DNA of 64,000 nt from the NCBI RefSeq assembly GCF_003797775.2, contig NZ_CP060725.1:1302001-1366000 (forward strand). Direction: 5' to 3'. Every line of letters starts with the position of its first letter. Position 1 is the stretch's first letter. The stretch comes from Sphingopyxis sp. OPL5. Its GTDB lineage: Bacteria; Pseudomonadota; Alphaproteobacteria; Sphingomonadales; Sphingomonadaceae. Shown in pieces: positions 1-64,000 of the stretch. Below the pieces are notes generated by a model. It was given only the letters and a program-made list of their open reading frames with translations. It did not search any database and was not told the origin of the DNA. The translations under genes and the position numbers were made by a program.

Positions 1-2042
1 GGATCGATCACCGCAGCTTCCTCGTCGGCGATCGCCACCACCGCTTCGGCATCGATCGTCGGCGGCAGCCGCAACCGCGCGCGTTCGACGATGCAAAGCG
101 CCTTGAGCGGCAGCCAGCCTCGCTTGAAGGCAAGCAGTTCGGCACGGTCGGTCAGGGCCGCGGCCTCATCGGTCCGCCCCATGCTCGCCGCGACGCGGAT
201 CGCGACGAGGAAGGCATGGGTCACGGCATCCTGGAAGGCGCTGTTTTCGAGCAATGGCAGCGCCGCATTGGCCAGCGCGGCAGCGGCCAACGGATCGTCG
301 CGCTCGTAACAACAGCGCGCCAGCGCGGCATCGACCAGCGCGGCGGCGAGATTGGCACCGGCAGCGGCCCTTTGCGCATCGCGCAACAGCCGCTCGGCCT
401 CACCGAGCTGCCCCAGCGCCCGCGATGCCGCCGCGCGCGCGCAGACCGCCATCGCCAACGGCAGGTCGAGCGGTTGTCCCGCGCCGCGCAGCATCAGCGG
501 ACGAACCGAATCATGGACCAGCCCGAACAGGCCGCGCCGCGATGCCCCATGGGCGCGCATCGCGCGTAGCATTGCGACCGCAAAATCGGACAGATCGTCA
601 GGCGCGGCGAGAAGCCGGTCGCAGGTCTCGGCGACTTCGTCGATCCGGTCGCCGGCATAGGCCCGATTGAACAGGGTCATGGCGGCGGCCTCCGCCTCCT
701 CGCCGTCGGCCGCCAGGATGGCGACGTCCGCATAAGGGCGCGCGGTGAGCACCGAAAGCCAGGCATCGGCGACGCGAAGGCCCGCCGTTTCGGCGATATC
801 TTCGGGCGCCAGCCGACCCATCCAGTCGGCCACCCGGCCAATCTCGCCGCGCGCCAGCATCGGCATCGCGATATGCGCCAGCAACCCGGCGGCCAGCGCC
901 GGATCGCCACCGGCAAGCGCCTGATCGACAGCTTCGCCTTTCATCCCCTGCGCGGCATAATGACGTGCGGCGACGCGGTGCAACTGCGCCCGGCTGTCGC
1001 GATCGACGCCGCGCAGCAATGCGGCGCGAAAGGCGGGATGAAGTTGGTAGCCGCCACCGCCGTCGGCGACCGGCTCGACGAACAGCCCCTCGGCGGCGAG
1101 ATCGCGTAACAGGCCAGCGGCATCGGCATCGCCGCTGAGCAATCGCGCTAGATCGGTATCCAGTTTCGGGGCGACCGCAACACGGCCAAGGAAGCGAAGC
1201 TTCGTTTCGGACAACTCGCTCACAAGCGTCGCAAGATGCGCCTCGATCCGGCCGGTCAAGCCGTTCCAGTCGCGATCGCGGGAAAGCGCCTCGCCCTGTT
1301 GTGCCGCCAACCGCGCCCCCGTCGGCCAGCCTTCGAGCAGGGCGCTGAGCGACACATGGCCCTGCGCATCGAGCCTCACCCCCGCACCTTGCAGGAAAGC
1401 ACGCAGCATCTCGCCCGTCAGCGCGAGGTCCGCGCGGCCGATGTGGAGCGCCATGCCGCGCCGTTCGGCCGCCTCGATCGCCACCGCCGGTATCGCGCGG
1501 CTCGCGAGCACCAGCCGCAATTGCGCGGGCGGATGGCGAAGCAGCCGGCCCAGCACATCGAGCGCATGGGCGTCGCCCAGCCGGTCGATGTCGTCAAGAA
1601 CAAGCAGCAGCGGCTGGTTGCCCGCGTCCATCTTTTCGGCGAGCGCATCGGCGAGTTCCGCCGCCGGCGTCGGTTCCGCTCCGTCGTCCGAAACCGCATC
1701 GCCGCGCGCCAGCATCACCGCCCGAACCATTCGCTCGACGGCGCCCGCATCATCACCGTCGGCTTCGAAAGATAGCCAGGCCGTGTCCCAGCCCGCTTCC
1801 TGCGCCTCGGCAAACAGCGCCGCGCAAAAGGCGGTCTTGCCATAGCCGGCCGGCGCACGAACGACACACAGTTCGTGGGCCGCCAGCCTGTCGAGCCAAG
1901 GCCGCATGGAATCGAGTCCGACAAGATCGGGCGGAAAGCGCGGCGGCACATATTGGCGACGGACGAAACGCGGCCGATCGGCAGGCGGCACCGCGCGCAG
2001 CAGCGCCTTCGCTTCGATCCTCGATCCCGATTGGACGGTCAT
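1..2042 (-). CDS. MalT/LuxR-type STAND ATPase transcriptional regulator, C-terminus cut by window edge
   Basis: The minus strand is open from an ATG at 2042 to the window edge, giving 680 visible residues. Residues 63-70 are APAGYGKT, a Walker A motif in the form usual for MalT-type regulators. A Walker B-like stretch (LLLVLDDIDRLGD) follows around residues 127-139, and the rest is a helical, alanine-rich repeat region typical of the sensor/TPR part. The LuxR DNA-binding helix-turn-helix expected at the C-terminus lies outside the window, so the DNA-binding role is inferred from the family. A strong ribosome-binding site (GGGAGGGG) precedes the ATG by about 8 bases. It is divergent from the TonB receptor at 2225 and probably controls that locus in response to a small ligand. 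Confidence 0.8.
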   Translation of the reverse strand, partial: MTVQSGSRIEAKALLRAVPPADRPRFVRRQYVPPRFPPDLVGLDSMRPWLDRLAAHELCVVRAPAGYGKTAFCAALFAEAQEAGWDTAWLSFEADGDDAGAVERMVRAVMLARGDAVSDDGAEPTPAAELADALAEKMDAGNQPLLLVLDDIDRLGDAHALDVLGRLLRHPPAQLRLVLASRAIPAVAIEAAERRGMALHIGRADLALTGEMLRAFLQGAGVRLDAQGHVSLSALLEGWPTGARLAAQQGEALSRDRDWNGLTGRIEAHLATLVSELSETKLRFLGRVAVAPKLDTDLARLLSGDADAAGLLRDLAAEGLFVEPVADGGGGYQLHPAFRAALLRGVDRDSRAQLHRVAARHYAAQGMKGEAVDQALAGGDPALAAGLLAHIAMPMLARGEIGRVADWMGRLAPEDIAETAGLRVADAWLSVLTARPYADVAILAADGEEAEAAAMTLFNRAYAGDRIDEVAETCDRLLAAPDDLSDFAVAMLRAMRAHGASRRGLFGLVHDSVRPLMLRGAGQPLDLPLAMAVCARAAASRALGQLGEAERLLRDAQRAAAGANLAAALVDAALARCCYERDDPLAAAALANAALPLLENSAFQDAVTHAFLVAIRVAASMGRTDEAAALTDRAELLAFKRGWLPLKALCIVERARLRLPPTIDAEAVVAIADEEAAVID

Positions 2043-2224
2043 GCGTGTGCCCCTCCCTTAATCCCACTGGCTACGCCGCGCGAGGTCGCCCTGCAAGCGG
2101 CGCGCAGCCATCCCCCCCATCGCTCCCCCCGCCGCTTGGCCTGTCGCCGCGACCGCCACCGCCATAGCCTCCTTTCATCGACGGCCCCGCAAAGAACCGG
2201 GTCGCGATCCTTGGGAGAGACGAT
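2043..2224. promoter_or_regulatory. Divergent intergenic region between MalT-like regulator and TonB receptor
   Basis: These 182 bases separate two divergent starts, so promoters for both must lie here. I see ribosome-binding sites at both ends (GGGAGGGG on the minus strand; TTGGGAGAGA just before 2225). No convincing -35/-10 pair or palindrome stands out; the stretch is very C-rich on the plus strand. Confidence 0.4.
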
Positions 2225-4807
2225 ATGACCAAGAAAGCATTTCTGGCGACCTGCCTGTCCACCACCATGCTGATCGGCTGGCATGGTGCCGCCTTCGCCC
2301 AGGATACCGCGGCGCCGCAGACCGAAAGCGGCGGCATCGCCGAAATCGTGGTCACTGCGCAAAAGCGCGCGCAGAATTTGCAGGACGTTCCGGTAGCAGT
2401 CTCGGCGCTCGCCGGCGACGAACTCGAATCGCGCGGGGTCAGCGAAACCTCCGACCTTCAGGGCTTTGTCCCCAGCCTTCAGATCACGACGCCCTATGGC
2501 CGCACCCAGCCGAACTTCTCGCTGCGCGGCGTGTCGGTGGCAAACGAGTTTTCTGCCTCCACCGCGTCGCCGGTCGGGGTCTATGTCGACGAAGTCTATC
2601 AAAGCTTCCGCGCCAGCCACGGCCAGCAGCTCTACGACCTCGAACGCGTCGAAGTACTGCGCGGACCGCAGGGCACGCTGTACGGCCGCAACACCACCGG
2701 CGGCGCGATCAGCTTCTTCAGCAACAAGCCCCAGCTTGGCGCGAGCAACGGCACGCTGACCGTCGGCTACGCCAATTACGACACCAAGACCGTCGAGGGC
2801 GCACTTGAGGCGACGCTGGTCCCCGACAAGCTCGGCATCCGCTTCGCCGGCACCTTCGCCAAGGGCGATGGCTGGCAATATAACCCGGTGCAGGACCGCG
2901 ATGTCGGCACGACCAACACCGTCGCCGGGCGCGTGTCGCTGCGCTGGAAACCGTCGGATACGGTCGACATCAATCTGAAGGGCTATTTCGCGCGCGACAA
3001 TCCACTCGCGCCCAACCCCTATGCCCTCGGCCAGCTCGCGGGCGGGCGCGACGTGCTCGGCTATTCGCGCTTCGATCCGGCGCAGAACGGCGGCGCGCCG
3101 CTCGGCAAGAACGAGGTCGCGGCTGACACCGGCGGGCGTTATTTCACCTCGTCGCGCGGGGTCGCGCTCAACATCGCGGTCGAGCTCAGCGATACGGTCT
3201 CGGTCACCTCGATCACCGGTTATGACGGCGGCAAATATCGCAATTCGCCCTTTGATTGCGATGGTTCGCCGAACAGCGTCTGCGCGCTGCGTTACAATTC
3301 GGTCAGCCAGAACTTCAACCAGGACCTGCGCTTCAATTACAACGGCGACCGGCTCAATCTGGTGGCCGGCCTCTACTATGGCGTCGACAAGATCGACACC
3401 CGCAACGAGATCGATTTCTTCGGGGTGCTGAAACCGATCCTGCTCGGTGCGGGGGTGCCGACCAGCTTCTTCAACGCCCCGGTGTCAGCGCCGCAGGCGG
3501 CGGCGATCATCCCGGCCTTCGCCGCCAACCCCGCGCTCGATCCGACCAACCCCGCCAATTGCTCGGCGGTGCCGACGGGCAACCCCAACGGTTTCCTCGA
3601 CGCACGGTCGCTGATCGCGCTGCTCACCGATATCCAGGTCAATAATTCGGGTGGCGGCGGCTTCGGCGGCGCAATCTCTGCGGCGTGCCGCGCCGCGGGC
3701 GCCCCGCCCTTCGGCCCGATCAGCGGCGAGCAGAGCTACACGATCAAGCGGCCGTCGGCGGCGATCTATTTCGACGGCAGCTATGATCTGACCGATGCGC
3801 TGACGGTCAGCGTCGGCCTCCGCTACACGATGGACAAGGTCAAATATCAGAACGGCCGCACGGTGCTCTACGACCTTGGCGGCACGATCCGCGCGAGCAC
3901 CATCCCCTATACCTTCCCCTACAACCCGAACGCTCCGGCGCTCGAACAGAATGAGAAGGCGAACCGCCTGACCGGCCGCGTCAACATCAGCTATGACTTC
4001 GCCGACGATATGATGGGCTATCTCAACTACAGCCGCGGCTATCGCAGCGGCAGCTTCAACGGCCTCGCCTATCAGGGCACCAATCAGGTCTATTATATCC
4101 AGCCCGAGCAGATCAACGCCTATGAAGGCGGGCTCAAGATGCGCTTCCTCGACCGCCGCGTGCAGCTCAATCTCGCGGGCTTCTATTACGACTATAAGAA
4201 CCATCAGGTGACGCAGGTCATCGGCGCGACGACCTTCACCCGCAGCGCCAACGGGCGCCTCTATGGCGGCGAGGCCGAGTTGACGATCCAGGCCGCCGAC
4301 TTCCTGCGCTTCGACGCGTCGATGAGCCTGTTGCGCAGCAAATATAAGGGCAATGTGATCGACCCGACCGACCCGTCGAGCCCGACCCGCAACGTCAACG
4401 GCAATCCGTTCCCCAACGCCCCGCGCACCACCTTCTCGGCCGGGGTCGACTGGGACGTGATCGACAGCGGCGACAACAAGCTGACGCTGCGCGCCGATGC
4501 CGCCTACACCGGCAAATATTATTTCGACCCGTTCGGCGACTATGGCCAGAACCCGTGCGACCGCGCCGGCGCGCCCGGCAACGTCCGCCCCGCCGGTCCT
4601 GCGATCACCTGTGGCAACCCCGGATACTGGCTCGTCAACAGCCGGCTGACCTTCGAGCATGGCAATTATGCCGCCAGCCTGTGGGTCAAGAATCTGACCA
4701 ACAAATTCTACTACAGCTACGGGCTCAATATCGACATCTTCGGTCTCGACTATCTCAATCGCGGTACCCCGCGCACCTATGGCGTCGAGCTGACGGCGAA
4801 GTTCTGA
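2225..4807 (+). CDS. TonB-dependent outer-membrane receptor
   Basis: 860 residues, with a signal peptide at about 1-25 (cleavage near AAFA-Q). A plug start EIVVTAQKR lies at 40-48, the usual sphingomonad TonB-receptor motif, followed by LRGPQGTLYGRNTTGG and a long barrel with repeated Y/F-rich strands. The C-terminal residue is Phe, as expected for Bam-dependent barrels. It would import a substrate too large or too scarce for porins, driven by TonB. It is divergent from the MalT-like regulator and followed by SDR, reductase and acyl-CoA ligase genes on the same strand. I infer that the ligand is an organic acid or alcohol degraded by those enzymes rather than an iron chelate, but the sequence does not identify it. 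Confidence 0.93.
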   Translation: MTKKAFLATCLSTTMLIGWHGAAFAQDTAAPQTESGGIAEIVVTAQKRAQNLQDVPVAVSALAGDELESRGVSETSDLQGFVPSLQITTPYGRTQPNFSLRGVSVANEFSASTASPVGVYVDEVYQSFRASHGQQLYDLERVEVLRGPQGTLYGRNTTGGAISFFSNKPQLGASNGTLTVGYANYDTKTVEGALEATLVPDKLGIRFAGTFAKGDGWQYNPVQDRDVGTTNTVAGRVSLRWKPSDTVDINLKGYFARDNPLAPNPYALGQLAGGRDVLGYSRFDPAQNGGAPLGKNEVAADTGGRYFTSSRGVALNIAVELSDTVSVTSITGYDGGKYRNSPFDCDGSPNSVCALRYNSVSQNFNQDLRFNYNGDRLNLVAGLYYGVDKIDTRNEIDFFGVLKPILLGAGVPTSFFNAPVSAPQAAAIIPAFAANPALDPTNPANCSAVPTGNPNGFLDARSLIALLTDIQVNNSGGGGFGGAISAACRAAGAPPFGPISGEQSYTIKRPSAAIYFDGSYDLTDALTVSVGLRYTMDKVKYQNGRTVLYDLGGTIRASTIPYTFPYNPNAPALEQNEKANRLTGRVNISYDFADDMMGYLNYSRGYRSGSFNGLAYQGTNQVYYIQPEQINAYEGGLKMRFLDRRVQLNLAGFYYDYKNHQVTQVIGATTFTRSANGRLYGGEAELTIQAADFLRFDASMSLLRSKYKGNVIDPTDPSSPTRNVNGNPFPNAPRTTFSAGVDWDVIDSGDNKLTLRADAAYTGKYYFDPFGDYGQNPCDRAGAPGNVRPAGPAITCGNPGYWLVNSRLTFEHGNYAASLWVKNLTNKFYYSYGLNIDIFGLDYLNRGTPRTYGVELTAKF

Positions 4808-4884
4808 TCGCTTACCCCCGGGGACCGGCGGGCACCCCTCCTCCCGCCCGCCGGTCCCACCCCCGACCAGGCAAGGAGCATCCG

Positions 4885-5655
4885 ATGATGCGGTTTACAG
4901 GCAAGAGCGTGCTGATCACCGGCGCCGCGCGCGGCATCGGGCTGGCGGCGGCACAGGAATTCGCCCGCGAAGGCGCATCGGTGACGATCACCGATATCGA
5001 CGGCGACGAGGCGGAGGCTGCCGCCGCCGCGATCCGCGCCGAGGGGCACAAGGCCGAGGCGCGGCGGCAGGACGTCGCCGACGAGGCCGCGTGGGGCGTG
5101 CAGATCGCCGATATCGTCGCGCGCGAGGGCGGGCTCGACATCCTCGTCAACAACGCCGGCATGGGGTTCCTGAAATCGGTCGTCGATACCAGCCTCGGCG
5201 AATGGCAGCGGCTGATGGCGGTCAATCTGGAGAGCGTTTTCCTGGGCACCCGTGCCGGGATCGCGGCGATGAAGGACAGGGGCGGCGTGATCGTCAACGT
5301 CGCCTCGATCGCCGCCAATGTCGCCGAGCCGCTCTTCCCCGCCTATAACGCCAGCAAGGCCGGGGTCGCGATGTTCACCAAGGCCGCGGCGGTCGATTGC
5401 GCGCGCAAGGGCTGGCCGGTACGAATCAACTCGCTCCACCCCGGCTATTGCGAGACCAAGCTGGTCGCCGACGCGGTCGGCAGCCTTGGCGACGCCGCCG
5501 GCGATTTTGCGGCGGCGACAGTCGGCGCGATCCCGCTCGGCCGTATGGCAACGACGCGCGAAATCGCCCGTCCGCTGCTGTTCCTCGCCAGCGACGATGC
5601 CGCTTACATGTGCGGCAGCGAGCTGATCGTCGACGGCGGCTACACCGCGATCTGA
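4885..5655 (+). CDS. SDR-family NAD(P)-dependent oxidoreductase
   Basis: Classical short-chain dehydrogenase of 256 residues. The cofactor motif TGAARGIG is at 12-19, NNAG at 89-92, and the catalytic set is Asn114, Ser141, Tyr154 and Lys158 (YNASK). Asp37, after the second strand (ITDID), suggests NAD rather than NADP. I chose the ATG at 4885 because GGAG lies just upstream and the Rossmann fold begins at once; an open reading frame continues further upstream but overlaps the receptor gene. It probably oxidises a hydroxyl on the compound imported by the upstream TonB receptor. The gene is 77 bases after the receptor and 32 bases before the next gene, consistent with one operon. Confidence 0.92.
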   Translation: MMRFTGKSVLITGAARGIGLAAAQEFAREGASVTITDIDGDEAEAAAAAIRAEGHKAEARRQDVADEAAWGVQIADIVAREGGLDILVNNAGMGFLKSVVDTSLGEWQRLMAVNLESVFLGTRAGIAAMKDRGGVIVNVASIAANVAEPLFPAYNASKAGVAMFTKAAAVDCARKGWPVRINSLHPGYCETKLVADAVGSLGDAAGDFAAATVGAIPLGRMATTREIARPLLFLASDDAAYMCGSELIVDGGYTAI

Positions 5656-5687
5656 TCTCCAACTCTTTCAAACTAGGGAATAATGAC

Positions 5688-6809
5688 ATGAGCAAGAAGC
5701 CGGTCATCGTCTATGGCGCCTCGGGCTACACCGGCCGCCTCGTCTGCGAATATCTGCGCGAACTCGGCATCCCGTTCATCGCCGCCGGGCGCGACGCCAA
5801 GCGTGTGCAAGAGGTGATGGACAAGGTTCCCGGCATCGAGACCGCCGACTATGAGGTCGCCGAGGTCGAGCATGATGTCGCGGCGCTGACCAAGCTGTTC
5901 AAGGGCGCGCAGGTCGTGTGCAACATGGTCGGCCCCTTCATCAAATATGGGCCCGAGACGGTCGAAGCTGCACTCGCCGCCGGCTGCCACTATCTCGACA
6001 CGACCGGCGAACAGGACTGGATGCTGCTCGCGCAGGAAAAATGGGGCGACGCCTTCGCCAAGAAGGGCCTCCTCCTCTCGCCCTGCGTCGCGCAAATGTA
6101 CACGACCGGCGAAATCGCGGCGAATATCGCGCTCGAAACCATGCCCGGCCTCGACACGCTCGACATGCTGGTGCTGTGGAAAGGCTTCCCGACCTATGCC
6201 TCGGTCCAGACGATCTTCACGATCCTCAAGGCCGACTGGTATTATCTCGAGAACAACCAATATGTTCAGTGGCCGACGCTGACGACGACCGAATGCCAGG
6301 TGCCGGGCCAGCATGCCACCGCGCTCACCCTGCCCTGGGGCGGCACTTCGCACCCGATCTGGTTCAAGACCGATCCGCGCGTCTCGACGGTCAAGGTCTA
6401 TGGCGGCGTCTTCGCGCGCGAGGTCATGGACAATGTCGTCGCGATGACCAAGATGATCGACACCGACATCAAGCCGCTACCCTTTGCCGAACAAGAGGCG
6501 GCGCTCGCAAAAATGGCGGAATCGGTGCAGGGCGACATGCCACCGCGCGAGAATCCGCGGCTCAACACCAGCATCGACTCGGTCTATGCCTCGGGCCCGC
6601 TCGGCCGCGTCCATGTGCTGATCCACGGCAATTGCAATTACAAGCAGACCGGGCTGATGCAGGCCTGGGCGGCGGCGAATTTGCTGCAACAGGCGCCGCG
6701 CCGCACCGGCTTCGCCTCGGCTTGCCAGGCCTTCGGACACCGCGAAATCCTCGGCAGCCTGCGCCAGTTCGGGCTGGTGCTGAAACCGATCGTCACGGTC
6801 CATGACTGA
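5688..6809 (+). CDS. Saccharopine dehydrogenase-like NAD(P)-binding reductase
   Basis: 373 residues with an N-terminal Rossmann motif YGASGYTGR (9-17), characteristic of saccharopine-dehydrogenase-like proteins and trans-acting enoyl reductases. The middle has CNMVGPFIKYGPETVEAA and HYLDTTGEQDW, both usual in this superfamily. True lysine metabolism is unlikely given the neighbours. In a locus with an SDR, an acyl-CoA ligase and a TonB receptor, reduction of an enoyl or keto intermediate is the more reasonable inference, but the substrate is unknown. The start at 5688 follows AGGGAATA. The gene ends 12 bases before the ligase gene. Confidence 0.85.
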   Translation: MSKKPVIVYGASGYTGRLVCEYLRELGIPFIAAGRDAKRVQEVMDKVPGIETADYEVAEVEHDVAALTKLFKGAQVVCNMVGPFIKYGPETVEAALAAGCHYLDTTGEQDWMLLAQEKWGDAFAKKGLLLSPCVAQMYTTGEIAANIALETMPGLDTLDMLVLWKGFPTYASVQTIFTILKADWYYLENNQYVQWPTLTTTECQVPGQHATALTLPWGGTSHPIWFKTDPRVSTVKVYGGVFAREVMDNVVAMTKMIDTDIKPLPFAEQEAALAKMAESVQGDMPPRENPRLNTSIDSVYASGPLGRVHVLIHGNCNYKQTGLMQAWAAANLLQQAPRRTGFASACQAFGHREILGSLRQFGLVLKPIVTVHD

Positions 6810-6821
6810 CCAGAGCGCCTG

Positions 6822-8366
6822 ATGCGGCTGGTCGACTGGCTCGACAAGGGGGCGTCGCTGGGCGCCGATGCCCCCTGCCTGACGATGAACGGGCAGAGCC
6901 TGTCCTATGCGGATGTGCAGGCGCTCACCCACCGCGTCGCGCGGGGGCTGAACGCCTCGGGGATATCGCCGGGCCAGCATGTCGCGATCCTGTCGGGCAA
7001 CGACCCGACCGCCTTCGCCTGCGTCTTCGCCATCACGCGCGCCGCCGCGGTGTGGTGCCCGATCAACCCGCGCAACGAAGCGGCCGAAAACGCCTTCGTT
7101 CTCGACAATTTCGATTGCACCGCGCTGATCTTCCATTCGAAGTTCGCCGATCTCGTCGACGAACTGCGCGGGCAATTGCCCAAGCTGAAACTGCTCGTCT
7201 GCCTCGACGCCGAACAGCCCTTCGCGCCTTCGCTGGCGGAGTGGCTGGCGGGCATCGACAACAGTCCCTTCACCGCCGACCCGGTCAGCGACCTCGCGAT
7301 GCTCCCCGGCACCGGCGGCACCACCGGCCATCCCAAGGGGGTGATGCTGACCAATCGCAATCTCGAGGCGATGACCGCGCTCACCCTGATGGGCTATCCG
7401 TTCGAGGGCCGCCCCATCTATCTCGCGATGGCGCCGCTCACCCACGCGGCGGGCGTGCTCGCCTTCCCGATTCTCGCGCATGGCGGCGAAGTCGTGATCA
7501 TGCCCTATCCCGATATCGGCGAATTCCTGTCGCTCGCTTCACAGCACCGCGCAACGCACACATTCCTGCCGCCAACCTTGATCTACATGCTGCTCGACCA
7601 CCCCGCGCTGCCCGCGACCGACCTCTCGTCGCTGAGATGCTTCTGGTACGGCGCCGCGCCGATTTCCGCCGTCCGGCTGGAGGAGGCGATCGAGAAAATC
7701 GGCCCGGTGATGGCGCAGCTCTTCGGCCAGACCGAGGCACCGATGATGATTTCGATGATGGCGCCCCGGGATCATTTCAACCCCGACGGATCGGTCGCGC
7801 GCCACCGCCTGTCATCGGCGGGCAGGCCGGGGCCGCTGGTCCGGGTCGCGATCATCGATAGCGATGGCAAGGAGCTACCGCAGGGCGAACGCGGCGAGAT
7901 CGTCGTCAAAGGCTCGCTGGTCATGGATGGCTATTACAAGAACGCGGCTGCGACCGCCGAGGCGACGGTGAACGGCTGGCACCGCACCGGCGACATCGGC
8001 TATCTCGATGCCGACAATTTCCTGTTCATCGTCGACCGCGCCAAAGACATGATCATCACCGGCGGCTTCAACGTCTATTCGGCCGAGGTCGAGGCGGCGC
8101 TGCTCGCGCATCCGGCGGTGCAGGACAGCGCGGTGTTCGGCCTGCCCGACGACAAATGGGGTGAGCGCGTCTGCGCCGTCGTGCAATTGCGCGCGGGGCA
8201 AAGCGCCGACCCGGCCGACATCATCGCATCGGTCAAGGCGGCGATCGGCAGCGTCAAGGCGCCGAAGACCCTCGAAATCTGGACCGATCTGCCACGATCG
8301 AAGGTCGGCAAGGTGCTCAAGAAGGATATTCGCGCGCAGAAACTGGCGGCGGCCAACGACGGCTGA
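6822..8366 (+). CDS. Acyl-CoA synthetase (AMP-forming, FadD/ANL superfamily)
   Basis: 514 residues. The phosphate-binding motif GTGGTTGHPKG is at 163-173, the adenylate motif FGQTEAP lies in the middle, and YLDADNFLFIVDRAKDMI leads into the C-terminal domain. The acyl-adenylate-forming lysine is Lys497 in RSKVGK. It activates a carboxylic acid as its CoA thioester using ATP. It is the last plus-strand gene of the locus that begins with the TonB receptor. The chain type (aliphatic, aromatic or terpenoid acid) cannot be read from sequence alone. The gene faces the minus-strand Lrp gene, with an 86-base gap between their stops. Confidence 0.93.
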   Translation: MRLVDWLDKGASLGADAPCLTMNGQSLSYADVQALTHRVARGLNASGISPGQHVAILSGNDPTAFACVFAITRAAAVWCPINPRNEAAENAFVLDNFDCTALIFHSKFADLVDELRGQLPKLKLLVCLDAEQPFAPSLAEWLAGIDNSPFTADPVSDLAMLPGTGGTTGHPKGVMLTNRNLEAMTALTLMGYPFEGRPIYLAMAPLTHAAGVLAFPILAHGGEVVIMPYPDIGEFLSLASQHRATHTFLPPTLIYMLLDHPALPATDLSSLRCFWYGAAPISAVRLEEAIEKIGPVMAQLFGQTEAPMMISMMAPRDHFNPDGSVARHRLSSAGRPGPLVRVAIIDSDGKELPQGERGEIVVKGSLVMDGYYKNAAATAEATVNGWHRTGDIGYLDADNFLFIVDRAKDMIITGGFNVYSAEVEAALLAHPAVQDSAVFGLPDDKWGERVCAVVQLRAGQSADPADIIASVKAAIGSVKAPKTLEIWTDLPRSKVGKVLKKDIRAQKLAAANDG

Positions 8367-8452
8367 CCGGACCAGCGGCGATCACGCGCCGTCGCCCGGT
8401 TTCCGGCGCCGCTCTCAATAGCTTTCGATAAAATCGGCGAACTCGCTCTAAA

Positions 8453-8899
8453 CTATCGCTCGATCTTGGTGGCGAGAATGACCGACGTGGTCGTGCGTTC
8501 GACACCTTCAAGGAGGCCGACATCGTCGATCAGCTCGTTGAGTTGGACGCCGTCCTCGGCCTCGAGCATCGCAATGATATCATATTCTCCGCTGATCGCG
8601 TGGACCGCCTGAACCTGCCGCAGCGCAGCGAGCGCCTGCTCGACCTCACGGTGAAAGCGGGGCAGCGTCTTGATCATCATATGCGCTCGGACCCGGCTTG
8701 CCGAGAAAGCATGGCCGAGCCGCACGGTGTAGCCCGCGACGACTTTGCCTTCCTCCAGCCGCGCCAGGCGCGAATAGATTTGCCCGCGCGAGATGCCCAA
8801 TTCCTTGGCGAGCTGCGCGATCGTCTGGCGGGCGTCGTCGCGGAGCAGGGTCAGCAGGCGTTCGTCGATCTCGTCGAGCGTGACGCCCCCGCTGGCCAT
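8453..8899 (-). CDS. Lrp/AsnC-family transcriptional regulator
   Basis: 148 residues: an N-terminal winged helix-turn-helix (LDEIDERLLTLLRDDAR, then the recognition part LGISRGQIYSRLARLEEGK) and a C-terminal RAM/AsnC ligand domain (residues about 65-148) with the conserved core AVHAISGEYDIIAMLEA. Its ATG overlaps the stop of the upstream peptidase fusion gene (TGATG at 8897-8901), so the two are translated together. Lrp-type proteins sense amino acids; here the ligand may be aspartate, arginine or another amino acid released by the fusion enzyme. It probably autoregulates the operon and the divergent TonB receptor through the AT-rich region at 10870-10940. Confidence 0.92.
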   Translation of the reverse strand: MASGGVTLDEIDERLLTLLRDDARQTIAQLAKELGISRGQIYSRLARLEEGKVVAGYTVRLGHAFSASRVRAHMMIKTLPRFHREVEQALAALRQVQAVHAISGEYDIIAMLEAEDGVQLNELIDDVGLLEGVERTTTSVILATKIER

Positions 8900-10839
8900 C
8901 AGTCGGCCAGCTTTTCGTCGGCGAAGATCGCGGTTTGCGGGGTCTGCCCGGCGCTCATCCGCCCGCGATACATGCCGAGGTCGTTGATGGCGAAGGCGGG
9001 GTCGCCGTCGGGGCCCATCGCGATCAGCCCGCCGTCACCGCCGATCGCGCCGACCGCCAAGATCGTCGCCTGCGCCGCATCCTTCAGGCTCTCGCCCTTC
9101 CACGCAACGCGATCGCAGAGCTGGCGCGCCGCGCTTTCACGGATGAAATATTCGCCTGACCCGGTCGCCGACACCGCGCATTGGCCGTCCTTGGCATAGG
9201 TGCCCGCGCCGATGATCGGCGAATCGCCGATGCGGCCCCAGCGCTTGCCGGTCATGCCGCCGGTCGAGGTCGCAGCGGCGAGATGGCCCTCGGCATCGAG
9301 CGCGACCGCACCGACGGTGCCGAACAAATGGGTGGGATCGATCGCCGCCTGCTGCTTCTTGCGCCAGGCCAGCAATTGCTGCCAGCGCTCCTCGGTGCGG
9401 AACCAGCTGGGGTCGACCTGTTCCAGCCCCTGCTCGACCGAAAAACGGTCAGCGCCGTCGCGCGCCAGCATGACGTGCGGGCTCCGGTCCATCACCGCCC
9501 GCGCGAGGTCGATCGGGTGGCGGGTGCGGGTGACCCCGGCGACCGCGCCGGCCTTTTGCGTCTTGCCGTCCATGATCGCCGCGTCGAGTTCATTCTTGCC
9601 CTCGGCGGTGAAGACTGCGCCGCGCCCGGCGTTGAACAGCGGATTGTCCTCGAGCACGCGCACCGCCGCGGCGACCGCGTCGAGCGCGGGGCCGCCCTTG
9701 TCGAGCACGGCGCTGCCGGCGCGCAGCGCCTCGTCGAGACCGGCGCGATAGGCGGCCTCCTTTTCGGGCGACAGCGATCCGCGTTCGATCACCCCGGCGC
9801 CGCCATGGATCGCGAGCGACCAGCGCGGCACTTCGGCGATCGCCCCGGCGCGCGCGGCATAGTGGCGCTCGAACACCGGATTGTCGACGCGGCCCGAGGG
9901 CAGGTGGATCACCGAGTTCGGGCCCACCCCCGTCACCTTCACACGCGGCGCGTCAAGCGGGCGGCCGGCAGTGACGTCTTTCAGCCCGCCGCCGTCGACG
10001 ACCCAGGCATAGCCGTCGGGCGCGGTCGCATAGATCCGCCCGCGGCCGTCGGGTTCGACCGCCAGCGCGGCGCTTTCATCGACGCCGAGGCCGAGCATCG
10101 GAGGCAGCGCGGGGTCGCGCCCGACCTGCGCCTTGGCGACGAAGGCGAAGAGGCGGCCGAGCCGCTCGCGCTCCTTGAAATGGGTGTCGGTGACGACGCC
10201 TTTCAAGAGCGCGAGATGGAGGAAATCGCCCTCGATCGTGTTGGCGGGGCCGAGCGGGTCGGCAAGCGCCTCGGGACTCCGGATGCTGCCGTCGTCCATC
10301 GCGCCATAAAGTTTTTCGCCCTGCATCGCCAGCCCGGCGCTGGTCCCGGCGAGCGGCTTGCCCGCCGCGACATGCGCGTCGAGAATCTCGGCGACCGGGG
10401 TGCCGCGCCAGTAGCGGACGTAGCGCGCCTGGTCGCCGCCGGCGATGAAGATGCCGTCGGCCTTGCGCAGCCGGGCGAGGATCTTCTTGTCGGTCGATTG
10501 CGAGCGCGCGTGGAAGACGAAGATTTCGGCCGACTCGATGCCGCCGATCTCGTCGAAGAATTCCTTGCCCATCTCCTCGCCATAAGAGGCGCTGATGATG
10601 ACGATATGGCCGCGCCCGGCTTTGCCGAAGAACCATTTCATCGCGTCGATATTGCGGTCGCCGCCGCCCATCAGCAGCAGCCCGCCCGACACGGGGCCGG
10701 GAGTCGGGGTGTCGAGCTTGCCGAAAACATAATGTTCGACGGGCTTTTCCTTCGCCTCCTTCGCGGCGGCCGGGGTCAGGGCGATACCGAGCATCGCGAT
10801 CGACAGCAGCCGGATTCCCCTGATGAACGCGCGCAGCAT
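8899..10839 (-). CDS. Secreted fusion: cyanophycinase-like (S51) domain plus isoaspartyl peptidase (Ntn)
   Basis: 646 residues. A signal peptide covers about 1-26 (TPAAA-KE). Residues 50-325 are a peptidase S51/cyanophycinase domain: LLLMGGGDRN, IAGGDQARY, nucleophile Ser167 in AGTSAG, the signature DTHFKERERLGRL (218-230), and GLGVDESAAL. Residues 339-646 are an Ntn-hydrolase isoaspartyl peptidase/asparaginase: AIHGGAG, FNAGRGAVFTAEG, the autocleavage site G507-T508 (GTVGAVALD), ATSTGGMTGKRWGRIGDSP and GSGE. By family knowledge, cyanophycinase releases beta-Asp-Arg dipeptides and the second domain splits isoaspartyl dipeptides, so one polypeptide could carry out both steps in the periplasm or outside the cell. 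A strong ribosome-binding site (GGGAGAAGGAAAGC) precedes the ATG. The gene is translationally coupled to the Lrp gene. Confidence 0.93.
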   Translation of the reverse strand: MLRAFIRGIRLLSIAMLGIALTPAAAKEAKEKPVEHYVFGKLDTPTPGPVSGGLLLMGGGDRNIDAMKWFFGKAGRGHIVIISASYGEEMGKEFFDEIGGIESAEIFVFHARSQSTDKKILARLRKADGIFIAGGDQARYVRYWRGTPVAEILDAHVAAGKPLAGTSAGLAMQGEKLYGAMDDGSIRSPEALADPLGPANTIEGDFLHLALLKGVVTDTHFKERERLGRLFAFVAKAQVGRDPALPPMLGLGVDESAALAVEPDGRGRIYATAPDGYAWVVDGGGLKDVTAGRPLDAPRVKVTGVGPNSVIHLPSGRVDNPVFERHYAARAGAIAEVPRWSLAIHGGAGVIERGSLSPEKEAAYRAGLDEALRAGSAVLDKGGPALDAVAAAVRVLEDNPLFNAGRGAVFTAEGKNELDAAIMDGKTQKAGAVAGVTRTRHPIDLARAVMDRSPHVMLARDGADRFSVEQGLEQVDPSWFRTEERWQQLLAWRKKQQAAIDPTHLFGTVGAVALDAEGHLAAATSTGGMTGKRWGRIGDSPIIGAGTYAKDGQCAVSATGSGEYFIRESAARQLCDRVAWKGESLKDAAQATILAVGAIGGDGGLIAMGPDGDPAFAINDLGMYRGRMSAGQTPQTAIFADEKLAD

Positions 10840-10877
10840 GGCTTTCCTTCTCCCAATGAACGAGCGGATGTTACATA

Positions 10878-10918
10878 ATGTCGACCTGAAAAGACAATAT
10901 GATTTCCAGATTCGACAT
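10878..10918. promoter_or_regulatory. Inverted repeat in the divergent promoter region of peptidase fusion and TonB receptor
   Basis: Between the divergent starts at 10839 and 11018 the DNA turns AT-rich (about 10870-10940). It holds a 7-base inverted repeat, ATGTCGA at 10878-10884 and TCGACAT at 10912-10918, separated by 27 bases. AT-rich DNA with loosely spaced half-sites is what Lrp-type regulators bind, so this is the best candidate operator for the locus. The assignment is inference. Confidence 0.4.
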
Positions 10919-11017
10919 ATTGATTGAAATTATCGACGCTTTCTGGTGGGATGCGCGAAACATCCGGTACGCGGGGCGCGTAGGGCATCGAGTCGAGCCG
11001 GGCAAACAAGGGGTTGT

Positions 11018-13765
11018 ATGATGACGAATTTCTCGAGGCGTCCGATGCGGGTTCTGCTGGCGTTGGGCGTTTGCGTGCCGGCGCTGTCCGCGCCGGCCTT
11101 TGCGCAGGAGGCCTCCGCCGAGGCGGGCAGCGAGGAAATCATCGTCACCGGGTCGCGCATTCCCACGATCCGCGACCAGGGGCCGTCGCCGGTCACGACG
11201 ATCGATTCCGATACGATCCGCGCCAACGGCTATACCAGCGTCCCCGAATTGCTCGCCGCGATGACGCAGAACAGTGGCGAAACGCAGAGCCCGCAATCGG
11301 GCAGCAGCGCCGACTTCACCCCCGGTGCGCAGCAGGTCGACCTGCGCGGTCTCGGCCCCAACCATACGCTGGTGCTGATCAACGGGCGCCGCATCGCCGA
11401 TTTCCCGCTGCCCTATATCGGGCGCAGCAACTTCACCGACATTTCGAACATCCCCGTCAGCCTGATCGACAAGGTCGAAATCCTGAGCGGCGCGGGGTCG
11501 GCGATCTATGGCTCGGACGCGATCGCCGGCGTCGTCAACTTCAAGATGAAGGAAAAGCTCGACGGCATCACGCTCGACTATCGCCACGGGCGCACCGAGC
11601 ATGGCGGCGGCATGTCGCACCGCGTCACCGCGACGGGCGGCTGGTCGACCGATCGGTTCAACATCGCCGGCGGGATCGAATATATCGACCAGCGGCCGCT
11701 GTGGGCGTTCGACCGCGGCATCCAGGACAGCACCGACGACAATCCGGTGAACACGCTGGCGCGGCGCACCTTCCTGCGCATCGACGACAATGTCGACTAT
11801 ATCACCCCGCCGCCGGGCGCCTGCGCCGCGCTGTCGGGACTCAACATGGGCACGATCCAGCAATATAACCGTCCGCGCTACGGCGATTTCTGCGGCAGCA
11901 AGCAATCGATCGCCTATGGGACGATCATTTCGGGGCGCAAGGGCTTCAACAGCTTTGGCACCATGTCATACGAGCTGTCGGACAATGCCAAGCTGTTCAC
12001 CGACTTCCAGTTCGGGATCAGCAAGGTGCGGCTGATGTACGACGTCACCGCCTGGGCGTTCGAACAATCGTCTTCGAGCGCCGACAATTATTTCTACAAC
12101 AGCTTCACCGACCAGCTCGAAGATTGGTCGCGCCAGTTCACGCCGGAAGAAACCGGCGGGTTCGAGCTGCAGCGGATCAAGCAGACGACCTACAGCATCA
12201 CGCCGGGCATCCGCGGCACGGTTGCCGATAAATGGAATTACGAGCTGTCGTTCAATTACAGCCGCTACCAGTCGACCGTTCGCTGGCCGCAGATCATCAA
12301 CAGCAAGGCGCAGAAGCTGTTCCTCGGCGACCGGGTCGGCTTCGACGAGGACAGCGGCTATCCGATCTATAACGCCGACCCGGCGCGGCTCTACACGCCG
12401 CTGACGCGCGCCGAATATGAAAGCATTTCGGCCGACACCGTCTATCGCCCTTACGCGTGGACCAACAATTTGCAGGCGACGCTTACCAACGGTGAGCTGT
12501 TCGAACTGCCCGCCGGCCCGGTCGGCTTCGCGATGGTCGCCGAATATGGCAAGCAGGGCTATAATCTCCGCCCCGATCCGCTGGCGCTCACCGACTATTA
12601 TTACAGCTGGAAGGACAGCGATGGCGAGGGCAAGCGCAGCCACGCCGCCCTGGGCGGCGAATTGCGCGTGCCGGTGCTCGATTTCGTGACGGTGACCGGC
12701 GCCGGGCGCTATGACCGCTTCGGCTTTGCGGGCCGCAACGTCGGCAAATTCACCTATAATGGCGGCCTTGAAGTGCGGCCGATGGACAGCCTGTTGTTCC
12801 GCGCCGCCTATGGCACCGCGTTCCGCGCGCCCGACCTCCATTATGTGTTCACCGGACCGGGTAATGTGTCGAGCGGCGTCGACGATTATTACCTCTGCGG
12901 CATCGAAGAACCCGACGAAGACATCGGCGACTGCAGCTATTCGGGCACCGGCGTCGTCGTGAACCGGACCGGCAACCGCGACCTCAAGGCCGAAACGGGC
13001 AAGACGCTGACCGCCGGTATCGTCTTCGCTCCGTCGAGCCGCCTGCACCTGTCGGTCGACTATTTCCGCGTCTCGCTCGACAATCAGGTCGACGACCTCA
13101 GCATCGACCAGATCGCGCGCGACGAGGCCGCCTGCCGGCCCGACGCCAATGGCAACACCGAACTCGATCCGGCCTCGCCGACCTGCCAGGACGCGATCGC
13201 GCGCGTGTCGCGCTTCACCGGCGGCAGCTTCGCGGGACAGATCGAATCGATCCGCGTCAACCCGATCAATATTGCGCGCGAAAAGACCAGCGGTATCGAC
13301 ATCGCCTTCCGCGGCACCTTGCCCACCAGCTTCGGCGATTTCACCCTGTCGCTCGCGCACAGTCATGTGTTCAAGCACAGCTTCCAGCAATATCCGGGCG
13401 ATCCGATCGAGAACAAGCTGGCGTTCGACAGCGGTTTCTATCTGCCGCGCGACAAGTCCAACGCCAGCATCACCTGGGCCAGCGATGGATTGCAGCTCAC
13501 TTTCTCGGGCACCCGCCTCGGCAAGCTGCCCAATTATGACGAGGACGCGTTCCTGAAGGCGAGCTACCTGTTCAACGCGACGCTGCAATATGATTTCACC
13601 GATCATATGCGCGGGTCGCTGACGATCCGGAACCTGTTCGACACCAACCCGGTGAAAGACCCGACCTGGTCGAGCTATCCCTATTACAACACCAGCTGGT
13701 TCGACAGCGTCGGGCGTAGCGTGTTTCTGCAGCTTACCTACAAGCTCGGCGGTTCGGCACTCTGA
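11018..13765 (+). CDS. TonB-dependent outer-membrane receptor
   Basis: 915 residues from the ATG at 11018, chosen because AAGGGG precedes it and a signal peptide follows directly (cleavage near residue 29, APAFA-Q). The open frame extends further upstream but without signal-peptide logic. The plug begins with EEIIVTGSRIP and includes VDLRGLGPNHTLVLINGRR and GSAIYGSDAIAGVVNF, typical of large sphingomonad receptors for carbohydrates or peptides. Several cysteine pairs occur in extracellular-loop-like stretches. It is divergent from the cyanophycinase/isoaspartyl peptidase fusion and probably under the same Lrp regulator. Uptake of peptides or polymer fragments is the likeliest role, by context only. 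Confidence 0.93.
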   Translation: MMTNFSRRPMRVLLALGVCVPALSAPAFAQEASAEAGSEEIIVTGSRIPTIRDQGPSPVTTIDSDTIRANGYTSVPELLAAMTQNSGETQSPQSGSSADFTPGAQQVDLRGLGPNHTLVLINGRRIADFPLPYIGRSNFTDISNIPVSLIDKVEILSGAGSAIYGSDAIAGVVNFKMKEKLDGITLDYRHGRTEHGGGMSHRVTATGGWSTDRFNIAGGIEYIDQRPLWAFDRGIQDSTDDNPVNTLARRTFLRIDDNVDYITPPPGACAALSGLNMGTIQQYNRPRYGDFCGSKQSIAYGTIISGRKGFNSFGTMSYELSDNAKLFTDFQFGISKVRLMYDVTAWAFEQSSSSADNYFYNSFTDQLEDWSRQFTPEETGGFELQRIKQTTYSITPGIRGTVADKWNYELSFNYSRYQSTVRWPQIINSKAQKLFLGDRVGFDEDSGYPIYNADPARLYTPLTRAEYESISADTVYRPYAWTNNLQATLTNGELFELPAGPVGFAMVAEYGKQGYNLRPDPLALTDYYYSWKDSDGEGKRSHAALGGELRVPVLDFVTVTGAGRYDRFGFAGRNVGKFTYNGGLEVRPMDSLLFRAAYGTAFRAPDLHYVFTGPGNVSSGVDDYYLCGIEEPDEDIGDCSYSGTGVVVNRTGNRDLKAETGKTLTAGIVFAPSSRLHLSVDYFRVSLDNQVDDLSIDQIARDEAACRPDANGNTELDPASPTCQDAIARVSRFTGGSFAGQIESIRVNPINIAREKTSGIDIAFRGTLPTSFGDFTLSLAHSHVFKHSFQQYPGDPIENKLAFDSGFYLPRDKSNASITWASDGLQLTFSGTRLGKLPNYDEDAFLKASYLFNATLQYDFTDHMRGSLTIRNLFDTNPVKDPTWSSYPYYNTSWFDSVGRSVFLQLTYKLGGSAL

Positions 13766-13993
13766 AGGCTTTCGAACCGATCCTTCGCTAGCGCGGCGGT
13801 TATGGGCCGGTTGTGGCGAGCCAGCTTTTTTGCTTGGCTCTCCACCCCCGGCCTTACCCCGGGCGTTTCGATCGAGAGCGGCATGGCGGAGACCGAAACG
13901 ATCGCCGCTGTCAGCGGCGCGATGCGCGTCGGCGCGGCCCGCCGCGACCGAAATCGGGTCGAAGCTGTAAAATGATCGCGACGACGAGCGAAG

Positions 13994-14070
13994 TGGTGCA
14001 CCCGACAGGATTCGAACCTGTGGCCCCCAGATTAGGAATCTGATGCTCTATCCTGCTGAGCTACGGGTGC
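13994..14070 (-). tRNA. tRNA-Arg (anticodon CCT)
   Basis: On the minus strand the sequence starts GCACCCG at 14070 and ends CGGGTGC-A-CCA at 13994, giving a 7-bp acceptor stem with encoded CCA. The D arm (GTAGCTCAGCAGGATAGAGC), the anticodon stem TCAGA/TCTGG with loop TTCCTAA, and a T arm with GGTTCGAATCC are all present. The loop places CCT at the anticodon, reading the arginine codon AGG, which is rare in this GC-rich genome. Length is 77 bases with CCA. The 228 bases between the preceding receptor gene and this tRNA hold no gene I can support. Confidence 0.95.
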
Positions 14071-14119
14071 GCCGCCGTCCGTGTAGCGGCGTGGCCCGCA
14101 AAGCGTCAATCGGCAGCGA

Positions 14120-14599
14120 TCAATTCAGCGCATCGGGCGGCACGAAGGGAACGAGCAACGGCATCGCCGCGATGCCGTCGTCGCGTAGCGACTGAGCTTC
14201 CTCGGGCGAGGTCTGGCCATGGATCAGGTCCTCGGCGGCGCGGCCTTCGTGCATCGCGCGCGCCGCGTCGGCGAAGTCGCGGCCGACCCAGCGCGACTGC
14301 GGCAGCATCTCGGCCTGTTTCGCCGCGATCCCCGCCATCACCTTGCGGACGAGTTCGGGCGAAATTTCACCGGCATGGCCGTGCTGGGCCTCGGTCAGCG
14401 CCGGAGCCGACGGCGCGGCAAGCTGGTTCGACTTCGCCCCGATGCGCGGCGCCATCACCGCTTTCCGCACATCGCTGTCGCCGCAGATCGGGCAGGCGAT
14501 CAGACCGCGCGCCTGCTGACCGGCAAAGCTATCGCTGCTGGCGAACCAGGCCTCGAACCGGTGGTCGCCGGCGGCGCAGCAAAGATCGAAGACGATCAA
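14120..14599 (-). CDS. DUF1178 family protein
   Basis: 159 residues. The start is a TTG at 14599, supported because the family begins with the same M-I-V-F-D-L pattern. There are two cysteine positions near the N-terminus (LCC) and a later CPIC (residues about 36-39), so metal binding is possible. The segment PQSRWVGRDFADAARAMHEG is typical of DUF1178. The family has no established function. It lies 3 bases after grxC and is likely the last gene of the comF-grxC operon. Confidence 0.85.
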   Translation of the reverse strand: MIVFDLCCAAGDHRFEAWFASSDSFAGQQARGLIACPICGDSDVRKAVMAPRIGAKSNQLAAPSAPALTEAQHGHAGEISPELVRKVMAGIAAKQAEMLPQSRWVGRDFADAARAMHEGRAAEDLIHGQTSPEEAQSLRDDGIAAMPLLVPFVPPDALN

Positions 14600-14602
14600 A
14601 GG

Positions 14603-14863
14603 TCAGGCCGTTCCGAGCAGCGGATCGAGCCCGCCCTTCGCATCGAGCGCGGCAAGATCGTCGCTGCCGCCGATATGGCGGCCGTCGATGAAAATCTGCG
14701 GCACCGTGCGGCTGCCGCCGGCGCGTTCGACCATCGCTTCGAACCCCGCGCGATCCATCGTCAGGTCGATTTCCTGATAGTCGGCGCCCTTGCGGTCGAG
14801 CAGCGCCTTCGCGCGCGAGCAGTAAGGGCAGAAAAATTTCGTAAAGACTTCGATTTTGGCCAT
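14603..14863 (-). CDS. grxC: Glutaredoxin 3 (GrxC type)
   Basis: 86 residues with the dithiol active site CPYC at residues 12-15, the cis-proline segment TVPQIFI, and the GSH-binding GGSDDL near the C-terminus. It reduces disulfides and mixed glutathione disulfides in the cytoplasm. The start codon ATG is at 14863, 4 bases after the comF stop, so the genes are probably co-transcribed. Confidence 0.95.
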   Translation of the reverse strand: MAKIEVFTKFFCPYCSRAKALLDRKGADYQEIDLTMDRAGFEAMVERAGGSRTVPQIFIDGRHIGGSDDLAALDAKGGLDPLLGTA

Positions 14864-14867
14864 ATGG

Positions 14868-15752
14868 CTATCCTGTCATGATCTGATCGCTGATATCGGA
14901 ATCCAACGTGGCAAAGTCAAATATGTTGCCGGTCATCAGCGCTTCGGGGACGACCCGCGCCCAGCTGAGCGCCGAAACGCGCACCGCACCGCTGCGCCGG
15001 AGCGCCCTGGCGGCGGCGCGCAAGGTCGCCCCGCTGGCATGGACATCGTCGATCAGGATCAGGTGACGTCCCGCGGCTCTCGCCTTGGCATCGGGGGCCA
15101 GCGCAAACGCGCCCGCGACGATCTTCTCGCGCTCGCGCCGGGACTTGCCGCGCAGCGACGCGGTCGCCCTGGCGCGCAGCAACAGATGATGATCGTGCGG
15201 GGCGCCGGTCAGCCGCGTCAGTTCGTCGGCGACGAGCGCCGCCTGGTTGAACCCGCGCGACCAGAGCCGCCGGCGGTGGAGCGGGATCGGCACGAGCAGC
15301 GCCTCTCCCCCGTCCGCCAGGGTCGTCAACGGCCGCGCCATCAGGCGCGCCATCAGCCGGGCATGACCGAGCCGCCGGCCATATTTGAGCCGCAGCGCGA
15401 CGGTGCGCGCCGCGGGGCCATAAGCGACCGCCGCCGGAGCGCCATCGAAGGGCGGCGGATTCGCGACACAGGCGCCGCAGTGCAAATCGGCGCCCGCCAG
15501 CGCCCGCGGCAGGGGGATCGAACAGCGGGCGCAGGCGGGACCATCGAGGAAATCGAGCGATTGCCAGCAGGCCAGGCAGAATTGCCGGTCGCCCGCGACG
15601 ATGATCCCGCAGGCGGGACAGCGCGGCGGCAGGGCATAGTCGACGATCGCCCGGCCCGCGTCGCGGAGGCCGCGCAGCAGGCTTGCCGCCCGCGCCGGCG
15701 TTTCGCTCTCGACCTGCACCGCCGCGCTCGCCATGTCCGACTTGTGAAGCAT
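14868..15752 (-). CDS. ComF family phosphoribosyltransferase-like protein
   Basis: 294 residues from the ATG at 15752; an ATG at 15734 is an equal alternative, since neither has a clear ribosome-binding site and the divergent gene starts at 15777. An N-terminal four-cysteine zinc module (CPACG, CLAC, CARC and CGAC within about 45-90) is followed by a type I phosphoribosyltransferase fold with the PRPP-type loop LILIDDVHASGATL. VPIPLHRRRLWSRGFNQA is a ComF hallmark. In naturally competent bacteria ComF acts in DNA uptake; in alphaproteobacteria the role is unclear. Confidence 0.9.
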   Translation of the reverse strand: MLHKSDMASAAVQVESETPARAASLLRGLRDAGRAIVDYALPPRCPACGIIVAGDRQFCLACWQSLDFLDGPACARCSIPLPRALAGADLHCGACVANPPPFDGAPAAVAYGPAARTVALRLKYGRRLGHARLMARLMARPLTTLADGGEALLVPIPLHRRRLWSRGFNQAALVADELTRLTGAPHDHHLLLRARATASLRGKSRREREKIVAGAFALAPDAKARAAGRHLILIDDVHASGATLRAAARALRRSGAVRVSALSWARVVPEALMTGNIFDFATLDSDISDQIMTG

Positions 15753-15776
15753 CGCACGAGGCGGCACAAGCGCCGC

Positions 15777-16628
15777 ATGTCGCAGCCCCCCGCCCCGCTT
15801 TTTTCCTCCGCGCGCCACCGCGCCCAGCGCGATCGCCTGGCGCACCTGCCCGCCGAGGCCAATTTTCTCGCGCCGATCATCGCCGAAACGCTGCTCGACC
15901 GCCTGTCGATGGTGACGCGCCGCTTCCCGCGAACCCTGCTGATCGGTGCCCATGACGGCGCGCTCGCCGACCATCTGCGCGCGACGGGCACCGAATTGAC
16001 GATATTCGAGGCGGGGCCGGCACTGGCCGCCGCGACGGGCGCGATCGTGGGAGAGGCCGATGCGATCGACCTGCCCTTCGCCAGTTTCGATCTGATCGTC
16101 TGGCCCGGCGGACTCGACAGCGTCAACGACGTGCCCGGAGCGCTCGTTCGGTTGCGCGCGCTGCTCGCGCCCGATGGCTTGCTGCTCGGCGCCTTCGTCG
16201 GCGACGGCAGCCTGGCGCGACTACGGCGCGCGGTGATGACCGACGGGGTGCGCTCGATCGCCCGCCTGCATCCACAGATCGACCTCGCGGCGATGGGCAA
16301 TCTGCTCCAGCGCACCGGTTTCACCATGCCGGTGGTCGACGTCGACGCGCTAAGCGTGCGCTATGGCGACTGGTTCGCGCTCGTCCGCGATCTACGCGCC
16401 GCAGGCCTGTCGAGCCGGCTATCCCCCGCGCCGCCGCCGTTGACGCGCGAAGAGGCGGCGCGCATCGCGGTCGCCTTTGCGGCGCAGGCCGACCCCGACG
16501 GCCGCGTCGCCGAACATTTCCGACTGATCCATTTCAGCGGCTGGGCACCGCATCCCGATCAGCCCAAACCCGCGCGACGCGGCAGCGGCACCGCGTCACT
16601 CGCCGACGCGCTGAAACCGAAAGACTAG
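15777..16628 (+). CDS. SAM-dependent methyltransferase domain protein (BioC/NDUFAF5-like)
   Basis: 283 residues. The N-terminus FSSARHRAQRDRLA resembles the NDUFAF5/BioC-like group. A Rossmann methyltransferase core follows with LLIGAHDGALADHL as motif I, GEADAIDLPFASFDLIVWPGGLDSVNDVPGA as motifs II-III, and a later LLAPDGLLLGAF. Relatives of this kind modify a subunit of respiratory complex I or act in biotin synthesis; neither is proven here. The ATG at 15777 was chosen because the frame upstream overlaps comF on the other strand. Its stop is 4 bases from the stop of the convergent mutT gene. Confidence 0.82.
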   Translation: MSQPPAPLFSSARHRAQRDRLAHLPAEANFLAPIIAETLLDRLSMVTRRFPRTLLIGAHDGALADHLRATGTELTIFEAGPALAAATGAIVGEADAIDLPFASFDLIVWPGGLDSVNDVPGALVRLRALLAPDGLLLGAFVGDGSLARLRRAVMTDGVRSIARLHPQIDLAAMGNLLQRTGFTMPVVDVDALSVRYGDWFALVRDLRAAGLSSRLSPAPPPLTREEAARIAVAFAAQADPDGRVAEHFRLIHFSGWAPHPDQPKPARRGSGTASLADALKPKD

Positions 16629-16632
16629 GGTC

Positions 16633-17061
16633 CTAGAGCAAGGTTTCGAGCAGCCCGATCAGCGGGCGGTCGGCGGGCGGCATGTCGAGGCCGTAAAGCT
16701 CGACCGGCCGCACCCAGCGCAGCGCCGTGGCGTGCTGCGCCACCGGCACGCCTTGCCATTTGCGCAGCGCATAAACGAGCAGCAGCAAATGCCGGTCGCC
16801 CAGCGGTTCGCTCGCGAAACAGGCGGGGGCCAGGCAGGCATGATCGACCACGATTCCCAGTTCCTCGTCGAGTTCGCGGATCAACGCCGCCTCGGGGGTC
16901 TCGCCGGGGTCGATCTTGCCGCCCGGAAACTCCCACAAACCGGCCATCGCCGTGCCTTCGGGACGTTGCTGGACGAGCACCCGCCCGTCGCGATCGACCA
17001 GCGCCGCGGCGACCACAATGAGACAGTTTTCGGCGGCTTTTATCGATGTAGCAGAGGACAA
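16633..17061 (-). CDS. mutT: MutT-type Nudix hydrolase (8-oxo-dGTP diphosphatase)
   Basis: 142 residues with a complete Nudix box from GGKIDPGE to RELDEELGI at about residues 47-69. EQRPEG-like (QQRPEG) and LWEFPGG sequences before it are the MutT pattern. It removes oxidised dGTP from the nucleotide pool. The start is uncertain: no ATG is available, a TTG at 17061 follows a weak AGGG, and a GTG 15 codons later would still keep the whole domain. Confidence 0.88.
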   Translation of the reverse strand: MSSATSIKAAENCLIVVAAALVDRDGRVLVQQRPEGTAMAGLWEFPGGKIDPGETPEAALIRELDEELGIVVDHACLAPACFASEPLGDRHLLLLVYALRKWQGVPVAQHATALRWVRPVELYGLDMPPADRPLIGLLETLL

Positions 17062-17277
17062 ATTATTAACCCTGATATGCGAAATCCGGAATCCTCGGGA
17101 ACTCTAGGACCAGAATCCCCGAATTGCACGGCCGAGGTTCGAACGATTCTATCGTCTCGGACCCATGACGCGATATCCGGCACGGACCAGTGCCGCATCG
17201 CGCGCACGTCAGGCGCCATGGGCGATCCGTCCGGCAATTCAGGGGTCCTGAACCTGGCACAAGGCAGGGGCAGAACG

Positions 17278-17448
17278 ATGACCAAGATTGCCAAGTTGCT
17301 GCGGTCGACCAGCGCCGCGACGGCTGTTGAATATGGGCTGATACTGGCCCTGATCTTCATTGCGGCGATGACCGCGATATCGAATGTCGGATCGTCGACG
17401 ATCGCCATGTGGAACAATGTATCGACCGCTTCGACCGAAGCGATGTGA
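17278..17448 (+). CDS. Flp/Fap-type pilin, divergent
   Basis: 56 residues: a short basic leader (MTKIAKLLRSTSA), the prepilin-peptidase-type motif ATAVEYGLI, a hydrophobic helix, and a variable polar C-terminus ending STEAM. GGCAGGGG precedes the ATG. The processing Glu-Tyr pair is intact. Its C-terminal half differs strongly from the second pilin at 17595. The 216 bases upstream hold no gene, only a weak direct repeat (GAATCCYCG at 17089 and 17113). No Tad/Cpa assembly genes are in this window. Confidence 0.85.
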   Translation: MTKIAKLLRSTSAATAVEYGLILALIFIAAMTAISNVGSSTIAMWNNVSTASTEAM

Positions 17449-17541
17449 GATTCGGTCTGTCCGATAATGGGACTGACGAAAGACGCCAAGAGCCTCCGAC
17501 GCATTAAGAAATTCAAAACCAATTCGCCGTAGAACCGCAAA

Positions 17542-17566
17542 TGTTGACCCGACCAGACCGTCAACA
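17542..17566. promoter_or_regulatory. Inverted repeat upstream of second Flp pilin
   Basis: TGTTGAC (17542-17548) and GTCAACA (17560-17566) form perfect 7-base arms with 11 bases between them, ending 28 bases before the pilin ATG. The spacing suits a dimeric regulator near the promoter. No regulator can be named. Confidence 0.35.
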
Positions 17567-17594
17567 GGGTAAGTGACTTATCAGGAGACCAGAC

Positions 17595-17759
17595 ATGAAG
17601 TTTCTCAAGAAATTCGTTCGCGACACCAAGGCCGCGACCGCCATCGAATACGGCCTGATCGCCGCTCTGATCGCCGTCGCCGGCATCACCGCGATGACCT
17701 CGGTCGGCAAGAGCGTCAGCGGCACGTTCAACAACGTGAACACCGCGCTCGAAAGCTAA
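17595..17759 (+). CDS. Flp/Fap-type pilin
   Basis: 54 residues: leader MKFLKKFVRDTKA, processing motif ATAIEYGLIAALI, hydrophobic helix, then a TSVGKSVSGTFNNVNTAL tail typical of canonical Flp pilins. AGGAG lies 9 bases before the ATG. It would be cleaved by a prepilin peptidase and polymerised into tight-adherence pili by a Tad machine encoded elsewhere. A strong intrinsic terminator follows at 17807, so this pilin can be expressed highly from its own transcript. Confidence 0.92.
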   Translation: MKFLKKFVRDTKAATAIEYGLIAALIAVAGITAMTSVGKSVSGTFNNVNTALES

Positions 17760-17806
17760 TATTGCGATTTCGCCGACCGGTCCGCCGGTCGGCAATCCAA
17801 TAGAAA

Positions 17807-17835
17807 GGGCGGTGGAACAATCCACCGCCCTTTTT
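17807..17835 (+). terminator. Intrinsic terminator after Flp pilin
   Basis: Perfect 10-bp stem GGGCGGTGGA (17807-17816) with TCCACCGCCC (17821-17830), loop ACAA, then five T residues. The run AGAAA before the stem gives only a weak T-tract on the other strand, so it mainly serves the plus strand. A second GC-rich hairpin (CCGACCGG/CCGGTCGG, 17773-17792) lies just upstream. Confidence 0.9.
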
Positions 17836-17863
17836 GCTGTCCGGTCGAAAAGTCCGCGCCGGT

Positions 17864-19354
17864 TCAGCGGCTCGCATACACCACGATCTTGACCTTCTGC
17901 CCCGGCGTCAGACGGCTTGTCGCGGTCAGCCGGTTGAGCACCTGAAACCGCTCGGTCTGGTAATTGCTGTACGCCATACGCCGCGCCAGCGTCGCAACGG
18001 TGTCGCCGCGGCCGACCGTTACCACATCGATGCGGCGCGGCTTGATCGCGGTGGCTTCCGCCGTGCTGAGGCGCCGGACGCTGTTGTACATCGTATTGAA
18101 CACGCTGCCGCCGCCCGCCTTGGTCAGTGCGACGAAGTGAAACGCGCTCGTCCGCGAAAATTCATAGGCAAAGACGGTGACGTCGACCTGCCCCGACTGG
18201 GTGTTCGCCCGCGCGGTCGAAGTATAAGCGGGGATGCCGTTCACCGTCGTGCGCTGGATGCTGCTGGGTGTCAGCGCGGTGTTGCCCGCCACCGATTTGA
18301 ACGCCGCGGCGACATAGGCATTCATGTCGCCGTTATACGCAGCCGTCGTGAACTGCGCCTGCCCGCCGGTGCCGCTGACCGACACGGCGGCCGCGCCATT
18401 CTGCATCCCGTAACCGCTCGGCACCGCGAATTTCAGCCGCAGGTCGGGGTGGAGGAATTCATTGCCCTCGACGACACCTTGCGCCGGATCGTCGCCATAG
18501 AGCACGCCGTCGACCGACGCGAGGAAGGCATCGGCGTTGCGCACGCCGCCGGTTCCCGCACCCGAAGCGAGCGTCTGGGCGTTGCGCACGCGCGAGGCCG
18601 GGTCGGGGTGAGTGCTCGCCCATTCGGGCAGCGCGCGCGCATCGCCGCCCGACAGGCGGGCATCGAGGTTGGTCTGGTTGGCGAGGCTGGCGAGCACGGT
18701 CGACAGCGCCAGCGGATCATAGCCCGCCTTGCGCAGATACTGGACGCCCAGTTGATCGGCCTCAAGTTCCTGACTGCGCGAGAATCCCAGGGTCGCGAGC
18801 TGTGCGACCTTCATGGCATTGTTCTGAAGCAGCCCGCCGAGACCACCGAGCAGCCCGCCATTGTCACCGATCGCGCCGCCGAGCACGCCGGCGAGGACGC
18901 CGAGGATCGAATTGCGCGTCGCCGCCGACTGCCGCTTCTTGCTATGCTGGGCCGCGACATGGCCGACCTCGTGGCCGAGCACGCCCGCGAGTTCGGCCTC
19001 GTCGTTCATCAGCGCCATCAGCTGACGCGTGACGTAAATATAACCGCCGGGAATCGCGAAAGCGTTGTTGACCGGCGAATTGAGCAGGGTGACGGTGAAG
19101 TCGCTACGCGCGTTCGAAAGGCCCGATTGCACCGCGATAGCCTGTCCGACGCGCCCGACATAGGCGGCCTGCGGTCCGGCGTAGGTGCCGCCGAACTCCT
19201 GCACCAGTTCGGGGTGCGCGTCGCTTCCCTGCTTGCGCTCGCTTGCGGTGATGCTGGTCGCCGTCTTGATCGTCTTGGTCTTCGCATCGGCGATACCGCC
19301 GATCGTCACCGCACTGGCGAGCAACGCCGCCATCGCCAATTTCGTCCGGGTCAT
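17864..19354 (-). CDS. M48-family periplasmic zinc metalloprotease with C-terminal LysM-like domain
   Basis: 496 residues from the ATG at 19354, which is preceded by AAGGGAGA and followed by a signal peptide (cleavage near residue 24). The zinc motif HEVGH is at 128-132, with the third ligand in the ELEAD segment about 70 residues later. FAIPGGYIYV and STHPDPASRV are the M48/BepA-like signatures. The last ~50 residues (VTVGRGDTVATLARRM to LTPGQKVKIVVY) look like a LysM module, so it may be held near peptidoglycan. Likely role: quality control of outer-membrane or periplasmic proteins. A 133-base gap separates it from accA upstream. Confidence 0.92.
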   Translation of the reverse strand: MTRTKLAMAALLASAVTIGGIADAKTKTIKTATSITASERKQGSDAHPELVQEFGGTYAGPQAAYVGRVGQAIAVQSGLSNARSDFTVTLLNSPVNNAFAIPGGYIYVTRQLMALMNDEAELAGVLGHEVGHVAAQHSKKRQSAATRNSILGVLAGVLGGAIGDNGGLLGGLGGLLQNNAMKVAQLATLGFSRSQELEADQLGVQYLRKAGYDPLALSTVLASLANQTNLDARLSGGDARALPEWASTHPDPASRVRNAQTLASGAGTGGVRNADAFLASVDGVLYGDDPAQGVVEGNEFLHPDLRLKFAVPSGYGMQNGAAAVSVSGTGGQAQFTTAAYNGDMNAYVAAAFKSVAGNTALTPSSIQRTTVNGIPAYTSTARANTQSGQVDVTVFAYEFSRTSAFHFVALTKAGGGSVFNTMYNSVRRLSTAEATAIKPRRIDVVTVGRGDTVATLARRMAYSNYQTERFQVLNRLTATSRLTPGQKVKIVVYASR

Positions 19355-19487
19355 GTTGATCTCCCTTGGTCCTGTCCGCGATACCATAAGCCTATATCCG
19401 CGCACGAAAAGACGCGCCATGAACATCCGGCTCAGGCAATTGACAGGAAAACGTCGGGCCCGCGATCGGGTTCCGGAAAGATGCCGT

Positions 19488-20435
19488 CTAGGCGCGGCCC
19501 ATGGCGAGGAACTTCTCCTCGCGCGCCGCGAGAATCTTGTCGCGCGGCAGCCCCGACAGCGCATCGAGTTCCTGCGCGATCGCGTCGCCCAGCGCCTTGA
19601 TCGCGATTTCGGGCGCACGATGCGCGCCGCCAACGGGTTCGGGAACGATGCGGTCGATGATCTTCAGCGCCAGCAGATCCTCGGGCGTCATTTTCATCGC
19701 CGCCGCCGCGTCGGCCGCCTTGTCGGCGGTGCGCCACAGGATCGACGCGCAGCCTTCGGGCGAAATCACCGAATAGACGGCATGTTCGAACATCAGCACG
19801 CGGTTCGCCGCGGCGATCGCGATCGCGCCGCCCGATCCGCCTTCGCCGACCACTGTCGCGATCATCGGCACGCCGAGCGCCAGACATTGTTCGGTCGAGC
19901 GCGCGATCGCCTCGGCCTGCCCGCGTTCCTCGGCCTGGATCCCCGGAAAAGCGCCCGAGGTGTCGACGAGTGTGATCACCGGCAGCCCGAAGCGGTCGGC
20001 GAGCTGCATCAGGCGGATCGCCTTGCGATAGCCTTCGGGCTTCGCCATGCCGAAATTATGCTTCATCCGCGACGGGATATCGTCGCCCTTTTCATGCCCG
20101 ATCACCATCACGCGGCGACCGCGAAAACGTGCGAGCCCGCCGAGGATCGCCTGATCGTCGCCGAAATTGCGGTCGCCGGCCAGCGGCATCCAGTCGTCGA
20201 ACAGCCCCGCGACATAATGTTTGAAATGCGGGCGGTCGGGATGGCGCGCGACCTGCGTCTTTTGCCAGGGCGTCAGCTTCGCATAGATATCGCGCAGCAT
20301 CTTCGAGGATTTGTCCTCGAGCCGCGCGATGTCCCCCTCGATATTGAGCGTCGGATCGTCGCCCATTTCGCGCAATTCGGCAATCTGGCGATCAAGCGCC
20401 GCGACCTGTTTTTCGAAGTCCAGAAAGGCTGTCAT
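19488..20435 (-). CDS. accA: Acetyl-CoA carboxylase carboxyltransferase subunit alpha
   Basis: 315 residues, the usual length. MTAFLDFEKQVAALDRQIAELR at the N-terminus, TLVDTSGAFPGIQAEERGQ, and GGSGGAIAIAAANRVLM with ISPEGCASILWR are AccA signatures. With AccD it transfers CO2 from carboxybiotin to acetyl-CoA, the first step of fatty acid synthesis. The ATG at 20435 is 10 bases after the xerD stop, so the two are probably in one transcript. Confidence 0.97.
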   Translation of the reverse strand: MTAFLDFEKQVAALDRQIAELREMGDDPTLNIEGDIARLEDKSSKMLRDIYAKLTPWQKTQVARHPDRPHFKHYVAGLFDDWMPLAGDRNFGDDQAILGGLARFRGRRVMVIGHEKGDDIPSRMKHNFGMAKPEGYRKAIRLMQLADRFGLPVITLVDTSGAFPGIQAEERGQAEAIARSTEQCLALGVPMIATVVGEGGSGGAIAIAAANRVLMFEHAVYSVISPEGCASILWRTADKAADAAAAMKMTPEDLLALKIIDRIVPEPVGGAHRAPEIAIKALGDAIAQELDALSGLPRDKILAAREEKFLAMGRA

Positions 20436-20445
20436 CTGTGCGCGG

Positions 20446-21387
20446 TTAGGACGATGGCGTCGCAACGTCAACGTTCGCCGCCACCCCGCCCGTCCCGACA
20501 TCCATGCGCGCGAGCGGATGGCGGCGATTGACGAGTTCGACGAGGCGACGACTGTCGACATGGGTGTAGATTTCGGTCGTCGCGATGTCGGCGTGGCCGA
20601 GCATCAGTTGCAGCGCGCGCAGATCGGCGCCGCCCTCCAGCAGGTGCGTCGCAAAGGCGTGGCGCAGCACATGCGGGCTCACAGCGGTCGGATCGATCCC
20701 GGCGCGCGCCGCCAGCTCGCGCAGCATCTGGAACAGGCGCACGCGCGAAACATGGCTCTTGCCCGACGGGAACAGCCACGGCGCGCCGTCGGCAAGCAAC
20801 GGCAGCCAGCGATCGAGCGCCCCCCGCGCACGCTCCGACAGCGGGACCAGCCGTTCCTTGTCGCCCTTGCCGCGCACGATCAGATAGAGCCGCTCGCCCG
20901 CGATCGCCCGCCGCGGCAGCGACACCAATTCGCTCGCGCGCAGCCCCGAACCGTAAAGCAGTTCGAGCAGCAGCAACATCCGCACCGCGGCGGCGGGCGG
21001 CGCGGCCCCATCGGCCTCTCCGCCCGCCTGGGCGAACAGGCGCTCGACATCGTCATGGGTCAATATGCGCGGCAAGGGCCGCCGCGTCGTCGGCCGCGCC
21101 AGCGGCTGCGCCGGGTCATCGGCCCGCTCGCCCTCGTCGCGCAGGAACGCGTAAAATTGCCGCAGTGCCGACAATTTGCGCGCCGCGCTGCTCGCCGCAA
21201 GTGATTGATAACCAGCCATGATCGTGCGCAGCGCGTCGGTGTCGGCATCCGCCAGCCCGTGCGGCGCCATCGTTGCCGCCTGCTCCAGGTCGCGGCGATA
21301 AGCGACGAGCGTGTTGCGCGCCGCGCCGCGTTCGGCGGCCATCATTTCGAGGAAACGGTCGATCAGCGCGGCGTCGCCGTCGCGCAT
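20446..21387 (-). CDS. xerD: Tyrosine recombinase XerD
   Basis: 313 residues. The N-terminal SAM-like DNA-binding domain is followed by a catalytic domain with the full set Arg150 (SGLRASEL), Lys174 (GKGDK), His239 and Arg242 (HVLRHAFATHLL), His265 (LGHADIATTEIYTH) and nucleophile Tyr274. It resolves chromosome dimers at dif together with XerC. No attachment site, phage gene or second recombinase is near, and accA and aroK lie around it, so this is the housekeeping enzyme and not an integrase. The start at 21387 is 2 bases from the upstream gene's stop. Confidence 0.93.
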   Translation of the reverse strand: MRDGDAALIDRFLEMMAAERGAARNTLVAYRRDLEQAATMAPHGLADADTDALRTIMAGYQSLAASSAARKLSALRQFYAFLRDEGERADDPAQPLARPTTRRPLPRILTHDDVERLFAQAGGEADGAAPPAAAVRMLLLLELLYGSGLRASELVSLPRRAIAGERLYLIVRGKGDKERLVPLSERARGALDRWLPLLADGAPWLFPSGKSHVSRVRLFQMLRELAARAGIDPTAVSPHVLRHAFATHLLEGGADLRALQLMLGHADIATTEIYTHVDSRRLVELVNRRHPLARMDVGTGGVAANVDVATPSS

Positions 21388-21389
21388 GG

Positions 21390-23201
21390 TCAGACCCGAA
21401 CCAGCGCCTCGGCCGCGATCATCCGCGCCTCCGACGCCAGCCCGACTTCGCGCAACGCCTTCACGATATGATAGAGATGATAGGGCGGCATCGTCGACCA
21501 GTCGCCCTGCATCCCCGCTGCCGCGAGCAGCGCGACCATGCCCGGTTCGCCGCGCGCTGCGGCGTCCGAAATCGCGCGCGTCCAGCGCGTCTGCTTGCCG
21601 AGGTTCACCTCGAGATCGCTCGCCGCCGACGCGGCCTGGCCGCTGTCGATGCGCCCGAGACCGGCCAGCCCCGCGAGCAGCAGCTTGCTACGCTGATAAT
21701 CGGCGCTGTCGTCATCGCCCGAAAAGCTCGACACCGCGCTCGCGGTCGTGCCGTTGAGCGCGCGCGGCGATCCAACCGCGAGGACCCCCCAGGCGCGGCT
21801 GCCGACATTGACCGTCGGCACCCAATCGATCGCGCGATTGTCGTAACCGCCCGCGAGCATCGACCCGATCAGCTGCCAGGGATCGCTGCCGACCGCGGTG
21901 CCGACCGGCAACGCCGCGGCGGCGCGAGCGGTCGCGACCTGCGCCGCGTAACGATCGACCGGATTGCTGCCTCGGCCCCACAGGCTTTCCATCGCCGCAT
22001 AGCGATCGGCCGCCGTTTCGCCGCCAAAGGCACTGCGCAACAGGTCGGTCTGCGCAGCCAGGCTTTCGGGCGGCTCCTCGTCGCTCGCCGCGGCGCTGAG
22101 CAGCGAGACATAGGCTTCGCTCGACAGCACCCCGCGTGCCGCGGCGTCGGGCGCGGCGGCGACGCGGTCGGCCATCTCGCTCATCGGCGCGAGCACGGTC
22201 CAGGCGCGCATCGCCGGGGTGGCGGTGCCGCGCAGCGGCGCCGGAATCGGCGTCGCGGTCGCGGTCGCCATGCCGAAGCGCCAGCTCGTCAATTTGTCGA
22301 TCTTGTCCCACTGGATCGTGATCGAACGCCCGCCCGCGCCGCTCGCGCCGAGCACGCGTTCGGCGAGCAAAATGTCGAAATTCGATACCTTGCCGCTCGA
22401 TCGCACGCGGCTCATCGCCCAGCCGGCGGGACCCGCCTCGCCCGACAGGCCGGCACAGATGCCGGCGGCGAGCCGCCACGCCTGTTCGTCGCCATGCGCA
22501 AGGCCGGCGGGGACATAGGGGCACATGCCGGCGGGATCGGCGTTGGCGAGGAAAACCTGCTGCGCCGTCGCGACGAGCCGCGGACTCGCGCGGTCGTAAT
22601 CGACCGACTGGACGATCGTGCGTGCGACGCTCGCCTCGCCCATACGCAGCAGCAAGCCAGCGCGGTCGGCGGCGAGGTCGGCGCCATTGATCGTGTCGGG
22701 GGTGTCGATCGCGGAGGCGAGCGAACGCCGCAGCAGGATCGCGCCCCAGCGCGACGCCAGCGGCCCGCGCGTCGAACGCATGATCGCGGCGGCATATTGG
22801 CCGCGCACGCCGAACGCGTCGGGGCCAAGCCCGCCGGTTTCCGGGGTCAGCGGGCCGATGCGGGTAAGCAGGCGCCGCGCACCGGGCGGCAGGTCGTATT
22901 TCAGCGTGCCGGGTTCGACCTCTTCGCCGTCCTCGAGCTCCTCGTCGTCGGTCGCAGTCGCGGTCGTGGCGGTGCCGGGGAGCGTCGCGGTAACGGTCGG
23001 GGCGACCGGCCCGGCCTTCGGCGTCGACGAAGGGGTCGGTGTCGCGGTCGGCGCGGGGGTCGGCGACGGGCTTGGCGTCGGGGCCGGATTGCCGAAACCT
23101 TCGGGCAGCAGCGATTCCTGCGCGAGCGCGGGCAGGACCAGCGCGGCGGCGAGAGCGGCGCCCGACAGGCCCAGCGTCAGCGATACCAGCCGCGTCTTCA
23201 T
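21390..23201 (-). CDS. Secreted protein of unknown function with Pro/Thr-rich linker
   Basis: 603 residues, no family recognised. A signal peptide covers about 1-27 (LPALA-Q). A low-complexity Pro/Thr/Ser linker runs from about 38 to 83, then an acidic patch (DDEELEDGEEVE). The remainder is alanine-rich and helical, with a repeat-like pattern that could be TPR-like helical repeats. Its ATG overlaps the stop of the upstream small membrane protein by 4 bases (ATGA at 23198-23201). It ends 2 bases before xerD. A periplasmic or surface scaffold role is possible but not demonstrated. Confidence 0.8.
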   Translation of the reverse strand: MKTRLVSLTLGLSGAALAAALVLPALAQESLLPEGFGNPAPTPSPSPTPAPTATPTPSSTPKAGPVAPTVTATLPGTATTATATDDEELEDGEEVEPGTLKYDLPPGARRLLTRIGPLTPETGGLGPDAFGVRGQYAAAIMRSTRGPLASRWGAILLRRSLASAIDTPDTINGADLAADRAGLLLRMGEASVARTIVQSVDYDRASPRLVATAQQVFLANADPAGMCPYVPAGLAHGDEQAWRLAAGICAGLSGEAGPAGWAMSRVRSSGKVSNFDILLAERVLGASGAGGRSITIQWDKIDKLTSWRFGMATATATPIPAPLRGTATPAMRAWTVLAPMSEMADRVAAAPDAAARGVLSSEAYVSLLSAAASDEEPPESLAAQTDLLRSAFGGETAADRYAAMESLWGRGSNPVDRYAAQVATARAAAALPVGTAVGSDPWQLIGSMLAGGYDNRAIDWVPTVNVGSRAWGVLAVGSPRALNGTTASAVSSFSGDDDSADYQRSKLLLAGLAGLGRIDSGQAASAASDLEVNLGKQTRWTRAISDAAARGEPGMVALLAAAGMQGDWSTMPPYHLYHIVKALREVGLASEARMIAAEALVRV

Positions 23202-23383
23202 TGCGGGCGGCTTTCGGGCGTCGCGCTGTCGGCAATCTTGTCGGTCACATCCACCTCAATCATTCGCGGTTCGATCGGCCGGCCCAGGAAAATCAGCAGC
23301 AGCCAGAAAACCAGCAGCACCAACAGGAACACGACCAATCGACCGACCCAGCGGCCTTTCCCCGATCTGCCCCGCCTGCGCAA
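23198..23383 (-). CDS. Small single-span membrane protein, start uncertain
   Basis: About 61 residues if translation begins at the TTG at 23383; the frame is open further upstream but then runs into aroK on the other strand. A basic N-terminus (RRRGRSGKGRW) precedes one strong membrane helix rich in Leu/Val/Phe, then a polar tail RPIEPRMIEVDVTDKI. The orientation would be N-in. It is translationally coupled (ATGA) to the secreted protein gene downstream, so the pair may work together at the envelope. No function is known to me. Confidence 0.6.
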   Translation of the reverse strand: MRRRGRSGKGRWVGRLVVFLLVLLVFWLLLIFLGRPIEPRMIEVDVTDKIADSATPESRPQ

Positions 23384-23478
23384 TATCCAATGCCATCCTT
23401 TGCCGACCAGAAGCCCGTTTTGCGCGGCGCAGCAAAACCATTGTCCCGCGCGGTCCAGCCGGTATAGCCGCGCCCAGC

Positions 23479-24054
23479 ATGACGCGAAACCCGAAAAGCC
23501 CGGCACCGATTTCCTCGGGTGCCCTGTCCGCGGCGATCCGCGAGCGGCCGATCGTTCTCGTCGGGCTGATGGGGTCGGGCAAGTCGACGATCGGCCGTCG
23601 TCTCGCCTCACGGCTCGGGATGCGCTTCGCCGACGCCGACGACGAGATCGAGCGCGCGGCGGGCATGACGATCAGCGAGATTTTCGCGCGCTTCGGTGAG
23701 GCGCAATTCCGCGACGGCGAGCGCCGCGTCATCGCGCGCCTGCTGACCGGCAAGCCGCTCGTCCTCGCAACCGGCGGCGGCGCCTTCATGAACGAAGAGA
23801 CGCGCGCGCTGATCAAGCAGGCGAGCCTGTCGATCTGGCTCGACGCCGACATTCCGACCCTCGTCGAACGCGTCGGGCGCCGCAGCCACCGCCCGCTGCT
23901 CAAGAATCGCGATCCGGGCGAGGTGCTGCGCGAACTCGCCGTCGTCCGTAACCCGATCTATGCCGAGGCGCATATCCGCGTTAGCTCGGCGTCGAGCCCG
24001 CACGACCATACGGTGCGCGCGATTTTGGAGGCCCTTTCGCAATGGAACGCCTGA
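23479..24054 (+). CDS. aroK: Shikimate kinase
   Basis: 191 residues. Walker A GLMGSGKST at 29-37, DADDEIE for shikimate/Mg binding, the GEAQFRDGERRVI and ATGGGAF motifs, and the lid segment RRSHRPLL. It phosphorylates shikimate on the way to chorismate. The first ATG with a complete kinase domain is at 23479; the open frame upstream is antisense to the neighbouring gene. The 3-prime end overlaps the aroB start by 13 bases, a common coupling. Confidence 0.95.
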   Translation: MTRNPKSPAPISSGALSAAIRERPIVLVGLMGSGKSTIGRRLASRLGMRFADADDEIERAAGMTISEIFARFGEAQFRDGERRVIARLLTGKPLVLATGGGAFMNEETRALIKQASLSIWLDADIPTLVERVGRRSHRPLLKNRDPGEVLRELAVVRNPIYAEAHIRVSSASSPHDHTVRAILEALSQWNA

Positions 24055-25148
24055 CCGTCGAACTCGGCAGCCGCAGCTATCCGATCCTGATCGGCGACGG
24101 CCTGATCCGCGACATCGGCACTCATGTCGCGCCGCTGCTCAAGCGCCCGCGCACGATGATCGTCACCGACGACCATGTCGCGCAGCACTATCTGACGTCA
24201 GTCGGCGCCTCGCTCGGCGCCGAAGGCATTTCCTTCTCCTCGCTGGTCCTGCCGGCGGGCGAGGGCAGCAAGAGCTGGGCCGGCCTCGGCCGCCTCACCG
24301 AATGGCTGATCGGCGAGGGCGTGGAACGCAGCGACCATGTCATCGCGCTCGGCGGCGGGGTGATCGGCGACCTCGTCGGTTTCGCGTGCAGCATCGTCAA
24401 ACGCGGCTGTGCCTTCGTACAGGTGCCGACCACGCTGCTGGCGCAGGTCGACAGCAGCGTCGGCGGTAAGACCGCGATCAACGTCGCGGCGGGCAAGAAT
24501 CTCATCGGCGCCTTCCACCAGCCCGCGCTCGTCCTGATCGATCCGACGACGCTCGCAACGCTGCCGCGCCGCGAACTCGGCGCGGGCTATGCCGAAGTCG
24601 TCAAATATGGCCTGATCGACGATCCCACCTTCTTCGCCTGGTGCGAGGCGAACGGCGCCGCGTTGCTCGCGGGCGACAGCGCCGCCCGGCACAAGGCGAT
24701 TGCGCACAGCGTATCGGCCAAGGCGCGCATCGTCGCCGCCGACGAGCGCGAAACGCAGGATATCCGCGCGCTGCTCAACCTCGGCCACAGCTTCGGCCAC
24801 GCGCTCGAGGCCGAGACCGGCTATTCGGACCGACTGCTCCACGGCGAAGCGGTCGCCGCGGGCATGGTGCTGGCGCATCAGTTTTCGGCCGCGAACGGCC
24901 TCTGCCCGCCGGAGGACGCCGCCCGCGTCCGTGACCATCTCGCCAGCGTCGACCTGCCGCACAGCCTCGCGAGCGCCGGCGTCAACAGCGACGGCGCGAC
25001 GCTCGCGGCGCACATGGCGCACGACAAGAAGGTACGCGGCGGCAAGCTGCCGCTGATCCTGACGCGGGGCATCGGCCAAAGCTTCGTGACCGAAGACTAT
25101 GGCCTCGACAAGGTCGCGGCGTTTCTGGACGGCGCCGACGCCGCCTAG
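24042..25148 (+). CDS. aroB: 3-dehydroquinate synthase
   Basis: 368 residues. GGGVIGDLVGFACSIVKRG and PTTLLAQVDSSVGGKTAIN (NAD/substrate loops), YAEVVKYGLI, and the metal-binding GHSFGHALE with a later HGEAV are all present. It converts DAHP to 3-dehydroquinate in aromatic amino acid synthesis. It follows aroK in one operon and ends overlapping the convergent antiporter gene by a few bases (stop codons share the CTAG at 25145-25148). Confidence 0.97.
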   Translation: MERLTVELGSRSYPILIGDGLIRDIGTHVAPLLKRPRTMIVTDDHVAQHYLTSVGASLGAEGISFSSLVLPAGEGSKSWAGLGRLTEWLIGEGVERSDHVIALGGGVIGDLVGFACSIVKRGCAFVQVPTTLLAQVDSSVGGKTAINVAAGKNLIGAFHQPALVLIDPTTLATLPRRELGAGYAEVVKYGLIDDPTFFAWCEANGAALLAGDSAARHKAIAHSVSAKARIVAADERETQDIRALLNLGHSFGHALEAETGYSDRLLHGEAVAAGMVLAHQFSAANGLCPPEDAARVRDHLASVDLPHSLASAGVNSDGATLAAHMAHDKKVRGGKLPLILTRGIGQSFVTEDYGLDKVAAFLDGADAA

Positions 25149-27031
25149 GCGAATGGCTCACCCTCGGCCTCTTCCTTCGCCAGCTTCGCCGCGCGGCGCG
25201 TTTCGCGCAGTTTCTCGAGGATGCTCGTCCCCTCGCGGCTACCCCCGGGCTGGAAACGATGGTCCATGCCCGCCGACAGGTCTCCATCGACCAGCTGCGC
25301 ATCGAGCCGCACCTCGTCGAGGTGACGCAGCGCCGCTTCGACATCCTCGATCTCGCGCCGGTCGATGTCGAGCTGTTCGAGCGCCATCAACCCCAGCGCG
25401 ATCGAGCTTTCGAACACCTCGCGCACCGCGCCGCTCGCTCCCGCCCCGTCGATCGCCATCAACTGGCGGCGGTCGAACACGCGCATCAGCACCTTCGCAT
25501 TGGGGAAGGCCTCGACCACCGGGCGCAGCGCGGCGGCATCGACGCTGCGATCGTCGATGCAATAGACAATCAGCTTGACGTCATCGGCCCCCGCGCGGCG
25601 CAGCAGGTCGAGCCGCAGCCCGTCGCCGAAATAGACCTTGGTGTCGAACCGTTCCGACAGCTCGATCTGGCTCGGCTTCTTGTCGATCAGCGTCACCGAA
25701 CAATCGACCGCATGCAGCATCTGCGAAACGATCTGTCCAAACCGCCCATAACCGATCACCAGCGCCGATCCGCGCGGCGCATCCTCGGGACCGGCGAGCT
25801 CCTGGCCATCGCGGTCGGGCGCGAATTCCAGGTTGCGCGCGAACAGCATCAGGAAGGGCGTCGACACCATCGACAGCGTCACCACCGCGCTGAACAGGCT
25901 CGCTGCCTCGGGGGCGATCAGCAGCGCGTCCGACGCCTGGGTGAAGAGCAGGAAACCGAACTCGCCGCCCTGGCTGAGCAGCAGACCGAGGCCGAGCGCG
26001 GCCTTCCACGACATGCCGTACACGCGCGCGATCCCGGTGAGAACGCCGACCTTGACCGCGACCAGCCCCGCCGCGAGGCCGAGGACGAGCCAGGGCCGCT
26101 CCATCACCGCGCCGACATCGAGCACCATGCCCACCGCAAGGAAAAACAGGCCGAGCAGGACGAGGCGGAAGGGCTCGACATCGGCCTCGATCTCGTGCCG
26201 GTACGGCGAGTCGGCGAGCATCACACCCGCGATGAAGGCCCCGAGCGCGGTCGACAGATGCAGGCTGTGCATGAAGGCCGCGCTCGCCAGCACCACCAGC
26301 AGCCCGACGACGACGAACAGCTCGCGCTCGCCATAGCGCCCGACGAGGCGCAGCAACGGGTTGACGATGAAGCGTCCGACCAGAACCAGCGCGGCGATCG
26401 CGCCGACCGTATAAAGCCCCATCTGCCATCCCGGCGGCGCCGACGGGTCGGCGGGCGCGCGCGACAGCGCGGCGACGATGGTGATCATCGGCACGATCGC
26501 GAGATCCTGGAACAACAGGATCGAAAAGGCCTTTTCGCCGAAGGGCGAATTGATCGTGCCCGAAGATTTGAGGCTGGGCAGGACCTGCGCGGTCGATGAC
26601 AGCGCCAGCGGCAGGCCGAGCGCCAGCGCCGCCTGCCAGCTGAACCCCAGCGTCGCGAGGATCAGCGCGGTGAGGATCAGCCCGCTCACCACGACCTGCG
26701 CCATGCCCAGCCCAAAGATCGCGCGGCGCAGTTCCCACAGGCGGCGCGGATGGAGTTCGAGCCCGACGAGGAACAGCAGGAAGGCGATGCCGATCTCGGC
26801 GAAGGCGAGTTTCGATTCGCCGCCACCGACCAGCCCCAGCCCATGCGGGCCAACGAGCGCGCCCGCGATCAGATAGCCGAGCACCGCACCGAGGCCGAGG
26901 CGGCGAAAGATCATGACGAACAGGGTCGCGACGCCGAGCAGGATCGCCCCTTCGAACAACATCGTGTCGGTCGCGACACCATTGCCGGCCGCGATGTCCG
27001 ACGCGGCGGTCGCGAGCAGCAACAGGCTCAT
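25145..27031 (-). CDS. CPA2-family monovalent cation:proton antiporter (KefB/KefC type)
   Basis: 628 residues. About 12 membrane helices in the first ~390 residues carry the Na+/H+ exchanger fold (LGYLIAGALVGPHGLGLV, LGLPLALSSTAQVLPSL, GAFIAGVMLADSPYRHEIEADVEPF). A cytoplasmic RCK/KTN NAD-binding domain follows (LVIGYGRFGQIVSQ). Such proteins export K+ in exchange for H+ during electrophile or pH stress. Start codon overlaps the stop of the upstream NifU/IscU-like gene (ATGA). It is the distal gene of radA-cvpA-iscU-like-kefB. Confidence 0.93.
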   Translation of the reverse strand: MSLLLLATAASDIAAGNGVATDTMLFEGAILLGVATLFVMIFRRLGLGAVLGYLIAGALVGPHGLGLVGGGESKLAFAEIGIAFLLFLVGLELHPRRLWELRRAIFGLGMAQVVVSGLILTALILATLGFSWQAALALGLPLALSSTAQVLPSLKSSGTINSPFGEKAFSILLFQDLAIVPMITIVAALSRAPADPSAPPGWQMGLYTVGAIAALVLVGRFIVNPLLRLVGRYGERELFVVVGLLVVLASAAFMHSLHLSTALGAFIAGVMLADSPYRHEIEADVEPFRLVLLGLFFLAVGMVLDVGAVMERPWLVLGLAAGLVAVKVGVLTGIARVYGMSWKAALGLGLLLSQGGEFGFLLFTQASDALLIAPEAASLFSAVVTLSMVSTPFLMLFARNLEFAPDRDGQELAGPEDAPRGSALVIGYGRFGQIVSQMLHAVDCSVTLIDKKPSQIELSERFDTKVYFGDGLRLDLLRRAGADDVKLIVYCIDDRSVDAAALRPVVEAFPNAKVLMRVFDRRQLMAIDGAGASGAVREVFESSIALGLMALEQLDIDRREIEDVEAALRHLDEVRLDAQLVDGDLSAGMDHRFQPGGSREGTSILEKLRETRRAAKLAKEEAEGEPFA

Positions 27032-27456
27032 GCGCCCGCGGTCTCCGCCTCATAGGCCGCGATCGCCGCATCGAAGGGCAGCAGGATGGCGCCGTGCCGC
27101 GCGGGATAATCCTTCGCCGGCGCCAGCAGGTCGAAGCCGGGCCAGTCGGGCTGGTCGCCGGTGCCGCCAAACCAGCCCGCTATGGCTGTCCGCGCGGCGC
27201 GGATATCGTCGAGGCTTCGCCCCTTCGCATGGCGCGCGAGCAGTGCCGCCGACGCCTGTCCGAGCGCGCAGGCCTCGACATGCAGGCCCACGGCGGTCAC
27301 GCGGCCATCGCCGTCGGTATCGAGATCGAGGATGATCCGGCTGCCGCAGAGCGGCGCGCGCAGCGAGGCGTGATGGCGCGCATCGGGCAGCGGCAGATAT
27401 TCGGCGGTCGCGACCGCGAGCGACAAAATGTCGCGATTATAGAGCGGCGCGCTCAT
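27028..27456 (-). CDS. NifU/IscU-like iron-sulfur scaffold protein lacking the third cysteine
   Basis: 142 residues related to the IscU/NifU N-terminal fold: LRAPLCGSRI (Cys37) and EACALGQASAALLA (Cys62, equivalent of the GCxxS loop). The place of the third ligand cysteine reads ARHGAILLPFDA, so Cys is replaced, while the adjacent His remains. Alphaproteobacterial relatives share this, so it may be a divergent subfamily rather than a classic scaffold. ATGA overlaps join it to cvpA upstream and to the antiporter downstream. Confidence 0.8.
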   Translation of the reverse strand: MSAPLYNRDILSLAVATAEYLPLPDARHHASLRAPLCGSRIILDLDTDGDGRVTAVGLHVEACALGQASAALLARHAKGRSLDDIRAARTAIAGWFGGTGDQPDWPGFDLLAPAKDYPARHGAILLPFDAAIAAYEAETAGA

Positions 27457-28022
27457 TTCGCGCCCGCGGCGGACGCGTCCTTGTTGTCCTTGGCGCTGCC
27501 GTTTGCCTCGGCCTCGCGCGCTGCGGCGCGGCGCTCGGCGATGACCTTGCTCATCGCCGCGCTCGTGGCATTGAGCGCCGGATAGGTGCGGCTGTCGGTC
27601 ATCCACGCCGGGCGCTGCGTATTGCCATAACCGATGTCGTACAGCAGCGTGACGAGCAGGAAGCCGATCGAAGCGATCAGCAGCCCCTTCACGGCACCGA
27701 AGCCCGCGCCCAGCCCGCGGTCGAACCCGCCGACGAGCGAGGCGCGGCTGCGCTTGCCCATCGCGCGCGATCCCCATTTGGCGAGCGCGAACACCCCGCC
27801 GAAAACGAGCACGAAGGCGAGCACCGCCGCGCCGCCCTGGGTCCCGACCCAGCCGCTGACGAGGCCGGTCACCATGCCGTGAAACAGGCGCACGGCGACG
27901 ATCGCCAGCACCCAGGCGAGGAGGGTCGTCACCTCCTGCACCAGGCCGCGCGTAAAACCGAGCACCGCGCCGCCGCCAACCAGCACGAGCACGACGATAT
28001 CCAGAGCCGTCAGACTTCCCAT
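27453..28022 (-). CDS. cvpA: CvpA family membrane protein
   Basis: 189 residues with four predicted membrane helices. The N-terminal LTALDIVVLVLVGGGAVLGFTRGLVQEV is the CvpA signature, and the tail after about residue 150 is charged and alanine-rich. CvpA is linked to colicin V export in E. coli and to envelope function more broadly; the mechanism is unknown. It is 10 bases after radA and overlaps the next gene by 4 bases. Confidence 0.92.
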   Translation of the reverse strand: MGSLTALDIVVLVLVGGGAVLGFTRGLVQEVTTLLAWVLAIVAVRLFHGMVTGLVSGWVGTQGGAAVLAFVLVFGGVFALAKWGSRAMGKRSRASLVGGFDRGLGAGFGAVKGLLIASIGFLLVTLLYDIGYGNTQRPAWMTDSRTYPALNATSAAMSKVIAERRAAAREAEANGSAKDNKDASAAGAK

Positions 28023-28032
28023 TTGCCGGTCG

Positions 28033-29394
28033 CTAGTCGCGCCCGAGCATCAGGTCAACGAGTTCGCCCAATCGGCCGAAACCGGTGACCGAAATCCCGC
28101 CGACGCCCTTCATCCCCTTGGGACCCCAGCCGGTCGAGAAACCGAGCTTCGCCGCCTCGCGCAACCGCAGCCCGTCGTGCGACACCGGGCGCACCTCGCC
28201 CGACAGCGACAATTCGCCGAACACGATCGCATCGGCGGGCACCGGCCGCTCGCTGAACGCCGAGATCAGCGCCGCCGCGACCGCGAGGTCGGCCGCGGGA
28301 TCGGTGAGCCGATAACCGCCCGCGATATTCAGATAGACCTCCGCCCCGCCAAGCTGCAGCCCGCAGCGCGCCTCGAGCACCGCGAGCACCATCGCGAGCC
28401 GCCCGCTGTCCCAGCCAACCACCGCGCGGCGCGGCGTTGCTCCGCTCGCCAGCCGCACGGTCAGCGCCTGCACCTCGACCAGCACCGGCCTTGTGCCTTC
28501 GAGCGCGGGGAACACCACCGACCCCGGCACGTCGCGGCTGCGGTCGGTCAGGAACAGGCTCGACGGGTTGGCGACTTCGCCCAGCCCGCCCTCGCCCATC
28601 GCGAACACCCCGATCTCGTCGGTGCCGCCGAAACGGTTCTTGACCGCGCGCAGGATGCGATATTGATGGCTGCGCTCGCCCTCGAACGCCAGCACGGTAT
28701 CGACCATATGTTCGAGCACGCGGGGCCCCGCGATCGTCCCGTCCTTGGTGACATGGCCGACGAGCACCAGCGCCGCGCCGCTGTCCTTGGCATAGCGGAT
28801 CAGTTCCTGCGCCGAGGCGCGGACCTGGCTCACCGTCCCCGGCGCGCCTTCGATCAGGTCGCTGTGCATCGTCTGGATCGAATCGATGACGATGAAATCG
28901 GGATCGCTTCCGCCAAGCGTCGCGAGGATATCGCGCACCGAGGTCGCGCTCGCCAATTGCACCGGCGCCTTGCCGAGCCCCAGCCGCTGCGCGCGCAGCC
29001 GCACCTGCGCCGCGGCTTCCTCGCCGCTGATATAGACGACCGTCTTGCCCGCCAGCGCCAGCCGCCCCGCCGCCTGCAACAACAGCGTCGACTTGCCGAT
29101 CCCCGGATCGCCGCCGATCAGCGTCGCCGACCCCGCGACGAAACCGCCGCCCAGCGCGCGGTCGAACTCGGCGATGCCGCACAGCATCCGCTCGGGCATG
29201 ATGCTGTGCGCGTCGAGCGCCTCGAGCGCGATCGTCCGTCCGCCTTTGCTGAGGTCGTGCTTCGCCGAAAAGGCCGTTTCGCCCGCTTCCTCGACCAGCG
29301 TGTTCCACTCGCCGCAATCGGCGCATTGCCCCTGCCAGCGATAGGTGGCCGAGCCGCAATTCTGGCAGACATATTGGCGTTTCGCTTTGGCCAT
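28033..29394 (-). CDS. radA: DNA repair protein RadA
   Basis: 453 residues. The N-terminal zinc module CQNCG...CADCG is at about 9-30. A RecA-like ATPase has Walker A GGDPGIGKST, Walker B DFIVIDSIQTM and the RadA-specific VKNRFG motif. A C-terminal Lon-like domain follows (SGEVRPVSHDGLRLREAAKLG). It promotes branch migration during recombination repair. The start ATG at 29394 is the first gene of a four-gene minus-strand operon. Confidence 0.97.
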   Translation of the reverse strand: MAKAKRQYVCQNCGSATYRWQGQCADCGEWNTLVEEAGETAFSAKHDLSKGGRTIALEALDAHSIMPERMLCGIAEFDRALGGGFVAGSATLIGGDPGIGKSTLLLQAAGRLALAGKTVVYISGEEAAAQVRLRAQRLGLGKAPVQLASATSVRDILATLGGSDPDFIVIDSIQTMHSDLIEGAPGTVSQVRASAQELIRYAKDSGAALVLVGHVTKDGTIAGPRVLEHMVDTVLAFEGERSHQYRILRAVKNRFGGTDEIGVFAMGEGGLGEVANPSSLFLTDRSRDVPGSVVFPALEGTRPVLVEVQALTVRLASGATPRRAVVGWDSGRLAMVLAVLEARCGLQLGGAEVYLNIAGGYRLTDPAADLAVAAALISAFSERPVPADAIVFGELSLSGEVRPVSHDGLRLREAAKLGFSTGWGPKGMKGVGGISVTGFGRLGELVDLMLGRD

Positions 29395-29444
29395 GGGGTT
29401 CGCATAATCGGAACAAACGCGGAACGCTAGCCCTTTCCTCCCCC

Positions 29445-29525
29445 GTCATTGCGAGGAGCGAAGCGACGCGGCAATCCAGGGCTGTGCAAGGCCGCTCTGG
29501 ATTGCTTCGCTTCGCTCGCAATGAC
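29445..29525. repeat. Dispersed palindromic repeat, family 2 (copy 1)
   Basis: An imperfect inverted repeat begins GTCATTGCGAG and its right arm ends CTCGCAATGAC. The arms share the core CAATCCAG/CTGGATTG and enclose 16-17 bases. A second copy with the same ends is at 60287-60379. It lies between radA and the transaldolase gene. Transcribed, it would form a long hairpin. Similar repeats are common in alphaproteobacterial genomes. Confidence 0.85.
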
Positions 29526-29614
29526 GAACAGCGGGTGACGGTTCAGTTTTCTCGCGCACTGCTCTAGGGCGATAACCAACCACCGAATCGCCCCGCACAA
29601 GGATCCCCCGCACC

Positions 29615-30265
29615 ATGAAATTCTTCGCCGACACCGCCGAAATCGCCGACATCCAGGAACTCGCCGCGACCGGCCTGCTCGACGGGGTCACCACCAACCC
29701 CTCGCTGATCGCCAAGTCGGGCCGCGACTTCAAGGAAGTGACGCGCGAGATTTGCGCCCTCACCACCGGCCCCGTGTCGGCCGAGGTCGTCGCGCTCGAC
29801 CATGAAACGATGATGAAGGAGGCCGAAATCCTCCGCAAGATCGCTTCCAACGTCTGCATCAAGGTGCCGCTGACCATCGACGGCCTCAAGACGTGCAAGG
29901 CGCTGACCGGCGACGGCACGATGGTCAATGTCACCCTCTGCTTCTCGGCGGCGCAGGCGCTGCTCGCGGCCAAGGCCGGCGCGACCTTCGTCTCGCCCTT
30001 CGTCGGCCGCCACGACGACAACGGCTTCGACGGCATGCAGCTGATTTCGGATATCCGGCTGATCTACGACAATTATGGCTATGAGACCGAAATCCTCGTC
30101 GCCAGCGTCCGCCACGGCATCCATGTTCTCGAAGCCGCCAAGATCGGCGCCGACGTGATGACCGCGCCGCCGTCGGTCATCAAGGGGCTGTTCAAGCACA
30201 TCCTGACCGAAAAGGGCATCGAAGGCTTCCTCGCCGACTGGGCGAAGACCGGGCAGTCGATCTGA
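29615..30265 (+). CDS. tal: Transaldolase (fructose-6-phosphate aldolase-like, short form)
   Basis: 216 residues, the length of the small transaldolase/FSA group. [29 protein letters not shown], Schiff-base Lys83 in [33 protein letters not shown] and ASVRHGIHV are family signatures. It transfers a dihydroxyacetone unit in the non-oxidative pentose phosphate pathway. Short-form members can instead be fructose-6-phosphate aldolases, so the exact reaction is open. Repeat unit A begins 8 bases after its stop. Confidence 0.92.
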
Positions 30266-30272
30266 AGATAGA

Positions 30273-30410
30273 GATCCTCCCTGCGGCGCAGCCGTGGGGA
30301 GGGGGACCGCCGCGAAGCGGTGGTGGAGGGGCCGGCGACGTCGCGCCATGGCCCCTCCGTCAGCGGCTGCGCCGCTGCCACCTCCCCATCGCTTCGCGAC
30401 AGGGAGGATT
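30273..30410. repeat. Palindromic element A, gene-less relative of the DUF559 unit
   Basis: The left arm starts GATCCTCCC and continues through GGGGAGGGGGACC and GGTGGTGGAGGGG. The right arm runs CCCCTCCGTCAGC through CCACCTCCCC to GGGAGGATT. Each arm folds into two hairpins, and the whole is an inverted repeat around about 15-20 bases. It shares the left arm nearly base for base with 41638-41784 and with the left end of the DUF559 unit at 61574. It holds no coding capacity. Confidence 0.88.
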
Positions 30411-30421
30411 CATCCCTTTAC

Positions 30422-30441
30422 AGTTGACGTAAACGTCAACT
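30422..30441. promoter_or_regulatory. Perfect 9+9 palindromic operator before the crotonase operon
   Basis: AGTTGACGT (30422-30430) and ACGTCAACT (30433-30441) are exact inverted copies separated by AA. The site lies 38 bases before the enoyl-CoA hydratase ATG. TTGACG in the left arm could also be a -35 element. The TTGACGTNNACGTCAA shape resembles sites reported for MerR-family regulators of acyl-CoA and branched-chain amino acid catabolism (LiuR type); that match is from memory and is inference. Confidence 0.7.
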
Positions 30442-30478
30442 CACGCCGATACTCCCCTACGACAAAGGGAGAGATTCG

Positions 30479-31282
30479 ATGACCGACACCGCCGCCCCCG
30501 CCGTTCTGACGCAGCGTCAGGGCCATATCCTGATCATCACGATCAACCGGCCCGAGGCGCGCAACGCGGTCAATGCCGACGTCCATGTCGGCATCGGCAC
30601 CGCACTCGAAGAGGCCGAGAACGACCCCGAGATCCGCGTCGTCGTGATCACCGGCGCGGGCGACAAGAGCTTCTGCGCCGGCGCCGACCTTGTCGCGCTG
30701 TCGCGCGGCGGCAAGCTCGCACCCGACGATGAGGCGCAACAGGCGTGGGGCTTCGCGGGCATGGTCGCGCACCCGATCTCGAAACCGATCATCGCGGCGG
30801 TCAACGGCTTCGCCTTTGGCGGCGGCTGCGAGATCGCGCTGATGAGCGACATCGTCGTCGCCGCGGAAACCGCCCAATTCGGCCTGCCCGAGGTCAAGGT
30901 CGGGCTGTTCGCCGCCGCCGGCGGCGCCTTTCGCATCGCGCGCCAGCTGCCGCAAAAGCTCGCGATGGAGCATCTGCTCACCGGTGACCCCTTCGATGCA
31001 CAGGCCGCGCATCGCTATGGCTTCGCCAATCGCGTTGTCCCGCTCGCCGACCTGATGCCGACCGCCATCGCGCTCGCCGAAAAGATCGCCGCCAACGCGC
31101 CGCTGTCGGTGCAGGTGTCGAAACGCGTCGCGCTCGGCATCCACGAGGGCCGTATCGCGTCGGACGCGGCGGCGTGGGAGGCGAACACGCTCGAACGCAA
31201 CCAGCTGATGCGCAGCGAGGACGCGCGCGAAGGCCCGCTCGCCTTCGCGCAGAAGCGCAAGCCCGAGTGGAAGGCACGCTAG
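30479..31282 (+). CDS. Enoyl-CoA hydratase/isomerase family protein (crotonase)
   Basis: 267 residues. CAGADL forms the oxyanion-hole loop. Both catalytic acids are present: Glu118 (FGGGCEIALMSD) and Glu138 (GLPEVKVGL). Hydration of an enoyl-CoA is therefore the natural prediction, chain type unknown. AAAGGGAGA precedes the ATG. It is 1 base from the next gene, and the pair sits behind the perfect palindrome at 30422, so an acyl-CoA-responsive regulator is likely. Confidence 0.93.
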   Translation: MTDTAAPAVLTQRQGHILIITINRPEARNAVNADVHVGIGTALEEAENDPEIRVVVITGAGDKSFCAGADLVALSRGGKLAPDDEAQQAWGFAGMVAHPISKPIIAAVNGFAFGGGCEIALMSDIVVAAETAQFGLPEVKVGLFAAAGGAFRIARQLPQKLAMEHLLTGDPFDAQAAHRYGFANRVVPLADLMPTAIALAEKIAANAPLSVQVSKRVALGIHEGRIASDAAAWEANTLERNQLMRSEDAREGPLAFAQKRKPEWKAR

Positions 31283-31283
31283 G

Positions 31284-32786
31284 ATGACAATGACCGATCC
31301 CGAACTTATCCCCGTCATCATCGGCGTCGGGCAGGTCAACGACCGCCCCGCCGATCCCGACCAGGGCCTCGATTCGCTTGGCCTGATGGTCGCGGCGCTG
31401 AAGGTCGCCGCCGAAGACGCGGGCGTGTCGCTGACCGAAATCGACAGCCTCGCGATCGTCGACCAGATCAGCTTCCACAGCCTCGGCAAGCTTCCCGAAC
31501 CGCTCGCCGCCGCGATCGGTGCGACCCCTGCGATCAACTACCAGTCCGCCGCCCCGCACGGCGACACCCCGATCCGCCTGCTCAACGAGGCCGCGAACCG
31601 CATCGGCGCCGGCGAGATCAAACTCGCCGCGATCGTCGGTGCCGAAGCGCTGCGCACCGCCGCCGGCCGCGCCGCCAAGGCCGCGAAAGGCGAAGACAAA
31701 AGCTACAACGCGATCCGCCAGGTCGCGACCCGCCGCGAACCCAATTATTCGCAATTGCACGGGCTCTCGGCCCCGGTCGATGTCTATCCGCTCTACGAAA
31801 ACGCCACCCGCGCCGCCTGGGGCCAGACGCTGACCGAGGCACAGGACGAAAGCGCCGCGATCTGGTCGCGTTTTTCCGAAGTCGCCGCCGCCAACGATGG
31901 CGCGTGGATCCGCAAGCCCGCGACGCCGGCAGACATCCTGACCGTCGACGAGCGCAACCGCCCGATCGCCTTTCCCTATTCGAAGCTGATGGTCGCCAAT
32001 TCGTCGGTGAATCAGGGTGCGGGCTTCATCGTCACCAGCCTCGCCGAGGCGCGGCGCCGCGGCATCGCCGACGACCGGATCATTTACGTGGGCATGGGCG
32101 CCGCCGCAAAGGAGCCCGCCAACATCCTCCACCGCGACCGCTACGACGGCAGCGTCAGCATGGAAACGAGCATCAACCGCACGCTCGCGCTCAACAGCAT
32201 GACCGTCGAGGATTTCGATTGCGTCGAACTCTACAGCTGCTTCCCCTGCGTGCCCAAGATGGCGCGGCGTACGCTCGGCTGGTCGGTCGACAAGCCCGCG
32301 ACCGTTTTCGGCGGCCTGACCTTCGGCGGCGGCCCGATCGCCAATTACATGAGCCACGCGGTGGTCTCGATGGTCGAAAAGCTGCGCAAGGAGGGCCGCT
32401 ACGGCTTCCTGTTCGCCAATGGCGGCTTCGCGACCGACAATCATTGCATCGTCCTCGGCAGCGAACCGATCGCCGCCGCCAGCTTCCCGCAGGATTTCGA
32501 CTATCAGGCCGAAGCCGAGGAAAAGCGCGGCCCCGTCCCCGAACTGGTCAAGGACTATGCGGGGCCGGCGACGATCGAAAGCTACACCGTCTTCTATGGC
32601 CGCGACGGCGCGCCGAAAGCCGGCGTGGTGGTGGCGCGCACGCCCGATGGCCAGCGCACGCTGGCGCATGTCGATGTCAGCGATGCCGCGATGCTGGCGT
32701 TCCTGACCGACGGCAAGGCCGAGCCGGTCGGCACGGCGGGCGCGGTCGTGGCGCTGGGCGAGGATCGCTTCGGCTGGCGCGCATAA
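31284..32786 (+). CDS. Thiolase-superfamily acetyltransferase-like protein, nucleophile Cys absent
   Basis: 500 residues resembling the long acetyl-CoA acetyltransferase group: N-terminal VIIGVGQV, RIGAGEIKLAAIVGAEAL, SFPCVPKM-like central segment (YSCFPCVPKM), GGLTFGGGPIANYMSH, and a C-terminal OB-like extension (ESYTVFYGRDGAPKAGVVVART). Where thiolases have the nucleophilic Cys, this protein reads NYQSAAPHG (86-93), with no Cys. So it may be a thiolase-like aldolase, a non-acylating relative, or use another residue. It starts 1 base after the crotonase stop, and the two probably act in sequence on one acyl-CoA. Confidence 0.85.
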   Translation: MTMTDPELIPVIIGVGQVNDRPADPDQGLDSLGLMVAALKVAAEDAGVSLTEIDSLAIVDQISFHSLGKLPEPLAAAIGATPAINYQSAAPHGDTPIRLLNEAANRIGAGEIKLAAIVGAEALRTAAGRAAKAAKGEDKSYNAIRQVATRREPNYSQLHGLSAPVDVYPLYENATRAAWGQTLTEAQDESAAIWSRFSEVAAANDGAWIRKPATPADILTVDERNRPIAFPYSKLMVANSSVNQGAGFIVTSLAEARRRGIADDRIIYVGMGAAAKEPANILHRDRYDGSVSMETSINRTLALNSMTVEDFDCVELYSCFPCVPKMARRTLGWSVDKPATVFGGLTFGGGPIANYMSHAVVSMVEKLRKEGRYGFLFANGGFATDNHCIVLGSEPIAAASFPQDFDYQAEAEEKRGPVPELVKDYAGPATIESYTVFYGRDGAPKAGVVVARTPDGQRTLAHVDVSDAAMLAFLTDGKAEPVGTAGAVVALGEDRFGWRA

Positions 32787-32792
32787 GCCTCT

Positions 32793-32814
32793 CCCCTCCC
32801 GCAAGCGGGAGGGG
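32793..32814. terminator. Strong GC hairpin after the crotonase/thiolase operon
   Basis: CCCCTCCCGC (32793-32802) pairs perfectly with GCGGGAGGGG (32805-32814) around AA. It lies 6 bases after the thiolase-like stop. No T-tract follows, so it may stabilise the mRNA end or belong to the dispersed hairpin repeats rather than be a standard terminator. Confidence 0.55.
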
Positions 32815-32869
32815 AACATCGTCCCAAATTCACTCGCGCACGATCGGCTAAGCCGATAGGCTCCACCAC

Positions 32870-33748
32870 ATGAAAAGGCTCCTGCTCCCTGCGGCCCTCG
32901 CAGCCGCGACGATGTTCGGCTGCACACCGGCGATACCCGCCGAGCCGACGATGCAGGAATTGCTACGCGATCCGGCGGTGTCCGAATTTGCCGCCTGGCA
33001 GGCAAAACACAGCCTCCCCGCGATCGAACTCGAGCCGGCGGGTCCGGCCCCCGCCACGGCGGGGGGCACACGCATCGGCGGCCCGGTCTGGCTGGCGGCC
33101 GGCGAAGCGTGGCCCGCCGACCCCGAAGGACGACCGATGTCCTTCCTGGCGCAGGTCGATTTTGCCGAACTGCCGCCGCTGCCCGACTATCCGACCAGCG
33201 GCGTGCTGCAATTCTTCCTCGCCCGCGACGACCTGTATGGCGCGAATTTCGAGAAGCCCGAGGCCGGCAAGTTTCGTGTCATCTGGCGCGAAAAAATGGA
33301 CGGCCCCGGCCAGTTGCACAGCGGACGGCCAGCGGGCGACCGCGGGATCGACGATTATTCCCCGCTCTACGACGCCGCCGTCGCGCGAGGCGTCGCGCTG
33401 AAGCCGAAACGGACCGACCAGATACCCTCGGTCGAATCCTGGCTCGCCGAACGCGACCTCGCCACGCTGCTCAACGACCGCGCCAAGAGCGACCGCATCT
33501 ATGCCTTCGCCGACAAGCAGATCGAACTGGCGACCCATGGCCACCATGTCGGCGGCCACCCCGGCTTTACCCAGTCCGACTGGCGCGCGGACAAGCGCTA
33601 TCAGGACGTCGACCGCGTCCTCCTCAACCTGTGGAGCGACGACCACATCATGTGGGGCGACTCCGGGCAGGGCCAGTTCATGATCCGGCGCGAAGACCTG
33701 CTCAAGCGCGACTTCAGCAAGATCTTCTACCAGTGGGACTGCTACTGA
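32870..33748 (+). CDS. DUF1963 (YwqG-like) family exported protein
   Basis: 292 residues. The first ~24 form an export signal; the sequence MFGC at about 15-18 is a weak lipobox, so a lipoprotein is possible. The YwqG-like core has GGPVWLAAGEAWP, FLAQVDFAELPPLPDYP, GVLQFFLARDDLYG, HHVGGHPGFTQSD and LLNLWSDDHIMWGDSGQGQFMI. The family function is unknown. It is separate from the preceding operon and convergent with the aldehyde dehydrogenase gene. Confidence 0.85.
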   Translation: MKRLLLPAALAAATMFGCTPAIPAEPTMQELLRDPAVSEFAAWQAKHSLPAIELEPAGPAPATAGGTRIGGPVWLAAGEAWPADPEGRPMSFLAQVDFAELPPLPDYPTSGVLQFFLARDDLYGANFEKPEAGKFRVIWREKMDGPGQLHSGRPAGDRGIDDYSPLYDAAVARGVALKPKRTDQIPSVESWLAERDLATLLNDRAKSDRIYAFADKQIELATHGHHVGGHPGFTQSDWRADKRYQDVDRVLLNLWSDDHIMWGDSGQGQFMIRREDLLKRDFSKIFYQWDCY

Positions 33749-33758
33749 CCACCCTATC

Positions 33759-35258
33759 CTAGATGTCGAACGACACCCCTTGCGCCAGCGGCAGCGCGTC
33801 CGAATAATTCACCGTGTTCGTCGCGCGCCGCATATATTGGCGCCAGCTGTCCGCCCCGCTCTCGCGCCCGCCGCCGGTCTCCTTCTCGCCGCCGAACGCC
33901 CCGCCAATCTCGGCGCCGCTGGTGCCGAGGTTGACGTTGGCGATCCCGCAGTCGCTGGCGACCAAGAAGCGTTCGGCCTCGCGCATGTCGGTGGTGAAGA
34001 TCGCCGACGACAGGCCGGCAGCGACCGCATTATGTTCGTCGATCACCGCATCGAGGTCGTCATAACGCATGACATAAAGGATCGGCGCGAAGGTCTCTTC
34101 GAGCACCGGCCCGACCTGCCCCGGCATCTCGACCAGCGCGGGCCGCACATAGAAGCTCGCGCCTTCGCCGACGCGCTCCCCGCCCTGCACGACGCCGCCC
34201 GACGCCTTGGCCGCCGCCAGCGCCTCCTGCATCATTTCGAACGCGGCGCGGTCGATCAGCGGCCCGACGAGGACCTCGCCCGCCAGCGGATTGCCGACCC
34301 CGACGCTCGCATAGGCCGCCTTCAGCTTGGCGACGAAGCCGTCGTAGATGCTGTCGTGCAGGAACAATCGCCGCGTCGTCGTACAGCGCTGCCCCGCGGT
34401 CCCCATCGCGCCGAACGCCACCCCGCGCAGCGCGAGGTCGAGATCGGCCGAGGGCGCGACGATCACGCCATTGTTGCCGCCAAGCTCGAGGATAGCGCGC
34501 GCGAAGCGCTCGGCCAGCCGCGGCGCGACCGCGCGGCCCATGCGCGTCGACCCCGTCGCCGACAGCAAGGCCACGCGCTTGTCGTCGACCAATGCCTCGC
34601 CCGCCTCGCGCCCGCCGATCAGCAGTTGCGACAGGCCCTCCGGCGCATCGCCGAACCGAGCAACCGCGCGCGCGAAAATCGCCTGCGTGGCGAGCGCGGT
34701 CAGCGGCGTCTTTTCCGACGGCTTCCACACCACGCTGTTGCCGCACACCAGCGCCAGCGTGGCATTCCACGCCCACACCGCGACGGGGAAGTTGAACGCC
34801 GAAATCACCCCGACGACGCCCAGCGGGTGCCACACCTCCATCATCCGGTGCCCCGGCCGCTCGGTCGCGATGGTCAGGCCGTAAAGCTGGCGCGAAAGCC
34901 CGACCGCGAAGTCGCAGATGTCGATCATCTCCTGCACTTCGCCCGCGCCCTCGGACGGAATCTTGCCCGCCTCGATCGTCACCAGCTTCGCCAGATCGTC
35001 CTTGGCCGCGCGCAATTCCTCGCCCCACAGCCGTACCAGTTCGCCGCGCCGCGGTGCCGGAACGTTGCGCCATGCGCGAAAGGCGCCAACCGCCTTGTCC
35101 AGCGTCTCGTCGATCGCCGCCGCATCGGCGACGCGCAGCATCGCGACCGGCTCGCCGGTCAGCGGCGTCACCGACGGCATCGATCCGTCGGTCCACAACG
35201 CCCGGTCTACGCCCAGCCCGTCGAGCAGCCGCCCGACCTCTTCGCCGATCCCGGTCAT
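33759..35258 (-). CDS. Aldehyde dehydrogenase, ALDH7 type (aminoadipate semialdehyde/piperideine-6-carboxylate dehydrogenase)
   Basis: 499 residues from the ATG at 35258, which follows AAAGGA. General base Glu258 (LELGGNN) and nucleophile Cys292 (GQRCTTTRR) are present. GQRCTTTRRLFLHDSIYD and GGAFGGEKETGGGRESGADSW are characteristic of the ALDH7/antiquitin group, which oxidises alpha-aminoadipate semialdehyde in lysine degradation. No lysine catabolic partner is next to it, so the substrate is inferred from family only. A family-3 repeat lies upstream. Confidence 0.9.
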   Translation of the reverse strand: MTGIGEEVGRLLDGLGVDRALWTDGSMPSVTPLTGEPVAMLRVADAAAIDETLDKAVGAFRAWRNVPAPRRGELVRLWGEELRAAKDDLAKLVTIEAGKIPSEGAGEVQEMIDICDFAVGLSRQLYGLTIATERPGHRMMEVWHPLGVVGVISAFNFPVAVWAWNATLALVCGNSVVWKPSEKTPLTALATQAIFARAVARFGDAPEGLSQLLIGGREAGEALVDDKRVALLSATGSTRMGRAVAPRLAERFARAILELGGNNGVIVAPSADLDLALRGVAFGAMGTAGQRCTTTRRLFLHDSIYDGFVAKLKAAYASVGVGNPLAGEVLVGPLIDRAAFEMMQEALAAAKASGGVVQGGERVGEGASFYVRPALVEMPGQVGPVLEETFAPILYVMRYDDLDAVIDEHNAVAAGLSSAIFTTDMREAERFLVASDCGIANVNLGTSGAEIGGAFGGEKETGGGRESGADSWRQYMRRATNTVNYSDALPLAQGVSFDI

Positions 35259-35306
35259 CGATAGTCCTTTCCATTGCGGTCTCGTGCCGCCTCTAATCCC
35301 CTCCAC

Positions 35307-35386
35307 CCGTTCGTGTCGAGCGAAGTCGAGACACCCCGAAGTCGTATGCGACCGACGGGCACCTCGACTTCGCTCGATGCGAACGG
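35307..35386. repeat. Dispersed palindromic repeat, family 3 (copy 1)
   Basis: Left arm CCGTTCGTGTCGAGCGAAGTCGAG-type and right arm CTCGACTTCGCTCGATGCGAACGG-type form an imperfect inverted repeat around about 25 bases. A second copy is at 43496-43567 with identical outer ends (CCGTT/GAACGG). It lies between the aldehyde dehydrogenase and acs promoters. Confidence 0.85.
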
Positions 35387-35448
35387 ATAAGGAGGGACTG
35401 ACAAGATTCGCGGCCTAAGCGACGGGCCTGAAAAGCGGGAGAAGCAAC

Positions 35449-37413
<1,965 letters not shown>

Positions 37414-37465
37414 GCGCGGCCCCGACAATATAATGAATTTACGAAGTTTCAGGGAATATTGACAA

Positions 37466-37987
37466 ATGAGAATAGCATTTGCCCTAATTCTTGCCGTTGT
37501 GCTCGGAGGATCAGTCGATAGAAACGAGCTTGGCCAGAAAAAATACAAAGTCCCTACCGGCGCAACAGAGACCGCAACATTTATCTTTCCTAAGGGAGGC
37601 TTGAGACTATCCGTTTTCAGCGGAGATTATCAATATTACCGGACCATGAAAGGCGATGAATGTCAGTTATCTCAAAAGCTTATTGATTATAGCGCTGGAA
37701 TTGGTCGAAATACAAAAGAAAAACCGATAAAAATTGAAGCCGGAAAGAAGGTAGAGATATTGGGCTTTACCATGAAGCAAACCTACGGAGGCTATAATTC
37801 TCAGCTTTACTCGTCTTGCATAAACGTTATCGAATTCACGCCAAAAGCCAATGCGACATATAACATCACCCAGATACCGGACGGCAACAATCCTGTTCGC
37901 AGTTGCTCGATGGATGTGAAGGAAGTTTCTACAGGCCGAACGCCAGAGGATATGAAAGTGCTTCCTGTGCCGAATTGCGAGTTTTAG
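37466..37987 (+). CDS. Orphan exported protein in an AT-richer island
   Basis: 173 residues, no family recognised. The N-terminus (MRIAFALILAVVLGGS) looks like a signal peptide or lipid-free anchor. The rest is polar with spaced cysteines (CQLSQ, SSCIN, RSCSM, PNCEF), consistent with disulfides in the periplasm. Lys/Asn/Ile/Tyr codons with A or T endings are frequent, unlike neighbouring genes, which points to recent acquisition. AGGGAA lies about 10 bases before the ATG. About 190 bases downstream hold no gene I can support. Confidence 0.7.
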   Translation: MRIAFALILAVVLGGSVDRNELGQKKYKVPTGATETATFIFPKGGLRLSVFSGDYQYYRTMKGDECQLSQKLIDYSAGIGRNTKEKPIKIEAGKKVEILGFTMKQTYGGYNSQLYSSCINVIEFTPKANATYNITQIPDGNNPVRSCSMDVKEVSTGRTPEDMKVLPVPNCEF

Positions 37988-38181
37988 CGTTGATTTCCCG
38001 TTGATGGAATCGATTGGGCCTTCCCGAGGAGCGGGCTCGATCGGCGGTGAGCGGGCGGGGCGCACAGTCCAGGCGACATGGCCGCGCTGCCAACCCTGCT
38101 CGACATGTTATCGCCAGACGAATGCACCAACTAGCTAAAAACATAGAATATTTCCGCCCAAACGGGAGAACCGCAACACAG

Positions 38182-39372
38182 CTACTTCGCGAGCGCCTCG
38201 CACAGACGATCGGTCGCCAGCGCGATGCGCGATTCGGCGGTATCGCGATTGGCCGGGCTGTTCTCGACGCCCTTCGTTTCGGTGTTGAACGCCAGCAACG
38301 TTCCCGCCCGCTGGTCGGGGCAGAGACTGAGATAGGCGCGAAAGCCGTTCTGGTCGCCATTGTGACCTATGAAGCGCACGCCCGCGCCGCGGTCGACGAA
38401 GAAGGATAGTCCGCTCTGGGTCGTCTTCGCCATGCGGCCCTGCGTGAAATCCTCGCCCGCCGCGATTTGCGGCACCCACATTTCCTCGAGCGACGAGCGC
38501 TTCAGCACCAGATCATAGTCCGCCTGCCGCGCAGGCTCGCCGAGCAGGAAGGCGGCATATTTCGCCATGTCGGGCATCGGCGCGTTGAGCCCACCGTTCG
38601 ACACGGTGACGCCCGTATCGACATCGAAGGGCGCCGCGACGCGCTTGCCGTCGCTGATGGTATAGCTGTGCGACCGATGCGGCAGCAGGTGCGGCGGCGT
38701 CCGGTCGAAATAGCTTTCGTGCATGGCGAGCGGCTTCAGGATGTTCTTGTCGATATAGACTTCATAATCCTCGCCCGAGAGCCGCTCGATGACTTGGCCG
38801 AGATAGACGATGCCGGGGTTCGAATAGCCGAAACGGCTGCCGGGTTCGAACTCGACCCGCGTGTAGGGCAGCATCGCCAACAACTGCGACCAGTTGGCCG
38901 GTTCGAACGGCTGCCAGTCATGCTCGCGCCACGGCCAGGTGCCGCTGCGGAACCCCGCGCTGTGGCTCATCAGCTGGCGCAGCGTGATCGCGCCCGTGTC
39001 ACCATAGGGGTTATGCACCGCCGCCAGTTCGGGGACATATTTCACGATCGGGTCGTCGAGCGACAGCAGCCCGCGATCGCGCAGCTGCATGATCGCGATA
39101 CCCGTCATCGTCTTGGTCACCGACGCCCAATGATAGATGGTGCGCGCATCGACCGGGACATGCGCCTCGGCGTCCTGCTCGCCCAGATGGTCGGCCGCGA
39201 CAACCTGCCCGTCGCGCACGACGTAAAAGCTGCTCCCGGCAATATTCGCGCGGCGCGTTTCGGCGCGATGGAGCTGGCGAAAGTCACGCAGCGCGGCGTC
39301 GAAACCGCCCTCGTCCGCCCCGGCGGACGGGGCTGCGGTCAGGCAAAGGGCGACGGCAATCCAGCGCGACAT
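38182..39372 (-). CDS. Serine hydrolase of the beta-lactamase/class C (AmpC-like, esterase) family
   Basis: 396 residues from the ATG at 39372, preferred over the one 21 bases upstream because GGGAGA lies 6-7 bases before it and a signal peptide begins at once. The catalytic SxxK reads SVTK at 84-87, and the YxN-type motif YSN is at 183-185. FIGHNGDQNGFR is the third-box region. Such proteins can be peptidases, esterases or beta-lactamases; resistance cannot be assumed. It lies 28 bases after the cNMP-binding gene and may share its transcript. Confidence 0.88.
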   Translation of the reverse strand: MSRWIAVALCLTAAPSAGADEGGFDAALRDFRQLHRAETRRANIAGSSFYVVRDGQVVAADHLGEQDAEAHVPVDARTIYHWASVTKTMTGIAIMQLRDRGLLSLDDPIVKYVPELAAVHNPYGDTGAITLRQLMSHSAGFRSGTWPWREHDWQPFEPANWSQLLAMLPYTRVEFEPGSRFGYSNPGIVYLGQVIERLSGEDYEVYIDKNILKPLAMHESYFDRTPPHLLPHRSHSYTISDGKRVAAPFDVDTGVTVSNGGLNAPMPDMAKYAAFLLGEPARQADYDLVLKRSSLEEMWVPQIAAGEDFTQGRMAKTTQSGLSFFVDRGAGVRFIGHNGDQNGFRAYLSLCPDQRAGTLLAFNTETKGVENSPANRDTAESRIALATDRLCEALAK

Positions 39373-39400
39373 GGCAATCTCCCGTCTCTTCATCGAAATA

Positions 39401-40408
39401 TCAGGCCGCCACCGCGTGCCCGCGCTGCATCGCGAGGATGCGCGCCTCGACCTGATCGAGCGCGTCGAGCGCGGTGACGAGGTCGGCGTTGACCGACACC
39501 CCGAGTTCGCGGCTCAGCGCATCGCCGGTCCCGAGCATTTCGGCAAAGGTCGCGCGGTCGAAGGCCAGCAACGTCGCCTGCTCGCTCGTCCGCAGCAGCC
39601 GGTCGTGTGCCGTGCCCGAGAGCATCGGCGACAGACCGACAAGCTGGCCGGGACCGGTGACGGTCAGCTGATAGATACCCTCCCTGTGCGGCAGGCCGCT
39701 GCGCACCGCCCCGCGCACGACGAGCCACAGCCGGTCCGAAACCGCGCCGGGCGTCGCCAAATCTCTGTCCGCCGGCGCATCGACGCGCGTTCCGGCATCC
39801 CAGAAGGCGCGGCGCTGGCCCGGCGTCATCGCCGCGCAACAGGGGAGCTTGGCGAGAAAGGCCTCGGCCGCGAAATCCTCCTCGCTCACCGGCGGCAGCG
39901 CCCGCTGCGGGCGCGGCGTGAAGCTATCGGGGGTTTCGGACAGCATCGCGGCAATATCGCGCGTCTTGCCCGCAACCCGCGCCGCGACCAGCCGGCCAAG
40001 CGCGGTCTGCAATTGCAGCGAGGCGGGGCGAAGCTGCGACAACGCCGCGCGAAACTGATCGGCGGGCATATACCAGCTGCGCACCGGTCCGCGCGCGATG
40101 CCCATCGCCGATCGTTTGATATCGCGGCCGATCAGCGCCATGTCGCCGATGACCTCCCCCGGGCCGACCTGCGCAAGCAAGGCCAGTCCGCCTCCGGGCA
40201 GCCGCTTGCCGATATCGACCCGGCCCTCGTCGATCAGATACAGGCCCTCGGCGCGCTCGTTCTGGACGAGCAGCGCCTCGCCATCGGCGAAATGGCGCAC
40301 CGTGAAGGCATCGGCGATTTCGGCACGCGCGGCGTCGTCGAGGTCCGCGAACAGCGGCACGTCCGCCAGCCGGCTGGCGGACAGCGCGTTCAAGCGAGCA
40401 CCGCCCAT
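39401..40408 (-). CDS. Protein with two cyclic nucleotide-binding-like domains
   Basis: 335 residues from the ATG at 40408, which overlaps the xthA 3-prime end by 19 bases. Two cNMP-type jelly rolls are visible: about 10-125 (FADGEALLVQNERAEGLYLIDEGRVDIG ... GEVIGDMALIGR) and about 195-320 (RLWLVVRGAVRS ... GQLVGLSPMLSG). No helix-turn-helix is apparent at the C-terminus, so this is not a Crp-type regulator. The second domain lacks a clear cAMP-binding Arg, so ligand binding there is doubtful. Function unknown. Confidence 0.78.
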   Translation of the reverse strand: MGGARLNALSASRLADVPLFADLDDAARAEIADAFTVRHFADGEALLVQNERAEGLYLIDEGRVDIGKRLPGGGLALLAQVGPGEVIGDMALIGRDIKRSAMGIARGPVRSWYMPADQFRAALSQLRPASLQLQTALGRLVAARVAGKTRDIAAMLSETPDSFTPRPQRALPPVSEEDFAAEAFLAKLPCCAAMTPGQRRAFWDAGTRVDAPADRDLATPGAVSDRLWLVVRGAVRSGLPHREGIYQLTVTGPGQLVGLSPMLSGTAHDRLLRTSEQATLLAFDRATFAEMLGTGDALSRELGVSVNADLVTALDALDQVEARILAMQRGHAVAA

Positions 40409-41160
40409 GTCGGCGCATGGTCGCTCGCCTTCTCGCGCCCGCGGTGGTCCTTGTCGACTCCGGCGTCGACCAGCCGGTCGGCGAGCGCAGGACTGAGCAG
40501 CAGATGATCGATGCGAAAACCATGGTCGCGCTGCCAGCCGCCGGCCTGATAGTCCCAGAAGGTCCACACCCCGCCCGCCGGATGGCGGCTGCGGATCGCG
40601 TCGGTCCAGCCGTCACCGAGCAGGCGGAACCAGGCGTCGCGCGATTCGGGCTGCATCAGCGCGTCGGTCGACATCGCGCGCGGGTCCCACACATCGTCGT
40701 CGTGCGGGATGACATTATAGTCGCCAGTCAGGATCGTCGGGATCTCGGCGACGAGCAGCGCCTTCGCGCGCTCGCGCAGCCGCGCCATCCAACGCAATTT
40801 ATAATCGAATTTCGGCCCCGGCTGCGGATTGCCGTTGGGCAGGTAGATCGACGCGACGCGCACGCCGTCGACATCGGCCTCCAGGTAACGCGACTGCTCG
40901 TCCTCGGCTTCGCCCGCCAGCCCGCGCTGCACCTCGACCGGCGTCGTGCCTTTGGCGAGGATCGCGACGCCGTTGAAGCCCTTTTGCCCGTGATAGAGGA
41001 AGCCGTAACCCGCGGCCTCAATCTCCTTGGTCGGCATCGTCTCGTCGCTCGACTTCAGTTCCTGCAGGCAGGCGATATCGGGCTGGGTTTCCTCCAGCCA
41101 TTCGACGAGACGCGGCAGGCGCGCCTTGATTCCGTTGATGTTGAAGGTCGCGATTTTCAT
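40390..41160 (-). CDS. xthA: Exodeoxyribonuclease III / AP endonuclease
   Basis: 256 residues of the exonuclease-endonuclease-phosphatase fold. FNINGIKAR, CLQELK (metal Glu), LTGDYNVIP, WTFWDYQAG..RIDHLLLSP and the catalytic SDHAP are all in place. It cuts at abasic sites in base-excision repair. The ATG at 41160 is the only good start. Its 3-prime end overlaps the cNMP-domain gene, which suggests coupled translation. Confidence 0.95.
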   Translation of the reverse strand: MKIATFNINGIKARLPRLVEWLEETQPDIACLQELKSSDETMPTKEIEAAGYGFLYHGQKGFNGVAILAKGTTPVEVQRGLAGEAEDEQSRYLEADVDGVRVASIYLPNGNPQPGPKFDYKLRWMARLRERAKALLVAEIPTILTGDYNVIPHDDDVWDPRAMSTDALMQPESRDAWFRLLGDGWTDAIRSRHPAGGVWTFWDYQAGGWQRDHGFRIDHLLLSPALADRLVDAGVDKDHRGREKASDHAPTWAVLA

Positions 41161-41199
41161 GCCGCACCTATGGCAGCAACGGGGTCGCGACGAAAGGCG

Positions 41200-41541
41200 T
41201 CAGATCGAGAAGCTCGACCCGCAGCCGCAGCCCGAGGCCGCGTTAGGATTTTCGACCTTGAACGACGACCCGCCGAGCGAATCGACAAAATCGACGATAC
41301 AGCCGCGCACCAGGTCGATGCTGACGGGATCGACGACCAGCTTCACTCCGTCGGTCTCGGTGACGATATCCTCCGCATCGATGCCTTCGGCGAGCCCGAA
41401 ACGATAGGTAAAGCCCGAACAGCCGCCGCCATCGACCGCGAGGCGCAGTGCAGCCTCTGCTTCACCCTTGCGGTTGGCGATCCAGCGGACGCGCGCCGCG
41501 GCGGCGGGGGACAGAGTGATATCGGAAAGCTGCGTGGCCAT
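41200..41541 (-). CDS. erpA: Iron-sulfur cluster insertion protein (A-type, ErpA-like)
   Basis: 113 residues. The three cluster-binding cysteines are visible: DGGGCSGF and the C-terminal GCGCGSSF. The core LRLAVDGGGCSGFTYRFGL is diagnostic for A-type carriers. It passes Fe-S clusters to apo-enzymes. Start ATG at 41541. The 334 bases between this gene and the M23 gene start region hold only repeat element B and a terminator. Confidence 0.93.
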   Translation of the reverse strand: MATQLSDITLSPAAAARVRWIANRKGEAEAALRLAVDGGGCSGFTYRFGLAEGIDAEDIVTETDGVKLVVDPVSIDLVRGCIVDFVDSLGGSSFKVENPNAASGCGCGSSFSI

Positions 41542-41637
41542 GGTGCCAAGATAGGGAGTGCGGGCACGAATGGAAGGGGTTGTGGTGACGATGGATCGCG
41601 GCGTTTTGTCGGCTTTGGTGTGAGTGGCGACCCTGAA

Positions 41638-41784
41638 GATCCTCCCCATCGCGAAGCGTTGGGGAGGGGGACCGCCGCGAAGCGGTGGTGGAGGGGTCGG
41701 TACGGTGCGTCATGGCGAGAGGTTTGAACCCCTCCGTCAGCCCTGCGGGCTGCCACCTCCCCATCGCTTCGCGTGGGGAGGATC
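41638..41784. repeat. Palindromic element B, gene-less relative of the DUF559 unit
   Basis: Left arm GATCCTCCCC...GCGAAGC...GGGGAGGGGGACCGC...GGTGGTGGAGGGGTC; middle of about 30 bases; right arm CCCCTCCGTCAGCC...GGCTGCCACCTCCCC...GGGGAGGATC. The left arm differs from element A and from the DUF559 unit mainly in the hairpin loops, where paired changes keep the stems. It lies between erpA and the M23 peptidase, with no coding capacity. Confidence 0.9.
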
Positions 41785-41815
41785 TTGCGTCCAACCGAGG
41801 CATACCGCCCAAATG

Positions 41816-41849
41816 AAAAGGGCGCCCCGGCTTGGACCGGTGGGCGCCC
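41816..41849 (-). terminator. Intrinsic terminator after the M23 peptidase gene
   Basis: On the minus strand GGGCGCCCACCGG and CCGGGGCGCCC pair around TCCAAG, followed by TTTT (41819-41816). It ends 60 bases after the minus-strand M23 stop at 41876. Confidence 0.8.
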
Positions 41850-41875
41850 CCTCCTCTCCGACCCTGAAAAGCTTT

Positions 41876-42577
41876 TTATTCGGGACCGCCCATCGCCAGC
41901 TTGTCGCCGGTGATCGCGGCGATCGCCATGCTGTCCTGGCGGCAGAAGGGCATCGGATTGACCGGCGCGCCTTCGATGCGAACTTCATAATGGAGGTGGT
42001 TGCCGGTCGAACGCCCGGTCGAACCGACGTAACCGACGACCTGCCCCTTCTTCACCTGTTGGCCCGGGGCCACGATGTAGGAGGACATATGGCCGTAGCG
42101 CGTCTGGATCGCGTTGCCATGCTCGATTTCGACATAATTGCCATAGCCGCCGAGGCGCTGGGCGCGACCGACGATGCCGTCGGCGGTCGCATAGATCGGG
42201 GTACCGTGCGGCGCGGGAATATCGACGCCATTGTGGCGCGCGACCTTGCCGGTGATCGGGTGGACGCGCATGCCGTAGGACGACGACAGCGACATATTCT
42301 CGATCGGCACCCGCGACGGGATTGCGACACCGATATTGGCGGTCAGGCCGGTGTCGAGGCGCTTCCACGCCTGGAAAATCGCGCGGGCTTCGGTATCTTC
42401 GCTGGTCTGCGGAACGCCGGCGGTGAAGCTGTCGTCATCGGGTTCGTCGGGAACGACAATGCCCGCATCGGCGCTGGTTTCGGCGGCCTGGACCGTCGGG
42501 GCCGTGAAGCCCATCAGCGCTGTGGCACAAAAAATCAGCCCAAAACGAAACTTTTGCGCCAGAAGAGTGTTTATCAC
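41876..42577 (-). CDS. Secreted M23-family (LytM) peptidase
   Basis: 233 residues starting with GTG at 42577, supported by the signal peptide that follows (cleavage near TVQAA). The zinc motifs HNGVDIPAPHG and HLHYEVR are intact, as is RYGHMSSYIVAPGQQVKKGQVVGYVGSTGRSTG. It probably cleaves peptidoglycan crosslinks or, if inactive, activates an amidase. A possible ribosome-binding site, GGGG, lies 7 bases before the GTG and inside the arm of a large inverted repeat described at 42583. Terminator at 41816. Confidence 0.92.
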   Translation of the reverse strand: MINTLLAQKFRFGLIFCATALMGFTAPTVQAAETSADAGIVVPDEPDDDSFTAGVPQTSEDTEARAIFQAWKRLDTGLTANIGVAIPSRVPIENMSLSSSYGMRVHPITGKVARHNGVDIPAPHGTPIYATADGIVGRAQRLGGYGNYVEIEHGNAIQTRYGHMSSYIVAPGQQVKKGQVVGYVGSTGRSTGNHLHYEVRIEGAPVNPMPFCRQDSMAIAAITGDKLAMGGPE

Positions 42578-42582
42578 TTAAC

Positions 42583-42686
42583 GACCCCGCATCTGCCTTG
42601 TCGCCAACGGAAAAAATTTTCCGGTGGTGCCGGTTTAGTCTGCATTGGATGATTGATCATCCGCCCGCGAGCCTGTCTGCGGGGTC
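42583..42686 (-). promoter_or_regulatory. Structured leader candidate upstream of M23 peptidase
   Basis: GACCCCGCA (plus strand 42583-42591) and TGCGGGGTC (42678-42686) are exact 9-base inverted copies. Between them lie two more perfect inverted repeats: CGGAAAA/TTTTCCG (42608-42623) and GGATGAT/ATCATCC (42647-42662), each with a 2-base centre. The proximal outer arm contains the GGGG that would serve as ribosome-binding site for the GTG at 42577. It could be a fold-controlled leader or, given the 2-base centres, tandem operators in DNA. Confidence 0.5.
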
Positions 42687-42691
42687 AATCC

Positions 42692-43483
42692 TTACGAAGC
42701 AACAACGGCGTAGTATTCTTGCGTTAAACCGGCGTCATGGCGCGCTGAGTCGTTGAACGGCGGCTTCAACCCTCCCCGAAATCGCGATTTTACGAGGCTT
42801 TGCCAGGTTAACGTCCGGGCGAATCCCTGTTCATCGCACGCCCAGTTGAACCAGTCTGTGCCCGCGCTCACATGGCGAATCTCGTCGCGATAGATGCGCC
42901 GCAGGATCGCCGCCGAAACCGTGTCGCCGGCGCCCTCGAACCGGGTGATCATCGCCGGCGTGACGTCGAGCCCGCGCGCTTCGAGCACCATGGGGACGAT
43001 CGCCAGCCGCGCCAGCGCATCGTCGCTCGTTTCCTGCGCCGCCTCCCACAAACCCGCGTGCGCGGGCAGCGCGCCATAGTGGCTACCGAGCGTGCGCAGC
43101 CGCCGGTCGAGCAGCGCGAAATGCATCGCCTCGTCGGCCGCGACGCCGATCCAGTCGTCGACGAAGGCGCGCGGAAATTCTCCCCCAAAGCGTCCGACAA
43201 GGTCCACCGCAAGGTCGATCGCGACGAACTCGATATGCGCGAGCGCGTGGAGCATCGCGATGCGTCCGCGCTCGGAACCTCCCTTGCGGCGGCTCGGCAT
43301 GCGGTTGGGCGGCAGCAGTTGGGGATATTCGGGCCAGGCTGGCTGATCGGGCATCGCGACGTCGCAGCGATGAGCCAGATCGCCGCGCCGCCATGCGCGC
43401 GCCAGTTCGCGCGCCGCGCGCCTTTTGGCGTGCGGATCGGCGGTCAGCAGCACCGCCCGCGCGGCTTCGCCCAAGGAGTTCAT
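42692..43483 (-). CDS. DUF455 family ferritin-like protein
   Basis: 263 residues. A ferritin-like four-helix core carries repeated Glu/His metal positions: LHALAHIEFVAIDLAVD, ADEAMHFALLDRRL, and IYRDEIRHVSAGTDWF. The N-terminus (KRRAARELARAWRRGDL) and the PNRMPSRRKGG segment are typical of DUF455. Members are often near tRNA-modification or stress genes; a di-iron or tRNA-hydroxylase-like activity is conceivable but unproven. ATG at 43483, with AAGGAG-like sequence absent except CCAAGGAG on the plus strand, so the start is by frame. Confidence 0.88.
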   Translation of the reverse strand: MNSLGEAARAVLLTADPHAKRRAARELARAWRRGDLAHRCDVAMPDQPAWPEYPQLLPPNRMPSRRKGGSERGRIAMLHALAHIEFVAIDLAVDLVGRFGGEFPRAFVDDWIGVAADEAMHFALLDRRLRTLGSHYGALPAHAGLWEAAQETSDDALARLAIVPMVLEARGLDVTPAMITRFEGAGDTVSAAILRRIYRDEIRHVSAGTDWFNWACDEQGFARTLTWQSLVKSRFRGGLKPPFNDSARHDAGLTQEYYAVVAS

Positions 43484-43495
43484 GGATTCCCTATC

Positions 43496-43567
43496 CCGTT
43501 AGCGTCGAGCGAAGTCGAGACGCCCCTCGGTCCAGCCCGGCGTCTCGACTGCGCTCGACGCGAACGG
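43496..43567. repeat. Dispersed palindromic repeat, family 3 (copy 2)
   Basis: CCGTTAGCGTCGAGCGAAGT-type left arm and GACTGCGCTCGACGCGAACGG-type right arm, 11-12 bases between. Same outer ends and core (CGAGCGAAGTCGAGAC) as the copy at 35307. It lies between bcp and the DUF455 gene. Confidence 0.85.
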
Positions 43568-43585
43568 AAAAAGGGGCAGTAATCA

Positions 43586-44050
43586 TCAAAGCGCCTTCGC
43601 CGCCTCCAGCACCGCTTCGGCATGGCCCTTCACGCGTACCTTGCGCCATTCGCGCGCGAGCTTGCCGTCGGCGCCGAACAGGAAGGTCGAGCGTTCGATC
43701 CCCATATAGCTACGGCCGTAATTCTGCTTTTCGACCCAGGTGCCGAACGCCTCGCACAGCGCGCCATCCTCGTCGGACGCGAGACGGACGGTCAGCCCAT
43801 ATTTGTCGCGAAACTTGCACAGTTTTGCCGGCGCATCGCGCGACACCGCCAGCACCTGCGCGCCGAGCTTCGCGAAGTCATCGGCAAGCCGCGTGAAATC
43901 CTGCGCTTCGACGGTGCAACCCGGCGTGTCGGCCTTGGGGTAGAAATAGACGACCAGCGGCGCGCCCGTCAGGCCCGCAAGGTCGATCGCCGCGCCGTCG
44001 GCGTCGAGCAGCTTCATTGCGGGAACAGCATCGCCGATGGTGAGGGTCAT
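43586..44050 (-). CDS. bcp: Thioredoxin-dependent peroxiredoxin (Bcp type)
   Basis: 154 residues. The peroxidatic Cys is in DTPGCTVEAQDF (Cys45 region). The resolving Cys that some Bcp proteins have five residues later is replaced (EAQDF), so another Cys (AKLCKF or GALCEAF) may serve. RSTFLFGADGK is typical. It removes peroxides with thioredoxin. The ATG at 44050 overlaps the glnE stop by 4 bases (ATGA). Confidence 0.93.
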   Translation of the reverse strand: MTLTIGDAVPAMKLLDADGAAIDLAGLTGAPLVVYFYPKADTPGCTVEAQDFTRLADDFAKLGAQVLAVSRDAPAKLCKFRDKYGLTVRLASDEDGALCEAFGTWVEKQNYGRSYMGIERSTFLFGADGKLAREWRKVRVKGHAEAVLEAAKAL

Positions 44051-46743
44051 GGCATTTTCTCCTGTGGGTCGGGGCGAATCGACGCCCACCAATTTGTAAT
44101 ATCCTGCCGCGCCGCGTCATGCGCAGCAAGCAGCTGCGGCCAGCCCGGCTCGCCGCATTGGCTCGCCACCAGTTGTCGCGCCGCGGCGGTCGCGGGTTCA
44201 CCTTCGGGTGCGGTCAGGCGCAGCATCACGAGCATCCGCGCGAGCAGCGCATGCGCCTCGCACACTTCGGGCGGTGCGAGGCCCTTGCCCTTCAGGCACG
44301 CGAGCGCCGCCGCGATATTGGGGTCATGGCATTCGCCGCTGGCGAGCTGGGTCACCTGCATCGCGAATTCGAGGTCGACCAGCCCGCCCGGCCCGCCCTT
44401 GATGTCGAGCGCGCCCTTCGGCGGCTTGTGTGCCGCCATCTTGTCGCGCATCTCGGCGGCGTCCTGCGTCAGTTTCCCTGCATCGCGCGGCGCCGTGAGC
44501 AGCGTGTCGATGACGCACTGCACCTCGGCCTTCGCACCGTCCGATCCATAGACGGGCCGCGCGCGGAGCAGCGCCATATGCTCCCACGTCCAGGCCTCCT
44601 CGCGCTGATAGCGTTCAAAGCTGTCGAGCGTGACGACCAGCGGCCCCTGCGCACCCTGTGGCCGCAGCCTGGTATCGACGTCATAGAGCTTGCCCGCCGC
44701 GGTCGGCACCGACATCGCCGCGGTCACCCGCTGCGCGAGGCGGTTGTAATAGGTCGTCGCGCCGAGCGGCCGCCGCCCGTCGGATTCGGCCAGATGATCG
44801 CCGGTGAACAGATAGATCAGATCGAGGTCCGACGCGTGCGTCAGCGCCCGTCCACCGAGCCGCCCCAGCGCGAGGACCACCAATTCGCTGTCGGCGATCC
44901 GCCCATGCGCCTCGACGAATTCGGCGACCGTCGCATCGGCGAGCACCTGCAGCGCCGCCTCGGCAAGCTCGGCATAGCCGCGCGCAATGACCATCGGGTC
45001 GCTCGCGCCCGCGATCAGTTGCACGCCATACGCGAAGCGCCGCTCGCCGACCCGGTCGCGCACGCGGTCGAGCAGGCGTTCGTAATCGAGCCCCGCCAGC
45101 CCCGGTGCCCACTCCGCTCGCAATTGCGCCTTGTCGGCGGGCGCATCGAACGCGCGTTTGTCGATCAGCCCTTCGATCAGCTCGACCCGCACGCCCAGCG
45201 CCTCGGCAAGCGTCGGTGCCAGCGTCAGCACGCGCACCGCGACCTTGGCGAGTTCGGGCTGCGCCGCGAGCAGATGGAAAAAATTGATCGCGCTCGGCAA
45301 CCCCGACACCAGCTTGTCGAAACGGGTCAGCGCCGCTTCGGGATCGGGAGCGGCGCCCAGCGCCTTGACCAGTTCGGGCAGCACCGTCTCGAGCGCGTCC
45401 TGCGCCGCGGGGGTGCGCAGCGCGCGCAGCTTGCCCCCTCGCCATTCGGCGATCGCGCGCAATGCCGGCTCGGGCGGCTCGAACCCGGCGGCCATCAGCG
45501 CCCCGGCGAGTTCGCCCTCGTCGCGCGGCAGCCCGCTGGTCGCCGCCCGTTCGAGGACGAGCCGGTCGTAACAGGCGGCGACCTCGGCGGTGACGGGCTG
45601 GAGCATCGCGAGCAGCGCCGCGCCGTCGGCATGCCCGTCGAGCCGCGCCACCGCATCCAGCGCGTCGGGCTGCAGCGGCAGGCCATGCGTCTGCTGGTCC
45701 TCGATCATCTGCAACCGATGTTCGATCCGCCGCAAAATAGCGTAGCAACTGGTCAGCCGCTCCGCGACACCCCCCTCGATCCGCCCCGCCTTCGCCAGTG
45801 CCGCAAGCGCGTCGACCGTCGCCGGCACGCGCAGCGACGGGTCGCGCCCGCCATAGATCAGCTGGTGGACCTGCGCGAAAAACTCGATCTCGCGGATGCC
45901 GCCGCGCCCACGCTTGAGGTCGTAGCCCGGCCCAAAGGCCTGCCCCTGCGCGAAATGGTCGCGAATGCGGTCGCTCATCGCGCCGATTTCCTTGAGCTGG
46001 CGGAAATCGAGGCTGCGGCGCCAGATGAAGGGCTGGATCGCGGAGAGGAACTCGCCGCCAAGCGCACGGTCGCCAGCCGATGCGCGCGACCGGATGAACG
46101 CCGCCTGCTCCCACGCCAGCGCCTCGGATTCATAATAGGATATCGCGGCATCGACCGGCAGCACGATCGGCGTCACCTCCGGGTGTGGGCGCAGCCGAAG
46201 GTCGACGCGCAGCACATGCCCGTTCGCCGTACGCGCCGACAATATTTCGGTCATCCGCCGCGCGATCCGCACCGCCGCCTCGGTCGGGTCGTCGCGTTGG
46301 CGACGCGGCATCGTCTCCGGATCGAAGATCAGGATCGGGTCGATGTCCGAAGAGTAATTGAGTTCGTGGCTGCCGAGCTTGCCGAGCGCGATCACCGACA
46401 ACCCGCGCGGCTCTTCGCCGGGCACGCGCTCGGCAAAGGCAGCAGCAAGCGCGGCATCGCAGGCGGCGTCGGCAAACGCCGACAGGTGCCGCGTCGTCGT
46501 CGCGACATCATGCTCGCCCGACAGATCACCGAGCGCAAGCAACAAGGCGATGCGCCCGCGCCACTGGCGCAGGCTCACCATGATATCGTCATCCATCGGC
46601 GGCGCGGCGACCGCCGCCAGCGCGGCGTCGGTGCCGTCGGTCAGGAAGCGCGTCACATCATCGGGCTGCAACTCGGCCAGCCGCGCGAGAAAGGGCGCAT
46701 TGGCAGTCAGGCGATCGAGCGCCGATTGGCGTTGGGAAGTCAT
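44047..46743 (-). CDS. glnE: Bifunctional glutamine synthetase adenylyltransferase/deadenylylase
   Basis: 898 residues. Two nucleotidyltransferase domains are visible: the first around VIALGKLGSHELNYSSDIDPILIFD and the second around LALGRLGGRALTHASDLDLIYLF. Each is followed by the helical GlnD/PII-type region (RGRGGIREIEFFAQVHQL; DIKGGPGGLVDLEFAMQV). It switches glutamine synthetase activity by AMP attachment and removal in response to nitrogen status. The stop overlaps bcp, an order usual in sphingomonads. Confidence 0.97.
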   Translation of the reverse strand: MTSQRQSALDRLTANAPFLARLAELQPDDVTRFLTDGTDAALAAVAAPPMDDDIMVSLRQWRGRIALLLALGDLSGEHDVATTTRHLSAFADAACDAALAAAFAERVPGEEPRGLSVIALGKLGSHELNYSSDIDPILIFDPETMPRRQRDDPTEAAVRIARRMTEILSARTANGHVLRVDLRLRPHPEVTPIVLPVDAAISYYESEALAWEQAAFIRSRASAGDRALGGEFLSAIQPFIWRRSLDFRQLKEIGAMSDRIRDHFAQGQAFGPGYDLKRGRGGIREIEFFAQVHQLIYGGRDPSLRVPATVDALAALAKAGRIEGGVAERLTSCYAILRRIEHRLQMIEDQQTHGLPLQPDALDAVARLDGHADGAALLAMLQPVTAEVAACYDRLVLERAATSGLPRDEGELAGALMAAGFEPPEPALRAIAEWRGGKLRALRTPAAQDALETVLPELVKALGAAPDPEAALTRFDKLVSGLPSAINFFHLLAAQPELAKVAVRVLTLAPTLAEALGVRVELIEGLIDKRAFDAPADKAQLRAEWAPGLAGLDYERLLDRVRDRVGERRFAYGVQLIAGASDPMVIARGYAELAEAALQVLADATVAEFVEAHGRIADSELVVLALGRLGGRALTHASDLDLIYLFTGDHLAESDGRRPLGATTYYNRLAQRVTAAMSVPTAAGKLYDVDTRLRPQGAQGPLVVTLDSFERYQREEAWTWEHMALLRARPVYGSDGAKAEVQCVIDTLLTAPRDAGKLTQDAAEMRDKMAAHKPPKGALDIKGGPGGLVDLEFAMQVTQLASGECHDPNIAAALACLKGKGLAPPEVCEAHALLARMLVMLRLTAPEGEPATAAARQLVASQCGEPGWPQLLAAHDAARQDITNWWASIRPDPQEKMP

Positions 46744-46810
46744 CGCCCCGCCCTATCACCTGCTCCGGCCAAGCTCGCAACCCATAGCGCGCAATAGCGA
46801 AGGGATGACC

Positions 46811-47605
46811 TCAGGCCGGAACCGTGCTCTCGTCGAAGAACAGCACCTGCGAGATCGCGGCGCGCAGCGTCGCGGGCTGATACGGCTTGGTGAGCAGGAA
46901 GGCCGGCTCGGGCCGGTCGCCAGTGAGCAGCCGTTCGGGAAAGGCGGTGATGAAGATGACCGGTACCTTCAGCCCGGTCAGGATTTCCTGCACCGCCTCG
47001 ATCCCCGAGCTGTTGTCGGCAAGCTGGATGTCGGCGAGGACGAGGCTCGGTGTGTGCGCTTGCGCCTCGGCGACCGCCTCACTGTGCGTGGTTGCGACCG
47101 CGACGACGTCATGCCCCAGGTCGCGAACGATCATTTCGATGTCCATCGCGATGATCGGCTCGTCCTCGATGATCAGGATGCGCGCACGCGTCTGGCGGTC
47201 GATCTCGGCCATCGCCTCGTCGATCAGGCCGCGCACCGTCGCGGCGTCGCGGCCGATGATGCGTCCGGCCTCCTCTTCGCTGAAGCCTTCGACCGCCGTC
47301 AGCAGCAGGGCCTGGCGCGCGAGCGAGGGAATGCGGCGCAGCCGCGCGTCGGCGATCGCGATGTCGGCGGCGGCGGGTTCGTCCGATTGCCCCTGTTGCT
47401 CGCTGGCGAGCCCGAAATTGTCATGCACCATGCGATAGAGCTGGATGCGCAGGTCGGCGCGCGTATCGACCGCCGCCGGGTTTGCGACCAAAGTCTGCAA
47501 CAAGCCCGCGACCAAAGCATCGCCGCTCCGCTGGCTTCCCGAAATCGCACGGCCGTAGCGGCGCAGATAGGGAAGATGCGGCGCGATCGCCTGACCCAAT
47601 GACAT
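46811..47605 (-). CDS. phyR: Response regulator PhyR, general stress response
   Basis: 264 residues. Residues 1-135 form a sigma-factor-like domain (sigma2/sigma4 pattern, FSEEEAGRIIGRDAATVRGLIDEA). Residues about 141-264 are a receiver with DE at 148-149 and phosphoacceptor Asp192 (LADIQL). When phosphorylated, PhyR binds the anti-sigma factor NepR and releases EcfG. AGGAGGT precedes the ATG. It is divergent from nepR. Confidence 0.95.
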   Translation of the reverse strand: MSLGQAIAPHLPYLRRYGRAISGSQRSGDALVAGLLQTLVANPAAVDTRADLRIQLYRMVHDNFGLASEQQGQSDEPAAADIAIADARLRRIPSLARQALLLTAVEGFSEEEAGRIIGRDAATVRGLIDEAMAEIDRQTRARILIIEDEPIIAMDIEMIVRDLGHDVVAVATTHSEAVAEAQAHTPSLVLADIQLADNSSGIEAVQEILTGLKVPVIFITAFPERLLTGDRPEPAFLLTKPYQPATLRAAISQVLFFDESTVPA

Positions 47606-47696
47606 AGTTTACCTCCTGATACAGGTCCATGCCTGCCTCGAAACCCGCCGGAATCGGACGATGCTCCGCCCGCGCCCGATATTATTGCGCCGACGT

Positions 47697-47721
47697 GGAA
47701 CGATCTAACGGCAAATTGGTT
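47697..47721 (+). promoter_or_regulatory. EcfG-type promoter in front of nepR
   Basis: GGAAC at 47697-47701 and GTT at 47719-47721 are 17 bases apart, matching the known alphaproteobacterial EcfG pattern GGAAC-N16/17-GTT. It points to nepR, about 80 bases downstream, and would give feedback control of the stress response. Confidence 0.75.
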
Positions 47722-47798
47722 TCATGGGGAAGAAGAAACGCGCCATTGCTCTTTGTTGAAGGCGCGGTTAGCTACAGGCCCCATGTCCATTGGATATC

Positions 47799-47975
47799 AT
47801 GATAATGCCGTCTGAATCCGGGTCCCCTTCACAGAAGCGAACCGGAAAAGACGGTGACAAGAAAATGACCAGAAAGGCGCAGGACGTGAACATCGCCCTG
47901 CGTCGCGCCTATGAGTCTGCGGTCGACGAGACGATCCCCGATTCGATGATGGACCTGCTCAACAAGCTCAACTGA
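47799..47975 (+). CDS. nepR: Anti-sigma factor NepR
   Basis: 58 residues from the ATG at 47799; ATG at 47805 or a TTG at 47790 are alternatives, and no clear ribosome-binding site decides. The helical core LRRAYESAVDETIPDSMMDLLNKL matches NepR, which holds EcfG sigma until phosphorylated PhyR competes. An EcfG-type promoter lies upstream. Unlike many relatives, no ecfG gene follows: the next gene is tgt on the opposite strand, 6 bases from the stop. Confidence 0.9.
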   Translation: MIMPSESGSPSQKRTGKDGDKKMTRKAQDVNIALRRAYESAVDETIPDSMMDLLNKLN

Positions 47976-47981
47976 GTCGCG

Positions 47982-49118
47982 TCACCCGGCCTTGCCACGC
48001 TGATACCGACTCTCGAAATCCGACTGGAAAGCCGCGAAGCGCCCCTCGGTGATCGCATCGTGCATCCCCTGCATCAGATCCTGATAGAAATGCAGGTTGT
48101 GCTGCGTCATCAACATCGCGCCAAGCATCTCGCCCGCGCGGACGAGATGGTGGAGATAGGCGCGCGTCCAGGTCGAGCATACCGGGCAGCCGCAGGCCTC
48201 GTCCAGCGGCGCCTGATCCTCGGCATGCTTTGCATTGCGGATATTGACCGGACCGCTCCAGGTGAAGGCCTGCCCGTTACGCCCCGAACGCGTCGGCAGC
48301 ACGCAGTCGAACATGTCCACACCGCGCGCGACCGCACCGACCAGATCGTCCGGCTTGCCGACCCCCATCAGGTAGCGCGGCCGGTCGGCGGGCAGTTGGC
48401 TCGGCGCATAGTCGAGCACGCCAAACATCGCCTCCTGACCCTCACCCACCGCGAGGCCGCCGATCGCATAGCCATCGAAGCCGATGTCGGTCAGCGCCGC
48501 CGCCGAGCGTGCGCGGAGCGTCTCGTCGAGCGAGCCCTGCTGGATTCCGAACAGCGCCGAACGCGCCGCATGTTCCTCGCCGGCGTCGAAGCCCGCGCGG
48601 CTGCGCGCGGCCCAACGCATCGATCGTTCCATGCTCGCCTCGGCGCGCCTGGCATCGACGCCATTCGGCGGGCATTCGTCGAACGCCATCACGATGTCGC
48701 TGCCGAGCAGCCGCTGGATCTCCATCGAGCGTTCGGGCGTTAGCATGTGACGCGATCCGTCGAGATGGCTCTGGAACGCCACGCCTTCCTCGCTCTGCTT
48801 GGTCAGCGCCGACAGGCTCATCACCTGATAACCGCCGCTGTCGGTCAGGATCGGCCGGTCCCACCCCATGAATTTGTGCAAGCCACCCAACCGCGCCATG
48901 CGCTCGGCGCCGGGGCGCAGCATCAAATGATAGGTGTTGCCCAAGATGATGTCGGCGCCGGTCGCGCGAACGTCCGCAGGGCGCATCGCCTTCACCGTCG
49001 CGGCGGTGCCGACGGGCATGAAGGCCGGGGTGCGGATGTCGCCGCGCTGCATCGCGATGACGCCGGTTCGCGCTGCGCCATCGGTCGCGGCGACCGAAAA
49101 GGTGAATCTTGTGGTCAT
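47982..49118 (-). CDS. tgt: tRNA-guanine (queuine) transglycosylase
   Basis: 378 residues. [44 protein letters not shown] with the catalytic Asp, [12 protein letters not shown], and the zinc site [17 protein letters not shown] with a later His are all standard. It swaps guanine-34 for preQ1 in tRNAs with GUN anticodons. queA, the next enzyme of queuosine synthesis, is at 52816 on the same strand with unrelated genes between. Confidence 0.96.
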
Positions 49119-49164
49119 GGCGCGCGCCTATGGCGGGCGGGCGCGCGAAAGTCGAGCGCCGCGC

Positions 49165-49653
49165 CTATTCGCGCTCGTCCTCGCTCGATGGCTCATCGGC
49201 AGCCGCCTTCGCCTTTTCCTTCGGCTTTTCCTTCGCGAAGATTTCCGCCAGTTCCTTCTTCCGCGCCGCGGTCAGCCCCTCTTCGGCGGCGGGAAACATC
49301 TCTTCCTCTTCCTCGTCGATATGGTGGAGATAGCGATGCTTCATCGTCCGGAATCGCGTCAGCCAGCCGGTCGAGGCAAAGTCCATCTCATAGAGTTCGG
49401 TGAGCATCTCGTCGATTTCCTTATGCTCACTCGCACTGTGCTGGGCGTCCTCGCGCAGGTCGGGCTGGCCCATCATCGTCGCATAAAGCGAGAGTTCCTC
49501 GGACGCCGCGTGCGCGGTCACCTCGACGCGGAACGCCTCGAACAATTGCTCGCGCTCGGGACTGTCGCCATGGGTGTCGTCGATCCGGTCGAGCAGGTCG
49601 CGATGCCGGTCGTGATCGGCCTTGAGTCGCGCGAATATCTTTGCTTCCGCCAT
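49165..49653 (-). CDS. Hemerythrin HHE-domain protein
   Basis: 162 residues. His/Glu positions of the two HHE repeats are seen in KADHDRHRDLLDRI, VTAHAASEELSLYA, SASEHKEIDEML and MKHRYLHHIDEEEEEMFP, so a di-iron site is likely. The C-terminal 30 residues are Lys/Glu/Ala-rich and probably disordered. Such proteins bind oxygen or protect Fe-S enzymes; the exact role is unknown. It stands 46 bases from tgt. Confidence 0.9.
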   Translation of the reverse strand: MAEAKIFARLKADHDRHRDLLDRIDDTHGDSPEREQLFEAFRVEVTAHAASEELSLYATMMGQPDLREDAQHSASEHKEIDEMLTELYEMDFASTGWLTRFRTMKHRYLHHIDEEEEEMFPAAEEGLTAARKKELAEIFAKEKPKEKAKAAADEPSSEDERE

Positions 49654-49723
49654 GATCGTCTCCGTTCGCTGATCCCTCGAACGGATAACGGCTTATGACG
49701 GCAGCGGTTCCGCTGCGGCGAAG

Positions 49724-50485
49724 TCAGGGTCCCTTGGGGGCTTCGGTCGGCGCCTCGGCAGGCTGCGTCGGCAAAGGCCGCACCGGTTCGACATAATCCG
49801 AATAGAGCGCGGTCGCCTTGGCCGCGACGCGGTCGAGCACCTCGGTCTTCTGGTCCGCAAGCATCCGATCGGTGATCGCCCTCCCCGATTCGTCGCCGAG
49901 TGCAGCCGCGACCGAGAACCACGCGGCGGCGGTTTCCTTGTCGGCCGCCACGCCCTGCCCTTCGAGATAGAGGATGCCGATGCCGTAAAAGGCGTGCGGC
50001 TCGCGCTTTCTTGCCGCCGCCTGATAATAGTCCATCGCCTTGGCGAAATCGACCGGCGTGCCGCGACCATTGGCGTGCATCACGGCCAAGCTGACCTGCG
50101 CCGCCAGATTATCCTGCGCCGCCGCCTTCTTCAGCCAGCCGAACGCAGCCTTCGGATCCTCGGTCACACCCTCGCCGGTGTCGTACATCACGCCGAGGCG
50201 CCACTGGCACTGGCTAAGCCCCTTGTCGGCGCATTTGCGGTACAGCCCCGCTGCCTTCGCCTTGTCGGCAGTGATATTCTCACCATTGTCATAGAACCAG
50301 CCGAGCGCGAACTGCCCCTCGGGGTCACCCTCGCCCGCCTTTTCCTGCGCGAGCGCAAAAGCCTCGATCGGCTTGCCCGCCTCGATCAAGTCGGCGACCT
50401 GCTCGCCGGTCGATGCGGCGGTGAGCGCAACCCACGCCAATCCGACGATCGCGACGCGCTTGATATGATGTGCTGTGCTGAACAT
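49724..50485 (-). CDS. Exported Sel1/TPR-repeat protein
   Basis: 253 residues from ATG at 50485. An N-terminal export signal (HHIKRVAIVGLAWVALTAAS) precedes about five Sel1-like repeats: FALGWFYDNGENITADKAKA, RLGVMYDTGEGVTEDPKAA, SLAVMHANGRGTPVDFAKAM, GIGILYLEGQGVAADKETA. The tail is proline-rich. These repeats bind other proteins; in the periplasm they can scaffold envelope complexes. No partner can be named from the neighbourhood. Confidence 0.9.
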   Translation of the reverse strand: MFSTAHHIKRVAIVGLAWVALTAASTGEQVADLIEAGKPIEAFALAQEKAGEGDPEGQFALGWFYDNGENITADKAKAAGLYRKCADKGLSQCQWRLGVMYDTGEGVTEDPKAAFGWLKKAAAQDNLAAQVSLAVMHANGRGTPVDFAKAMDYYQAAARKREPHAFYGIGILYLEGQGVAADKETAAAWFSVAAALGDESGRAITDRMLADQKTEVLDRVAAKATALYSDYVEPVRPLPTQPAEAPTEAPKGP

Positions 50486-50540
50486 GGGTGCCTTTTGGCA
50501 AAGACGCAGCGTCGGCGCCAGCGCTACCTGCGCGACCGTG

Positions 50541-52688
50541 TCAGTTGCCCGTCCAGTCCGTCGTCGTGGTAAACGACGGCAGCGCCAGCGAGGTCGCGGT
50601 CTGTTGCGTGGCGGCGGCGATGAGATAGGGCGACACACGGTGCCGGGTGCACAGCCCGCCATTGCCGTCGCTGACCATCGACTGTTCGAATTCGATGCCC
50701 TGCTGGTGCTTCTTGGTCCGGCGGACGGTTGCGGTGGCAAGTTGGCCTTCGCCGAAGTCGATCACGAATTGGGTGCCGATCGGCACGTCCATGATCCCTT
50801 CGATAAAGGCGCCGGTCGCCGACAGGTTACGCATCACGACGGTATAGCGGTAATTGTCGTGGATCGCACCGACATTGCGGAACATCTGGAAACGATCGTT
50901 GCGCTGACGCGCCGGACCCGCTGGCTTGATCGTCCAGTTTCCCGATTCGGCATGGCCGAGCAGTTCGTCGTTCGACACCGACTTGCTGTACACATAGCCT
51001 TGCACATGGCTGACGTTGAGTTTGCGGATCAGGTCGAGCTGGTCGAGCGATTCGATACCCTCGGCGGTCGTTTCCATTTCGAGCGCCTCGGCGAGCGCGA
51101 CGATCGCCGCGATGATCGCGCCGTTGCGCGAACCCGGTTGGGTCGCACCGCGTACGAAGCTCTGGTCGATCTTGATCTTGTCGAACGGCGCCGACTGCAG
51201 ATAGCCGAGCGACGAATAGCCGGTGCCGAAATCGTCGAGCGCGAGGCGGACGCCGATCGCCTTCAGCGCCTTGAACATTTGGCTGGTTTCGGCCGAATCG
51301 CCGAGAAAGACGCTTTCGGTGATTTCGAGTTCGAGCTGTTCAGGCGGCAGGCCACTGGCGGCGAGCGCATGGGTGACGATTTTCGGCAATTCGGCGTTGG
51401 CGAACTGGATCGGCGAGACATTGACCGCGACGCGCATCTCGCCCGGCCAGCGCGACGCGTCGTCGCACGCCTTGCGCAGCACCCATTCGCCGAGCGTCCA
51501 GATGAGGTTGGCTTCCTCGGCGATCGGGATGAACAGCGCCGGCGAGATCGGTCCGCGCTCGGGATGCGTCCAGCGGATCAGCGCCTCCATGCCGGTGACG
51601 GTATCGGTCTTCGCGTTGACGATCGGCTGGTAAGAAAGCTCCATCTCGCCGCGTGCAAGCGCATCACGCAAATCTTCCTCAAGCGCGCGGCGATCTTCCG
51701 CCGACTGGTGCAGGTCGCTCGAATAGAAGCTGAACCGGCCGCGCCCATTGCCCTTGGCCGCATAGAGCGCGAGGTCGGCGTTGCGAACGAGATTGTCGCT
51801 GTTGTCGCCGTCGAACGGGCTGATCGCAACGCCAATCGAGGCGCCGATGATGCAGCGGCTACCCTCGACCGAATAGGGCTGCGACAGGCTGTTGATGATG
51901 TCCGACGCCATGTCGCCCAATTTGCCGCGATCCTCGACGTCGGGCAGGATGATCTGGAATTCGTCGCCGCCCAGGCGGCTGACCATTTCCTTGTCTCCCA
52001 CGATCTTGAGCAGCCGTTCGGCGACCTGCTTGAGCAGCGCGTCGCCGGCGGGGTGGCCCAGCGTGTCGTTGACCTGTTTGAAGCGGTCGAGGTCGAGCAG
52101 CATGATCGCGCACGATCGCTGTTGCTGGGTGAAGGCGGCGAGCGTCGTATCGAGCTTTTTCGAGATGTTGAAGCGATTGGCGAGCCCGGTCAGCGAATCA
52201 TACATCGCGAGCCGCGACGCATCCTCGGCCGACCGGCGCTGCTCGGTGATGTCGATGCCGCTGCCGCGATAGCCGGTGAAGCGGCCGCCGCCGTCGAAGT
52301 GCGGGCGTCCCGACACCGCCCACCAACGCTGGTCGCCCTCGAACGCACCGCGCAGCGGCAATTCGTCGAATTTCGATTGTTTGGTGAGCAGGAAGGGCAG
52401 AGTGCGCTGCCGCTCGCCATGGCTGTCGACCGGCAGGAACAGGTCGGAAAAAGTGGCGCCGAGCATCGCGGCGGCGGTCCGCCCCATCTGCTGCGCGACA
52501 TGATGGGTGATATACGTCAGCCGACCGTCGGCATCGGTCGACCAGAACCAGCCCTGGCCGCTTTCCTCGTAATTCTGAAGGAGGAGCAACGCTTCCTTGG
52601 TGTGGATGCTGGGAACGACTTCAGGGCGCGGCGTCGCCGCGCGCGCGCTGAACTTGCCCAAAAACCCTCGCCCACCGCCGTCTGGCAC
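50541..52688 (-). CDS. PAS-GGDEF-EAL-PilZ cyclic di-GMP signalling protein
   Basis: 715 residues, GTG start at 52688 with GGGGGA before it. A PAS-like domain (about 30-155, ESGQGWFWSTDADGRLTYITHH), GGDEF domain (RLGGDEFQII intact, about 160-320), EAL domain (GMEALIRW, NVSPIQFA, ELEITESVFL, DDFGTGYSSLGYL, KIDQSFV; about 335-585) and a C-terminal PilZ domain (RQRNDRF with NLSATGAF). Both synthase and phosphodiesterase motifs look intact, and PilZ may sense c-di-GMP as feedback. No membrane segment, so cytoplasmic. Confidence 0.93.
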   Translation of the reverse strand: MPDGGGRGFLGKFSARAATPRPEVVPSIHTKEALLLLQNYEESGQGWFWSTDADGRLTYITHHVAQQMGRTAAAMLGATFSDLFLPVDSHGERQRTLPFLLTKQSKFDELPLRGAFEGDQRWWAVSGRPHFDGGGRFTGYRGSGIDITEQRRSAEDASRLAMYDSLTGLANRFNISKKLDTTLAAFTQQQRSCAIMLLDLDRFKQVNDTLGHPAGDALLKQVAERLLKIVGDKEMVSRLGGDEFQIILPDVEDRGKLGDMASDIINSLSQPYSVEGSRCIIGASIGVAISPFDGDNSDNLVRNADLALYAAKGNGRGRFSFYSSDLHQSAEDRRALEEDLRDALARGEMELSYQPIVNAKTDTVTGMEALIRWTHPERGPISPALFIPIAEEANLIWTLGEWVLRKACDDASRWPGEMRVAVNVSPIQFANAELPKIVTHALAASGLPPEQLELEITESVFLGDSAETSQMFKALKAIGVRLALDDFGTGYSSLGYLQSAPFDKIKIDQSFVRGATQPGSRNGAIIAAIVALAEALEMETTAEGIESLDQLDLIRKLNVSHVQGYVYSKSVSNDELLGHAESGNWTIKPAGPARQRNDRFQMFRNVGAIHDNYRYTVVMRNLSATGAFIEGIMDVPIGTQFVIDFGEGQLATATVRRTKKHQQGIEFEQSMVSDGNGGLCTRHRVSPYLIAAATQQTATSLALPSFTTTTDWTGN

Positions 52689-52815
52689 TCTCTATTTCCC
52701 CCGGTCGTCCGGGCGCAGCACCGGCTTACCCATGTCGCATCATCGTGCTGGTCCCCACCAATTGAGACCATTTGCCTGAAATCCCTTGCGAATCAGTAAA
52801 TGACGGGGAGTCAGA

Positions 52816-53841
52816 TCAGGGGAGCAGCAGACTCGCGTCGCCATAGCTGTAGAAGCGATAGTCATACGCGATGGCGTGGGCATAGGCCGCCTGCATCGCG
52901 TCGAGCCCCATCAGCGCGCTAACCAGCATGAACAGGGTCGATTTGGGAAGGTGGAAATTGGTCATCAACCCGTCGATGGCGCGGAAGCGATAGCCCGGGG
53001 TGATGAAGATCGCGGTGTCGCCCGCAAAGGGCGCGATGATACCATCCTCGCGCGCCGCGCTTTCCAGCAGGCGCAGGCTGGTCGTGCCCACCGCGATGAC
53101 GCGTCCCCCCGCCGCGCGCACCGCGTTCAGCCGCCCGGCGGTGTCGGCATCGATGCGGCCCCATTCGGCATGCATGACATGATCGTCGGTATCGTCGGCC
53201 TTAACCGGCAGGAAGGTTCCCGCTCCCACGTGGAGCGTGAGCGTTTCGCTTTTTACCCCGGCTTCGGCGAGCGATTCCAGCAGTTCGGGCGTAAAATGCA
53301 GCGCTGCGGTCGGTGCCGCCACCGCCCCGTCTTCCTTCGCAAACATCGTCTGGTAATCGCTGCGGTCGGCCTCGTCGGTCCCGCGCTTGCCCGCGATATA
53401 GGGCGGCAGCGGCATCGTGCCGGCGCGTTCGAGCAGGATTTCGACGGGCTCGTCGCCGGCAAAGGCGAGGATGAAGCTGCCGTCGGCGAGCCGGTCCTCG
53501 GCAACCGCTGCGACGCCAGAACCGAAATCGACGCGTTCTCCAACACGAAGCCGCTTGCCATTGCGGATGAAGGCCTGCCAGCGGCGGAGGTCGATGCGCT
53601 TGTGCAGCGTCGCGCCGATTTTCGCTTCGCCGCGTTTCCCTTCGAGCTGCGCCGGGATGACCCGCGTGTCGTTGAAAACGAGGCAGTCGCCCGCACGAAG
53701 CAGCGCCGGCAGGTCGCGCACGCCCCGGTCGGACATTGCCTGTCCCTCGACCACGAGCATCCGCGCCGCGTCGCGCGGACGCGCCGGGCGGAGCGCGATA
53801 CGCTCGGCAGGGAGGTCGAAATCGAAGGCGTCGACGCGCAT
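52816..53841 (-). CDS. queA: S-adenosylmethionine:tRNA ribosyltransferase-isomerase
   Basis: 341 residues. [80 protein letters not shown] and [16 protein letters not shown] are QueA signatures. It makes epoxyqueuosine in tRNA, after Tgt. It follows the cyclophilin gene by 13 bases. Confidence 0.96.
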
Positions 53842-53854
53842 CGCGCGCCTCTCC

Positions 53855-54580
53855 TTACCGGATCGGTGCGTTGAGCTGGTCGGCGGTGATCGGCGCCGCG
53901 GCGGGCGCAGACACCGTGTCTGTCAGCATCGACGCCGGCGGCATCGGCTTGTTGTCGGCGGCGACCGACACCTGGACCATTCGCGACATCACTTCAGGCG
54001 GTTCGCCTTTGTGGATCGCATCGACATATTGCATGCCCGAAATCACGCGGCCGAAGGCGGTGTAGCGGCGATCGAGGCTGAAGCGCGGCTGGAGCATGAT
54101 GAAGAACTGGCTGTTCGCGCTGTCCTCACTCTCGGCGCGTGCCATCGACAGCGTTCCGCGCAGATGCGGCGTCGGGTTGAATTCGGCCTTGAGATCGGGG
54201 AGCTGCGAGCCGCCCTGCCCGGTCGCGGTCGGATCGCCCGTCTGCGCCATGAAGCCGTCGATCACGCGGTGGAATTTCACCCCGTCATAGAATCCCGCAC
54301 GCGCAAGCTGCTTCACACGTTCGACATGGTTGGGGGCAACGTTCGGATAGAGCTGCGCGACGATCCGCCCACCGGTCGAAAGGTCGATGTTGAGCATATA
54401 TTCGGGGTTGTTGATATATTGGTCGGGCGTCATCGCCGGCACCGCCGGGGCGACCGTGGTTTCGCCCGTGGCCGGTGCCGTCGCGGGCGCCTCCGCCGGG
54501 GGCGTTTCCTGCGCCGCGAGCGGAGCCGCAAGGCCGAGCGCTATCGCCGTCAGGATCAGGGGGCGGAAGGTGAATGTCAT
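53855..54580 (-). CDS. Exported cyclophilin-type peptidyl-prolyl isomerase
   Basis: 241 residues from ATG at 54580. Signal peptide cleavage near APLAA-Q; then a Pro/Ala/Thr-rich linker to about 55; then the cyclophilin domain with [42 protein letters not shown] and [13 protein letters not shown]. It assists folding in the periplasm. It lies 13 bases before queA and 87 bases after coaD. Confidence 0.93.
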
Positions 54581-54667
54581 GCTGGATCGGCCTTTGTGAT
54601 GAAATGCTCTATGCGCCCCGTCTGGCGCGGCCCTAGCGGGAAAAAGCTGAACGCTCAATGATCGCGA

Positions 54668-55174
54668 TCAGGCGTCGCCCTGGCGCAGCCCGCGTTCGGC
54701 GATGCGCCCCGTCACCGCGTCCTTCACCGCCGGAGTGACGAACTTGTGGATGTCGCCGCCGAAGATCGCGATTTCCTTGACCAGCCGCGACGCGATCGGC
54801 TGCAATCCGACGTCGGCCATCAGGAACACCGTCTCGATCCGGTCGTTCAATTGCTGGTTCATGCCCGCCATCTGATATTCATATTCGAAGTCGGCGACGG
54901 CGCGCAGCCCGCGCACGATCACGCTCGCGCCCTCGCGTTCGGCAAAGTCCATCAGCAGCGAGTTGAAACCGACCACACGGATATCGCCGCCGATGCTGGT
55001 GACCTCGCGGCGAACCATCTCGATCCGCTCCTCGTCGTCGAAGAGCGGCGATTTGGTGATGTTGGTGGTCACCCCGATCACCAGCCGGTCGACCAGCTTC
55101 GCGCCGCGCCGGATGATGTCCATATGTCCCAGGGTGATCGGATCGAACGTCCCCGGATAAACCCCCACGCGCAT
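54668..55174 (-). CDS. coaD: Phosphopantetheine adenylyltransferase
   Basis: 168 residues. The nucleotidyltransferase motif YPGTFDPITLGHMDII, then RRGAKLVDRLVIGV, VIVRGLRAVADFEYEYQMAGMN and PIASRLVKEIAIFGGD. It makes dephospho-CoA. The ATG at 55174 overlaps the ispA stop by one base (TGATG). Confidence 0.97.
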   Translation of the reverse strand: MRVGVYPGTFDPITLGHMDIIRRGAKLVDRLVIGVTTNITKSPLFDDEERIEMVRREVTSIGGDIRVVGFNSLLMDFAEREGASVIVRGLRAVADFEYEYQMAGMNQQLNDRIETVFLMADVGLQPIASRLVKEIAIFGGDIHKFVTPAVKDAVTGRIAERGLRQGDA

Positions 55175-56091
55175 CAGCGGTCCCTTTCCACGATATAATG
55201 GGCGATGGCGCGCAGCAGCGTCGCCTCTTCGCCAAATCCTGCCAGATGGCCGATCGCCTGGTCGACGAGCGCGACCGCCTGTTCGCGCGCCCGGTCGAGC
55301 CCCATCAGCGTCACGAACGTCGCCTTGCCCGCCGCGGCATCCTTGTGCAGCGCCTTCCCCGCCAATTGCTCGTCGCCCTCGACGTCCATGATGTCGTCGG
55401 CGATCTGGAAGGCGAGCCCGATGTCGCGCGCATAACCGCGCAGCGGCGTGCGTCCCTCGGCCGGGATGCGCGCAAGGATCGCGCCGGCCTCGACCGAGAA
55501 AGCGATCAGCGCCCCGGTCTTCAATTGTTGCAGCCGGGTCACCGTCGGCAGATCGAACTGCGCGGTCTCGGCGACGAGGTCCATCATCTGGCCGCCCGCC
55601 ATGCCCGCGGGCCCGGCGGCACGCGCGAGTTCGCGAATCAATTCGCTGCGCACGAAGGGATCGGCGTGGGTCGCGGGATCGACGAGCCATTCGAAGGCGA
55701 GCGCGTGAAGCGAATCGCCCGCAAGCACGGCCGTCGCCTCGTCATAGGCCCTGTGCACCGTCGGCTTGCCGCGGCGCAGGTCGTCATCGTCCATGCACGG
55801 CAGGTCGTCGTGGATCAGCGAATAGACATGCATCGCCTCGACCGCCGCGCCGACGCGCAGCGAAAGATTGCGGTCGACATGATAAAGATCGCCCGCGGCG
55901 CGGACGAGCAGGGGACGCAGCCGTTTGCCACCGCCAATCGCGGCGTGGCGCATCGCCTGATAGAGACGCTCGCGCGGATCCTCGGGAACTTGCAGCAACT
56001 GGTCGAACAGCCGGTCGGTCGCCTCGACCACCTCGGACTGCGCATCCGCGAGCAGGCGGCCGCCGTCGATATCCCCTTCCGCGACCGTCAT
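55174..56091 (-). CDS. ispA: Farnesyl diphosphate synthase (polyprenyl synthetase)
   Basis: 305 residues. The first Asp-rich motif is in HDDLPCMDDDDLRRGKPTVH and the second in FQIADDIMD; GGGKRLRPLLVRAA binds IPP. It makes C15 prenyl diphosphate for ubiquinone, carotenoid and undecaprenol synthesis. 5 bases after xseB. Start ATG at 56091. Confidence 0.95.
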   Translation of the reverse strand: MTVAEGDIDGGRLLADAQSEVVEATDRLFDQLLQVPEDPRERLYQAMRHAAIGGGKRLRPLLVRAAGDLYHVDRNLSLRVGAAVEAMHVYSLIHDDLPCMDDDDLRRGKPTVHRAYDEATAVLAGDSLHALAFEWLVDPATHADPFVRSELIRELARAAGPAGMAGGQMMDLVAETAQFDLPTVTRLQQLKTGALIAFSVEAGAILARIPAEGRTPLRGYARDIGLAFQIADDIMDVEGDEQLAGKALHKDAAAGKATFVTLMGLDRAREQAVALVDQAIGHLAGFGEEATLLRAIAHYIVERDR

Positions 56092-56096
56092 CCGGT

Positions 56097-56372
56097 TCAG
56101 CCTTCGCCGAAGGGCGTCGTACCCGCCGGCCGGCCGTCGGCGCCGAGGCTGACCTGTTCGATGCGCGCCTGCGCCGCGGCGAGCCGGGCCTCGCAATGGC
56201 CGCGCAGCGCATGGCCGCGTTCGTAGAGCGCAACCGATTCCTCGAGGCTGACGTCGCCGCTTTCGAGCCGCCGCACGATCGTTTCGAGTTCGCCCATCGC
56301 GGCTTCGAACGAGAGCGCGGCGATGGCGGGGGCGCCAGAGGTTTCCGGGGCGGGTGCGGGGGTGTCCGTCAT
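56097..56372 (-). CDS. xseB: Exodeoxyribonuclease VII small subunit
   Basis: 91 residues. [44 protein letters not shown] is the XseB pattern, with extensions at both ends. It assembles with XseA for single-strand DNA degradation. First gene of the xseB-ispA-coaD-cyclophilin-queA operon. Confidence 0.93.
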
Positions 56373-56455
56373 GGCACCTGCTTTGGCCCTTTCGACACCC
56401 GATGGTCAAGTGCGGTCAAGCTTGACGTCGCCCGGCGGCGCACTAGGCTCGCGCG

Positions 56456-57115
56456 ATGTTCATCGGCCATTTCGCCCCGGCGCTGGTCGCCGCCGCCCGG
56501 CCAAAAGCCGCAGGCCTCGGGACGCTCTTCGTCGCCGCACAGCTTGTGGATATCGGCTTCGCAGCGCTGTTGATACCGGGGATCGAGGCGATGCGCATCG
56601 CCCCCGGCATCACCGCGATGAACCCGATGGACCTCTTTCATATGCCCTACACCCACAGCCTGCTCGGCAGCCTGCTCTGGGCTACGGTGTTCGGGGCGCT
56701 CGTCTGGTTCGCGACGAAGCGGCGCGCGGCGGCGATCGGCGCGGCGCTCGTCGTCGTGTCGCACTGGTTCGTCGACCTGCTCGTCCATATCCCCGACCTG
56801 ACGCTCTATGGCGCGCCGCCCAAGCTCGGGCTCGGCCTGTGGGATCATCCGGCGATCGCGATGCCGCTGGAGATCGCCTTCATCGGCGCCGCATTGATCT
56901 ACTACGCCCGCCGCACACAGGCGCCGACGGGCAACAGGCGGCTGTGGATTCTCGCCGGACTGCTCGCCTTCGCGCAGGCCGTCGACTGGTTCGGGCCGAA
57001 GGAACCGGTCTATTCGCTCGCGATCCCGGCGACGATGCTTTTCGCTTATGCGCTGCTCGCCGCGACCGCCGCGTGGGCGGGCGCCAACCGCCGTATCGCG
57101 GGGGCCATGCCCTGA
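56456..57115 (+). CDS. Polytopic membrane protein, YdjM/metal-dependent hydrolase-like
   Basis: 219 residues with about six membrane helices. His/Asp residues at helix ends, FHMPYTHSLLGSLLW and VSHWFVDLLVHIPDL, fit the DUF457/YdjM-like membrane hydrolase group. The activity is unknown. Its stop overlaps the next gene's ATG (TGATG at 57113-57117), so the two are likely coupled. Confidence 0.8.
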   Translation: MFIGHFAPALVAAARPKAAGLGTLFVAAQLVDIGFAALLIPGIEAMRIAPGITAMNPMDLFHMPYTHSLLGSLLWATVFGALVWFATKRRAAAIGAALVVVSHWFVDLLVHIPDLTLYGAPPKLGLGLWDHPAIAMPLEIAFIGAALIYYARRTQAPTGNRRLWILAGLLAFAQAVDWFGPKEPVYSLAIPATMLFAYALLAATAAWAGANRRIAGAMP

Positions 57116-57528
57116 TGCTGCAGGCCGCTGCCGGATACGGCTTCACCGCCCTGATCTTCGGCATTCTCGACGCCTTGTGGCTGACGAAAGTCGGGCCGAA
57201 ACTTTATCGACCCGAGATCGGCGAACTGCTGATGGACGGCTGGCGCCCCGCGCCCGCGCTCATCTTTTACGCCCTCTATATGCTCGGTATCCAGATTTTT
57301 GCGGTCCAGCCGGCGTTCGCGGCGGGCAAATGGCAGGTCGCGGCCACATATGGCGCGCTCTTTGGCTTCTTCTGCTACATGACCTACGACCTTACCAACC
57401 ATGCGACGATGAAGATCTGGTCGACCAAAATCACTCTCGCCGACATCGTCTGGGGCACCTGCGCGACCGGGCTGTCGGCGGGCGCCGCCGCCTGGCTGGT
57501 GCTGGCGCTGCTGCCGCGCAGCGCCTGA
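57115..57528 (+). CDS. DUF2177 family membrane protein
   Basis: 137 residues, four membrane helices. LIFGILDALWLTKVGPKLYRPEIGELL and YMTYDLTNHATMKIWSTKITLADIVWGT are the DUF2177 hallmarks. Function unknown. It is translationally coupled to the preceding hydrolase-like gene. Confidence 0.9.
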   Translation: MLQAAAGYGFTALIFGILDALWLTKVGPKLYRPEIGELLMDGWRPAPALIFYALYMLGIQIFAVQPAFAAGKWQVAATYGALFGFFCYMTYDLTNHATMKIWSTKITLADIVWGTCATGLSAGAAAWLVLALLPRSA

Positions 57529-57659
57529 GCGCGCTCCACCGCGCGCAATCACGTTTCCGTTTTTTGCAATTGCCGAATGTGGCATGTCGCATCATGCTGC
57601 ACCGCACAAGAGAGAGGGGCGTAAAGGCAAGTTTTGTTCGTTAAACAAGGACTTGCATC

Positions 57660-57950
57660 ATGAAAAAGTTTCTCCTCCCCATCCTGACCCTGTTCGCCGT
57701 CCTGCCCGCCGCCGCGCATGCCGAGGAAGCGCGCCGTTTCGAACATGAGGGTCGCATCTACAGCTACACGATCAAGACCGTCGGCGAACGCCGCATCATC
57801 GATGGCGTCGACGAGGCGAGCGGCAAGCGCTTCTCGCTTCGCGTCGGCACCCATAAGGTCCGCGGCACCGTCGGTTCGCAGCAGGTCGAATTCTCGCTGA
57901 AGGACGTCGAGCCGCTGAAGGCGACGGTCACCGTCCTCGCCGCGCGCTGA
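57660..57950 (+). CDS. Small secreted protein of unknown function
   Basis: 96 residues. Signal peptide at about 1-21 (PAAAHA-EE), then a compact mixed domain (FEHEGRIYSYTIKTVGERRIIDG, RFSLRVGTHKVRGTVGSQQVEF) predicted to be mainly beta. AAGGA lies 8 bases before the ATG. The 131 bases upstream are relatively AT-rich and likely contain its promoter. No family recognised. Confidence 0.75.
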   Translation: MKKFLLPILTLFAVLPAAAHAEEARRFEHEGRIYSYTIKTVGERRIIDGVDEASGKRFSLRVGTHKVRGTVGSQQVEFSLKDVEPLKATVTVLAAR

Positions 57951-58027
57951 TCTCCGACGCAGGCCCCATGGTGCGAAATGCACTATGGGGTCTGTTCGTT
58001 TTGTCCTCGCGCGGCTAAAGGCGCGCC

Positions 58028-60283
58028 ATGACTCAGACAGCAGCCGCGCCCGCCTCCGTCATCACCCCCGAGATCGTCGCCGAACACGGCCTGTCTCCGG
58101 AAGAATATGAGCGCGTCCTGCACGCGCTCGGGCGCGAACCGAACCTTGTCGAACTCGGCATCTTCTCGGTGATGTGGTCCGAACATTGCAGTTACAAAAG
58201 CTCGCGCCTCCATCTCAAGAAACTGCCGACCGAGGCACCCTGGGTCATCTGCGGCCCCGGCGAAAATGCCGGCGTCATCGACATCGGCGAAGGCCCCGAC
58301 GGCAAAAAGCTCGCCGCGATCTTCAAGATGGAGAGCCACAACCACCCGTCGTATATCGAACCCTATCAGGGTGCAGCGACCGGCGTCGGCGGCATCCTTC
58401 GCGACGTCTTTACGATGGGCGCGCGCCCGGTCGCGAACCTCAACGCGCTGCGCTTCGGCCGCCCCGACCATCCGAAGATGAAGCATCTGATCTCGGGCGT
58501 CGTCCACGGCATCGGCGGCTACGGCAATTGCGTCGGCGTCCCCACGGTCGGCGGCGAGGTCAATTTCCACAAGGCCTATGACGGCAATATCCTCGTCAAC
58601 GCGATGACCGTCGGCGTCGCCGAACAGGACAAGATCTTCTATTCGGCCGCCTCGGGCGTCGGCAATCCGATCGTCTATGTCGGTTCGAAAACCGGCCGCG
58701 ACGGCATCCACGGCGCGACCATGGCGTCAGCCGACTTTGGCGAGGATGCCGAGGAAAAGCGCCCGACGGTGCAGGTCGGCGACCCCTTCACCGAAAAATT
58801 GCTGATCGAGGCATGCCTCGAGCTGATGGCGTCGGACGCGATCGTCGCGATCCAGGACATGGGCGCTGCAGGCCTCACCTCGTCATCGGTCGAGATGGCG
58901 TCGAAGGGCGGCGTCGGCCTCCATCTCAAGATGGACGATGTGCCGCAGCGCGAAACCGGCATGACGACCTACGAGATGATGCTGTCCGAATCGCAGGAAC
59001 GTATGCTGATGGTGCTGAAGCCCGGCCGCGAGGATTTCGCCGCCGCGATCTTCCACAAATGGGAACTCGATTTCGCGGTCATCGGCACCGTCACCGACAC
59101 CGGCCGCATGGTGCTCGAGCATAAGGGCGAGATCGTCTGCGACATTCCGCTCGCCCCGCTCGCCGACGACGCGCCGCTCTACGACCGTCCGCACGTCCCG
59201 ACGCCGAAGCAGCCCGAACTGCAGAACGTCCCCGAGACGACCGATGTCGCGGCCGACCTCAAGACCTTGATGGGCACCCCCGACATCGCCAGCCGCCGCT
59301 GGATCTACGAACAATATGACAGCCAGGTCGGCGGCGACACGCTGCAGATCGGCGGCGACGCCGCGCTTGTTCGTATCCACGGCACCAACCGCGCGCTCGC
59401 CATGTCAACCGATTGCACCCCGCGCTATTGCTACGCCGACCCTGTCGAGGGCGGCAAGCAGGCGGTCGCCGAAACCTGGCGCAACATCAGCGCGGTCGGC
59501 GCCACGCCCTTGGCGATCACCAACTGCCTCAATTTCGCCAACCCGCAGCGCCCCGAAATCATGGGCCAGATCACCGGCTGCCTCGACGGCATGGCGCAGG
59601 CGTGCCGCGCGCTCGACTATCCGATCGTCTCGGGCAACGTCAGCCTCTATAACGAGAGCAAGGCGACCGGCGGCGGCAGCGCGATCCTGCCGACCCCGGC
59701 GATCGGCGGCGTCGGCGTGATCGAAGATCTGGGCAAGGCGGTCGGCATCGGCTTCAAGCGCACCGGCGACATCGTCTTGGCGGTCGGCGAGCGCGCCGGC
59801 CATCTCGGCCAGTCGGTCTGGCTGCGCGAAATTTTGGGCCGCGAGGAAGGTCCGCCGCCGCCCGTCGACCTGCGCGCCGAAAAGCGCACCGGCGATTTCA
59901 TCCGCGGTGCGATCAACGCTGGCTGGATCACCGCCTGCCACGACGTCTCCGACGGCGGTATGGCGGTGACGCTCGCCGAAATGGCGCTCAAGTCGAACAT
60001 CGGTGTGCTGGTTAGCGAAGAACAGCCCTTCGGCGTCGCCGAAAGCTTCTTCGGCGAGGATCAGGGCCTCTACCTCGTCACCGTCTGCGACACCTGCCTC
60101 GCCGATTTCCTCGACGCTGCCGGCCGCGCCGATGTGCCCGTCGATCCGGTCGGGCGCACGATCAAGGACCGCATCGTCTTCGAACTGGAAGGCAGCGACC
60201 ATAGCGTGACGCTCGCCGAGCTGCGCGACGCGCATGAAGGTTTCTTCCCGACGCTGATGGGGGCCGACGCGGCGCTTGCCTAA
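58028..60283 (+). CDS. purL: Phosphoribosylformylglycinamidine synthase subunit PurL
   Basis: 751 residues, the small-type PurL that needs PurS and Pur[62 protein letters not shown], and [21 protein letters not shown] are signatures. It uses ATP and ammonia (from PurQ) in purine synthesis. No other pur gene is adjacent here. A family-2 repeat begins 4 bases after the stop. Confidence 0.97.
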
Positions 60284-60286
60284 GTC

Positions 60287-60379
60287 GTCATTGCGAGCGT
60301 AGCGAAGCAATCTCCAGCCGCCGTCCATTGACGACGATAGCTGGAGATTGCTTCGTCGCCTGCGGCTCCTCGCAATGAC
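60287..60379. repeat. Dispersed palindromic repeat, family 2 (copy 2)
   Basis: Left arm GTCATTGCGAGCGTAGCGAA and on to CAATCTCCAG; right arm CTGGAGATTG ... CTCGCAATGAC; about 23 bases between. Shares ends with 29445-29525. It lies 3 bases after purL, so as RNA it would form a large hairpin at the end of that message. Confidence 0.88.
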
Positions 60380-60412
60380 GAACCACCACTGGCGCGACGA
60401 GGTGAGAGGTCT

Positions 60413-61147
60413 ATGAGCATCCATGTCGGAATCGGGGGCTGGACCTTCGAACCGTGGCGCGGCCCCTTCTACCCCGCCGGCCTCGCACAGAAACGCGAGC
60501 TCGAATATGCCGGCCAGCATCTGACCGGCATCGAGATCAACGGCACCTATTATGGCAGCCAGAAGCCCGAGACATTCGCGAGCTGGGCGGCCTCGGTCCC
60601 CGACGGCTTCAAGTTCAGCGTCAAGGCCTCGCGCTTCACCACCAACCGCAAGATACTGGCCGAAGGCGCCGGATCGATCGAGAAATTCCTGACGCAGGGG
60701 CTGACGCGGCTCGGCGACCGTCTCGGCCCGATCCACTGGCAGTTCATGGCAACCAAGAAGTTCGACCGCGACGATTTCGCCGGCTTCCTCGACCTGCTGC
60801 CCGACAGCCAGGACGGCCTCCCCCTCCGTCACGCGATCGAGGTCCGACACGAAAGCTTCGGCGACCCTGCCTTCATCGCCATGCTGCGCGAGCGCAACAT
60901 GGCGGTCGTCTATGCCGACAGCGACGAATTCCCCTGCATCGACGAGCAGACCGCCGACTTCACCTACGCCCGCCTGCAACGCAGCCAGGAGGATGTCGAA
61001 ACCGGCTATGACGCGGCGGCGCTAGGCAAATGGGCTGTCCAGGCGAAGGACTGGACCAAGGGCGACCGCGACGTCTTCCTCTTCTTCATCTCGGGCGCGA
61101 AGGTCCGCAATCCCGCGGCCGCACAGGCGCTGATCGCGCGGCTATGA
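60413..61147 (+). CDS. DUF72 family protein
   Basis: 244 residues of the DUF72 TIM-barrel fold: HVGIGGWTFEPWRGPFYP, EINGTYYGSQKPETFASWAA, FKFSVKASRFTTN, GPIHWQFMATKKF and AIEVRHESFGD. The biochemical function is unknown. Its stop overlaps the ATG of the DUF3052 gene (ATGA at 61144-61147). Confidence 0.92.
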   Translation: MSIHVGIGGWTFEPWRGPFYPAGLAQKRELEYAGQHLTGIEINGTYYGSQKPETFASWAASVPDGFKFSVKASRFTTNRKILAEGAGSIEKFLTQGLTRLGDRLGPIHWQFMATKKFDRDDFAGFLDLLPDSQDGLPLRHAIEVRHESFGDPAFIAMLRERNMAVVYADSDEFPCIDEQTADFTYARLQRSQEDVETGYDAAALGKWAVQAKDWTKGDRDVFLFFISGAKVRNPAAAQALIARL

Positions 61148-61545
61148 GTGCCGGCTATTCGGGCACCTCGCTCGCGAAGAAATTGTCGCTGAAGGACGGG
61201 ATGACCGCGTGGTTCCACACGATGCCCGCCAGCGTGCGCGAAGAGATCGGCGATGTCGCACTCGACGAACGCGCCGCGCCCGAGGCGGGCCTGCAGGCCG
61301 TGCATATCTTCACCACCGAGCGCGCCGAACTCGAGCGCCTGCTCACCGAGCTGCGCACGCTGATCGACCCCACGGGTTTCGTCTGGGTGAGTTGGCCCAA
61401 GAAGGCCGCGAAAGTCCCGACCGACATCACCGAGGATGTGATCCGCGAGATTTGCCTGCCGATGGGCTGGGTCGATGTGAAGGTCTGCGCCGTCGATACG
61501 GTGTGGTCGGGGCTGAAGCTGATGGTGCGGAAAAAGCTGCGCTGA
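61144..61545 (+). CDS. DUF3052 family protein
   Basis: 133 residues. GYSGTSLAKKLSLKDGM, VSWPKKAAKVPTDITEDVIREI, and WVDVKVCAVDTVWSGLKLMVRK are family features. Function unknown. Overlap with DUF72 upstream implies coupled synthesis. Confidence 0.9.
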   Translation: MSAGYSGTSLAKKLSLKDGMTAWFHTMPASVREEIGDVALDERAAPEAGLQAVHIFTTERAELERLLTELRTLIDPTGFVWVSWPKKAAKVPTDITEDVIREICLPMGWVDVKVCAVDTVWSGLKLMVRKKLR

Positions 61546-61573
61546 TCGACAAAAGCGACGGTCGGGCTAAATA

Positions 61574-62054
61574 GATCCTCCCCTTCGCGAAGCGTTGGGG
61601 AGGGGGACCGCGCCCGCAGGGCGTGGTGGAGGGGTCGCGCGTGCCGCCAAGCAACAACGCCTACAGGAACGCGAAACGGTTGCGCCGCAAGATGTCGCTC
61701 CCCGAAGTGCTGCTCTGGCAAATCCTCAGAAAGCAGCCCGGCTATATCAAATTCAGGCGCCAGCACCCGATCGGCCGATATGTGCTGGACTTCTATGTGC
61801 TGGAACTAAAGCTCGCGATCGAGATCGACGGCATCGCCCACGACATGGGCGACCGACCCGACCGCGACGAGGCGCGCGACCAGTGGCTTGAATCGCAAGG
61901 AGTGCGGATGCTGTGTATCGCCGCGAAGGACGTCCTCGCCAACCCCGTCGCTGTCGCAGACAGCATCGTGCGGCTCTATACCGAGAGGTAAAACCCCTCC
62001 ACCACTCGCTACGCGAGCGGTCCCCCTCCCCATGGCTTCGCCAAGGGGAGGATC
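61574..62054. mobile_element. Putative miniature element: inverted palindromic arms enclosing a DUF559 gene
   Basis: The left arm (61574-61640) begins GATCCTCCCC and contains hairpin 1 (GCGAAGC loop; GGGGAGG close) and hairpin 2 (GGGACCGC... to GGTGGTGGAGGGGTC). The right arm (about 61993-62054) is its inverted counterpart: ACCCCTCCACCAC...GGTCCCCCTCCCC...GGGGAGGATC. The DUF559 gene fills the middle with no spare sequence. Gene-less relatives are at 30273-30410 and 41638-41784. No target-site duplication is evident. Mobility is inferred, not shown. Confidence 0.65.
61641..61991 (+). CDS. DUF559 protein, Vsr-fold endonuclease-like
   Basis: 116 residues if it begins with GTG at 61641, where the GGAGGGG of the repeat arm lies 6 bases upstream; earlier in-frame GTG codons at 61623 and 61626 sit inside the arm. 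ARRLRRKMS-like start (AKRLRRKMSLPEVLLWQILR), FRRQHPIGRYVLDFYV, LAIEIDGIAHD, and a C-terminal RMLCIAAKDVLANPVAVADSI. Asp50, Glu61 and Asp63 sit where Vsr-like nucleases hold catalytic metal ligands. It is wholly enclosed by inverted repeat arms, and its stop TAA touches the right arm. Confidence 0.88.
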   Translation: MPPSNNAYRNAKRLRRKMSLPEVLLWQILRKQPGYIKFRRQHPIGRYVLDFYVLELKLAIEIDGIAHDMGDRPDRDEARDQWLESQGVRMLCIAAKDVLANPVAVADSIVRLYTER

Positions 62055-62060
62055 TTCAGG

Positions 62061-62843
62061 TCAAGCCGCAACCGCCTGCTGCGACGCCAGGAAGTTATAC
62101 GGGTCGATGCCGCGGCTGCGGTATGCCCGGTGCGCTTCCTTATAAAGCGTCGGTTCCCCGATCCCCAACCGCGCGCGTGCGGCGTCGAGCGGTTCGGCGA
62201 GCAGCGAGCGGATATCCTGCTCGATGATCGCCTTCGACGCCTTGCCGTGACGCTGGCCCTGGCGGATCGCGCTCATCACCGGCGCGTCGCCCTTGACGCT
62301 GCGCTTCAGTTCGTAACCGCCGGCATAGGCGATGAAGAAATTGCCGTAATTGCCCGTCTGGCCATAGGTGAAGCCGAGCACGCACTGCTCGCCGAGTGCG
62401 TCGCGGCCATAGCCGGTCAGGATGTGGAACAGGTCGTGCGTATCGCGCAGGCGGTTGGCATACCATTGCACCTGGTCGTCGAACTTCGGGCGCCCCATCT
62501 TGTCGGCCTCGGCGACCAGGCCGGCCGCCGACAGGCCTTCGCGGCGCATGAAGGTGACATAGGCGTGGCCCACCGTGCCTTCGGGCAGTGCGTCGATCCA
62601 GCCATGATCGTCGAGTAGATCGGGCAGATAGGGCTCGCTCGCCATCAGCCGCTGGCCGAAATCGCTTTCGACGAAGGCGCGCGCATCATCCATGAAGCCC
62701 TTGCGCGGAAGATTCTCGAAGATGTGGAAGACCTGCTCGGTGTCTTCCTTGTCCTTGATCAGCTTGCGAAAGTGCGACAGCGCCTTGAACGGGCGGAACT
62801 TAGCGGGCTGGCGGGCGGGATGGGAGAAGATGGTCGGGGTCAT
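62061..62843 (-). CDS. Coq4-family ubiquinone biosynthesis protein
   Basis: 260 residues. THDLFHILTGYGRDALGE is the Coq4 metal/structural motif (HDxxH...E), and the surrounding LGFTYGQTGN and helical folds match. In eukaryotes Coq4 organises the CoQ complex; in bacteria it is thought to support ubiquinone synthesis. A palindrome overlaps its likely -35 box (62902). The right arm of the DUF559 element ends 6 bases from its stop. Confidence 0.88.
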   Translation of the reverse strand: MTPTIFSHPARQPAKFRPFKALSHFRKLIKDKEDTEQVFHIFENLPRKGFMDDARAFVESDFGQRLMASEPYLPDLLDDHGWIDALPEGTVGHAYVTFMRREGLSAAGLVAEADKMGRPKFDDQVQWYANRLRDTHDLFHILTGYGRDALGEQCVLGFTYGQTGNYGNFFIAYAGGYELKRSVKGDAPVMSAIRQGQRHGKASKAIIEQDIRSLLAEPLDAARARLGIGEPTLYKEAHRAYRSRGIDPYNFLASQQAVAA

Positions 62844-62901
62844 GGCGGCTCTCTTTCGGCGGACTCTGGCGAATCATCTGACGCTGTCCAGATAGCATTA
62901 C

Positions 62902-62915
62902 TGACATACATGTCA
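62902..62915. promoter_or_regulatory. Palindromic operator in coq4/DUF418 divergent region
   Basis: TGACAT (62902-62907) and ATGTCA (62910-62915) are perfect inverted copies around AC. On the minus strand the site overlaps TTGACA (62916-62911), a good -35, with TATCTG 16 bases later as -10 for the Coq4-like gene. A TetR-like repressor site is the simplest inference. Confidence 0.55.
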
Positions 62916-63035
62916 ATAGCGTTTCGACGGGCTGGACGGACTGGCCCCCGAACCGTTATACCATCATAATACAGCATCGGCGATGTGCGCGATGATCGAG
63001 AAGTTGCGAAGACCTTCGATCGACAGGGGAACGGT

Positions 63036-64000
63036 ATGAACGGGCAAGCGGCAGCAACGCGTTACGAAAGTCTCGACGCCATTCGCGGCGTCGCGGTGAT
63101 GGGCATATTGGCAATGAACATCGTCGCCTTCGCATTGCCGATGAGCGCCTATTTCAATCCCGCCGCCGGCGGAGCGCCAGGCACGAGCGACCTTGCAACC
63201 TGGGCGTTCAATTTCGTTTTTGTCGATTCCAAGATGCGCGGGCTTTTTTCGGTGCTGTTCGGCGCCAGCACCCTGCTGGTGATCCAGAGCGCCGAGGCGA
63301 GCGGGCGCAGCGCGGCCGGTACGCATTATGCGCGAATGTTCTGGCTCGGGCTGTTCGGCCTCGCCCACTATTACCTCTTCTGGTTCGGCGACATCCTGTC
63401 GCTCTATGCCGCATGCGGGCTGCTGCTGTTCCTGTTTCGGGGCCTGTCGATCCGCGCACTGCTGATCTGGGCGGGTGCGTTCCTGTTCGTCTCGCTGCTG
63501 TTCCTGGGATCGACCTGGCTGTCGATCGCGATGCTCGATACCGGCGGCCTGCCGCCCGAAACCGCCGCCGCCATGGGTCAGCAAATGGCCGAATTCAACG
63601 CGATGATGGGACCGAACTCGCCGACCTATGCCGCCGACGTCGCCCATTTCCTCGGCAGCTATCGCGAGATCGCGGGCACCCGCATGGGTCCCGACGCCGC
63701 CGAACCGCTGGTGCAGGTCATGCTGTTCCTGTGGGAGAGCATGGCGCTGATGCTGATCGGGATGGCGCTGTTCAAGTCGCGCATGCTGACGGGCGAATGG
63801 AGTCCGGAGCGCTACACCAAATGGGCCACCGCCTGCTTCGCGATTGCGGCACCCGTGCTCGCATGGATGGCGTGGCACAGCGCGCAGACGGGCTTCGCGA
63901 CGATGACGGTGTTCGGAACCAGCCTCGTCTTCTCGACACCGTTCGACATCCTGATGACCGTCGGCTGGGCGGCGCTGATCATGCTGCTGATCCAGACCCG
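63036..64000 (+). CDS. DUF418 family membrane protein, C-terminus cut by window edge
   Basis: 321 visible residues. YESLDAIRGVAVMGILAMNIVAFALP is the DUF418 N-terminal signature. Next comes LFSVLFGASTLLVIQSAE, then multiple membrane helices with HYYLFWFGDILSLYAACGLLLFLF. The gene runs off the window, so the conserved C-terminal DUF418 domain is not seen. Family members are related to acyltransferase-like membrane proteins but have no settled function. Divergent from the Coq4-like gene; AGGGGAACGGT lies before the ATG. Confidence 0.85.
   Translation, partial: MNGQAAATRYESLDAIRGVAVMGILAMNIVAFALPMSAYFNPAAGGAPGTSDLATWAFNFVFVDSKMRGLFSVLFGASTLLVIQSAEASGRSAAGTHYARMFWLGLFGLAHYYLFWFGDILSLYAACGLLLFLFRGLSIRALLIWAGAFLFVSLLFLGSTWLSIAMLDTGGLPPETAAAMGQQMAEFNAMMGPNSPTYAADVAHFLGSYREIAGTRMGPDAAEPLVQVMLFLWESMALMLIGMALFKSRMLTGEWSPERYTKWATACFAIAAPVLAWMAWHSAQTGFATMTVFGTSLVFSTPFDILMTVGWAALIMLLIQT

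Follow-up and report, generated by a model that had tools for sequence, protein, structure and literature searches.

A short DUF559 nuclease gene in Sphingopyxis sp. OPL5 and the two inverted palindromic arms that enclose it form one genetic unit, and our analysis points to a small mobile DNA element of a kind so far undescribed. The reading we prefer, at a probability of roughly 0.55, is that units composed of an arm, DUF559 and an inverted arm make up a widespread and old family, working in the manner of REPINs and RAYTs but built around an unrelated, Vsr-like enzyme. The feature is more general than could be seen in the window alone, by which we mean the whole stretch of 64 000 nt that was analysed.

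The unit in the Sphingopyxis window

A sequence-only reading of the window had described a DUF559 gene that fills the space between inverted, hairpin-rich arms and whose stop codon abuts the right arm, and both descriptions held (Table 1). The arms are inverted repeats of 63 nt each that are 87 % complementary, with two predicted hairpins per arm, and the right arm starts one base after the stop codon (61989-61991). They are REP-like, with a G-rich motif coming after a C/G-rich hairpin and, in the arm type designated A, one more hairpin, and they had no structured-RNA match in Rfam up to E 1. DUF559 was the sole family above its cut-off between the arms in a Pfam profile search, with the PF04480 match reaching 92.1 bits against a curated cut-off of 20.6. 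The start codon GTG 61641 (116 aa) was preferred because it is common to nine orthologous units; GTG 61623 (122 aa) is also possible. The left and right neighbouring genes are presumably DUF3052 and coq4, respectively, following the names given in the sequence-only reading.

Table 1. Coordinates of the DUF559 unit, its neighbours and the gene-less arm pairs in the window
Feature	Position	Strand	Basis or remark
Left arm, type A	61573..61635	+	Inverted repeat; ssDNA fold z -3.4; same type at gene-less copies
Left-arm parts	outer hairpin 61577-61603; inner hairpin 61607-61627		G-rich motifs GGGGACC and GGTGGAGGGG
DUF559 nuclease gene	61641..61991	+	PF04480 E 2.6e-26; shared start; invariant active site; fold
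Right arm, type A, inverted copy of left	61993..62055	-	87 % complementary to left arm; fold z -4.8
Right-arm parts	inner hairpin 62001-62021; outer hairpin 62025-62051		
Gene-less inverted arm pair (ACC-type and CAG-type arm)	30272..30409	.	blastn of arms; fold z -6.9
Gene-less inverted arm pair (ACC-type and CAG-type arm)	41637..41786	.	blastn of arms; fold z -9.4
Left neighbour gene, convergent with right neighbour	61144..61545	+	Open frame; locus marker
Right neighbour gene, marker of orthologous site	62061..62843	-	Open frame; found in 60/60 genomes

The active-site residues originally proposed, Asp50, Glu61 and Asp63, are correct when counted from GTG 61641. They correspond to D56, E67 and D69 in the 122 aa numbering (start 61623), in which D56, E67, D69, H73 and D82 were invariant across 60 aligned DUF559 proteins. 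Structure comparison agreed with the proposed Vsr-like fold family, the predicted fold resembling I-Bth0305I, Vsr, Hjc and TnsA. The nearest fold was 3hrl and the next the catalytic domain of I-Bth0305I, the profile of which gave E 2.8e-5. Both features expected of a DUF559 member, a Vsr-like fold and a conserved acidic active site, were present, whilst Y1_Tnp (PF01797) was found neither among the Pfam matches of the gene nor elsewhere in this genome. The nearest named relatives of the protein belong to Sphingopyxis and other Sphingomonadaceae, and Pfam still labels PF04480 a 'protein of unknown function'. We take YcjD to be a DUF559 protein. The accessible part of one study relates YcjD to Vsr (PMC1189080).

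The same arms had also been reported without the gene at two sites in the window. Copies exist at both, each folding as one cruciform-like structure, but each pairs one GGGGACC..GGTGG arm with one sister-type GGTGGCAG..CTGACGG arm, whereas both arms of the gene unit are GGGGACC..GGTGG. All 4 exact occurrences of the core GGGGAGGGGGACCG in the window fall inside arms of the gene unit and the gene-less copies; with up to two mismatches allowed, the mean in shuffled sequence was 1.04 and a count of 4 was reached in 2 of 100 shuffles.

Association of arms with DUF559 genes

The genome (4.68 Mb, one contig) contained four DUF559 genes, every one of them between inverted palindromic arms, and these arms represented four families. 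The type A whole-arm pattern occurred 53 times in the genome and its reversed control not once. Among 60 genomes of the genus, 52 carried DUF559, with 0 to 11 matches per genome. About half of the 170 matches were fetched as loci, comprising the best-scoring matches (L005-L033) and part of the listed matches with genomes taken in order up to G033 (L034-L093). Each locus was scored by the best inverted alignment between its 260 nt flanks, and 2064 positions in the same loci served as controls (99th percentile 15, maximum 32). The loci comprised 84 distinct units, including as two units the halves of a single gene interrupted by a stop (L054). Scores above 15 were obtained for 74 of the 83 scorable units, and above 20 for 65, compared with about 1 % at control positions. 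An arm motif of the same type was present on both sides of 64 of the 84 units, with two overlapping classes in 6, a motif on one side in 11 and none in 3.

Paired arms were also present beyond the genus. Of 80 named loci (L124-L203), retrieved through their similarity to the type A clade and nearly all from sphingomonads (Sphingopyxis, Sphingomonas, Novosphingobium, Erythrobacter and others), 79 could be scored, and the 99th percentile of 1464 controls was exceeded by 73 of them. The same threshold, drawn from 935 controls, was exceeded by 30/46 loci from other Alphaproteobacteria outside the family (16/46 were not above it) and by 12/22 from other Pseudomonadota outside the class (10/22 were not), where L204-L232 were best matches and L233-L272 were one chosen match per genome. 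In about half of the class and phylum best matches beyond the family, paired arms were weaker or missing. The expectation that arms would flank most DUF559 homologues was borne out by these counts. Loci from 12 of the 35 plasmid-database records with a DUF559 match were also scored, and six scored higher than every one of their controls, namely those from a Sphingomonas plasmid, two Deinococcus, one Picosynechococcus and two Pseudanabaena. Paired arms above their own controls were not found at the remaining plasmid-record loci, from E. coli, Azospirillum, Photobacterium, Methylobacterium and two Synechocystis. By eye, the flanks of the E. coli and Azospirillum genes carried REP-like hairpins on one side only; in the E. 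coli record (NZ_CP141089.1, L320) the hairpin lies downstream of DUF559 with none upstream, as if one arm had been lost. Three draft contigs (L059, L063 and L078) end 42-172 bases past the DUF559 domain and hence close to an arm, and arm repeats may break draft assemblies and so hide units.

Arm type is inherited with the nuclease clade. Mapped onto the nuclease tree, arm type required 12 changes, compared with a mean of 52.9 after shuffling, and none of 200 shuffles gave a number as low. The 18 nt core of type C was present in 13 of the 60 genomes as two exact inverted copies each, and all 26 copies flank a DUF559 gene; counting exact copies only, no dispersed copy of this core was found in the 60 genomes. 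Across species, the outer hairpin and G motif of type C were 98 % identical in 11 units whose genes were 73 % identical, the 98 % stretch being delimited by its match to the opposite arm; wider arm-containing blocks were 86 % and 89 % identical and one badly placed fixed window gave 73 %. For type A, all 146 arms of nine genomes were listed. All four convergent pairs lying 150-3000 nt apart enclose DUF559, another eight convergent pairs, spaced 35-49 nt, form doublets without a gene, and one of six tandem or divergent neighbour pairs at gene-sized distance encloses DUF559. As there are ten type A genes in these nine genomes, roughly half of the arms of these genes escape the exact type A pattern. 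Compensating changes preserve the structure of the arms: in 44 distinct type A inner stems, 212 of 219 positions pair, compared with an average of 169 and at most 184 when right halves were exchanged 500 times.

The number of dispersed arms also varied with DUF559 content. Type A and type B arms were repetitive in most genomes of the genus (0-182 and 0-44 per genome, respectively, in the 60 genomes). The eight genomes without DUF559 held 0, 0, 0, 1, 1, 1, 7 and 11 type A arms and 0, 0, 0, 0, 1, 1, 4 and 10 type B arms, compared with medians of 22 and 13.5 in genomes with DUF559 (p 1e-4 for both). The median number of A arms was 29 in the 29 genomes with an A gene and 10 in the 31 without (p 3e-4), and that of B arms 15.5 with a B gene and 6 without (30 genomes each; p 1.4e-5). 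Associations with the non-cognate gene were also present (A arms with B gene, p 0.014; B arms with A gene, p 0.0096), A-arm and B-arm numbers rose together (rho 0.61), and the best predictor of A-arm number was other DUF559 genes (t 5.8) rather than the A gene (t 2.6). All of these arm-number tests ignore descent, a descent-corrected test having at most four usable pairs. Judged from such genome counts, arm number appears to follow DUF559 genes as a whole and to favour the cognate clade no more than moderately. The independence of arm copy number from DUF559 that would have spoken against the proposed element was not seen in these uncorrected counts, DUF559-free genomes having few arms. Two genomes, G041 and G046, carried 98 and 71 type A arms with no type A nuclease gene found, which may reflect recent gene loss, the enzyme of another clade or a diverged gene.

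Residence, loss and probable movement of the units

The site next to coq4 was compared in 45 species, the closest of the 60 genomes, with the 15 carrying a diverged coq4 left out. Four states assigned by eye were present: a full unit in 9, a gene-less doublet in 12, a single hairpin in 5 and no arms in 19, in line with the earlier expectation that the orthologous locus would be empty in relatives, although 8 of the 19 empty sites hold other sequence of 431-1268 nt, which makes the junction there not fully equivalent. Arm-less sites carry other hairpins or genes, so that a target-site duplication could not be read here. Such sites (L275-L277, L279, L280, L283 and others) often have a hairpin of the form CCCCGGC..GCCGGGG, sometimes doubled, which could represent another family of repeats or simply terminators. 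On the coq4 tree, full sites required eight changes (8.3 when shuffled), and all four states together were slightly clustered (19 changes, shuffled 22.6, with 10/200 shuffles as low). States differed even between sister species, with a full unit in G038 and a single hairpin in G059 (coq4 94.7 % identical), and a full unit in G033 and none in G017 (coq4 95.5 % identical). Two of the nine DUF559 genes at the junction contain an internal stop.

Recent spread between alleles, which would leave the gene more alike than its flanks, was not found at the coq4 locus: at occupied sites DUF559 averaged 79 % identity and coq4 88 % (36 pairs, one locus). Members of a nuclease clade keep the same neighbourhood in different species, and 79 of the 84 genus units fell into 13 such shared neighbourhoods, bearing in mind that the flank clustering may join a few loci via arm sequence. 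As neighbourhoods are shared across species and the genes have diverged with no sign of recent transfer, the units behave like vertically inherited RAYTs with frequent loss. Within the genus, the units are old, fixed in place, often lost and not actively hopping; the four-state site and the shared neighbourhoods are better matched by units that stayed in place for long and were lost again and again than by hopping in recent times. To judge from the single-hairpin state, loss may proceed from one outer hairpin to the other; as palindromes these hairpins are also direct repeats, and host slippage alone could be sufficient for this.

Other loci bear on movement of gene and arms as a unit. In 21 of the 80 named loci DUF559 lay between pntAA and pntAB, with paired arms in 19 of the 21, and in a plasmid example the end of the right arm falls within what is probably the ribosome-binding site of pntAB. 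The spacing between pntAB and its neighbours differs between species by well over a hundred bases (L184, L187 and L193), which may reflect further gene-less pairs. On plasmid pPg_02 of Pseudanabaena galeata (L325:1373-5296), a unit is present in frame inside a PglX-like methylase (Eco57I and N6_Mtase) beside brxC. A homologue without DUF559, P0017, matches residues 1-324 and 507-1229 of the P. galeata protein with its own residues 1-321 and 351-1026. Among 120 listed PglX-like homologues 23 had DUF559, a share that is not a rate because the search words came from a stretch that included the insert.

Peptides derived from the palindrome were present on both sides of DUF559 in 18 of 21 scorable cases, on one side in 2 and on neither in 1 (P0032), compared with 36 of 1548 windows in proteins without DUF559; the peptide signature was written after the flanks had been seen. 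Among inserts whose host position was readable, those with peptides on both sides lie, in P0017 numbering, near 320-370 and near 1020-1060, and two proteins have an insert near 530 with a peptide on one side. At the first site, 7 of 73 proteins without DUF559 carry a palindrome peptide, as in the gene-less peptide of P0010. The PglX-like protein of pPg_02 contains more gene-less palindrome peptides in frame elsewhere, including in its C-terminal part. PglX-like proteins therefore carry in-frame inserts of arm, DUF559 and arm at two host positions, perhaps three, and these are absent from close homologues. That the positions differ between homologous proteins is the best evidence for joint movement of gene and arms. 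Past movement of the units is strongly supported by these data, and the mobility proposed for the unit in the window is supported in part, but not as active hopping within the genus.

Proposed mechanism, rival readings and known systems

By inference, the nuclease acts on the arms through binding and cutting, and so drives copying. In such a mechanism, a Vsr/EDxHD-type nuclease would recognize its cognate arm and nick or cut there; the likeliest substrate would be an extruded hairpin, a cruciform or, at replication, single-stranded DNA. During repair the arm pair, alone or together with the gene, would then be copied elsewhere, or alternatively the interior would be removed and one hairpin left; the gene-less inverted pairs would be the non-autonomous form of the unit. 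The logic of an autonomous element with non-autonomous derivatives, first suggested for the window, is partly supported: the unit and its link to arms proved real, as did empty sites and derivatives lacking the gene, but type C lacks an exact dispersed copy. A broader formulation, to which we lean slightly less than even, is that DUF559/Vsr-like nucleases constitute their own class of transposable element, ancient and present in multiple phyla, in which one restriction-fold nuclease, without a known transposase, moves itself and non-autonomous palindrome pairs via hairpin or cruciform DNA.

Several other explanations could account for parts of these data. The palindrome may be the target of a free-standing EDxHD homing endonuclease whose gene inserted into its own site, splitting and protecting it, and which spread by cutting unoccupied palindromes and recombinational copying-in whilst the palindromes spread by other means. 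The position of the I-Bth0305I catalytic domain as nearest fold after 3hrl favours this, as does the occurrence of a gene-less pair and a full unit at the same site in different species (coq4 junction, PglX). We consider it unlikely nonetheless, given that dispersed arms are fewer where DUF559 is missing, which is not needed of homing target sites, that gene identity at occupied coq4 sites is lower and not higher than coq4 identity, and that the type C core is known, from exact copies, only as gene-bound pairs. A domesticated guardian or regulator that trims cruciforms and represses or removes palindromes, with other host or phage activity spreading both, is quite improbable, as more DUF559 goes with more arms and not fewer, and the boxing of the gene by its cognate arm would be left unexplained.

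Little credence can be given to the arms being cis-acting expression elements (terminators, RNA stabilizers or insulators) of the nuclease and other genes without any mobility. The in-frame PglX-like inserts and the units inside the pnt operon are not gene-end terminators, and there was no Rfam match, even if the other strong hairpin often seen between convergent genes at arm-less coq4 sites and the 98 % conservation of the type C arm would suit such a role. That palindromes simply collect in intergenic space where DUF559 happens to lie would agree with the repetitiveness of type A and B arms in most genus genomes; it is scarcely credible in the face of 74/83 units against about 1 % of control positions, of an arm type that follows the nuclease clade and of 26/26 type C cores flanking the gene.

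The preferred reading, a REPIN/RAYT-like unit with an unrelated enzyme, can be compared with several known systems, Vsr endonuclease and Caulobacter VsrA among them. RAYTs have a Y1/HuH fold, unlike the Vsr-like restriction fold of DUF559, a gene that moreover has multiple paralogues in one genome, all of them paired with an arm family of their own. The accessible part of PMC8049555 describes RAYTs as small nuclease genes boxed by their own palindrome, with dispersed non-autonomous palindrome pairs, vertical inheritance and more repeats in genomes with the gene. As far as that description goes, DUF559 units are alike in being boxed by their own palindrome and in their dispersed gene-less pairs, vertical inheritance and, in counts uncorrected for descent, greater number of repeats with the gene. 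Inverted cognate palindromes flank the gene as in a RAYT, and REPIN-like dispersed pairs are present and fewer without DUF559, with a moderate type preference uncorrected for descent and none exact for type C. Viewed as an insertion sequence or MITE, the unit has terminal inverted repeats around the DUF559 gene and no known transposase gene inside. EDxHD enzymes such as I-Bth0305I (3r3p) form a further comparison group (PMC3943268, accessible part); unlike these homing endonucleases, DUF559 here, at 116-122 aa, has no extended part for DNA binding, lies between palindromes and is accompanied by derivatives without the gene. Rickettsia palindromic elements are described, in the accessible part of PMC10969869, as short palindromic inserts that also occur in frame inside proteins. 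To that extent they and other bacterial MITEs resemble the present inserts, some of which are in frame, but the nuclease gene between the palindromes provides a candidate autonomous partner that sets DUF559 units apart.

Amongst titles and abstract openings, with most subscription papers outside this scope, there was no report linking DUF559, COG2852, YcjD or Vsr to REP-like repeats, and Vsr, Caulobacter and sphingomonads are not named in the accessible part of a study of tagged REPs (PMC3733652). If our reading is correct, a DUF559 family of unknown function would gain a function, and the low-complexity peptides PSPxxGEGG..GRGAGGEG beside many DUF559 domains would be translated arms. To our knowledge, no enzyme has been named as the maker of dispersed palindromes where a genome lacks a RAYT. 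Boxed by its cognate palindrome in loci of at least three phyla, DUF559 is a candidate enzyme for making them and, on the broader formulation above, would be the missing autonomous partner of many G/C-rich palindromes in Alphaproteobacteria, other Pseudomonadota, Deinococcota and Cyanobacteriota, including in-frame elements. The logic of the units is that of REPINs and RAYTs; should the nuclease be shown to act on the arms, they would deserve a class of their own.

Some of the plasmid units have particular gene neighbours. On two Deinococcus plasmids (L322, 2471-2809; L326, 2456-2800) the boxed DUF559 gene lies inside the hpa (4-hydroxyphenylacetate) cluster on the opposite strand. On the cyanobacterial plasmids L324, L325 and L329, two of them without paired arms, DUF559 genes or domains adjoin BREX-type genes (brxC, PglX and DUF1156).
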